Assembly (NCBI GenBank): GCA_017303975.1
Contig: JAFLBG010000036.1
Span: 1 to 39,493, forward strand
DNA length: 39,493 nt
Source: Bacteroidota bacterium
GTDB taxonomy: Bacteria > Bacteroidota > Bacteroidia > JAFLBG01
Direction of reading: 5' to 3'
This document shows, piece after piece, positions 1 through 39,493 of this stretch (positions are counted from its first letter, which is position 1; each line of letters starts with the position of its first letter). Below the pieces are notes generated by a model that worked only from the letters and a program-made list of their open reading frames with translations, ran no database searches and was not told the origin of the DNA. Made by a program: the position numbers and the translations under genes.

Positions 1-299
1 TTTTTTGAATTTGCAAACTTTAAATCCTTTCTGACTCTTTTTGATTTAACCTTATCTGGATTAGGAATATTATACACTTTTAGGTAAAAAGGATAAAAAT
101 TAAGGACTTTCCTATTGGATTTTTGCTTAATATAACCAGCTATATCGTCTTTATCTATACCGGTTTTCTTATCTACCACAGTAGATTCTACTAATAAATA
201 TTCATTATCCTTTACTCTTTTAGTGGATGAACAAGAAGCTAAAAAAAAAAATAAAAACAACACTGCACTACCTAATAAAAGGTAGATTAACACGTGCAT
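1..299 (-). CDS. BamA/TamA-like outer-membrane assembly lipoprotein, N-terminus only (runs off left edge)
   Basis: Reading the minus strand from the ATG at 299-297 gives an open frame of 99 codons to the window edge. It starts with a hydrophobic signal segment ending in a lipobox (Leu-Ala-Ser-Cys, Cys at residue 23), followed by 'SSTKRVKDNEYLLVES'. A short basic/polar stretch including 'KQKSNRKVLNFYPF' and 'YLKVYNIPNPDK' follows. This start (lipoprotein Cys, 'VPxGEYLL'-like strand, then a 'xxKPNxKxLxFxxxxLxxYN'-like helix) is what I know from the Bacteroidota BamA/TamA-family proteins that carry POTRA domains before an Omp85 barrel. The barrel lies outside the window, so the family call rests on about 75 residues of POTRA-like sequence. 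The gene diverges from the lipoprotein genes to its right. The signal peptide is written across an 11-nt A/T homopolymer. Confidence 0.72.
   Translation of the reverse strand, partial: MHVLIYLLLGSAVLFLFFFLASCSSTKRVKDNEYLLVESTVVDKKTGIDKDDIAGYIKQKSNRKVLNFYPFYLKVYNIPNPDKVKSKRVRKDLKFANSK
241..251. repeat. 11-nt poly-A (poly-T on coding strand) tract in a signal-peptide region
   Basis: There are eleven consecutive A on the + strand, read as Phe-Phe-Phe-Leu in the signal peptide of the BamA/TamA-like lipoprotein. A change of one base would shift the frame before the lipobox Cys. The tract is seen directly; any role in slippage is inference. Confidence 0.6.
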
Positions 300-465
300 T
301 CTTATATATTTTGTATGTATATACAATTTCTTTTATGGTAATTTATCTAAGCAATATTGTAAAAATGAGCGGCAATAATAACCTCCCAGTTTATTACAAC
401 CAAAAGATTTTGAAAAAAATGCGATTTTTTTTCAAAAATCAAACCAATATATGTGTAAAAAATCA

Positions 466-473
466 TATATTTG
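466..473 (+). promoter_or_regulatory. Candidate Bacteroidota -7 element upstream of the first Ala-rich lipoprotein
   Basis: TATATTTG matches the Bacteroidota -7 consensus TAnnTTTG exactly. It lies about 31 nt before the ATG at 505, leaving room for a short leader. No convincing TTG was found at the usual distance upstream, so the call rests on the -7 box and its position. Confidence 0.45.
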
Positions 474-504
474 ACCCCGGTTAACCAAAAATTTAAAACT
501 AATT

Positions 505-813
505 ATGAAAAAATCACTTACAATTATTGCATTAGCGGGTATGTTCTCGTTAGTTGCATGTGGTCCAAGTGCAGAAGAAAAAGCTGCAATGGAAAAAGCA
601 AAACAAGATTCAATTGCTGCTGTTGAAAAAGCAATGCAAGATTCAATTGCTGCTGTAGAAGCTGCTAAAGCTGCTGCTGAAAAAGCAACTCAAGATTCAA
701 TTGCTGCTGCTACTGCCGCTGCTGAAGAGGCTGCTAAAGCCGCAATACCTGCTAAAAAAGCTCCTGCTGCTCCAAAAAAGCAAGAAGTTAAAGCTGGTCA
801 AGGAAAAGGATAA
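505..813 (+). CDS. Small Ala/Lys/Glu-rich lipoprotein with QDSIAA repeats (paralogue 1)
   Basis: This is a 102-residue protein. Residues 1-18 form a signal peptide ending in Leu-Val-Ala-Cys, so Cys19 is the predicted lipidation site and the mature protein begins CGPSAEEKAA. The rest is low-complexity and strongly helical, with three spaced copies of a (K/M/T)QDSIAA unit between Ala/Glu/Lys-rich stretches. It ends in a Pro/Lys-rich tail (about residues 80-102). Such composition suggests a lipid-anchored helical rod or coiled coil in the periplasm, somewhat like Lpp or alanine-zipper lipoproteins, but I do not recognise a named family. The next gene is a clear paralogue that shares the mature start CGPSAEEKAA. 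A candidate TATATTTG promoter precedes it and a hairpin without a T-tract follows. Confidence 0.85.
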   Translation: MKKSLTIIALAGMFSLVACGPSAEEKAAMEKAKQDSIAAVEKAMQDSIAAVEAAKAAAEKATQDSIAAATAAAEEAAKAAIPAKKAPAAPKKQEVKAGQGKG

Positions 814-1110
814 TCAACACTTAGCGGTTGATAAGATTACCGTCAACCGGCTAAAAAGTTATCACTATATACTAAATTAGTATCCAATTTAAGAATCAAT
901 TAAACAACAAACCCTTTTTTTAAGATGAAAAAGTTAACTACAATTTTAGCAGCGGCAACTATGTTAGCATTCGTTGCTTGCGGACCAAGCGCAGAAGAAA
1001 AAGCTGCTGCTGAGAAAGCAAAACAAGATTCAATTGCTGCTGCTGAAACTATGGCTGCTGAAGCTATGGCTGCTGCTGAAAAAGCAACTCAAGATTCAAT
1101 TGCTGCTGCT
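670..1110 (+). repeat. 42-bp exact direct repeat shared by the two lipoprotein genes (670-711 and 1069-1110)
   Basis: Positions 670-711 and 1069-1110 are identical over 42 bases, each encoding the AEKATQDSIAA unit with flanking alanines. Identity at silent positions, while the surrounding codons differ, points to recent duplication or gene conversion. Each gene also carries further, less exact copies of the QDSIAA-coding unit. Confidence 0.8.
821..854. repeat. Hairpin between the paired lipoprotein genes
   Basis: Arms at 821-831 and 843-854 pair over 11 bp with one bulged G, around an 11-nt loop. It starts 7 nt after the stop codon of the first lipoprotein gene. The run after it is A-rich rather than T-rich, so it is not a standard intrinsic terminator. 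It could be an mRNA-end stabiliser or processing site that sets different levels of the two gene products. Confidence 0.5.
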
Positions 1111-1164
1111 GACGCAGCAAAAGCTGCTGCAGATTCTGCTGCTGCTGCTACTGAAAAGAAATAA
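925..1164 (+). CDS. Small Ala-rich lipoprotein with QDSIAA repeats (paralogue 2)
   Basis: This is a 79-residue protein. It has a signal peptide with lipobox Phe-Val-Ala-Cys (Cys19) and a mature start CGPSAEEKAA identical to that of the upstream paralogue. Two QDSIAA units and an AMAAEAMAAAE stretch follow, ending in a short Lys tail. It lacks the Pro/Lys-rich extension of paralogue 1. It lies 111 bp downstream in the same orientation, probably on the same transcript at least in part. It is predicted to be a lipid-anchored helical rod. The function is unknown. A strong palindromic terminator follows 8 nt after the stop codon. Confidence 0.83.
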   Translation: MKKLTTILAAATMLAFVACGPSAEEKAAAEKAKQDSIAAAETMAAEAMAAAEKATQDSIAAADAAKAAADSAAAATEKK

Positions 1165-1172
1165 TTTTCTTT

Positions 1173-1226
1173 TTAAGCCCAATAAAAAAAGCCCACAAAT
1201 TTGTGGGCTTTTTTTATTGGGCTTAA
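1173..1226. terminator. 54-bp perfect palindrome acting as a bidirectional terminator
   Basis: Positions 1173-1199 are the exact reverse complement of 1200-1226, giving 27 paired bases with no spacer. The core is GCCCACAAATTTGTGGGC flanked by a 7-nt A-run and a 7-nt T-run, with a second AGCCCAAT/ATTGGGCT arm outside. It sits between the + strand lipoprotein gene and the convergent hemE, so it can serve both directions. Confidence 0.85.
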
Positions 1227-1300
1227 TTCCGATTTTTTCTGTCTAAACACTATAAAACACATTGGGAAAGACCTTCCTAACAGCAATACCCCTATTTACG

Positions 1301-2317
1301 TTAATAACCTTTTACAGTTTCTACAAAACATTTTACTTTATCCACTTCAATATCGGGGTATAAACCGTGGCCAAGATTAGCAATATAGCGATGTTTGCCA
1401 AACTTAGTAAGCATTTCAGTCGTTACCTTTTTTATTGTAGCAAAATCTGCATACAGCAAACAAGGGTCAATATTTCCTTGTAGCGTTTTCGAATTGCCAA
1501 TAATTTTTCTTGATTCTGTTGGATCTACCGTCCAGTCCAAACCAATGGTATTGCAATTGGTTTGAGCAAAGAATACCCGCGCATAATGCGCATCTTTTGC
1601 AAACACCGTTTTAGGCACTCGCGTAATTGCCGAACAAATTCTATCAATGTACTTATACGAAAACTCCCAATACTGGTCTGCTCCTAACACTCCAGCCCAA
1701 GAATCAAACAACTGAAGCATGTCTGATCCCGCATCAATTTGAGCGTTTAAATAATTAATAGTACTCTGTGTAATTTTATCTAACAGCTGGTGCGCCAATT
1801 CAGGATTAGCGTACATCAGTTTTTTGGCTTTTGAAAATGTTTTAGAGCCTCCCCCTTCTACCATATAACAAAAAATTGTCCATGGCGCACCGGCAAAGCC
1901 TATAAGAGGCACTCGATCATTTAACCCTTTTTTGGTGAGCTTTATTGCATCTAGCACATATTGTAAATTACCTGCTTGTGCTATTTGCATTCTATCTACA
2001 TCTGCTTGTGTTTTAATCGTATTTTCAAATGCAGGTCCCTTTGCTTCAATCATTTGATAAGGCAATCCCATTGCCTCCGGAATTACCAGAATATCTGAAA
2101 AAATAATTGCAGCATCTACACCTAAAATATCTACGGGCTGTATAGTTACTTCGCAAGCAGCTTCAGGATTCTTTACAAACTCAATAAAATTTTTATGATG
2201 GCTTCGAACAGCTCTATATTCGGGAAGTACTCGCCCTGCTTGACGCATAAGCCAAACAGGAATTCGTTCGACAGTTTCTCCTCGAGCAGCTCTAAGTATT
2301 AAATCATTTTTAAGCAT
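1301..2317 (-). CDS. hemE: Uroporphyrinogen decarboxylase
   Basis: HemE removes four acetate carboxyls from uroporphyrinogen III to give coproporphyrinogen III, a cytoplasmic step of haem synthesis. The 338-residue protein has the family N-terminus '[17 protein letters not shown]' (residues 20-36), with the substrate-binding Arg residues, and the 'IIFSDIL' strand that carries a conserved Asp. It also has '[19 protein letters not shown]' in the middle and the late 'LGHGLYPD' motif with its conserved His. The length is normal for the family. The start codon lies only 2 bp past the stop of the bestrophin gene, so the two are probably co-transcribed with hemE second. No other haem genes are nearby. 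Confidence 0.97.
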
Positions 2318-2319
2318 AA

Positions 2320-3201
2320 CTAATAGGTTATTATCTCTTGTACATTAGCCTTTATTTTTTCAGCCAAATCATCTGTTGGCAAATCATTAGCATCGCTGCC
2401 AAATGGGTCTTCTATTTCTTCGGCAATTAATTCAAGACTTGCAAACGCATAAAATACAAATATAACAATAGGAATAGTCCAATATTTAAAATCGAGAATA
2501 AAACCAAACGGCATGCTAAATACATACGCAAAAATTATTTTCTTTATGAACAAACTGTATGAATAAGGAATAGGAGTATTCTTAATTCGTTCGCAAGCGC
2601 CAGCTACATTTACAAGACTTTTAACCTCTTCGTTTAATAATAATAATTTTTCATCAGAAACGACTTTCTGTTTGTTTAATTCGCACAATTCCTGTGTAAT
2701 TGAATTAACCATACCATTGGGCTTATGCTTATATTTTTTAAGCTGCGCCACATCTATTGCAGGTATTGACTCCAAATAAAGTTCATCAACACCTTTTCTT
2801 AAATGTTCTTTAAGTACAGTTGGATAGTGCGCTAACAGAGAAGCAAGGCGATTGCGAGAATTGTTAATTTCTGTTGGTACAAACGCATTTATTTTAATAG
2901 CCAAATTTCTGCTGTTGTTTACCAATTCCCCCCAAAGCTTTCTCCCCTCCCACCAACGTTCGTAGGCAGTATTTGTCCTAAACACCAACAACAAAGAAAT
3001 AACAAACCCGAGTAATGAATGAACCACAGTTGTGCTTTTTACAGAAAACAATTTCAAATCAATTTCTAAATATGTTAAAATGCCTGTATAAATGCCTAAT
3101 GCAATCATTGCAGGAGTAAGCATCCTTACTGTATCACTTTTGTGAAATTGGAATATAAGTTTTATCCAGTCTTTGGGGTTGTATATTACCATAACGAGCA
3201 C
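2320..3201 (-). CDS. Bestrophin-like anion channel family protein (UPF0187)
   Basis: This is a 293-residue inner-membrane protein of the bacterial bestrophin family (pentameric, gated anion or cation channels). The family N-terminus '[18 protein letters not shown]' is followed by two hydrophobic segments (about residues 28-48 and 58-76). Next comes '[26 protein letters not shown]' (about 74-99), the signature region after the second helix. Two further membrane helices lie at about 220-255, and the C-terminus is acidic ('[17 protein letters not shown]'), as in homologues. The track start ([12 protein letters not shown]) includes a second Met at residue 4 that gives the more usual start. The gene lies upstream of hemE with a 2-bp gap. 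The ion carried and the reason for linkage to hemE are unknown. Confidence 0.9.
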
Positions 3202-3254
3202 TAAAATACTACTAATTTTTTATCATTTATTAACATTAAGTAACAGGCATTTGT

Positions 3255-4364
3255 ATGTTAAACTCATTTAGTCGAAATTTGAAGCCTATGAATTTAAAAT
3301 CGCTTATCAGCTTTTTGCTCGTTACACACTTGTGTTTTTCGCAAACTATTCCAAGTGGTTATTACAATAGTGCAACCGGATTAACAGGGACTCCATTGAA
3401 ACTGGCACTGCACAATATAATTGACAATCATACATCAGTATCCTACAACTCTCTACATACACATTTTAAAAACACAGATAAAAAATCAAACGGAAAAGTG
3501 TGGGATATTTATTCGGATGTGCCCAACGGAACACCTCCTTACAGCTATTCTTTTATTAGTGCAGACCAATGTGGCTCCTACGCAGGAGAGGGAGATTGCT
3601 ACAACAGAGAACATGCTTGGCCACAAAGCTGGTTTAACAGTGCAACTCCCATGGAAAGTGATTTATTTCATATTTATCCAACCGATGGCTATGTAAATGC
3701 ACAACATGGAAATTATCCATTTGGAGAAGTGGCAAATGGGTTGTGGACCTCCCAAAACGGCTGTAAACTTGGATTTTGCTCATTTCCAGGATACACCAAT
3801 ATAGTTTTTGAACCTATTGATGAATACAAAGGAGATATAGCTCGCAGTTATTTTTATATGTCAACCAGGTACTACACAGAAGATAATAGTTGGAGCAGCT
3901 CTGCAATGACCACCAAAGCTTCGCTAAACCAATGGGCAGTAAATCTTTTACTTAAATGGCACCACCAAGATCCGGTTAGTACAAAAGAAATAAATAGAAA
4001 TGACGCAATTTATGTAATTCAAGACAACAGAAATCCATTTATAGATCATCCGGAATGGGCTGACAGCATTTGGAATTCAACACTTTATTTGGAAGTAGAA
4101 AATGTATTAAATATACGTGAGGCGATTATAATTTCTCCAAATCCTTCCAATGGGGAGTTTACTTTTTCGCTTCCGCAAAACATTGATAGCTCTATAAAAA
4201 TTGAAGTACTAAACTCAATTGGACAAGAAATAAAAAATTACACTTTTTCAAAAAATGGAGATCTGTATAAAATTAATCTAGAAAAAAACATTTCTGGTGG
4301 ACTGTATAATCTAAACATTTTCACCTCCAACCAACAATACTTCGCAAAGCTACTTATTGAGTAA
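3255..4364 (+). CDS. Secreted endonuclease I family nuclease with T9SS sorting domain
   Basis: This is an extracellular non-specific nuclease of the EndA/Vvn (Endonuclease_1) family. The motif 'GDCYNREHAWPQSWF' holds the catalytic pair Glu119-His120. 'DLFHIYPTDGYVNAQHGNYPFGE' follows with Asn148, the usual metal-binding Asn. The C-terminal 75 residues (from about 'ISPNPSNGEF') form a T9SS type A sorting domain, so the enzyme is probably exported and either attached or released. Two starts are possible. The upstream ATG at 3255 gives 369 residues. The internal ATG at 3288 gives 'MNLKSLISFLLVTHLCFSQ', a cleaner signal peptide, and I think it the better start. The gene ends one base before the convergent DUF4421 gene. 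The likely role is DNA scavenging or loosening of extracellular DNA. Confidence 0.93.
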   Translation: MLNSFSRNLKPMNLKSLISFLLVTHLCFSQTIPSGYYNSATGLTGTPLKLALHNIIDNHTSVSYNSLHTHFKNTDKKSNGKVWDIYSDVPNGTPPYSYSFISADQCGSYAGEGDCYNREHAWPQSWFNSATPMESDLFHIYPTDGYVNAQHGNYPFGEVANGLWTSQNGCKLGFCSFPGYTNIVFEPIDEYKGDIARSYFYMSTRYYTEDNSWSSSAMTTKASLNQWAVNLLLKWHHQDPVSTKEINRNDAIYVIQDNRNPFIDHPEWADSIWNSTLYLEVENVLNIREAIIISPNPSNGEFTFSLPQNIDSSIKIEVLNSIGQEIKNYTFSKNGDLYKINLEKNISGGLYNLNIFTSNQQYFAKLLIE

Positions 4365-5468
4365 TTATTTAAAGGCTCTATTATACAATTTACTTTGCCT
4401 TAATTTATTTAATGGCCCCTTCTCTCTTACCTTAAATCGGTAACCAATTATAAAATTTTGTGTAATGAGACTTGTAGTAACTTTAGCATCAATCATTTTG
4501 TAATTCACACCATCACTTCTTACATTATAAGACACATAAAAATTTCTAGCATTATAACCTACTGCAAACCTCGATTCTGCGGTATTTATACCAAAATTAT
4601 ATTTTTCTATCGCATTCCCTTCCATATTATTACCATAGGTAAGCCTGTTTAGTTCCAGTCCTGCTGTAAGTGTAAAATTTAGATACAAGCGTTTCAATAA
4701 AACAAAATTAAACGCAAAACCGGGCCCCATAGACAAACCGGTAACATTCATGGCACTCAAACTTTTCCAACTTCCATAATACGCTTGAGCTTCAACCGGA
4801 ATAATACCCTTTGATGAATTAATATTCAAATTATATAAATTTACTACTCCCATAAACGTAAATGCGCTTCTTACCTGACGCTGCACGTTGTTATAAGCGG
4901 CCGAATACGAAAACCTGTTTCTTTTGTTAAAAAAATGAATCCCCTTCACTTTTACTAAAGTGGTGTGTAAAGATGGATTTTGAAAATAGGGCTTAACGAG
5001 AGAATCGTTAGAAGTAATCATTCTGATAATATTCTCATCATAAAAACCAATAAATCTTCTATAGGATGACTCTAATCGATAATTTATACTGTTAATTGAA
5101 AAACCAAATGAATTGTATAAAGTTCTTCCCTTTCTGGCATAATCGGTACTTGTTTTATCAGCAAATCCAAAAGAGAAAGACAATTTATCGTAATCAAAAC
5201 TAAACCCGTTAAAAAGAGAAGCCGATGTTGAATAAGCTGTAGGTAAAGCAAAAGAATCCGGACGTTGAGGAGCAAAATCTAATTCGCAACTAGTATATGT
5301 TTTAAAAAAACTTACTGCCAGTTTATTGTATTTGTAAATATACAATGAATCGATATTTGCAGCTAGAATAGGACTATTTAAGGAAAGTAAATACACAAAA
5401 AAAAGAGGTGCAAAAATAGTTTTACACTTAATTTTTGCACCCCAATTCATAAAAAGTGTGTTACGCAT
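4365..5468 (-). CDS. DUF4421-like outer-membrane protein
   Basis: This is a 367-residue predicted exported protein. An N-terminal signal peptide ('[20 protein letters not shown]') is followed by alternating short strands with aromatic residues, such as '[12 protein letters not shown]', '[16 protein letters not shown]' and '[16 protein letters not shown]'. It ends in a '[11 protein letters not shown]' strand, a pattern of an outer-membrane beta barrel. The overall layout fits the DUF4421 family from Bacteroidota, whose function is unknown. Its ATG (5468) lies inside the end of the aconitase gene (8-bp overlap), and a second Met at residue 7 (codon at 5450-5448) is also usable. A strong terminator-like hairpin lies within codons 10-21. 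It probably depends on read-through from aconitase or on a promoter inside that gene. Confidence 0.72.
5407..5441 (-). terminator. Terminator-like hairpin inside the 5' end of the DUF4421 gene
   Basis: On the minus strand an 11-bp perfect stem (arms 5441-5431 and 5417-5407) with a 13-nt loop is followed by CTC-like bases and a run of eight T (5397-5404 on the + strand are A). It lies about 20 nt past the aconitase stop, where an aconitase terminator would be expected, yet it is inside the signal-peptide codons of the next gene. Confidence 0.65.
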
Positions 5469-7728
5469 TTACACTCGCTCTGATAATATTTAAGGCTCCT
5501 CCAGCCTTAAACCACTCTATTTGTTGAGCATTATAGCTATGATTAACTTTAATTTCTTCTTTTGAGCCATCTTTATGATTCAATACCAAAGTAAGCGGAA
5601 CACCAGGAGTAAACGAAACTAATCCATTAATATCAAACGTATCGTCTTCTTGAATTTTGTTGTAATCTTCTTTATTAGCAAATGTAAGCGCAAGCATACC
5701 TTGCTTCTTTAGATTTGTTTCGTGAATACGTGCAAATGATTTTACCAACACAGCACGAACACCCAAATGGCGAGGCTCCATAGCAGCATGTTCCCTAGAA
5801 GAACCTTCTCCGTAATTTTCATCGCCCACTACTAGCGAACCAATTTGTTTTGCTTTGTACTGGCGTTGTACCTTAGGAACACTTTCATAAGCACCAGTAA
5901 GTTGATTCTTAACGTTATCAGTTTTTTCGTTAAACGCATTTACCGCACCAATCAACATATTGTTTGAAATATTATCTAAGTGCCCACGGAATTTAAGCCA
6001 AGGACCTGCCATAGAAATATGATCGGTGGTACATTTCCCTTTTGCTTTTATTAAAAGTTTTAATCCTTTTAAATCAATACCTTCCCAAGCTGTAAACGGA
6101 GCAAGTAATTGAAGTCGGTCTGATTTAACATCAACTAATACACTTACTTTACTACCATCTGCAGCAGGAGCTTGATATCCGGCATCTTCCACAGCAAAGC
6201 CCTTTTTAGGCAATTCATCGCCTGTTGGAGGATCTAGTTTTACTTGCTCTCCTTTTTCGTTTGTTAATGTATCTGTTAACGGATTAAATGTTAAATCGCC
6301 TGCAATAGCCATTGCTGTTACGATTTCTGGAGACGCTACAAATGCATACGTATTTGGATTTCCATCTGCACGTTTCGCAAAATTTCTGTTGAACGAATGA
6401 ATGATGGTATTTTTTTCTTGCTTCTCTGCTCCCATTCTATCCCACATACCAATACAAGGACCACACGCATTAGTAAATACCTTTGCTCCTATTTGATCAA
6501 ACACATCCAAAAAGCCATCACGTTTGATTGTATAACGTATTTGCTCAGAACCAGGATTGATTAAATACTCGGCCTTTGATTTTAAATTTTTAGTAGCTAC
6601 TTGTTTTGCCAAACTTACTGCACGAGAAATATCTTCGTAAGAAGAGTTGGTACAAGAGCCTAACAAGCCCACAGAAATTTTTAACGGCCAACCATTTTTA
6701 ACAGCTTCCTCTTTTAATTTAGAAATAGGCGTAGCTAAATCGGGAGTGAAAGGCCCATTTACATGTGGTTCCAGTTCAGATAAATTAATTTCAATTACTT
6801 GATCGAAATAAGCAGAAGGATTTGCATAAACTTCGGGATCTGCAGTTAAATGTTCTTTTACAGCATTCGCAAGTTCAGCAACATCCGCTCTTCCGGTAGC
6901 TTTCAAGTAACGAGCCATAGATTCATCATAACCAAATGTAGAAGTGGTTGCTCCAATTTCTGCACCCATATTACAAATGGTTCCTTTTCCTGTGCAACTC
7001 ATAGATGTTGCACCTTCTCCAAAATATTCAACAACTGCATCGGTTCCACCTTTTACGGTTAATATTCCTGCTACCTTTAATATCACATCTTTGGGAGCTG
7101 TCCAGCCATTCAGCTTTCCAGTTAGTTTTACTCCAATTAATTTAGGCATTTTTAGTTCCCAAGCTAAACCAGCCATCACATCACACGCATCCGCACCACC
7201 AACGCCAATGGCAATCATTCCTAAACCACCTGCATTTACGGTATGAGAATCGGTACCAATCATCATTCCCCCTGGGAATGCGTAATTTTCCAACACTACT
7301 TGATGTATAATTCCTGCACCTGGTTTCCAAAACCCTATTCCGTATTTATTTGAAACTGAACCTAAAAAATCAAATACTTCTTTACTTTCTTTTGTGGCGA
7401 AAGCTAAATCTGTTGCTGCACCATCCTTTGCTGTAATTAAATGGTCGCAATGTACTGTAGAAGGAACGGCTACTTTTGGACGTCCAGCTTGCATAAACTG
7501 AAGTAATGCCATTTGTGCAGTTGCATCTTGCATGGCAACTCTATCCGGGGCAAAATCTACGTACGATTTGCCTCTCTCAAACTTTTCTGCTTTTTGTTCC
7601 GCATGCAAATGCGCATATAAAATTTTTTCTGTTAACGTTAGCGGACGACCAATTAGTTTACGTGCAGCTTCAATTTTTGAAGGTAAATTGGCATACACTT
7701 TTTTTATCATTTCTAGATCAAATGCCAT
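5461..7728 (-). CDS. acn: Aconitate hydratase (mitochondrial type)
   Basis: This enzyme interconverts citrate and isocitrate in the TCA cycle using a 4Fe-4S cluster. At 755 residues the length and sequence fit the mitochondrial-type aconitase common in Bacteroidota. The cluster ligands are visible: Cys359 in '[17 protein letters not shown]', and Cys422 and Cys425 in '[12 protein letters not shown]'. Early motifs include '[17 protein letters not shown]' and '[15 protein letters not shown]'. The swivelling C-terminal domain carries '[19 protein letters not shown]' with active-site Ser and Arg residues. It reads as its own unit after the gap terminator. Its stop codon overlaps the start of the DUF4421 gene. 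I saw no convincing promoter box in the 153 bp upstream. Confidence 0.97.
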
Positions 7729-7815
7729 AGTATGTTTGTTCTTTTTAGTTTATTAAAGATAAGAAAAAGTACTGTTTAAATAAATCTGAAAGGCAAGAAG
7801 TTCTATCATACAAGC

Positions 7816-7855
7816 AAAATAGAGGTGTGAAGATCTAACTTTACACCTCTATTTT
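7816..7855 (-). terminator. Terminator of the GAPDH gene
   Basis: Arms 7816-7828 and 7843-7855 are perfectly complementary over 13 bp around a 14-nt loop. The stem's outer part is A/T, so on the minus strand the 3' arm ends in TTTT. It starts 27 nt past the GAPDH stop codon and separates that gene from aconitase. Confidence 0.7.
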
Positions 7856-7881
7856 AAGACACTAATATAGAACTCGTTAAC

Positions 7882-9363
7882 TTAATAATATCTCATCCGT
7901 ATCACTTCCGAAATATGCTTAGCCAATCGAATTACCTGGCGAGTATATCCATACTCATTATCGTACCAAACATATAGCGATACATTCTTTTGGTCTTTGC
8001 TAACAATTGTTGCAGGACTATCAAATATAGACGGACAAGGATTTCCAATGCAATCGGACGAAACCAATTCATTTGAATATGAATATTGAATTTGCTCAAC
8101 CAACTTACCATTTAAGGCCGCATCTTTCATTATCTCATTTATTGCTTCTTTAGTTGTTTCTTTATTAATAGCAAGATTTAAAATTGCCAAAGATACATTA
8201 GGGGTAGGAACACGAACTGCATTACCGGTTATTTTTCCGCTTAGTTGAGGTAAAACCTTAGCTACTGCCTTATCAGCACCAGTTTCAGTTATAACCATGT
8301 TTATTGCTGCCGCTCTACCTCTACGGTATTTATCGTGATAGTTATCTAATAAATTTTGGTCGTTTGTGTAAGAATGAATGGTTTCGATATGTCCACGAGC
8401 AATTCCAAGTGATTTATCAATTACAGACAAAACAGGAACTATAGCGTTAGTTGTGCAAGAGGCTGCCGAAAAAATTTGCTCTTCTTTTTTATAATCTGTT
8501 TGATTAATTCCATAAACAATATTTGGAATATCGCCTTTGCCAGGCGCTGTAAGCAATACTTTGCCAATTCCTTTCGATTTTAAGTGCTTACTCAATCCAT
8601 CTCTATCTCTGGCAATACCTGTATTATCAATTAATAGTGCATTTTTAATACCCCATGCTTCGTAATCAACTTCGGCAGGGTTACTTGCAGCAATCATATA
8701 GATGGTGTGTCCATTTATAATCAACGCTTTTTTCTCAAAATCCTCAATTATGGTTCCCGGGAATGGTCCGTGTACAGAATCTTTACGAAGCAAATCGGCA
8801 CGCTTTACAATATCCTCATCACTATTGCTACGAGTAACAATGGCTCTAAGCCTTAACTGTTCTCCTTTTCCGGCCTGAGCAATAAGTTCTCTTGCTGCCA
8901 AGCGTCCAATTCTACCAAATCCGTACAAAACAACATCTTTAGGGGTAATGGTTGGAGCATCTTTACCAATAAAATCTTTTAGCTTGTTTGTTACAAAATC
9001 AGTTACTGTTTTAAAATTAGCCTGTTCGTGTTGCCACTCTGCTCCTAACTTTCCAATGTCGATTCTAGAAGGAACCAAATCTAGTTTTTTAAGTTCTTGT
9101 GCGAGCAAAAGAGTATCGTTTACATTGATAGGCTTCCTAACAATGTCTTTTGCATATTGATGCAAATTCATTATTTCGCTTGCGCTTCTATCGTATAGTT
9201 GATTTCTAAAGATGAGCAGCTCTACTGATTTTTCTAACCATAAAGCACCTACAATCCCCACCAAATCGATGGCAGAGCGTTCTTGTTGTATCCAACCATT
9301 TAATTGATTTTCGTAATTATTTTTTAAATCCACGTTTTTAGCTTCTAAGGTTTCTGATTTCAT
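7882..9363 (-). CDS. gap: Glyceraldehyde-3-phosphate dehydrogenase, long form
   Basis: This enzyme oxidises glyceraldehyde 3-phosphate to 1,3-bisphosphoglycerate with NAD(P). The dinucleotide fold starts at 'VVLYGFGRIGRLAARELI' (GFGRIGR at residues 148-154), and the catalytic Cys303 is in 'SAASCTTNAIVPVL'. 'HSYTNDQNLLDN' and 'RRGRAAAINMV' follow, then the C-terminal 'WYDNEYGYTRQV'. At 493 residues it exceeds the usual 330-340 by an N-terminal extension of about 140 mostly helical residues ahead of the Rossmann fold. This is a known Bacteroidota form whose extension has no assigned role that I know. It lies downstream of the sigma factor gene, separated by a terminator. Confidence 0.96.
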   Translation of the reverse strand: MKSETLEAKNVDLKNNYENQLNGWIQQERSAIDLVGIVGALWLEKSVELLIFRNQLYDRSASEIMNLHQYAKDIVRKPINVNDTLLLAQELKKLDLVPSRIDIGKLGAEWQHEQANFKTVTDFVTNKLKDFIGKDAPTITPKDVVLYGFGRIGRLAARELIAQAGKGEQLRLRAIVTRSNSDEDIVKRADLLRKDSVHGPFPGTIIEDFEKKALIINGHTIYMIAASNPAEVDYEAWGIKNALLIDNTGIARDRDGLSKHLKSKGIGKVLLTAPGKGDIPNIVYGINQTDYKKEEQIFSAASCTTNAIVPVLSVIDKSLGIARGHIETIHSYTNDQNLLDNYHDKYRRGRAAAINMVITETGADKAVAKVLPQLSGKITGNAVRVPTPNVSLAILNLAINKETTKEAINEIMKDAALNGKLVEQIQYSYSNELVSSDCIGNPCPSIFDSPATIVSKDQKNVSLYVWYDNEYGYTRQVIRLAKHISEVIRMRYY

Positions 9364-9402
9364 CTTTAACTATTTTATTTATTTCAGGCATTGAATATAA
9401 AA

Positions 9403-9443
9403 AACAAACCGCAAAAACGTATAATTTGTTTTTGCGGTTTGTT
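9403..9443 (-). terminator. Terminator of the primary sigma factor gene
   Basis: Arms 9403-9418 and 9428-9443 form a 16-bp perfect stem with a 9-nt loop, 21 nt past the sigma factor stop codon. The stem is rich in A on one side and T on the other, so termination is plausible in either direction. On the minus strand, five further bases 'TTTTA' follow. It ends 39 nt before the GAPDH start. Confidence 0.75.
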
Positions 9444-9464
9444 GACATTTTTTAAACTATGATT

Positions 9465-10331
9465 TTATTCACCTAAATATGCTTTTAATAGCTTGCTTCT
9501 TGATGTGTGACGCAATCTTCTTATTGCTTTTTCTTTTATTTGACGAACACGTTCTCTTGTTAAATCAAATTTAGCACCTATTTCTTCTAGTGTTAATCCA
9601 TGATTTTGGCCAATTCCAAAAAATAGTTTTATAACATCTCTTTCTCTGTCTGTAAGTGTTGATAAAGAACGTTCTATTTCTCGTTGAAGTGATTCTGAAA
9701 TCAATAAACTATCTGCACGAGGCGAATCATGATTTACCAATACATCGATTAAGCTACCTTCTTCGTTGCTTGCAAATGGAGCGTCCATAGACACATGACG
9801 TCCAGACACCTTCATGGTATCAGCAATCTTGTCTTCCGGAATGTCTAATATCTTAGCAAGCTCATCCGCACTAGGCTCTCTTTCGTATTCTTGCTCTAGT
9901 TTAGAGAATGCTTTGTTAATTTTATTTAACGATCCAACTTGGTTCAATGGTAATCTAACAATACGAGATTGTTCTGCCAAAGCCTGAAGAATTGACTGAC
10001 GAATCCACCAAACGGCATAAGATATAAACTTAAAACCTCTAGTTTCATCAAAACGCTGAGCTGCTTTAATCAAACCTAAATTACCTTCATTAATTAAATC
10101 GGGTAAACTTAATCCTTGATTTTGGTATTGTTTTGCAACAGATACCACAAAACGCAAATTTGATTTGGTTAATTTTTCTAGTGCAGCTTGGTCTCCTTTT
10201 TTGATTTTTCTGGCTAACTCTACCTCTTCTTCTGCTGTGATGAGGTCTTCTTTGCCAATTTCTTGTAAATACTTATCTAATGATGCGCTTTCTCGGTTAG
10301 TGATTGATTTGGTAATTTTCAGTTGTCTCAT
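9465..10331 (-). CDS. rpoD: Primary RNA polymerase sigma factor (Bacteroidota RpoD/SigA type)
   Basis: This is the housekeeping sigma-70 subunit. The 288-residue form lacks the long region 1.1 and non-conserved insert of the E. coli protein, as is standard in Bacteroidota. Region 1.2 is '[27 protein letters not shown]' (residues 17-43). Region 2 is '[57 protein letters not shown]' (about 59-115) with the -10-melting aromatics. Region 3 follows, and region 4 ends in the helix-turn-helix '[29 protein letters not shown]'. A promoter with TTG-N20-TAGCTTTG lies about 50 nt upstream, and a terminator follows. That this sigma reads TAnnTTTG promoters is family knowledge. Confidence 0.96.
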
Positions 10332-10377
10332 AAGGGGCGAAAATAAGAATATTTTTTAATTTACAAAAGCATTTCAG

Positions 10378-10408
10378 CAAAGCTACTCGAACAAACAAAG
10401 CAAGTCAA
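10378..10408 (-). promoter_or_regulatory. Promoter of the primary sigma factor gene
   Basis: On the minus strand TTG (10408-10406), a 20-nt spacer and TAGCTTTG (10385-10378) fit the Bacteroidota -33/-7 pattern, with a full match at the -7 box. The ATG is 47 nt downstream of the box. The rest of 10332-10543 holds only a 12-bp palindrome, AATTAGCTAATT, at 10501-10512. Confidence 0.55.
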
Positions 10409-10543
10409 TATATTTTTGAAAATAACTGAAAAAGTTTTCTACAATACACATGTGAACAACATTGATTTGACCGAACACCCCGTTATCACTGATAAAACTA
10501 AATTAGCTAATTGTTAAAAAGATTTTGAACAAGAATGAACCTG

Positions 10544-11866
10544 TTACTTTTTTGTGCAATATTGTTTTAAATTTTCCTCGGCATTTTTGTTGCCTAGCTG
10601 TTTGGCTTTGGACCAATCTTCACAGGCATCTTTTTTGTAGCCAAGGTTGAATCGTGCGCTGGCTCGCTTAAAGAAGGCATCTCCGTAATTTACATTTGCA
10701 TCAATGGCCTTTGAAAAATCATCTATTGCGCCAGAATAATCGTCCTGTTTAAACTTTAATACACCTCTGTTATAAAAGGCTTCTGCATAATTTGGCTCTA
10801 ACTCAATAGCTTTTGTATAATCATCTTTGGCGGCTATCGTATTCTTAAGCTGCTCTTTTAGTAGACCGCGCGCATTGTACGCCTCTACATAATCAGGCTT
10901 TACCCTAATTGCATGATCCAAATCAAGCATTGCAGTGTTGTTTTCGCCAACAATAATTTTCACTTGTGCTCGCTTGTAAAAGGCTTCGTGATAATCCGAC
11001 TTTAAGTCGATTGCTTTATTAAAATTTTTAATTGCAGCTTTAAAATTTTTGCTATCAATTTCGGATAAACCTTGCTTGTAGTATGTAGATGCGCTTGTTG
11101 CATTAAGCTGAATTGCTCTATTAAAATCATTAATAGCACCTGTTTTATCTTTAGTTTTACTTCGTGCTAACCCTCTGTCTGTGTAGGCATCACTTAAATC
11201 AGGCTTTAGTTCAATTGCTTTATCGTAATCAAGAATAGCGGCCTCGTACTTTTTTTGTTCGTCTTTGCATGCACCTCTGTAATAAAATGCTTCGGCAAAA
11301 TCTTTTTTCAAATCTATTGCCCTATTGCAATCTTCTATTGCTTGGCTGTATTTATCTGTTAGATAATACAATTTGGCTCTCTCTAAATAATTGTTTTCGT
11401 TTTTTCTATCAGAATCTATTAATCTAGTAAGTGTTGATGTTGCCTCTTCCCTCTTTTTAAGCCTAAAATAAGCTTTTGAAAGCATCAAATAATCCTCTCT
11501 TTTAGCAGATTTTAGCTTGATTAGCTCTTCTAGCAAAGGAATGCATTCATTAAATCTATACAAATGAAATAAAGAATATCCTTTTACACTGTATACTTCA
11601 GGAGATTTAATATGCGAGATTTTGGTTGCATGCGTAAGCGCGCCCATGTAATCTCCAATAGCATTTTTTGCTTGTGCCATGATAAGATTAGCCTCTACAT
11701 TTTCTGAATTTAGAGCAAGTACCTTGTTAAGCTCAATAATAGCATCGTTGTAGAAGCCTTTTTGAATATGCGCTTGTGCAGCAGTGATATATGCTTTTTC
11801 TGTTTGAGCAAACGCTAAACTAAATGAATAAAAAAACACACAAACAAGCACAAACAAACGTATCAT
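10544..11866 (-). CDS. Exported tetratricopeptide-repeat protein
   Basis: The 440-residue protein has an N-terminal signal peptide ('MIRLFVLVCVFFYSFSLAFAQ', no lipobox Cys) and is otherwise an array of about eleven 34-residue TPR units. Typical units read 'AIEDCNRAIDLKKDFAEAFYYRGACKDEQKKYE' and 'AIDDFSKAIDANVNYGDAFFKRASARFNLGYKK'. The final segment 'DACEDWSKAKQLGNKNAEENLKQYC' resembles the end of other Bacteroidota TPR proteins. TPR arrays are protein-binding scaffolds, and this one should work in the periplasm; the partner is unknown. It is followed by the sigma factor gene after 212 bp that contains the latter's promoter, so co-regulation is not implied. Confidence 0.85.
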   Translation of the reverse strand: MIRLFVLVCVFFYSFSLAFAQTEKAYITAAQAHIQKGFYNDAIIELNKVLALNSENVEANLIMAQAKNAIGDYMGALTHATKISHIKSPEVYSVKGYSLFHLYRFNECIPLLEELIKLKSAKREDYLMLSKAYFRLKKREEATSTLTRLIDSDRKNENNYLERAKLYYLTDKYSQAIEDCNRAIDLKKDFAEAFYYRGACKDEQKKYEAAILDYDKAIELKPDLSDAYTDRGLARSKTKDKTGAINDFNRAIQLNATSASTYYKQGLSEIDSKNFKAAIKNFNKAIDLKSDYHEAFYKRAQVKIIVGENNTAMLDLDHAIRVKPDYVEAYNARGLLKEQLKNTIAAKDDYTKAIELEPNYAEAFYNRGVLKFKQDDYSGAIDDFSKAIDANVNYGDAFFKRASARFNLGYKKDACEDWSKAKQLGNKNAEENLKQYCTKK

Positions 11867-11971
11867 ACACGAATTTTAGGACATAAATGTTTAAAGAATT
11901 TACGTAATACGCAAATTATCAAATTAATTGCAATTAAAACAGACCAAACGGCAATATTTACACCCATTTTC

Positions 11972-11999
11972 TTGAATCTCATCAAACTGCTTATATTTG
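11972..11999 (+). promoter_or_regulatory. Candidate promoter upstream of ychF
   Basis: TTG (11972-11974), a 17-nt spacer and TATATTTG (11992-11999) agree with the Bacteroidota consensus. The start codon is 76 nt downstream, so the leader would be about 70 nt. The divergent TPR gene shares this 209-bp intergenic region; no clear promoter for it was seen. Confidence 0.42.
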
Positions 12000-12075
12000 C
12001 CGACTCGCAATCTGTTTTATGGTTGTGTATTATTTAGAATTTCTTATTTAGTGTTTTGAATTTTATTATTTATTT

Positions 12076-13176
12076 ATGGGATTAAAATGTGGAATTGTAG
12101 GCTTACCCAATGTTGGAAAGTCAACTTTATTTAACTGTTTAACGAATGCAAAAGCACAAGCGGCAAACTTTCCTTTTTGTACAATAGAGCCTAACATTGG
12201 CGTTATTACTGTTCCGGACGAACGTTTAGCCGAACTTGAAAAATTAGTAAAGCCAGAACGTGTAGTGCCTACCACCGTTGAAATTGTGGATATTGCAGGC
12301 CTTGTAAAAGGTGCTAGCAAAGGCGAAGGATTGGGAAATAAATTTTTAGCAAATATTCGCGAAACAGATGCTATTATACATGTGCTGCGCTGTTTTGACG
12401 ACCCCAATGTTGTGCACGTAGATGGATCTGTGAATCCGGTTCGTGATAAAGAGATAATTGACACAGAACTTCAATTAAAAGATTTAGAGACAGTAGAAGC
12501 CAAAATAAAACGAGTTGAAAAGCTCGCAAAAGCAGGTACTGATAAAGATGCAAAAAAAGCATATGATGTATTGTCGCAAGTAAAACAATGCTTAGATCAA
12601 GGAAAATCGGCTCGTTCAGCAAACATTTCGGGGGCAGATTTGGATCATTTAGCAGATTGCCATTTGCTTACCATTAAGCCTGTATTATATGTTTGCAATG
12701 TAGATGAGGCCTCCGTTAAATCAGGAAATAAGTATGTGGAACTGGTAAAAGAAGCGGTTAAGGATGAAAACGCTGAGGTTTTATACATTACAGCACAAAT
12801 GGAGGCAGAAATTGCTGCGCTAGATTCATACGAAGAGCGACAATTATTTCTTGCAGACATGGCATTACAAGAGCCGGGTGTAAATAAGTTGATAAAAGTG
12901 GCTTACAAACTGCTTAACCTACAAACCTACTTTACAGCTGGCGTAAAAGAAGTTCGCGCATGGACTATACACAAAGGCATGACAGCTCCACAAGCGGCAA
13001 GCGTTATACATACAGATTTTGAAAAAGGATTTATAAAAGCCGAAGTAATAAAATATAACGACTTTATTACTCTAGGTTCCGAAGCTGCTTGCAGAGATGC
13101 CGGCAAACTAGGTGTTGAAGGCAAGGAATATGTAGTAAGCGATGGGGATTTAATGCATTTTAGATTTAATGTATAA
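12076..13176 (+). CDS. ychF: Ribosome-binding ATPase YchF/OLA1 family
   Basis: This is an Obg-family P-loop NTPase that binds ribosomes and prefers ATP. The 366-residue protein begins 'GLKCGIVGLPNVGKSTLFNCLTNA', with the P-loop at residues 9-17. It continues with 'ANFPFCTIEPNIGVITVPD', the G3 region 'VDIAGLVKGASKGEGLGNKFL' and 'VLYVCNVDE', the NxxE motif that marks the ATP-preferring YchF group. A helical coiled-coil insert follows (about 125-190) and then a C-terminal TGS domain ('YFTAGVKEVRAWTIHKGMTAPQAASVIHTDFEKGFIKAEV'). Length is normal. prfC follows after 38 bp in the same orientation, so the two translation-linked genes likely form an operon. Confidence 0.97.
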   Translation: MGLKCGIVGLPNVGKSTLFNCLTNAKAQAANFPFCTIEPNIGVITVPDERLAELEKLVKPERVVPTTVEIVDIAGLVKGASKGEGLGNKFLANIRETDAIIHVLRCFDDPNVVHVDGSVNPVRDKEIIDTELQLKDLETVEAKIKRVEKLAKAGTDKDAKKAYDVLSQVKQCLDQGKSARSANISGADLDHLADCHLLTIKPVLYVCNVDEASVKSGNKYVELVKEAVKDENAEVLYITAQMEAEIAALDSYEERQLFLADMALQEPGVNKLIKVAYKLLNLQTYFTAGVKEVRAWTIHKGMTAPQAASVIHTDFEKGFIKAEVIKYNDFITLGSEAACRDAGKLGVEGKEYVVSDGDLMHFRFNV

Positions 13177-13214
13177 TTGATTTAAATAGAAATATGCCCC
13201 AATAGTTATCAATT

Positions 13215-14813
13215 ATGCAACTAGAAACAGAAATACAAAAGCGCAGAACCTTTGCTATTATTAGCCATCCGGATGCAGGAAAAACTACACTTACAGAAAA
13301 GTTTTTGCTTTTTGGAGGTGCAATTCAAACAGCAGGTGCAGTAAAGAGCAACAAAATAAAAAAATCTGCCACATCCGATTTCATGGAAATTGAGAAACAG
13401 CGTGGTATTTCTGTTGCTACATCTGTAATGGCATTTGAGTATAAAGGAAAAAAAGTAAACATTTTAGATACACCCGGTCATAAAGATTTTGCCGAAGATA
13501 CATACAGAACGCTTACAGCGGTTGACAGTGTTATTTTAGTAGTTGATTGTGTAAAAGGTGTAGAAGAGCAAACGGAAAAACTGATGAGCGTATGTAGAAT
13601 GCGCAACACCCCTGTTATCATTTTTATAAATAAGATGGATAGAGAGGGTAAAGACCCGTTTGATTTATTGGATGAACTCGAAGAAAAACTAAATATTAAA
13701 GTACGACCGCTATCCTGGCCAATTAATCAAGGCGCTCGATTCCAAGGGGTATATAGCTTATACCATAAAAAGCTAAATCTGTTTGAAGAAAACAAAACAA
13801 AAATTGTAGATAACTATATAAAACTGGACAACATATTTACCGATGAAATTAATGACTATTTGAAAGAAGAGTATGTACAGAAATTACGCGAAGATGTAGA
13901 ACTAATTGATGGCGTTTATAACCCGCTCAATATTCAAGATTATTTAGATGGGCAGGTAGCGCCTGTTTTTTTTGGTAGTGCAATAAACAATTTTGGAATA
14001 CAAGAACTACTTGAAACATTTTTAGAAATTGCGCCAAGCCCTGGAACTCGATTTACAGCAGAAAGAGAGGTTTTGTCTTCAGAACCTCAATTTTCAGGCT
14101 TTGTTTTTAAGATACATGCCAATTTAGATCCCAACCATCGAGACAGAATTGCATTTTTGCGAATTTGCTCCGGATACTTTGAACGCAATACCTTTTATTA
14201 CCACACCAGATTAGACAAAAAAATAAAATTTGCCAATCCGGTAACGTTTATGGCTAAAGATAAAAATTTAGTAGAAGAAGCTTTTCCGGGAGACGTAATT
14301 GGACTGTACGATACAGGTCAATTTAAAATTGGAGACACTCTAACTTCGGGCGAAAAACTACACTTCAAAGGTATTCCGAGCTTTTCGCCTGAATTATTCA
14401 GAGAGGTTATAAATGCAGACCCATTTAAAGCCAAACAGCTTGACAAAGGTGTAAGACAACTTACCGAAGAAGGTGTTGCGCAACTTTTTTTACAAGAACC
14501 CGGCAGCAGAAAAATTATAGGAACAGTTGGAGAACTTCAATTCGAGGTAATCCAATTTAGATTACAACATGAATATGGCGCTAAATGTAATTTCTCGCAA
14601 CTTAACTTCCATAAGGCGTGTTGGGTTACGTCTAATGACAAAGCAATGTTGCAAAAATTTATTGAACGCAAGCATTCTCAAATTGGATATGACAAAGAAG
14701 GGAATGCCGTATTTTTTGCAGAAAGCCCATGGTCGCTAAATATGACAAAACAAGATTATCCGGATATTACGTTCCACCAAACCTCTGAATTTAAGGTAGA
14801 GTCTATGTTGTAG
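13215..14813 (+). CDS. prfC: Peptide chain release factor 3
   Basis: RF3 is a translational GTPase that recycles RF1/RF2 after peptide release. The 532-residue protein has the G1 motif 'HPDAGKTT' (residues 18-25), the switch I region around '[14 protein letters not shown]', 'DTPGHKDF' (G3) and '[19 protein letters not shown]' (G4 plus RF3-specific sequence). The RF3-type C-terminal domains follow, with '[21 protein letters not shown]'. Switch I 'QRGISV' and the shorter C-terminus separate it from EF-G. It is probably co-transcribed with ychF. The 84 bp to the convergent mnmE holds only a weak long-loop inverted repeat (GGTAGTTT/AAACTACC) and no clear T-tract terminator. Confidence 0.96.
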
Positions 14814-14897
14814 GTAACATGTTTTATTTTTAAATGTGGTAGTTTTCTGTTTTATAAATGAATTAAGGAAGATACTCTCTCTCAAACTACCAATAGG

Positions 14898-16304
14898 CTA
14901 CTTTCCGATACAAAACTTAGAAAAAATATTTTCCAACAGATTGTCGGTAGAAATTTCTCCGGTGATCAAACCTAACTGATGGAGGGCATTACGGACATCG
15001 GATGCAATAAGCTCCGTAGTTTGATTGGTATTTAAACCATCCAAAATTTTAATTAACGATTTATTGGCATTGCGCAACGCCTCAGCATGACGTGCATTGG
15101 TAACTACCGTTTCTGTAACATTTACAGCTCGGCTATCAAAAAGCTCTACCAGCTTAGCCTTCAAAGCATTTATATTGTTACCGTATTTCGCAGATATAAA
15201 TAGCGTATTCTTAAATTCTTGAAACTCGCGCTCGGTATAAGCTAAATCGGCTTTATCAATTTTATTTCCAACAATAATCAATTGAGAATTGTATTTATTC
15301 AAGTGCTCTTCTATTTCAGCAACTACAGATTTTAGTTCTCTGCTGGTTAACTCTTGAATATCGAACAAATAAATAATTATGGCTGATTGCTTTATTGCTT
15401 CAAATGTTTTTGCAACACCAATTTGCTCTATCACATCTGTGGTGTGCCTAATACCTGCTGTATCAATAAATCGGAATAAAATGCCATCGATGATGATATT
15501 ATCTTCAATGGTATCTCTTGTTGTTCCGGGTATTTCAGATACAATTGCTCTCTCTTCTTCTAACAACGCATTTAACAAGCGTGATTTACCTGCATTCGGC
15601 TTTCCTACAATAGCTACCGGAATTCCATTTTTAATTACATTACCAAACTCAAATGAGTCCATTAATCGTTGTACTATTTTCTGTATCGCAACTATCAATG
15701 TGCGCAAATCGGCTCTATTAGCAAACTCTACATCCTCTTCGCTAAAATCAAGCTCCAACTCTAGTAATGAAGCAAAGTTTACTAAATTTTCTCGCAGCGT
15801 TTTAATTTTAGACGAAAACCCTCCACGCATTTGTTGCATAGCCACTTGGTGCGATGTAGCGGAATTAGAGGCGATTAAATCTGCTACCGCTTCGGCTTGC
15901 GATAAATCCATTTTCCCGTTCAAAAAAGCACGCATAGTAAACTCTCCGGGGGTAGCAAGCCTTGCACCACTCTTGGTTAGCAACAATAGTATTTGTTGTT
16001 GTATAAACACAGAACCGTGACAAGAAATCTCCACAACGTTTTCTCCGGTAAAGGAATGCGGTGCTCTAAATGCAATGGCTATCACCTCATCCAAAACAAT
16101 ATCCGCATCTTTAACAATAGCAAAATATGCCTTTCTATCAGCTTTCTGCAAAAGATTTAAAAGCAATCCCTTTTTAGTAAACAATACCTTATCTGCTATC
16201 GAAATTGCATCGTTTCCCGACAATCGGATAACCGCTATTGCACCTACTCCGTGAGCTGTTGCTAAAGCCACTATAGTATCTTGACTAATAATTTTATTAT
16301 TCAC
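14898..16304 (-). CDS. mnmE: tRNA uridine-5-carboxymethylaminomethyl modification GTPase MnmE
   Basis: With MnmG, MnmE makes the (carboxymethyl)aminomethyl group on wobble uridine 34 of several tRNAs. The 468-residue protein has the N-terminal tetrahydrofolate-binding domain ('TIVALATAHGVGAIAVIRLSG', then 'RAPHSFTGENVVEISCHGS' and 'PGEFTMRAFLNGKMDLSQAEAVADLI'). A helical domain follows, with an inserted G domain whose P-loop 'GKPNAGKS' is at residues 234-241 and whose G2/G3 are 'GTTRDTIED' and 'DTAGIR'. The G4 motif is 'GNKIDKAD'. The C-terminal FCIGK supplies the catalytic Cys465. The start codon is GTG (16304-16302). mnmG is not in the window. Confidence 0.97.
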   Translation of the reverse strand: MNNKIISQDTIVALATAHGVGAIAVIRLSGNDAISIADKVLFTKKGLLLNLLQKADRKAYFAIVKDADIVLDEVIAIAFRAPHSFTGENVVEISCHGSVFIQQQILLLLTKSGARLATPGEFTMRAFLNGKMDLSQAEAVADLIASNSATSHQVAMQQMRGGFSSKIKTLRENLVNFASLLELELDFSEEDVEFANRADLRTLIVAIQKIVQRLMDSFEFGNVIKNGIPVAIVGKPNAGKSRLLNALLEEERAIVSEIPGTTRDTIEDNIIIDGILFRFIDTAGIRHTTDVIEQIGVAKTFEAIKQSAIIIYLFDIQELTSRELKSVVAEIEEHLNKYNSQLIIVGNKIDKADLAYTEREFQEFKNTLFISAKYGNNINALKAKLVELFDSRAVNVTETVVTNARHAEALRNANKSLIKILDGLNTNQTTELIASDVRNALHQLGLITGEISTDNLLENIFSKFCIGK

Positions 16305-16501
16305 AGCCCAAATGTATTAATTTTTCTTTGTCAAACTGGCTTCACTTTAAATTGTTTCATTTTGTCAGAACTTCGTTAAAAACTGTTAACAAAATTTCTT
16401 TTGGTATAAATTTTGTTATGAAAGTCTATGAATCTAAATGGTTTCAGCAGCTCTTTAGAGCAAGCAATGAACACAAAATAACTAATGTTTAACCTATTTA
16501 A

Positions 16502-16744
16502 ATGTTAACTATTATGCTATCTGTTTTTAGTTCATTATTTAAATTTTTTTTAGGAAAAGCAATTACCGGCTATAATAATTGTTTAGGCGCTTCTCAAACA
16601 TCTCTTAATAACAATAAAACAAATCAAAAAGAAAGTATAGGTGAAAAGAATGCAACCAGGCATAAACCTTACTACGAATCACTTATAAGCAAATACAAAA
16701 AAGATGACTTCTGGGATTATTCAGGAGGATTATTAGGAATTTAA
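16502..16744 (+). CDS. Orphan 80-residue protein of unknown function
   Basis: I do not recognise this protein. Residues 1-20 ('MLTIMLSVFSSLFKFFLGKA') are hydrophobic to amphipathic, like a signal anchor or a membrane-active helix. The middle (25-55) is Asn/Gln/Lys-rich and probably disordered. The end 'KPYYESLISKYKKDDFWDYSGGLLGI' is rich in aromatics and contains a Gly-Gly. A second Met at residue 5 could also be the start. The frame is isolated: 197 bp from mnmE, and 128 bp from the JmjC/cupin gene that follows in the same direction. Codon use is ordinary and no other frame competes, so it is probably real, but the sequence itself gives no function. It could be the substrate of the neighbouring oxygenase. 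Confidence 0.5.
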   Translation: MLTIMLSVFSSLFKFFLGKAITGYNNCLGASQTSLNNNKTNQKESIGEKNATRHKPYYESLISKYKKDDFWDYSGGLLGI

Positions 16745-16872
16745 GTACTTAAATTCCATAATTCAACAATTAGGTTAATACGCAAACCTAATTATTCAAT
16801 CGACTATATAAGCTAAATATACGGCTGAAAATTGATTAGAGTCAAAACTACAGAAATATAAAAATAAAAAAC

Positions 16873-17754
16873 ATGATGCAGTTAGATAAAATTCCATCTA
16901 TAGATGGATTAAAATTAAGCAATTTTAAAAATTACTATTTAGAGAATAAACGACCAGTTGTAATCAGGAATTTAACAAAAGGAACGTTTGCCGAAAAAAA
17001 TTGGAACTATGACTACTTTATAAACGAGGTAGGTAATTTAGAAATTGAGCTTATAGACGAAAAGAGCTGCGATAAAGATAGCAGCACCGCTTACACCAAA
17101 GGGAATTGTAAAATGAAGTTCGAAGAATACCTAACAATATTGAAAAAAAACGAATTCACTTCTAAAAGGATATTTCTACTTAATCTTTTTAAGGTATCGC
17201 CTAAATTAGGCAAAGACTTTCCTTGCCCCAAAATAATGAAGGGCATACTAGGCAAATTAGGCTATATGTTTTTTGGATCAAAAAATACCGATGTCAGATT
17301 ACACTATGATATAGACATGTCTGATGTACTTTTAACTCATTTTGGAGGCAAAAAGAAAGTAATATTAGTTTCTCCAGAATACTCAAAATATTTGTACAGG
17401 TTGCCATTTACTACTTTTTCTCTGGTAGATTTAAATAATCCTGACTATCAAAAATACCCCGCACTAAACTTTGTAAAGGGGCAAGAATGTATTTTAGAGC
17501 ATGGAGATTCCTTATATATTCCAAGTGGATACTGGCACTACATCAGTTACATTGATGCAGGATTTTCTGTTAGTTATAGAAAACTTCCATCTAAATTAGC
17601 TGATAAAATTAGTGGATTAGTAAACATTTGCGTACTACTTCCCTTGGATAAAATTATTTACTTTTTCTTGGCAAATAAATGGAAAACAATAAAAGAAAAA
17701 TGGACTATTAGTAATTCTTCAATACAATCGTTTAAAAGCTATTATCCTGCCTAG
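16873..17754 (+). CDS. Cupin-like (JmjC/Cupin_8) Fe(II)/2-oxoglutarate-dependent oxygenase family protein
   Basis: The 293-residue cytoplasmic protein fits the cupin_8 (FIH/JmjC-like) fold. 'NKRPVVIRNLTKGTFAEKNW' (residues 25-44) is the usual N-terminal strand-helix unit. The iron triad is visible as His144-x-Asp146 in 'DVRLHYDIDMSDVL' and His222 in 'LYIPSGYWHYI'. 'HFGGKKKVILVSPEYSKYLY' (156-175) is the typical strand after the HxD motif. Family members hydroxylate protein side chains or small molecules; the substrate is unknown here. It begins 'MMQ', so either Met may start it. It lies between the orphan 80-aa gene and sucD with no matching operon partner. A short GC-rich palindrome around its stop codon, followed by TTTT, may be a weak terminator. 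Confidence 0.82.
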   Translation: MMQLDKIPSIDGLKLSNFKNYYLENKRPVVIRNLTKGTFAEKNWNYDYFINEVGNLEIELIDEKSCDKDSSTAYTKGNCKMKFEEYLTILKKNEFTSKRIFLLNLFKVSPKLGKDFPCPKIMKGILGKLGYMFFGSKNTDVRLHYDIDMSDVLLTHFGGKKKVILVSPEYSKYLYRLPFTTFSLVDLNNPDYQKYPALNFVKGQECILEHGDSLYIPSGYWHYISYIDAGFSVSYRKLPSKLADKISGLVNICVLLPLDKIIYFFLANKWKTIKEKWTISNSSIQSFKSYYPA

Positions 17755-17843
17755 GCAGTTTTCTTGATAACATAAAAAGGCTTACGTTTTCATTAATACT
17801 GAAATAATAATTACTATATTTAACCATTATAACTAAAAAAATT

Positions 17844-18725
17844 ATGTCAGTATTAGTAAATAAAAAATCGAAAGTAATTGTACAAGGTTTTACAGGAAGC
17901 GAAGGTACTTTTCATGCAGGACAAATGATTGAATACGGCACTAACGTTGTGGGCGGTGTAACTCCGGGCAAAGGTGGCAGCAAACACTTGGAAAAACCTG
18001 TATTTAATACCGTTGAGGAAGCTGTAAAACAAACCGGTGCTGATGTATCTATCATATTTGTACCTCCTGCATTTGCTGCAGATGCTATTATGGAAGCTGC
18101 TCAAGCAGGAATTAAGGTAATAGTGTGTATTACGGAAGGAATACCAACAAAAGACATGATTTATGCGAAAGAATATTTAAAAGACTACAACTGCAGATTA
18201 ATTGGACCAAACTGTCCGGGAATAATTACTGCGGGCGAAGCAAAAGTGGGTATCATGCCAGGTTTCGTTTTCAAAAAAGGAAAAATCGGTATCGTTTCTA
18301 AATCCGGAACATTAACCTACGAGGCTGCGGATCAAATTGTGAAAGCAGGACTTGGAATAACCACTGCTATTGGCATAGGAGGAGATCCAATTATTGGAAC
18401 ATCTACTAAAGAAGCGGTAGAACTTTTAATGAATGATCCGGAAACCGAAGGTATTGTTATGATTGGAGAAATTGGTGGCGGTATGGAAGCAGAAGCTGCT
18501 CGTTGGATAAAAGAAAATAATAAAAAACCTGTAGTAGGATTTATTGCCGGACAAACCGCTCCTGCAGGACGTACCATGGGCCATGCCGGTGCAATTGTAG
18601 GTGGCGATGACGACACCGCAGCTGCAAAAATGAAAATAATGCGTGAGTGTGGAATTCATGTAGTTGATTCGCCAGCTGTAATAGGAAAAACAATGGCAAA
18701 AGTGTTGAATAAAGTAGTTGCATAA
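17844..18725 (+). CDS. sucD: Succinyl-CoA synthetase (ligase) alpha subunit
   Basis: With SucC this subunit makes succinate and ATP or GTP from succinyl-CoA in the TCA cycle. The 293-residue protein has the CoA-binding Rossmann start '[25 protein letters not shown]', 'GGVTPGKGG' and 'LIGPNCPGI'. The active-site region is '[19 protein letters not shown]', with the phosphorylated His at residue 247. The length is normal. The beta subunit gene sucC is not beside it, which is common in Bacteroidota. It ends in a strong palindromic terminator. A TATATTTA at 17815-17822 could be a weak -7 box, but has no TTG at the right distance. Confidence 0.97.
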
Positions 18726-18739
18726 ACTGATTACATTTA

Positions 18740-18785
18740 TATAAATAAGAAGAGCGGTGAAATTTCACCGCTCTTCTTATTTATA
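18740..18785. terminator. 46-bp perfect palindrome terminator between sucD and DUF4476
   Basis: Positions 18740-18762 are the exact reverse complement of 18763-18785, with no spacer. The core is AGAGCGGTGAAATTTCACCGCTCT, flanked by A/T arms. It is located between convergent genes and so can stop transcription from both. Confidence 0.83.
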
Positions 18786-18797
18786 CTCCTTAACTAA

Positions 18798-19610
18798 TTA
18801 AAACCCTATATAACTATTTAAGGCACTAACACTGCTTTGAAAAGTAAATCCATTATTAACTATAAAATAATTACCCTTGTCAACAACTCTATTATAGGCA
18901 TACTTAGCAAAGTCTAACTTGGTTGATTCAAACGTAAACACATTCATCAAATCCAATGCTTGTGCACTTGTTAAATAATTGCTAGCCAACGCTTGTTTAG
19001 CAGTAATCAATTGAGTACTCTCAAAAGATTGATTCATCATCATTGATTTAAGTTGCATAAAAGTTCCATTATCCATTGGCATAATAACAGGAGTGGTACT
19101 TGCGTTGCAATTTGTATATGTCGTGCTATATCCGCCATTGTTACTACTATAAACGCTTGTACCACATTGACTAGTATTGTAAGTATAATTCTCATTTCCA
19201 TAAGTATAGTTGGCATTGTAATTGTTGCTACAAGTAGCAATTGGCAGCACATTTGCAACTGTATAACCTCTGTGCTTTTCAATTAAAGCATACACAACAG
19301 ATGAAGCCGGTACTTTTATAAATCCTTCGAAAGCTACTCTAGGAGTGGCACAAAAACCTCCATTGTATTGATTAGGAAATTTTACAATTTTAAGATAGTG
19401 TCTGCCCGGTTGAATGTTTTGCAAACTAAATGTGCTAGATCTATCATTAAATCTGTTATTATCCAACGTAACAATAAAATCGCTGTTGTCAGACATACGC
19501 AAATTTAATTCGGAATTTCTCCCATACGCTTTGATTGATTGCTCACTAGCTACTAATGTTACTACAACGATGGCAGTTTTTTTGATTAGGCTTGTAATGT
19601 TTGTTTTCAT
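18798..19610 (-). CDS. Exported DUF4476 protein
   Basis: I place the start at the ATG 19610, not at the longer frame's 19664. The shorter version begins 'MKTNITSLIKKTAIVVVTLVASEQSIKAYG', a proper signal peptide, and has a GGAGG 8 nt upstream. The protein is 270 residues. The middle is Asn/Tyr/Thr-rich and low in complexity ('NYNANYTYGNENYTYNTSQ'). The last 90 residues ('SFESTQLITAKQALASNYLTSAQALDLMNVFTFESTKLDFAKYAYNRVVD') fit the DUF4476 domain, a helical unit of unknown function common in exported Bacteroidota proteins. The N-terminal half (about 30-110) looks like a beta-sandwich ('GRHYLKIVKFPNQYNGGF'). It is last in a probable DUF1003-M61-DUF4476 operon. Confidence 0.75.
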   Translation of the reverse strand: MKTNITSLIKKTAIVVVTLVASEQSIKAYGRNSELNLRMSDNSDFIVTLDNNRFNDRSSTFSLQNIQPGRHYLKIVKFPNQYNGGFCATPRVAFEGFIKVPASSVVYALIEKHRGYTVANVLPIATCSNNYNANYTYGNENYTYNTSQCGTSVYSSNNGGYSTTYTNCNASTTPVIMPMDNGTFMQLKSMMMNQSFESTQLITAKQALASNYLTSAQALDLMNVFTFESTKLDFAKYAYNRVVDKGNYFIVNNGFTFQSSVSALNSYIGF

Positions 19611-19618
19611 GATTTGGT

Positions 19619-19623
19619 CCTCC
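19619..19623 (-). promoter_or_regulatory. Strong Shine-Dalgarno site fixing the DUF4476 start
   Basis: GGAGG on the minus strand lies 8 nt before the ATG at 19610. Bacteroidota rarely rely on such sites, so its perfect placement supports this start over the upstream in-frame ATG at 19664. Confidence 0.6.
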
Positions 19624-19679
19624 CAATAATTTAATTTATTAGTAGAAAACAAAATGTGTGCCAAACCAAAAATCAGGCG

Positions 19680-21404
19680 CTAAAACAATCTTTTACTCCA
19701 ATGCTGAAACGCATTCTTCTGTTCGAAAGATGCGTGTATATTTTTGGTAATTGTATATGTTTTATAATACTCCTCTGAAGTTGGAGTTAATTCAATTGAA
19801 ACAAACTCACCATTTCTATTTATTTGTAAGGTTATTTTTCGTTTGCCAAAATATTTAGCCCAGTCTGCAAAATCATTTTTAATTGCCATTCCATTAATTG
19901 CAACAATTTCATCCTGCATTGAAACACCCGAATTGTAAGCTATTGAATTAGGATAGATGGCTGCTACTTTTACAGTTGCGCCATTGTCAACAACCTTAAT
20001 ACCATAATGTGCTTCATAATATTTTTTCGATTTAGCAATTGATAATTCACAACCAATATAATCCAAAGCCATTGTTATAATTGAATCGTACGAAGCAGCC
20101 GTATACACATATTTTTCAAAAAAATCATTCAACGAAATTGTTGCAAACTTCGCAACTGTATTCTTATAATCGTCATCGTTATATCCCCTATTTTTCTTTG
20201 CAAACTCGGTATATAAATATCGCACCACATCGTCTAACGAATGTTTGCCATTGCTATGATTTCGAATAAGCACATCGGTAACAAAAGCAATGATGCTACC
20301 TTCGTCATAAATAGATGTTTTTCTATACGGCACACCGGGAACATATCCGTCTAACCAAGTATCAAAAGAAGAATCGGCAACCGACAAATTAAATCTTCCA
20401 AAATTATCAAGGTGACGTTGAATGGCAACTCCAAAATTTTTAAAAAATTGTTGTTCAGAAAAAACACCTCCCCTGAATAGCATTAAATCTCCGTAATATG
20501 TGGTTACTCCCTCGTACACAAAGCCCAATCGAGAATAATTTTCTTGCTTGTAATTATACGGAAGCATTTCAGCAGGACGAATAGTTTTAATATTCCACGA
20601 ATGGAAAAGCTCATGAGAGCTGACCCCCAATAGGCTTTCGTACAACTCATCTTCCATTAACTTATAGGAAGGACCTAAGGCTATAACCGTTGATTTAACA
20701 TGTTCTACTCCGTGGTAAAATTTAACAGGTAGTATTTGAAAAAAGAAATGATAGGCTTCGCAAGTAAACTCCTTTAGGGTAAGCAACTGTTCATTCGTAA
20801 AAATAAAAAAGTCGTTAATGAGCTTTGTCCAATTAGGCTTACACTCTCCTTGAAACCACAAATGGAATTCAACACCATCCATTACAAACATATTATGCTG
20901 CAATGAATTGCTTGCTATAAAAGGGCTATCAGCCATTTCATGAAAATCTGCGGCTTCGTATAGATTAGAACTTATTTTTTTTAGCGAACTCGCTACTTTA
21001 TAATCCGCAGGAATATCGAGTGCTAGCGTACAAGGTTCGTTAATTTTATCTTGCACGTACAAGCAACAATTAACAGGGTTTACATACAATTGCTTACTAT
21101 CTAAATAACTAGAACCTGCATTTATTTCGGCTGCATAATAGTTATATTTTACAACTATTTTTTTTGCATTAGCTGTGGTTACACGCCAGGTATCTTTTGC
21201 AATTTTAGAAAACAACAACTCATTTCCCTTATCATCAAAGGCTTTCCAGGCTTGCACATTCTTGGCAAAATTACCCAATTCATACCTACCCGGGCGCCAA
21301 GCCGGAAGATGAATATCTATGGTGTCTTTGGACGTATTATCAAAACTAAACTCAATATCAATATAATGAGAATTGGGGTTTTGGCTTGAAAATCTATAGT
21401 GCAT
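19680..21404 (-). CDS. M61 family metallopeptidase with PDZ domain
   Basis: This is a glycyl aminopeptidase-type zinc peptidase. The 574-residue protein starts with a beta-rich domain ('HLPAWRPGRYELGNFAKNVQAW', about residues 32-53). The thermolysin-like catalytic domain follows, with zinc motif HELFH at 264-268 ('LLGVSSHELFHSWNIKTIRP') and the downstream 'FVYEGVTTYYGDLMLFR', whose Glu is the likely third ligand. A C-terminal PDZ-like domain is seen at about 475-560 ('NSIAYNSGVSMQDEIVAINGM'). No signal peptide is visible at the chosen ATG, so it should be cytoplasmic. It starts 5 bp after the DUF1003 stop and is followed after 69 bp by DUF4476. The natural substrate is unknown. Confidence 0.92.
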   Translation of the reverse strand: MHYRFSSQNPNSHYIDIEFSFDNTSKDTIDIHLPAWRPGRYELGNFAKNVQAWKAFDDKGNELLFSKIAKDTWRVTTANAKKIVVKYNYYAAEINAGSSYLDSKQLYVNPVNCCLYVQDKINEPCTLALDIPADYKVASSLKKISSNLYEAADFHEMADSPFIASNSLQHNMFVMDGVEFHLWFQGECKPNWTKLINDFFIFTNEQLLTLKEFTCEAYHFFFQILPVKFYHGVEHVKSTVIALGPSYKLMEDELYESLLGVSSHELFHSWNIKTIRPAEMLPYNYKQENYSRLGFVYEGVTTYYGDLMLFRGGVFSEQQFFKNFGVAIQRHLDNFGRFNLSVADSSFDTWLDGYVPGVPYRKTSIYDEGSIIAFVTDVLIRNHSNGKHSLDDVVRYLYTEFAKKNRGYNDDDYKNTVAKFATISLNDFFEKYVYTAASYDSIITMALDYIGCELSIAKSKKYYEAHYGIKVVDNGATVKVAAIYPNSIAYNSGVSMQDEIVAINGMAIKNDFADWAKYFGKRKITLQINRNGEFVSIELTPTSEEYYKTYTITKNIHASFEQKNAFQHWSKRLF

Positions 21405-21409
21405 GGCTT

Positions 21410-21970
21410 TTATTTTTTCCTTTCTTCCATCAATTTATTTAACAATTCTAATTGAACCTTTTGAATATCTATCAATGTTTTTATTTGATCCATCATCAAC
21501 AAATCGACTTTCTTGTGTAGATTCCTAATTTCAATTTCAGCCTTTAAATTTACCCAATAATCATTTTCAGCACGTTTTCTATCTTTTTCTTCTTTTCGAT
21601 TTTGACTCATCATTATTACAGGAGCCTGCAACGCAGCGATACAAGACAATACCAAATTCAACAAAATAAATGGATATGAATCAAATGGTTTTGCAATAAG
21701 CACAAACGTATTTAATGAAACCCAAACAAGAATTACACAGCCAAAAATTATAATAAATTTCCAACTTCCGCCAAACTCCGCCACTTTATCAGCCAACTTT
21801 TGTCCTTGTGTTATGGTTTCGGGTTGGTTTTCGGCAATAGAAGAAGTAATAAGTTCTTGCTCCTTTATAGACTCCGCAACTATCGAATTTAATTTTCGCA
21901 ATTGCTTATTCTCGGTATCTAATAAATCATTTACAAAATGAAGATTATCATTGCTTGACTGTTTACTCAT
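21410..21970 (-). CDS. DUF1003 family inner-membrane protein
   Basis: The 186-residue protein has a cytoplasmic N-terminal helix region. Two membrane segments follow at about residues 72-94 ('WKFIIIFGCVILVWVSLNTFVLI') and 100-120 ('YPFILLNLVLSCIAALQAPVIMM'). Next is the diagnostic basic stretch 'SQNRKEEKDRKRAENDYWVNLKAEIEIRNLHKKVDLLM', which marks the DUF1003 family. A charged coiled-coil tail ends it. The function of the family is not established. It is the first gene of a probable operon with the M61 peptidase (5-bp gap) and is preceded by a good promoter candidate. Confidence 0.9.
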   Translation of the reverse strand: MSKQSSNDNLHFVNDLLDTENKQLRKLNSIVAESIKEQELITSSIAENQPETITQGQKLADKVAEFGGSWKFIIIFGCVILVWVSLNTFVLIAKPFDSYPFILLNLVLSCIAALQAPVIMMSQNRKEEKDRKRAENDYWVNLKAEIEIRNLHKKVDLLMMDQIKTLIDIQKVQLELLNKLMEERKK

Positions 21971-22002
21971 ACCTTCAGATTATGGAATAGAATTTAGTTA
22001 TC

Positions 22003-22032
22003 AAAATTAAGACATTAAATACTGCTTTGCAA
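22003..22032 (-). promoter_or_regulatory. Promoter of the DUF1003-M61-DUF4476 operon
   Basis: On the minus strand TTG (22032-22030), a 19-nt spacer and TAATTTTG (22010-22003) match the -33/-7 consensus fully. The ATG follows 33 nt after the -7 box. It lies in the 147-bp divergent region shared with lpdA. Confidence 0.58.
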
Positions 22033-22117
22033 TGGAATTATGACAGATGAATCTTGCAAACATTTTAGTACATTCGTACAACAAAACATATACGTAAAAA
22101 ATTAAAAAAAATTATAT

Positions 22118-23506
22118 ATGAACTACGATGTATTAGTTATTGGCAGTGGCCCAGGTGGATATGTTGCTGCAATTAGAGCTTCCCAGCTAGGTTTAAAAAC
22201 AGCTATAGTAGAACGTAGCGAACTTGGTGGTATTTGCCTAAACTGGGGATGTATTCCCACAAAAGCATTACTAAAAAGTGCACAGGTATTCGATTATTTG
22301 AATCATGCCAAAGAATATGGCATTACTGTAGGTGCTCCTCAAGCAGATTTTCCTGCGGTAGTAAAACGCTCCAGAGATGTTGCCGGTGGGATGAGTAAAG
22401 GCATTGAGTTTTTAATGAAAAAAAATAAAATTGAAGTAATAAAAGGAACGGCAAAAGTAAAACCAGGCAAAAAAGTGGAAGTAAAAGACGAAGCCGGAAA
22501 AACTTCCACTGTTGAAGCAAAACACATCATTATAGCAGTTGGTGCGCGCTCTAGACAATTGCCTAATTTACCGCAAGATGGAAAAAAAATAATCGGCTAC
22601 CGAGAAGCTATGACATTGCCACAACAACCAAAATCAATGGTAGTGGTTGGTTCAGGTGCTATAGGGTCTGAGTTTGCTTATTTCTATGCAACATTAGGAA
22701 CAAAAGTTACACTAGTTGAATTCCTGCCATCTATTGTTCCTGTTGAGGACGAAGAAGTTTCAAAACAATTAGAACGTTCGTTCAAAAAGTCGGGAATGAA
22801 TGTAATGACAGAATCTAGCGTAGAATCTGTTGATGCAAAAGGAGCAGGATGCAAAGTAACTGTAAAAACAAAAAAAGGAACTGAGATTATTGAATGTGAC
22901 GTAGTGCTTTCTGCTGTTGGTATTCAAGCCAACCTCGAAAATCTTGGACTAGAAGAAGTCGGAATTGTTACGGATAAAGGAAAAATTGTAGTAAATGGAT
23001 ACTACGAAACTAACATGCCCGGCTATTATGCCATTGGCGACTGTGTTGGCGGACAAGCATTAGCACACGTTGCGAGCGCTGAAGGAATTATTTGTGTAGA
23101 AAAAATTGCAGGACATCATCCGGAACCGCTTAATTACAATAACATTCCGGGTTGCACCTATTGCCAACCTGAAATTGCTTCTGTTGGTTACACCGAGAAA
23201 GCTGCCAAAGAAAAAGGGTACGAAATTAAAGTAGGCAAATTTCCATTCTCAGCTTCCGGTAAAGCAAGTGCTGCGGGAGCTAAAGATGGTTTTGTAAAAG
23301 TAATTTTTGATGCTAAATACGGAGAATTTTTGGGGGCACACATGATTGGAGCTAATGTTACCGAAATGATTGCAGAAGTAGTAGTAGCACGGAAATTAGA
23401 GACTACCGGACATGAAATAATAAAAAGTGTTCACCCGCATCCAACCATGAGCGAAGCAATTATGGAAGCTGCCGCTGCTGCGTATGGCGAAGTGATACAT
23501 TTGTAA
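22118..23506 (+). CDS. lpdA: Dihydrolipoyl dehydrogenase (E3)
   Basis: E3 reoxidises dihydrolipoamide on the 2-oxoacid dehydrogenase complexes and the glycine cleavage system, passing electrons through FAD to NAD. The 462-residue protein begins with the FAD-binding 'YDVLVIGSGPGGYVAAIRA'. Its redox disulfide is Cys40/Cys45 in 'GGICLNWGCIPTKALLKS'. The second Rossmann fold 'MVVVGSGAIGSEFAYFYATLG' binds NAD. The late 'PGYYAIGDCVGGQALAHVASAEG' is the FAD-contacting segment, and 'HPHPTMSEAIMEA' carries the catalytic His of the partner subunit. No E1 or E2 gene is adjacent, so it may serve several complexes. It ends in a strong terminator. Confidence 0.97.
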   Translation: MNYDVLVIGSGPGGYVAAIRASQLGLKTAIVERSELGGICLNWGCIPTKALLKSAQVFDYLNHAKEYGITVGAPQADFPAVVKRSRDVAGGMSKGIEFLMKKNKIEVIKGTAKVKPGKKVEVKDEAGKTSTVEAKHIIIAVGARSRQLPNLPQDGKKIIGYREAMTLPQQPKSMVVVGSGAIGSEFAYFYATLGTKVTLVEFLPSIVPVEDEEVSKQLERSFKKSGMNVMTESSVESVDAKGAGCKVTVKTKKGTEIIECDVVLSAVGIQANLENLGLEEVGIVTDKGKIVVNGYYETNMPGYYAIGDCVGGQALAHVASAEGIICVEKIAGHHPEPLNYNNIPGCTYCQPEIASVGYTEKAAKEKGYEIKVGKFPFSASGKASAAGAKDGFVKVIFDAKYGEFLGAHMIGANVTEMIAEVVVARKLETTGHEIIKSVHPHPTMSEAIMEAAAAAYGEVIHL

Positions 23507-23543
23507 AAAGATTCATTCCAAAACATACGTTTTAATAAATCCC

Positions 23544-23587
23544 AAAAAGGGTTTTTGATTTAGAAAATAAAATCAAAAACCCTTTTT
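23544..23587 (+). terminator. Intrinsic terminator of lpdA
   Basis: Arms 23544-23561 and 23570-23587 form an 18-bp perfect stem with an 8-nt loop. The 3' arm ends in a T-run that continues for two further bases (7 T in all). It begins 37 nt after the stop codon. Confidence 0.82.
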
Positions 23588-23646
23588 TTATTGACAATTA
23601 TCGCCTAAGCACAAAATTAGGAATATAAGATTTGTCAAAAATAATT

Positions 23647-23677
23647 TTGCGGTTAGAATTTACATGCTGTATATTTT
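23647..23677 (+). promoter_or_regulatory. Candidate promoter of the C25-like T9SS protein gene
   Basis: TTG (23647-23649), a 20-nt spacer and TATATTTT (23670-23677) match the consensus in all but the last base of the -7 box. The ATG is 44 nt downstream, past the lpdA terminator. Confidence 0.45.
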
Positions 23678-23721
23678 AACGAATTTAAAATTATACAACC
23701 AACAACATTTAAAATCAGCAA

Positions 23722-26121
23722 ATGAAGTATTATGTAAAAATAGCGCTCGCCATATTATTTAGTCATCAAGTTTGTACAGCACAAGTAGCAGCCGACAAGG
23801 CTATTATTGTTACAACTGCAGTTCAAGCCAATCCACCACAGGTGTCGTTCACGTGGTCATCTGCACCTAGCACACTCATGTTTCAAATTTTGAGGAAGAC
23901 GAAAGACACATTACATTGGACCTACTTAGCCTCTCCAGCTACCAATGCAACATCCTATACCGATACAACTATATTGCCGGGCATTGGCTATGAGTATAAA
24001 TTTTACAGAAATGTAAATTACGTAATTGCCGAAACCTATGTATATACTGGAGTTTTATTGCCTGAACAAGAATACAGAGGCAAACTACTTTTACTAATCG
24101 ATAGCACGTTTAAAAATAGTTTAGCTGCAGACATAAAAATTCTAATTTCCGATTTGGTGGGCGATGGATGGCAGGTTGTTCCAAAATATGTTTCACGAAC
24201 AGACAACCCTAAAACCATTAAAAGATTAATACGAACGGAATATCAAAAAGATACCGCCAATGTAAAGGCCATATATCTTTTTGGTCATGTGCCAGTACCC
24301 TATTCAGGCAATTATAAACCAGACGAACATCCCGACCATCAAGGCGCCTGGCCGGCAGACATGTATTACTCCGATTTAGACACTACCTTTTGGACAGATG
24401 CCAACGTCAATATTACCACAGCCACAAGGCCTGAAAATGATAATATTCCGGGCGATGGAAAGTTTGATGTTTCCTACATAAATTATTTATCGGTACCTAC
24501 AAAATTTATGGTAGGCAGAGTTGATTTATCTAATATGCCTGCATTCTCAAGTACCGAAACACAATTACTAAAACAATACATTACCAAAAGCCACTCCTAC
24601 AAACACAAGCTAATTAACCCACAACGCAAAGCCCTGATTGACGACAACTTTGGCTATTTCTACGAAGAAGCATTTGCCGCAAATGGGTGGAGAAATTTCT
24701 CCGCTTTGTTTGGTCCTTCCAATATTGTCACCACCGATTATTTTACAACCATGGCATCACAAAGCTATTTATTTTCCTACGGCTGTGGAGGTGGCAGCTA
24801 TACTTCGTGCGGTGGAGTTGGCAACACAAGTAACTTTGCATCCACCCCATTAAACAATGTATTTACTATGCTGTTTGGCAGCTATTTTGGCGATTGGGAT
24901 AGTCAAAATAATTTCTTGCGAGCTCCCTTAGCCTCCTCAGGATGGTGTTTGGCAAACATATGGGCAGGAAGGCCAAATGCATTTTTTCATCATATGGGTA
25001 TGGGAGAGCCAATTGGGCACGGAGCTCTTATTTCTCAAAATAATACCTACACCTATCTTTCTTATTATAACTACTATAGCCTAGGAGCACACTTCAACTT
25101 AATGGGTGACCCCACACTTCGATTGCATACGGTCGCGCCTATAAGTAGTTTAAAAACTGTGTTTAATTGTCCAAATGTAGAACTAAACTGGAATGCCTCT
25201 GCAGATGCTGTTTTAGGGTACAACGTCTATAGATTAGACACGATATCTGAAAGATATATAAAATTAAATACTACTTTGATTACAGGATTAAGCTTTACAG
25301 ATAGCTTACCATATCAAGGTAGCAACAATTACATGGTTCGAGCCATGCTTCTAGAAAATGGCAGTGGCACGTATTACAACCTAAGTCAAGGAATATTTGA
25401 TACCCTACAGGTAGATTTAACAACACCAACAGCATCCGTTACCGCTAACTCTCCAAAAGCTTTCTGTCAGGGAGGAAGTGTTACGCTCAGTTCAACAGCT
25501 AACACAAGCTATGCTTGGTCAAATGGAGCAACTACACAAGCAATTACCATAACAACCAACGGAATTTACAACGTGACCGTAACCGGCAGCAATGGCTGCA
25601 AAGCCGCATCCGGAAACGACACCACAATTGTGTATTCTTTGCCAATTGTTAATCTAGGAAACGACACACTCATTTATTTTGGCGACAGCCTAATGCTAAA
25701 TGCTGGAAACACAAGTGCTACTTACACTTGGAGTAACGGAGACACCACACAAACCACCATCATTAAAAGCAGCGGAACATATTGGGTTAATGTATCTGAT
25801 AGCAATGGTTGCGAGACGACCGATTCTGTTCAAGTTACTGTATCATTTGCCAACAGCATTGCCAATGCATACAGCACAAACGAAAACTATTTATCTATCT
25901 ACCCAAACCCCGCTAGTACTATTTTAAATATACAGGTAAAATGCCGTGTTAATGCGGAAACAAAACTAGTTATGTATAATTGCTTAGGACAAAAAGAATT
26001 TGAAGGCACCGGCAGCAACAACTACAAACTTGATATTTCAACAAAACCAAGTGGAGTGTATTTTATGCAACTGCTTGATGACGGAAAAATAAAAGCTCAA
26101 CAAAAAATAATAGTGGAGTAA
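23722..26121 (+). CDS. Secreted gingipain-fold (C25-like) protein with Ig-like and T9SS sorting domains, apparently catalytically inactive
   Basis: The 799-residue protein has a signal peptide (1-20), an FN3-like domain (about 25-105), a C25/caspase-like region (about 110-470), a second FN3-like domain (about 475-565), two Ig-like repeats (about 575-640 and 645-710, 'YAWSNGATTQAITITTNGIYNVTVTGSNGC' and 'YTWSNGDTTQTTIIKSSGTYWVNVSDSNGC') and a T9SS type A sorting domain ('LSIYPNPASTILNI' to the end). The C25 fold is seen in 'AIYLFGHVPVPYSGN', 'DMYYSDLDTTFW', 'FMVGRVDLSNMP' and the closing 'FNLMGDPTLRLHT'. Where active gingipains have Gly-His-Gly and a Cys nucleophile, this has 'SYGCGGGSY' (about 351-359) and 'FGSYFGDWD' (about 384-392). 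Both catalytic residues therefore seem absent. That alignment is from memory. It may be a binding or scaffold protein. Confidence 0.78.
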   Translation: MKYYVKIALAILFSHQVCTAQVAADKAIIVTTAVQANPPQVSFTWSSAPSTLMFQILRKTKDTLHWTYLASPATNATSYTDTTILPGIGYEYKFYRNVNYVIAETYVYTGVLLPEQEYRGKLLLLIDSTFKNSLAADIKILISDLVGDGWQVVPKYVSRTDNPKTIKRLIRTEYQKDTANVKAIYLFGHVPVPYSGNYKPDEHPDHQGAWPADMYYSDLDTTFWTDANVNITTATRPENDNIPGDGKFDVSYINYLSVPTKFMVGRVDLSNMPAFSSTETQLLKQYITKSHSYKHKLINPQRKALIDDNFGYFYEEAFAANGWRNFSALFGPSNIVTTDYFTTMASQSYLFSYGCGGGSYTSCGGVGNTSNFASTPLNNVFTMLFGSYFGDWDSQNNFLRAPLASSGWCLANIWAGRPNAFFHHMGMGEPIGHGALISQNNTYTYLSYYNYYSLGAHFNLMGDPTLRLHTVAPISSLKTVFNCPNVELNWNASADAVLGYNVYRLDTISERYIKLNTTLITGLSFTDSLPYQGSNNYMVRAMLLENGSGTYYNLSQGIFDTLQVDLTTPTASVTANSPKAFCQGGSVTLSSTANTSYAWSNGATTQAITITTNGIYNVTVTGSNGCKAASGNDTTIVYSLPIVNLGNDTLIYFGDSLMLNAGNTSATYTWSNGDTTQTTIIKSSGTYWVNVSDSNGCETTDSVQVTVSFANSIANAYSTNENYLSIYPNPASTILNIQVKCRVNAETKLVMYNCLGQKEFEGTGSNNYKLDISTKPSGVYFMQLLDDGKIKAQQKIIVE

Positions 26122-26245
26122 CCCATTTATCATTTCCAACGTTTAAAACTTTAGAAATGATATTAAAAATTAACTAATTTTCAATATTTTTAATCGACAC
26201 ATAAACAACGTTGACATACAAATTAAATATTTTCATCTAATAAAA

Positions 26246-29200
26246 ATGCACAAACGCCAACTTTTATCTCTAGTTACTTTTGGGATATTTGTTATACTTT
26301 GTACCAAACAAAGCTATGCTGCCAACTATTACTGGGTAGGCAATGGCGGTAACTGGACTGATCTCACACATTGGGCAAACTCCAGTGGTGGTACGGGTAG
26401 TGCATACGGAACTGTTCCTTCAACGTCAGACAATGTATATTTCGATGCCAATTCCTTTAGTGCAGGGAGCGCTACCGTTACGATAAACAGCAATGTGAGC
26501 TGTGCTAATTTAGATTTTACGGGAACTACCAATACGCCTACCTTTAAAAACGCATCTGCAACAGATACCATAACCTGCGCGGGTTCCCTTACGTTAATAA
26601 GTGCCATTACATATAGTTTTGTTGGCACCTATAATTTTACAGGAACCGGCACACACACCATTACAAATGCCGGCAAAACACTTGGGACAAATATACTTTT
26701 CAACGGAACGGGTGGACAATGGACATTGCAAGATGCGTTTATTTGCACGGGACAACTTGGCTTGCAGGCAGGCACATTGGTATGTAATAGCATGGCCGTA
26801 AGATGCAGTACACTTAATGCAAACATAGTGGACAATACGCGTACACTTAATTTTGGAGGCAGCGCTGTATCCATTACCGGCAGCGGAACAGCTATGGATT
26901 TAAGAGGAAACACAAGTAACTTAACAGTTTCTTCTACCACGGTTGCAGTTGTTACTTTTTCAAACACCACAAGCAGTGTAACAGTAGAGGTTGGATTAAC
27001 ATCTAAAACCATTCCTAATTTGTTATTTGTTTCCTCAACCCAAGCACGAACCATCAATTCTACATCAACCTACTCTACTTCCGATCGTATAACATTTAGA
27101 GATATTACTGTTACCGGCAGTGGCAGCTTTAATATTACAGGTGCCGGCAATGCCACCAATGCCAAAACATTTGAGGATATTACAATTAGCACCTCCACAA
27201 CATTTACCATAGGTGGTGCCAACGGCACCGGCTGGGAGAATGCCACCGTAAGCAAAATAACAGGCGTATTTACCGCCACAGCTTGTGCAAGTGGATATTT
27301 TTATGGCGATTATTTGCAGTTTGATCGAAAAGCCAATATGGAATATAGTACAGGAACTGCAACTGGAACATTCGATGACAAAACCCTTTTTAAAGACAGT
27401 ATTTGGACACGCAGAAACAGTAATATTTATTTTTACGACAGTACCATAATTACAAAATCATTTTTAATGGGCGATTACTCTACCAGTAGAATAAGGTATG
27501 ACAAGCCTCTTTACATTGGAGAAGATTTAGTTTTTAATGGCGCCTGGGGAGGTGCTAATGGCCAAAGTATAATGCCAGTCACTACCTCTTCTCTTACCAT
27601 TAATGGAAATGTATTTGCGTATAATTTTGGTTCGAATGTTACTATTGGTGGGGGATCGGGCTCTACTAGTAAATACACAATTAACGGAACAGTCTATGTA
27701 AAAAATTGTACTATGCAAATGACTTCAACCGGCAGTAATCCTTTTACAATTGCCAACTTACATGTTGATGAGAATGCGTACGTATTTTTTGCAAGAGATA
27801 ATGGAACCCTACCTGTTACTACCATTACAGGTACTATTACCAGTTCAGGAGCATGTAGCTCTACTAATCAGATTGGTGCAGGTGGGCGTGCAGGAGGAGA
27901 TGCTCGAGTAAGTTTAACGAATACGGTTACTGTCAGCAATTTAAGTTGCCGTTACTTAAATATTACAACCAATAATCTAATTTTAAATAATGGAACCGAT
28001 TTAGGAAGCAATACGGGTATTACATTTAACTCATACGCAAGCGCCACTACCTATTATTGGGTTGGAGGCACAACAGGTAATACAAAAACAGGAACCTATT
28101 CTCTTGGAAATAACAACTATTGGACAAACCCTGACAACTGGAGTTTAAGCTCTGGAGTTTATACCGCAACCAATCAATGTGTTCCCGGAACAAAAGACAA
28201 TGTAGTGTTTGATGCCAACTCCTTTAGCTCGGGCTCAAACATGACAGCTGATTTAAATACTCTTGATACCCACGTTAATGATTTTACATGGAGTGGTGTA
28301 CCATCTGGAACTTACTTTGATCAAGGTTTTGGAAGTACAGGGCGTTTTTTTTATATCTATGGAAACTTTACCTATCCAGGGGCTAACTTAACTGATAGAT
28401 ACGAAGGACTCGTTTTATTGGCATCTGCCACTTCAAAAACAATAACTACGAATGGTACCGATGTTTACGCGGGCTCATTTGAAACTAATGGTGTAGGAGG
28501 AAGTTGGACTCTTGCAGATAACCTTACTCTTTCTTACCCATCGGGAGGAAATCTTCGGATAAGCACCGGCACTTTAACCGCAGGCTCAAACACTATATCA
28601 TTAACGGGTGCTATGTATGCGGGTAGCAACACATTTAATGCAGGAACTTCTACTGTTCGATTTAATGGCTCTACTTCTAATACAAGTGTTCAAAGTATTG
28701 ATAGAAACGGAGGAACCGGATGGACCACCTTAAATTTTTACAATTTAGAAGTGGCACGTACAAATGGTACGGGCAATGCTAATACCCTTCAACTATCTAA
28801 TTTTAGCGTAACAGTATCAAACAACCTAACTATCACTTCCGGCCGTTTATACGACAACGGCTTGCAAATAGGTGGCAATGTAACGGGCACACTTAGTATT
28901 GCATCGGGTGCACGTCTGGTATTGGGTAAAACAGGTACATCTACCCTGTTCCCTACCAACTATACAGCAAGTAAAATCTCCCTAAACAGCGCCAGTATTG
29001 TAACCTACAGCAGTAGTGTTGCTCAAACAGTATCAGGAGTGCCCGATTATGGCACGTTAGAACTTGCCAATGGCACCACCACATCGTGTAATAAAAGTTT
29101 GAACGAAGCAGTGGTAATTACAGGAAGTCTCTTAATTGGAGCTTACAATAATTTTAAAGATATGGGATACCAAATAACAGGCAACGCCTCCGGATCAATC

Positions 29201-30841
29201 GATATGGATGCAAACTCTACACTCACAATTGGCAGTGCATTAAATAGTTCAAGCTTCCCCACTCTATTTACCAATATAGATTTTGAACATTCCGGAAATG
29301 GAAGCACAGTTGTTTATAATGCTTTCGATCCCCAAACTGTAAAGGGACTAAGTGGCACTGCTCCGGCTAATTACTCCCATCTTACAATTAATGGCGGTGG
29401 GGTTGGAACTCTTGATGGCAATACAACTATACGAGGAAATTTAACTATCACCTCCAGTACACTGGACGCTTCAGGCTCCAATCACTCCATCTCAATAGGT
29501 GGTAATTGGTTAAACAGCGGAACGTTTACCGCACAAGCCGGAACCACAACCTTCAACGGTAGTGCAGCAGCACAAACTATAGGAGGTTCCTCCTCAACCT
29601 CTTTTTATAACTTAACACTAAACAACAGTTATGGCACTGCACCTCAAATTGTATTGGGAGTTACAGGCAATAGTGTAAGTAATACACTAACTATGACAAG
29701 CGGAATAGTAAACATGGCAACGTACACATTTATAATTGGCTCAAGTGCTGGAAGCCCTGGCACACTAAGCTATACAGCCGGTTATTTTTATGGAGGCACA
29801 CTCAAAAGATGGTTTGCAACATCTACCGTTGCCGATGGGAATACCTCCGCTGGCTTGTTTCCACTAGGAACTGCTACATATGGTTATGCGCCTATGTATG
29901 TATCTTGCCCTAGCACAGCACCTTCGACAGGTGGCAGTATTTCTATTTCCTACACAGATCCATTTACTTCGAGTATTGTTTCTTTTGTTGATGGAGCATC
30001 TACTGTTGTTAGGCGCAACAACCAAGTATGGGCTATGAGTACTGCAAATGGTCTTACCGGAGGCACTTACAACCTACTTGCACAAAGAAATTTTAATGCG
30101 ACATTAGTTGGAAATATAAACGATTTACGACTTACGCAACTTGGCTCTGTTGTTGGCACACATGGAACCAATGCAGGAACAGTGCTTACACCACAAGTTC
30201 AACGAACCGGTTTAACACTAGCAAATCTGACCAACGATTTTTACATAAGCTCTGTAGACAAAGACAATTCTCCACTTCCAATCAAGCTTCTGTCATTTAC
30301 TGCACAAAATAGATACAACCAATACGCCCAATTAAACTGGACAACAGCCACTGAAACCAACAACGATTATTTTACGATTGAAAAAACACAAGATGGAATA
30401 TCCTTCGAACAAGTTGCTATTGTAACCGGAGCAGGCAACAGCGCGCAAACACTCCACTACAGCATTACCGACCCAAAGCCATACATGGGAATATCGTATT
30501 ATCGTTTACAACAAACCGACTTTGATGGAAAATTTACCTACAGCCAATTAGCCTCGGTAGAGTTTGAAAGTTTAAAGTTGGAAAGTTCAAGATTTAACAT
30601 TTTTCCTAATCCGGCAAACTATAATAATTTGAATGTATCATTTGATGGTCAATTGGGACAGGAAGTATTAATTGTTGTACATGATGTATTAGGCAAAGAA
30701 TATTATTCAAAAGCATTTGTATTGGAAAACGAGTTACTAATAACCCAACTAACCAACGGCAACCATCTACCCACAGGGCTTTACACCATTACAGCCACCA
30801 GCAACGATAAATTGTACTCAAAAAAAGTGGTGGTAAAATAA
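26246..30841 (+). CDS. Giant secreted adhesin-like beta-helix protein with T9SS sorting domain
   Basis: The 1531-residue protein has a signal peptide ending at about residue 25 ('QSYAANYYWVG'). Nearly all of it is Thr/Ser/Asn/Gly-rich short strands typical of a right-handed beta-helix or filamentous adhesin. Two units start alike: 'YYWVGNGGNWTDLTHW' (27-42) followed by 'DNVYFDANSFSAGS' (about 62), and 'YYWVGGTTGNTKTGTYS' (about 602) followed by 'DNVVFDANSFSSGS' (about 651). This shows an internal duplication. Near the end is the linker 'LPIKLLSFTAQNRYNQYAQLNWTTATETNNDYFTIEKT' (from about 1342), common ahead of sorting domains, then the T9SS domain from 'FNIFPNPAN' (about 1450). Cys is nearly absent. 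The likely role is surface adhesion or matrix; no enzyme motif was seen. Confidence 0.85.
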   Translation: MHKRQLLSLVTFGIFVILCTKQSYAANYYWVGNGGNWTDLTHWANSSGGTGSAYGTVPSTSDNVYFDANSFSAGSATVTINSNVSCANLDFTGTTNTPTFKNASATDTITCAGSLTLISAITYSFVGTYNFTGTGTHTITNAGKTLGTNILFNGTGGQWTLQDAFICTGQLGLQAGTLVCNSMAVRCSTLNANIVDNTRTLNFGGSAVSITGSGTAMDLRGNTSNLTVSSTTVAVVTFSNTTSSVTVEVGLTSKTIPNLLFVSSTQARTINSTSTYSTSDRITFRDITVTGSGSFNITGAGNATNAKTFEDITISTSTTFTIGGANGTGWENATVSKITGVFTATACASGYFYGDYLQFDRKANMEYSTGTATGTFDDKTLFKDSIWTRRNSNIYFYDSTIITKSFLMGDYSTSRIRYDKPLYIGEDLVFNGAWGGANGQSIMPVTTSSLTINGNVFAYNFGSNVTIGGGSGSTSKYTINGTVYVKNCTMQMTSTGSNPFTIANLHVDENAYVFFARDNGTLPVTTITGTITSSGACSSTNQIGAGGRAGGDARVSLTNTVTVSNLSCRYLNITTNNLILNNGTDLGSNTGITFNSYASATTYYWVGGTTGNTKTGTYSLGNNNYWTNPDNWSLSSGVYTATNQCVPGTKDNVVFDANSFSSGSNMTADLNTLDTHVNDFTWSGVPSGTYFDQGFGSTGRFFYIYGNFTYPGANLTDRYEGLVLLASATSKTITTNGTDVYAGSFETNGVGGSWTLADNLTLSYPSGGNLRISTGTLTAGSNTISLTGAMYAGSNTFNAGTSTVRFNGSTSNTSVQSIDRNGGTGWTTLNFYNLEVARTNGTGNANTLQLSNFSVTVSNNLTITSGRLYDNGLQIGGNVTGTLSIASGARLVLGKTGTSTLFPTNYTASKISLNSASIVTYSSSVAQTVSGVPDYGTLELANGTTTSCNKSLNEAVVITGSLLIGAYNNFKDMGYQITGNASGSIDMDANSTLTIGSALNSSSFPTLFTNIDFEHSGNGSTVVYNAFDPQTVKGLSGTAPANYSHLTINGGGVGTLDGNTTIRGNLTITSSTLDASGSNHSISIGGNWLNSGTFTAQAGTTTFNGSAAAQTIGGSSSTSFYNLTLNNSYGTAPQIVLGVTGNSVSNTLTMTSGIVNMATYTFIIGSSAGSPGTLSYTAGYFYGGTLKRWFATSTVADGNTSAGLFPLGTATYGYAPMYVSCPSTAPSTGGSISISYTDPFTSSIVSFVDGASTVVRRNNQVWAMSTANGLTGGTYNLLAQRNFNATLVGNINDLRLTQLGSVVGTHGTNAGTVLTPQVQRTGLTLANLTNDFYISSVDKDNSPLPIKLLSFTAQNRYNQYAQLNWTTATETNNDYFTIEKTQDGISFEQVAIVTGAGNSAQTLHYSITDPKPYMGISYYRLQQTDFDGKFTYSQLASVEFESLKLESSRFNIFPNPANYNNLNVSFDGQLGQEVLIVVHDVLGKEYYSKAFVLENELLITQLTNGNHLPTGLYTITATSNDKLYSKKVVVK

Positions 30842-31176
30842 AATTTGAAGATTTGAGAATGTGGCAATTTGAAAATGGAAAACATCCCCCTAGTGCGCAA
30901 GCCTGTGGGGCAGCGGAGGAGAAGTGAGATGGACTGTGTGCTGCAAGGGGGAGTAAAAATATCCCTCGCGTGAGACAGCCTGTACGTTGCAGAGAGAGGA
31001 CAAATGAAATTTGTAATAGAAGAAAGTAAGCATAGCCGCTAGTCCTACATTATAAACACACTACTTGTTCATTAAATATTTTGCAAATCACTTGCGTTGT
31101 ATCAATCGTTTTACTAAATTCATCAATACCCCATGTTAAGCATTTGTTAAAAATATATTTAATACCTTTTTAAACA
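30842..31176. other. 335-bp gene-free stretch with a GC-rich diverged direct repeat
   Basis: No supported gene is seen in any frame. Positions 30880-31010 are notably richer in G and C than the surroundings and hold two diverged copies of a unit of about 54 bp (see the repeat entry). The rest (31011-31176) is plain AT-rich sequence leading to the next gene; TACCTTTT lies too close to the ATG to be its promoter. Confidence 0.6.
30880..31010 (+). repeat. Two diverged direct copies of a GC-rich intergenic unit (about 30880-30933 and 30957-31010)
   Basis: The copies share AGCCTGT at 30900 and 30977 (77-bp period), an upstream AAAA(C/T)ATCCC(C/T)C with GTG a few bases on, and a downstream CAG..G followed by GAGGA(G/C)AA(G/A)TGA(G/A)AT. 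Roughly two-thirds to three-quarters of positions agree when aligned by eye with two small gaps. The unit looks like a remnant of a dispersed repeat and does not resemble a known gene. Whether other copies exist outside the window cannot be seen here. Confidence 0.55.
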
Positions 31177-32076
31177 ATGCAACTAACCACAACAAGACAG
31201 GCTTTTGCCTTTCTTTTATTCCCCACAATTGTAATTTCTGCTTTTGCCCAATCAAAAACCGAAACAAAAAAAATAACACTTCAAAAAAGCCAACTTGTTA
31301 TTACACCCGAAAATGGGGCATACCAAGTTTTCGAATCTCCAAAAGGCGATGCCATTTGCTTTTCGGACGAAAAAATGAATTCGGTTTATATAAAAAAAAT
31401 AAACAGTACTGCAAAACCTACGCTGGCTTTTGCAGGAAATGGGTGTGGATACTTTCCTACCTGGACGAATAATGGCAACAGCATTTTGATGAAAAATAAA
31501 AAAGGTAAAGAGTTTGGCTTTACCACTGAAACTGTTGAGTATAATGTTCTATCAAAAAGAAGTATAGCCAAACCTGACGTTTTATTTGCCGCCATTCCTA
31601 GTTATGCAGCCGGCACTTCAACTGAAAACACCCTAGTATATATTAATAGTAAATTACAGTTGATAAAAAAAGATGCCTCCGGAAGAGAAACTGTTTTAGA
31701 AAGCGACCAAGATTGCTACCAACCAATTTTATCTCCGGATAAAAAAAGTGTAGCAGTACATATTGGAAGTGATGTATGGATATATGACCTTGCAAACAAA
31801 AAACATCCAATTAACTGCGGGCAATTACTTGCCAATTCGTGGTCGCCCGATTCTAAATATTTACTTGGTCATATAGATGAAAGCACTAACGGCCATGACA
31901 TATCTAACTCCGAGTTGTATTTAATCGATACGAAATCTAACTCGAAAATAAAACTTACATCCACTAAAGACCTTTACGAAATAAATCCATCTTGGTCATT
32001 AGACGGAAAACGAATTTATTTTATCGATTCTAATTCCGGAAATATCTTTGTTTCAAACATTACAATCATAAGATAA
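31177..32076 (+). CDS. Exported TolB/PD40-like beta-propeller protein
   Basis: The 299-residue protein has a signal peptide ('AFAFLLFPTIVISAFAQ') and repeated PD40/WD40-like blades. Examples are 'GCGYFPTWTNNGNSILMKNKKGKEFGF', 'DCYQPILSPDKKSVAVHIGSDVWIYD', 'LLANSWSPDSKYLLGHID' and 'LYEINPSWSLDGKRIYFIDSNSGNIFV'. These make a TolB-type propeller of about five to six blades. No OmpA-like or protease domain is attached and there is no sorting domain, so it should be periplasmic. Its ligand is unknown. It lies between two T9SS cargo genes, 78 bp ahead of the amidase gene, and may share a transcript with it. Confidence 0.82.
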   Translation: MQLTTTRQAFAFLLFPTIVISAFAQSKTETKKITLQKSQLVITPENGAYQVFESPKGDAICFSDEKMNSVYIKKINSTAKPTLAFAGNGCGYFPTWTNNGNSILMKNKKGKEFGFTTETVEYNVLSKRSIAKPDVLFAAIPSYAAGTSTENTLVYINSKLQLIKKDASGRETVLESDQDCYQPILSPDKKSVAVHIGSDVWIYDLANKKHPINCGQLLANSWSPDSKYLLGHIDESTNGHDISNSELYLIDTKSNSKIKLTSTKDLYEINPSWSLDGKRIYFIDSNSGNIFVSNITIIR

Positions 32077-32153
32077 AAAATTGTTTTGGCTTAACCCATA
32101 GGCGCTTAAAAAGGATAACCCAATCCTATTGCTAAACAAAACAACCCTTTACA

Positions 32154-34283
32154 ATGAAACTAAAATTTACCCTAGTAACCCTAACCATTGCAAGCTTTTT
32201 ATCTTTACAAGCTCAAACTATAGTTATTGACCCTGGTCATGGCTACGACTCCAATGGAGGAAACCCTGACGGACGTTCTGCTACAGAACACTCTACTAGT
32301 CTAGCAGCAGGCTTGCGTTTAAAAACACTAATAGACAACGGGTGTCCAAACTGGACAGCACACATGACACGTAGTACCGCAAATGGTTGGATAAGCCTTA
32401 CACAGCGATCGGCCATGAGTAATAGTTGGAATGCCGATTATTACCTAAGTATACATTGCAACGCAGGTGGAGGAAGTGGTACAGAAACTTTTTGGTGTGC
32501 GCTGAATGACAACAGTAGCTCTGATGACATCACATTCGCAAACAAAATTCAAGAAAAAATGGTATCGTATGGCAATTGGATTGATAGACGAGTTGTGGAA
32601 GATGATTCCTATATTTTTCACTTATCAGTATTGCGCTATTCAAATGCAACAGGCTGCTTAAACGAAATAGGATTTGTAGACTACTCTTCTGATGCCAGTA
32701 AACTAAATAGCAGTGCATATCGTGATAGTTTTGCACTAGCATACCAAAAAGCATTTATTGCATTGTTAGGGGGCTGTCAAACTCCTCCTCCGTCAGACGC
32801 TATTGCACCGATTACACAAATAAGTATTCCCGGGGCATGGCAAACCAACAACTTTACCGCAACATTCAGCGATGCCGATAATACAGGTGGTAGTGGATTA
32901 GAAAAAAGTTACTATCAAGTAATTGACTACAACGGCACAGAATGGAGAGCAAATGCGAACAATGGTTTTTTTGCCGACAATTTCGACCAAGCCATTCATC
33001 CGGAATGGACTGTAAAAACAGGCAGTTGGAGCATTAACAATGGATATCTAACACAAAGTGACGAAAGTAATAACAATACCAATATCTACGCTTCGTTAAA
33101 TCAAAACCTATCGAATAGATACTTATACCATTTTGTAGCTAAAATAGATGGAAGCGGAAACAACAGAAGAGCAGGATTTCACTTTATGTGCGACCAAGCC
33201 GACTCCTCTCAACGAGGAAATAGTTATTTTGTTTGGTTAAGACCGGATGCTTCTAAACTATCAGTTTACAAGGTTACAAACAACAGTTTCGGAAATCCTG
33301 TAGTAGATGTTCCTCTAACCATTAATGTTGGACAAGTGGACGATTACAAAATTATTTACGATAGAATTACAGGCAAAATGTCCGTTTACCAAAATGACAT
33401 TCTAATTGCCAACTGGACCGACTCTTCTCCTATTTCATCGGGCAATGCAATTTCTTTTAGAAGCGGAAACTCCAACTTTGCTATTACTGAATTAAAAGTA
33501 TACCGGTCAAGAAGTACATCTACAGCAATATCTGTAGGACCAACAAGTAATAAAGACATTCGATACGAAAACACATCGCCTTCGGCACCTGCAGGAAAAG
33601 TAAAATCTATTTGTACAGATATTGCCGGAAATATTTCTTCCATCACAACTCAAAACATTGATGTTGACTGGACAAGCCCTAATGGCGCAGTATTGATAAA
33701 CGATGGCACCGGAGCAGATATTTCTACTTCTTACTCGCTTAATTCGTTATCTGCAAATTGGACCGGATTTTTAGATTCCAACTCAGGAATTACTATGTAT
33801 GAATACGCTATTGGCATGGCGTCTGGAGACTCTGATGTAGTTGGCTGGACAAACAATATGCTCAATACGCAAATCAACCTAAGCGGTTTAACTTTATTTC
33901 CAAATAAAACGTACTATGTAAGTGTTCGTGCACAAAATGCAGCAGGTATTAAATCGTCTATATATACAAGTAATGGTCAAATAGCACAACCTACTTATTT
34001 AAGCGTACACGAAAATAATTCTGATTTAAAGCTAAATGCTTGGCCAAATCCTTTCTCTGGTACTACATGGATTTCATTTATAGTAAAGGAAAAATCGAGA
34101 GTAGAGATTAATTTATTAGATGCATCAGGAAAATCAATTACTCTTTATAATAATTCCGAAGAGCCTGCAGGAGATTTTTCTATACCAATAAATGCCGTAT
34201 TGATGAATTTATCAAGTGGAGTGTATATAGCAGAAATTAAAATAAACAACCAAACCAATAATACGAAGTTGGTATTGCAATAA
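32154..34283 (+). CDS. Secreted N-acetylmuramoyl-L-alanine amidase (Amidase_3) with T9SS sorting domain
   Basis: This zinc amidase cleaves the bond between muramic acid and the stem peptide. The 709-residue protein has a signal peptide (1-21, cut near 'LQAQT') and an Amidase_3 domain at 22-215. Zinc ligands are His29 ('VIDPGHG'), Glu45 ('ATEHSTSLA') and His101 ('LSIHCNAGGG'), and the catalytic Glu171 is in 'CLNEIGFVDY'. A concanavalin-like region follows (about 275-450, 'WSINNGYLTQSDESNN...'), then an FN3-like region (about 520-610, 'YYVSVRAQNAAGIKSS') and a T9SS type A sorting domain ('LNAWPNPFSG' to the end). The sorting domain implies action outside the outer membrane, on foreign cell walls or shed peptidoglycan, rather than in daughter-cell separation. 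Confidence 0.92.
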   Translation: MKLKFTLVTLTIASFLSLQAQTIVIDPGHGYDSNGGNPDGRSATEHSTSLAAGLRLKTLIDNGCPNWTAHMTRSTANGWISLTQRSAMSNSWNADYYLSIHCNAGGGSGTETFWCALNDNSSSDDITFANKIQEKMVSYGNWIDRRVVEDDSYIFHLSVLRYSNATGCLNEIGFVDYSSDASKLNSSAYRDSFALAYQKAFIALLGGCQTPPPSDAIAPITQISIPGAWQTNNFTATFSDADNTGGSGLEKSYYQVIDYNGTEWRANANNGFFADNFDQAIHPEWTVKTGSWSINNGYLTQSDESNNNTNIYASLNQNLSNRYLYHFVAKIDGSGNNRRAGFHFMCDQADSSQRGNSYFVWLRPDASKLSVYKVTNNSFGNPVVDVPLTINVGQVDDYKIIYDRITGKMSVYQNDILIANWTDSSPISSGNAISFRSGNSNFAITELKVYRSRSTSTAISVGPTSNKDIRYENTSPSAPAGKVKSICTDIAGNISSITTQNIDVDWTSPNGAVLINDGTGADISTSYSLNSLSANWTGFLDSNSGITMYEYAIGMASGDSDVVGWTNNMLNTQINLSGLTLFPNKTYYVSVRAQNAAGIKSSIYTSNGQIAQPTYLSVHENNSDLKLNAWPNPFSGTTWISFIVKEKSRVEINLLDASGKSITLYNNSEEPAGDFSIPINAVLMNLSSGVYIAEIKINNQTNNTKLVLQ

Positions 34284-34296
34284 TTAATTTATTCAC

Positions 34297-34339
34297 TAAC
34301 TATCTTTTGCAAAATTGCAACCTTTGCAAAAGATAGTTA
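34297..34339. terminator. Bidirectional hairpin terminator between amidase and SirB1-like genes
   Basis: Arms 34297-34313 and 34323-34339 make a 17-bp perfect stem with a 9-nt loop. An outer 7-bp match (34288-34294 with 34347-34353) could extend it. It lies between convergent genes, 13 nt after the amidase stop and 17 nt from the other stop. Confidence 0.78.
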
Positions 34340-34356
34340 ATTGATAGAATAAATAT

Positions 34357-35298
34357 TTACTTAGCTTCTTCCACAACTTTTAAAATTGCCTCTAACTCTT
34401 CTTTCTTAGGAATATAACCCAATCGCTCGTAGGAGTTAATCAAATTTCGAAGTAGCCGCTTTACCATATCAGTATTTGTACATGGCATGTAAAAACTCTC
34501 ACTCGATTTTAAATTAAGTTGTTTTAAAAACGCATCAATCTCTTTTCTGCCAAATACAGTGCCTTTACTAAACGGATTAATGTAAAAAAGAATTTTTTCT
34601 ACCTCTCCATTCTCATCTTGATGCAAATGATTATCTACATTTAAGTATGCCAAAATGAAATGTTCGGGCAAATTAACCCCATAAATTGGCAATCCGAGGC
34701 TTTGCGCAATTACCGAATACAAAATAGACAAGGATAGCGGATTTCCTTTTTTGCTTTCTAAAACTGTGTTTATGTATGAATTTTGCGGAGCATGGTAGTT
34801 GGTTGTATTTCCACTAAAATTATGAACATCAAAAATAATATGATTTAGAATCTTAACTTTCTCCAACGCTGTAAGATTATCGTTTAACTCCAACCATACA
34901 TCTTGACGAATTTGATCGATTTGCTTCTTTAACTTTACTTCATCCAAATCAGGATATTGGTATCTAGCTACAAGCAAAACACCCTCCAGTAAATGATTTT
35001 GATCGTCTTTACTCCATTTTGAAATTTGAGCCAAAATTTCTTCGAATTGTATATTATGGATGATAATCTCTATCCTACTTTGTAGAATATTATCAAACGA
35101 GTTTTCCCAAGCGTGCTCCAAAACCGGAATAACATCTATTCCCAAACTCAAGAGTTTACTTTTTATCTGAAGAAACACTTCTTCATCCGGATCGTCTAAT
35201 AAACTTATTAATGCATTCAATTCGTTTGGGCTAATCATATCCTTGAGTTTAATACCTACAAATCTATCTTTTACTTGTTTCAAGTAGGCTTTTCCCAA
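34357..35298 (-). CDS. Transglutaminase-like SirB1-family protein
   Basis: The 313-residue protein of the SirB1/Transglut_core2 type begins with a helical HEAT-like region ('MISPNELNALISLLDDPDEEVFLQIKSKLLSLGIDVIPVLEHAWENS', about residues 22-67). The core is 'NYHAPQNSYINTVLESKKGNPLSLSILYSVIAQSLGLPIYGVNLPEHFILAY' (about 166-217). In that region the usual transglutaminase Cys is replaced by Ser/Gly positions, and the His and downstream acidic residue are kept. The usual TPR end is present only as a short tail. It has no signal peptide, so it is cytoplasmic. The molecular role of this family is uncertain. It reads towards the amidase gene and shares its terminator hairpin. Confidence 0.85.
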   Translation of the reverse strand: MGKAYLKQVKDRFVGIKLKDMISPNELNALISLLDDPDEEVFLQIKSKLLSLGIDVIPVLEHAWENSFDNILQSRIEIIIHNIQFEEILAQISKWSKDDQNHLLEGVLLVARYQYPDLDEVKLKKQIDQIRQDVWLELNDNLTALEKVKILNHIIFDVHNFSGNTTNYHAPQNSYINTVLESKKGNPLSLSILYSVIAQSLGLPIYGVNLPEHFILAYLNVDNHLHQDENGEVEKILFYINPFSKGTVFGRKEIDAFLKQLNLKSSESFYMPCTNTDMVKRLLRNLINSYERLGYIPKKEELEAILKVVEEAK

Positions 35299-35442
35299 AT
35301 TGATTTATAAACAAACCATCTGTTAACCTTAATTAACAAATAGGCTTTAATAAAAGAGAAAAAGTTCCCGTTTTAGATATAAATAGTTGAGAAATAATAA
35401 ATTAGTGTTGCAAAATGGTGTTTAAATTTTGTTAAAATATAG

Positions 35443-35470
35443 TTTGTTTAACAAAAAGGTATTAAATTTG
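35443..35470 (+). promoter_or_regulatory. Candidate promoter of the universal stress protein pair
   Basis: TTTG (35443-35446), a 16-nt spacer and TAAATTTG (35463-35470) match the Bacteroidota consensus, with a full -7 box. The ATG at 35496 is 25 nt further on. Confidence 0.48.
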
Positions 35471-35495
35471 CACTAAAATACGAATACAATCTGCT

Positions 35496-36392
35496 ATGAG
35501 TAACCACCACACCAATCAAATTTTAGTTCCGGTTGATTTTTCTGAGCAATCTCTTATTGCTATAGACCAGTCCTACACTTTAGCTCGCGAATACAATGCC
35601 GAGATTACATTGTTGTATGTTATTGAAGATTCAAATAACCTTTTCAAGTTTTTTTCTAAAGAACAAGACGAAGGAATGAAAAAGGAAATTCAAATTCAAT
35701 TGGATAAGGTAGCGGATGATGTGGAAAAGAAAAGCAAGCGAAAAGTAAACACCATGATCGCTAAAGGGCGCGTGTACGAAAAGGTATCCGAAATAGCCGA
35801 AGAAATAAATGCGGTATTCATTATAATGGGAACAAGTGGGGGTTCATCTTCTGCACTTAAGAAAAAATTTATTGGCTCAAATGCACTACGAGTAGTTAGA
35901 GAATCAAAAGTTCCTGTAATTTCTATTAAAGGAAAAAATCATAGAGCCGGATGCAAAAACATTGTGTTACCACTCGATTTAACAAAAGAAACTAAAGAAA
36001 AAGTAACCAAAGCCATTGAGCTTGCTAAAGTATTTGGAGGATCTACCGTGCGTGTGGTTTCTGTGTTATTTACAACAGATGAGTTTATTGTAAATCGCTT
36101 AACCAGACAATTAGCGCAGGTTAAATCTTTTATCGAAAAATCGGATGTAAAATGCACTGCCGAAATTATTAAAGGAATAAAAGGAGAAGAAACGCTTGCT
36201 CAAAACGTAATTGATTACGCCAAAAAAGTAGAAGCCGATTTAATTATGATTATGACGCAGCAAGAAACTGATTTTACAGAATTTTTTATCGGTTCGTCAG
36301 CACAGGAAATGATTCAAAATTCAGAAATTCCTGTTTTGAGTATTGTTCCCACTCCTAAAAAAGATACTATTTCACCAATAAGACCTTACTAA
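35496..36392 (+). CDS. Tandem-domain universal stress protein (UspA family) 1
   Basis: The 298-residue cytoplasmic protein holds two UspA domains: residues 5-147 from 'NQILVPVDFSEQSLIAIDQSYTLAREYNAEITLLYVIED', and 155-288 from 'KNIVLPLDLTKETKEKVTKAIELAKVFGG'. The first carries 'IIMGTSGGSSSALKKKFIGSNALRVV', which keeps the G-2x-G-9x-G-S ATP-binding pattern. The second has 'IMTQQETDFTEFFIGSSAQEMI', lacking the first glycines, so it probably binds nucleotide poorly. Such proteins protect cells under stress and starvation, but the specific role here is unknown. It is followed after 56 bp by a homologous tandem gene. Confidence 0.92.
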   Translation: MSNHHTNQILVPVDFSEQSLIAIDQSYTLAREYNAEITLLYVIEDSNNLFKFFSKEQDEGMKKEIQIQLDKVADDVEKKSKRKVNTMIAKGRVYEKVSEIAEEINAVFIIMGTSGGSSSALKKKFIGSNALRVVRESKVPVISIKGKNHRAGCKNIVLPLDLTKETKEKVTKAIELAKVFGGSTVRVVSVLFTTDEFIVNRLTRQLAQVKSFIEKSDVKCTAEIIKGIKGEETLAQNVIDYAKKVEADLIMIMTQQETDFTEFFIGSSAQEMIQNSEIPVLSIVPTPKKDTISPIRPY

Positions 36393-36448
36393 AAATAGCT
36401 ATAAAATAAGTAGCTGTCTTTAGTTTAGCTAGTAAACAACAACCTGAT

Positions 36449-37333
36449 TTGAAAAAATTTTCAATTACACAGCTACTTATTCCAATTGATTTTTCGGAAA
36501 CTTCTTATTTGGCTTTAGAACATGCCATTTTTATGGCACGTTTATTTAAAGCAGAAATTATTCTATTGAACGTTGTAGAAAAAAACTGGGAAAATTTTTC
36601 GGTATTAATGCCGGAAATAAAAGTATTAGAGCCCTCTAAACTAGTGGATCAATTAGAACAAAAGCTGGAAGAAGTTGCAGATAGCATATTTGAAGAGCAT
36701 GGTATTAGATGCGAAGCACTTGTAACATCAGGGAGTATTTGCAACGAAGTAGTTACCATTGCAGCCGATAGAGATGTAAGCCTAATTGTGATGGGCACAC
36801 ATGGCATATCGGGCGTAGAAGAGTTTTTCTTAGGAAGTAATGCATATAAAGTTGTTACACGAGCGCAATGTCCTGTAATGTCGGTACAAGCTCATGCAAA
36901 AAAAATTGGATTCTCTCAAATAGTATTACCGATAGACAATTCTGACCACTCTAGACAGAAGGTAGCTCAAGTAGCCGTTTTGGCTAAAAATTATGGATCT
37001 ATAATTAACGTGATTGGAATTCTAAGTGAAAACGATGACATTGTAGATGAAAATAAATTGAGTATTAAAATAAATCAAATTGAAGCCTATTTTAAAGCCA
37101 TTGATATTGTTTGCAATACAAAGGTTGTAAAAGGCAAGAATCATGCAGCATTAACAATTAATTATGCAAACGAACTAAATGCAGATTTAATTGCTATAAT
37201 GACAGACCAAGACGATGACGGTATTTTCCTAAGTCCATATGCACAGCAAATTGTAAATCATTCTAAAATACCGGTATTGAGTATTACTCCGGAAGAGCAT
37301 CCGGAAAACATTCCTTGGGTGCATCCATATTAA
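36449..37333 (+). CDS. Tandem-domain universal stress protein (UspA family) 2
   Basis: The 294-residue paralogue of the preceding gene opens with a TTG start codon; no nearer ATG or GTG precedes the first strand 'ITQLLIPIDFSETSYLALEHAIFMARLFKAEIILLNVVE'. Domain 1 keeps the nucleotide-binding motif 'VMGTHGISGVEEFFLGSNAYKVV'. Domain 2 ('FSQIVLPIDNSDHSRQKVAQVAVLAKNYG') has only 'IMTDQDDDGIFLSPYAQQIV', a degenerate version. The same pattern, intact first and degenerate second domain, is seen in the upstream gene, which fits duplication of a whole two-domain gene. Probably co-transcribed with it. Confidence 0.9.
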   Translation: MKKFSITQLLIPIDFSETSYLALEHAIFMARLFKAEIILLNVVEKNWENFSVLMPEIKVLEPSKLVDQLEQKLEEVADSIFEEHGIRCEALVTSGSICNEVVTIAADRDVSLIVMGTHGISGVEEFFLGSNAYKVVTRAQCPVMSVQAHAKKIGFSQIVLPIDNSDHSRQKVAQVAVLAKNYGSIINVIGILSENDDIVDENKLSIKINQIEAYFKAIDIVCNTKVVKGKNHAALTINYANELNADLIAIMTDQDDDGIFLSPYAQQIVNHSKIPVLSITPEEHPENIPWVHPY

Positions 37334-37422
37334 TATATCCAATATCTACTAGGTAGAAACCAACATATATCATTTAACATTTATTAATTGATAGCACCTT
37401 ATTTTATTTGTAAATTTACTAT

Positions 37423-37797
37423 ATGAAGTTTGTGGCTTTAATATTATTAAATTATATCTGTTGGTTAACAATTCATCCATCGGTTGAACAACTTGCAAAA
37501 TATTTCAACAGAGTAGCTACTATTGAATCTTGTTGTTCCAATGAAGAAACAACTGAATCTTCAAACTGCGAAAAAAACAACGAAAACAAATCAAAAAGGT
37601 GTTGTAGTGGTGGCTTATGCAATAATCCATTTATGGCTTGTATGCCTTGTTGCGGGTTTCACAATGAAACTACCAACAGCCTCGTATTTACAACGAACAA
37701 CTTCGTTGAATTGGCTTTCCCTTACCCAAATATGCATATTCACAGTATAGCATTCAGTATTTTCCACCCTCCCAAATTAAATTGGCTCATCTGCTAA
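37423..37797 (+). CDS. Small exported Cys-rich protein (HYC_CC_PP-like)
   Basis: The 124-residue protein starts with a hydrophobic segment ('MKFVALILLNYICWLTIHPS', likely signal peptide or anchor). Eleven cysteines include the pairs Cys37-38, Cys60-61 and Cys76-77, and singles at 49, 66 and 73. The middle is Asn/Glu/Lys-rich and the end has a 'FHPPKLNW' Pro-Pro motif. This arrangement is like the small Bacteroidota proteins that NCBI calls HYC_CC_PP (Cys-Cys pairs and a C-terminal Pro-Pro, often near heavy-metal transporters), although the N-terminal His-Tyr-Cys is not seen, only 'NYIC'. It lies upstream of the metallothionein-like gene and the P1B ATPase. A weak 6-bp hairpin (37807-37830) follows. 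A second frame at 37523-37750 is a shadow. Confidence 0.65.
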   Translation: MKFVALILLNYICWLTIHPSVEQLAKYFNRVATIESCCSNEETTESSNCEKNNENKSKRCCSGGLCNNPFMACMPCCGFHNETTNSLVFTTNNFVELAFPYPNMHIHSIAFSIFHPPKLNWLIC

Positions 37798-37918
37798 TCT
37801 AAATTGCCACCTAAACAAGATTATAGGTGTTAGTTTATGAATAAATAATTAAGACCCATTATTCAACCACTATTCTGAATGGTTTAATAATAATTTATCG
37901 AATTTTAAAAAAATAAAC

Positions 37919-38146
37919 ATGAAAAAAATAGTTATTGGTGGATTTTCCGCCTTGTTAATATGCAGTGCAATTGTTTTTGCAGGCAATACATCCAAAAACA
38001 TTGCAATAACTGCAAACACATGCGATTGCAAGAATTGTATATGTGAAAAATGCACCTGCACATCTTGTGAAGAAAACTGCAAATGTGAAGAAAAGTGTTG
38101 TACAACAACTAATTGTTGTAGTGGCACCACACAGTGTTCTCACTAA
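37919..38146 (+). CDS. Exported metallothionein-like Cys-rich peptide
   Basis: The 75-residue protein has a signal peptide (residues 1-21, 'MKKIVIGGFSALLICSAIVFA') and a mature part of about 54 residues with 14 cysteines (35, 37, 40, 42, 45, 47, 50, 54, 56, 60, 61, 66, 67, 73), mostly as Cys-x-Cys and Cys-x2-Cys, plus a C-terminal His. This spacing resembles metallothioneins, which bind Cu, Zn or Cd in thiolate clusters, but it is not a classical SmtA or MymT and no aromatic residue occurs in the mature part. The signal peptide places it in the periplasm or outside, unlike cytoplasmic metallothioneins. It precedes a copper-type ATPase gene on the same strand, with tRNA-His and a bidirectional terminator between. 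Metal binding is inferred. Confidence 0.82.
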   Translation: MKKIVIGGFSALLICSAIVFAGNTSKNIAITANTCDCKNCICEKCTCTSCEENCKCEEKCCTTTNCCSGTTQCSH

Positions 38147-38150
38147 GTAC

Positions 38151-38190
38151 AAAACGAAAAAGAGAGGCAATAGCCTCTCTTTTTCGTTTT
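38151..38190. terminator. Bidirectional terminator between the Cys-rich peptide gene and tRNA-His
   Basis: Arms 38151-38168 and 38173-38190 form an 18-bp perfect stem with a 4-nt loop (AATA). A GAGAGGC/GCCTCTC core is flanked by A-rich and T-rich ends. It lies 4 nt after the + strand gene and 6 nt after the 3' end of the minus-strand tRNA. Confidence 0.85.
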
Positions 38191-38196
38191 ATTCAG

Positions 38197-38271
38197 GGTA
38201 ACCAATGGGGCTCGAACCCACGACCCTCAGAACCACAATCTGATGCTCTAACCAACTGAGCTATGGCTACC
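38197..38271 (-). tRNA. tRNA-His (anticodon GTG)
   Basis: On the minus strand the 75-nt gene folds into a standard cloverleaf. The acceptor has 8 pairs because of an extra 5' G (G-1) opposite C73, the identity mark of tRNA-His. The D stem GCTC/GAGC, anticodon stem TCAGA/TCTGA with loop TTGTGGT (anticodon GTG), and T arm GTGGG-TTCGAGC-CCCAT are all visible. CCA is not encoded. It is alone, with no neighbouring tRNA. Confidence 0.95.
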
Positions 38272-38370
38272 ATATTCGGATGCAAAGATATATAATTTTA
38301 ACAACATAAAAATAAAGATTTTACTTTTACGTTTTGTAGCTTTATAAGTCTACTAATTTTTTTCGGAATC

Positions 38371-39493
38371 ATGTCGAATTCAGCAGCTAAAGTAACCTTG
38401 CAAATTGATGGAATGGATTGCTCCAGCTGCGCGTTGACCATCACAAAAAAACTTCAAAAAAAAGGACTAGAAAATGTTACTGTTAACTTTGCCACAGGTG
38501 AGGCTCAGTTTAGCTTACCCCAAGATCAAAAAATTGGAACAATCATTACTGATATCAATAGCCTTGGGTACAGAGTTGTTGAGGAAAATATCAAAGAAAA
38601 TTTTTGGAATAAATATGGCACTCTTGCAAACAAGTTAATTTTTTGTACTGTATTTACCATTCCGCTGATGTTACACATGCTAATTCCGCATCCTATTTTA
38701 ATGAATCCGGAATTTCAACTGCTACTGACAATTCCGGTTATGATTGTTGGAATTATTCATTTTGGAAAAAGTGCATATAAATCAGTACTTACACTGGCAC
38801 CAAACATGGATGTATTAATTGCCATTGGCTCTTCATCTGCGTTCATTTATAGTTTGGCAGGATATGTACTTTATAAAAACACTCATTTAGTTCACAATTA
38901 CTTATTTTTTGAAACAGCTGCAAGTATTATCACACTTGTACTTTTAGGTAATTATATAGAACACAAATCGGTAAAAAAAACCACTACGGCCATTAAAGAC
39001 CTTACAGATTTAAAGCCGTTGAAATCTAAAAAAGTTACAGTCGTAAATGGCCTCGAAAACATCTCAGAAATAAAAACAGAAGACATTCGTATAAATGATG
39101 TTATACTTATAAATACCGGAGACAAAATACCTGTAGATGGCATTATAACAGAGGGCACGGGATTTGCGGACGAATCTTCGCTTACCGGAGAAAGCCTTCC
39201 CGTTCAAAAGCTTATAAACAGCACTGTTACAAGTGGCACAATTTTAATTGATGGATCTGTAAAAATAAAAGCACTAGCTGTTGGCGAAAACACTACGCTC
39301 GCAAAAATTATCGACTTAGTAAAAAATGCACAGCACGCAAAACCATCCATACAAAAGCTAGGCGATAAGATTAGCAATATATTTGTGCCTGCGGTACTTG
39401 TTATTGCGCTTGCAACTTTTTTCTTAAACTACTTTATTTTAGATAAAAGCGTACAGATTTCTGTCATGAATTCCATTGCCGTATTAGTAATTT
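38371..39493 (+). CDS. Copper-type P1B ATPase, N-terminal 374 codons (runs off right edge)
   Basis: This is a heavy-metal-transporting P-type ATPase. An N-terminal metal-binding domain carries 'IDGMDCSSC' (Cys17, Cys20). The predicted membrane helices are at about 85-105, 118-135, 147-166 and 178-196. The actuator domain has 'INTGDKIPVDGIITEGTG' and 'DESSLTGESLPV', with TGES at 272-275. A further helix begins at about 350. The usual next elements (CPC motif, DKTGT phosphorylation site) fall beyond the window edge, so metal choice (Cu, Ag or other) is inferred from the N-terminal domain type. The start ATG (38371) lies 99 nt after the tRNA on the opposite strand. The context of two Cys-rich exported proteins supports a metal-handling role. 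Confidence 0.88.
   Translation, partial: MSNSAAKVTLQIDGMDCSSCALTITKKLQKKGLENVTVNFATGEAQFSLPQDQKIGTIITDINSLGYRVVEENIKENFWNKYGTLANKLIFCTVFTIPLMLHMLIPHPILMNPEFQLLLTIPVMIVGIIHFGKSAYKSVLTLAPNMDVLIAIGSSSAFIYSLAGYVLYKNTHLVHNYLFFETAASIITLVLLGNYIEHKSVKKTTTAIKDLTDLKPLKSKKVTVVNGLENISEIKTEDIRINDVILINTGDKIPVDGIITEGTGFADESSLTGESLPVQKLINSTVTSGTILIDGSVKIKALAVGENTTLAKIIDLVKNAQHAKPSIQKLGDKISNIFVPAVLVIALATFFLNYFILDKSVQISVMNSIAVLVI

Follow-up and report, generated by a model that had tools for sequence, protein, structure and literature searches.

A candidate metal-responsive leader and an exported metallothionein-like peptide form a two-gene unit in a Bacteroidota genome

What links a short exported protein, a cysteine-rich peptide and a P-type ATPase that follow one another on the plus strand within 2 kb at the right end of the window, by which we mean the whole stretch of 39,493 nucleotides of Bacteroidota DNA analysed here? 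An earlier note, made from the letters alone, grouped the three genes as a single locus in which the peptide acts as an extracytoplasmic sponge for metal that the ATPase exports, with the 124-aa protein as carrier or sensor. All three reading frames, for the 124-aa protein, the 75-aa peptide and the N-terminal half of the ATPase, are where that note placed them (Table 1), and the grouping has to be redrawn, since the first two genes stand as a separate unit, with a terminator and a tRNA-His gene between them and the ATPase. Our reading, to which we give a probability of roughly 0.6, is that the two genes form a self-contained bicistronic unit in which a metal-responsive leader controls the synthesis of an exported, metallothionein-like buffer for thiophilic metal in the envelope.

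Table 1. Features of the two-gene unit and its neighbours at the right end of the window
Feature	Position	Strand	Remark
Promoter-like -7 box, TTTATTTG	37403..37410	+	20 nt before leader start; placed by eye
124-aa exported leader gene	37423..37797	+	CutF/CruR-like design; family without Pfam or NCBIfam name
Leader candidate metal motif CNNPFMAC, residues 66-73	37618..37641	+	CxPFxxC in relatives
Leader Pro-Pro, residues 116-117, candidate translation-arrest site	37768..37773	+	Pro-Pro in all 84 leaders
Intergenic region, 121 nt, candidate regulatory RNA	37798..37918	+	fold z = -1.47
75-aa exported metallothionein-like peptide gene	37919..38146	+	CxCxxCxCxxCxCxxC core, 14 Cys in mature part
Intrinsic terminator, perfect 18-bp stem, closes two-gene unit	38151..38190	+	RNA fold
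tRNA-His (GTG), convergent, outside module	38196..38270	-	between peptide unit and ATPase
P1B-1-type ATPase N-terminal half, neighbour outside module	38371..39493	+	HMA + E1-E2 domains

The 124-aa protein begins with what appears to be a signal peptide, a lysine followed by a hydrophobic run at residues 2-17 in a crude hydropathy test, and it matched no Pfam or NCBIfam model above the cut-off; the models for DUF6660 (PF20365) and HYC_CC_PP (NF047658) did not recognise it, nor did that for DUF2946 (PF11162), which reached one of 17 relatives weakly (0.0067). It is a divergent protein (22-30% identity to its relatives), and in a 17-member alignment the invariant positions are C37, C61, P69, C73, P116 and P117, with C66 nearly so. 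The cysteine motif lies 42 residues before the Pro-Pro, after which seven residues follow here and mostly two to four in relatives before the stop, and the C-terminal end reads FHPPK in the window and W-x-PP-K/E in most relatives, not RAPP. CutF-like leaders have been collected with filters of fewer than 150 aa, Pro-Pro within the 15 C-terminal residues, a signal peptide and a same-strand gene within 1000 nt, and such leaders are known from Bacteroidota, with their metal-transport neighbours classified by Pfam (PMC9973294). With its 124 residues, its Pro-Pro at 116-117, its hydrophobic N terminus and the peptide gene 121 nt downstream on the same strand, the window protein has the properties that these filters select.

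How widely is this design found? A sequence search with the protein gave matches in 37 of 395 sampled genomes of the class, its own included; a 17-member leader profile gave matches in 109 of the 395, and a profile from a narrower alignment returned five genomes already seen and one Lake Baikal MAG. Pro-Pro stands near the C terminus in every one of the 84 leaders inspected, at 42.8 +/- 1.8 residues from the cysteine motif in the 72 whose motif was readable automatically, and the cysteines are less strictly placed relative to the N terminus (sd 5.5). These 84 loci were drawn by leader similarity alone, and therefore what lies downstream of them is not built in. The next gene encodes an exported Cys-rich peptide (50-128 aa, gap 32-174 nt) at 31 of them, in 30 genomes and 12 family codes, compared with one of 561 other genes of the same loci, an ArsR false positive, once 37 further background rows that were leaders themselves had been set aside; the 75-aa reading frame is thus not a chance one, and its pairing with the 124-aa gene is conserved. 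The remaining leaders precede RND pumps (25), HMA proteins (14, in most cases with a TonB receptor next) and TonB-receptor-like genes (11), with three unassigned, and these neighbour types agree with those given for CutF-like proteins (PMC9973294). Loci with a Cys-rich peptide group together on the leader tree, where this label needs 3 changes versus 25 when the labels are shuffled, on a tree with many unresolved forks. The leaders before RND pumps were recovered by the same profile and match DUF6660, so that this family probably does the same job. At RND loci L160, L169, L172 and L188, among others, the gene directly before the CusA/CzcA-type RND gene encodes a DUF6660-type protein with the common spacing from cysteine to Pro-Pro, and these proteins are probably leaders too.

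Two described systems resemble the window leader most closely, and each differs from it. CutF, of cutFOG in Rhodobacter capsulatus, is likewise a short exported leader with a Cys metal motif and a near-C-terminal Pro-Pro that stands before a metal-homeostasis gene, but its motif is CxxxC instead of CxPFxxC-like and its target is a multicopper oxidase instead of an exported Cys-rich peptide (PMC9973294). CruR (bp2923 of Bordetella pertussis, DUF2946) is likewise a uORF-type leader with a long intergenic region, and its Cys motif also keeps a near-fixed distance from the terminal Pro-Pro, the CXXC-RAPP spacing of 45 being conserved to one or two residues; unlike the window leader it ends in RAPP, carries CXXC and belongs to DUF2946, and it controls a TonB receptor that is switched off by copper (PMC9426467). 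The overall design is also common to DUF6660 and HYC_CC_PP. Could the 124-aa protein nevertheless be an exported periplasmic metallochaperone, or a partner of the peptide, that works as a finished protein and not as a leader in cis? Its signal peptide and conserved cysteines would suit such a role, and partners are often encoded by gene pairs; however, the family precedes products as unrelated as RND pumps, HMA proteins, TonB receptors and Cys-rich peptides, the Pro-Pro sits beside the stop at a near-fixed spacing from the cysteines, and the similarly built CutF and CruR act in cis and are not detected as stable proteins (PMC9973294, PMC9426467), which makes the chaperone unlikely. The evidence favours a cis-acting nascent-chain metal sensor, so that of the two roles offered earlier, carrier or sensor, the second is preferred to the first.

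The peptide encoded by the second gene has 15 cysteines in all. It begins with a hydrophobic signal peptide, and residues 34-73 hold 14 of the cysteines, just as first described (14 in about 40 residues). Small, Cys-dense and rich in CxC and CC clusters, it resembles the bacterial metallothioneins SmtA/BmtA and MymT; known bacterial metallothioneins are mostly cytoplasmic, and the signal peptide sets this one apart from them. It matched no Pfam or NCBIfam model, those for metallothioneins included, and searches of the class sample, plasmids and genome contigs found no homologues, so that its proposed function is drawn from its composition and from the position of its gene. Structure databases gave weak hits to ribosomal eL40, which were judged compositional. 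The peptides found at the same position in other genomes begin alike (MKKI...VFAGNT in the window, MKKI...VFASGT and MKKI...VYAGNT elsewhere), and their cysteine parts vary freely between genomes with variable spacing, which is what a metal cluster, and not a disulphide fold, would lead one to expect. This bears directly on a second alternative, that the peptide is an oxidised, disulphide-rich product (a redox buffer, an antimicrobial or a surface peptide) and binds no metal. With its signal peptide it would reach an envelope in which oxidation of thiols is possible, but the variable Cys spacing among peptides at this position and the dense CxC and CC runs fit flexible metal clusters better and the other targets of the leader family are metal genes, and we regard this alternative as decidedly improbable. 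An exported metallothionein-like sponge, as the earlier note proposed, is still the best reading of the peptide.

A Cys-pattern scan of the 395 genomes returned mostly TGC/TGT repeats, together with cytoplasmic metallothionein-like ORFs and one exported metallothionein-like ORF, in genomes G005 and G088 (L088, 10006-10194, minus strand; L089, 8032-8220, plus strand). The latter encodes an exported 62-aa CxCxxC peptide with 12 cysteines and follows the gene of an exported HMA lipoprotein; in G088 both come after a gene of HYC_CC_PP, a related and leader-like family, and this set is a second kind of arrangement of a leader with an exported metallothionein-like peptide. Among the cytoplasmic ORFs, two that are CxC-rich (L082, 9868-9999, and L084, 10055-10294, both on the minus strand) directly follow a regulator gene whose product begins with an HMA-like KNMVCxRC stretch and ends like AraC, with a multicopper-oxidase-like gene next in L084. 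Another short one (L085, 9972-10097, plus strand; MNTCICTQCNCTQCNCKNC...) ends what appears by eye to be an arsenic operon of ArsR-, arsenate-reductase- and Acr3-like genes.

How might the leader act on the gene behind it? The promoter-like box in front of it has one mismatch to the Bacteroidota TAnnTTTG, and this one-mismatch form is the only one present; across the pair loci, the 120 nt before the leader contain TAnnTTTG in 18 of 31 cases, versus 18 of 310 random windows. The intergenic RNA of the window is mildly stable, and no hairpin spanning the stop codon, as a CutF-type stem-loop masking the next start would, was found there (p = 1.0). CutF itself has an obvious stem-loop at the end of its leader. 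Relatives show an excess of hairpins between the intergenic region and the last codons and stop of the leader (at p<=0.05 in 9/31 Cys-rich loci and 7/9 TonB loci), and this enrichment suits a CutF-type switch. A DNA alignment of the leader-end hairpins was highly gapped. It is thus from the relatives that we infer the hairpin step, which may differ in the window, where another mode, for instance a CruR-like Rho-dependent one, may be used.

At its other end the unit is sharply delimited. The stem-loop behind the peptide gene has a folding energy of -27.3 kcal/mol (z = -10) and U-rich flanks, and a terminator-like hairpin stands within 90 nt after the Cys-rich gene at all 31 pair loci, the window included and two of them weak, versus 14 of 180 random windows. 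Since this terminator and an opposite-strand tRNA-His gene intervene, the two plus-strand units are unlikely to share a transcript, and since the -7 box, leader, peptide and terminator are found in relatives, the unit consists of promoter, leader, peptide and terminator; we consider it likely that the two genes make up a unit distinct from the ATPase. Two tandem universal-stress-protein genes lie just upstream of the leader (35496-37333), and such genes were not found near relatives of the leader/Cys-rich pair.

The ATPase itself is as the earlier note had it, a plus-strand P-type enzyme whose N-terminal half combines an HMA domain (E 9e-11), with a Cys-x2-Cys site (CSSC), and an E1-E2 domain. 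It is cut because the window ends where its contig (C36) ends, and its C-terminal half is found at the start of contig C51 (L019, 2-1018), a join that rests on the 8 nt shared by the two contig ends, AGTAATTT, and on a frame that reads AVLVISCPCAMGLATPTAV across them; the other open P-type halves, on C23 and C41, form a pair of their own, so that C51 remains as the partner of the window ATPase. That second split ATPase, at the starts of C23 and C41 in the same genome, has a CcoI/FixI-like N terminus (CFHCGDDC...FCCEGC). The continuation on C51 was to be tested for CPC and DKTGT and carries both, together with GDGVND, N-x6-YN-x4-P and MAFSDVIVIGNSLLL, the last being the MxxSS motif with its second S replaced by D. 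By the subgroup rules of these ATPases, the motifs indicate P1B-1 and hence Cu+ export.

What speaks for one locus, with the 124-aa protein carrying metal between sponge and pump, is that three genes of metal type share a strand within 2 kb and that the last of them has P1B-1 Cu+ motifs. Besides the intervening terminator and tRNA-His, however, tblastn with both ATPase halves found no P1B ATPase in any of 30 relatives that hold the pair, in flanks of unequal size (mean locus about 11 kb). With linkage conserved in 0/30, the outcome that the earlier note had named as refuting, the chain from sponge to pump is not supported. Moreover, P1B ATPases load their metal from the cytoplasm, so that a sponge outside would not feed them. 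One locus is thus very improbable, and terminator, tRNA-His and missing linkage lead us to reject the ATPase as a dedicated partner; it is a separate gene, which may serve the same stress. Finally, the peptide might be a RiPP like the bufferins (Buf1/DUF2282, Buf2), which are likewise exported, Cys-containing, copper-binding and copper-buffering peptides with signal peptides (PMC12452194), but an MNIO (DUF692) enzyme has to modify their cysteines before they are exported. A search for PF05114 in the genome of the window, which is 99.8% complete, gave no match when two control genomes were positive, and the peptide gene is the last of its unit, all of which makes a bufferin extremely unlikely.

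We therefore return to the metal-responsive leader with its exported metallothionein-like peptide and consider how it might work. Genes, family, linkage, motif spacing and terminator are shown by computation; which metal acts, that it binds, that the ribosome pauses and which way the switch works are what we infer in the following scheme. The first gene would yield a short Sec-exported leader, and with its Pro-Pro at the active centre of the ribosome the Cys motif, which precedes it by about 42 residues, would just be leaving the tunnel. Metal, most likely Cu+, would bind the emerging motif and change the pause at Pro-Pro, and the altered pause would switch translation of the second gene, whose exported product, with 14 cysteines in its mature part, would chelate thiophilic metal in the envelope; transcription would end right after the peptide gene. 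The metal sensed and buffered is probably copper, and because the target is a sponge our guess is that the switch is turned on with metal, as for CutF.

CutF-like leaders as such are already known, and what appears new here is their pairing with an exported metallothionein-like peptide, of which we found no description in the open-access literature. A survey of RAPP/RGPP uORFs reported Cu-related uORFs to be absent from Bacteroidota (PMC12992588), a gap that may partly stem from the different terminal motif, and the Cys-rich peptides escape Pfam-based neighbour surveys because no model matches them. At about even odds, we would extend our reading to Bacteroidota as a group that possesses widespread, unannotated exported metallothioneins, encoded in two-gene operons and dosed translationally by a nascent-chain sensor with a W-x-PP-K/E arrest end. 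The bufferins, to our knowledge the exported copper peptides that have been described, need special enzymes; if our reading is true, a recurrent, exported and apparently unmodified Cys-rich peptide with its own leader would be another route to buffering metal in the envelope, and the leaders give a testable role to an unnamed family and to the related DUF6660.
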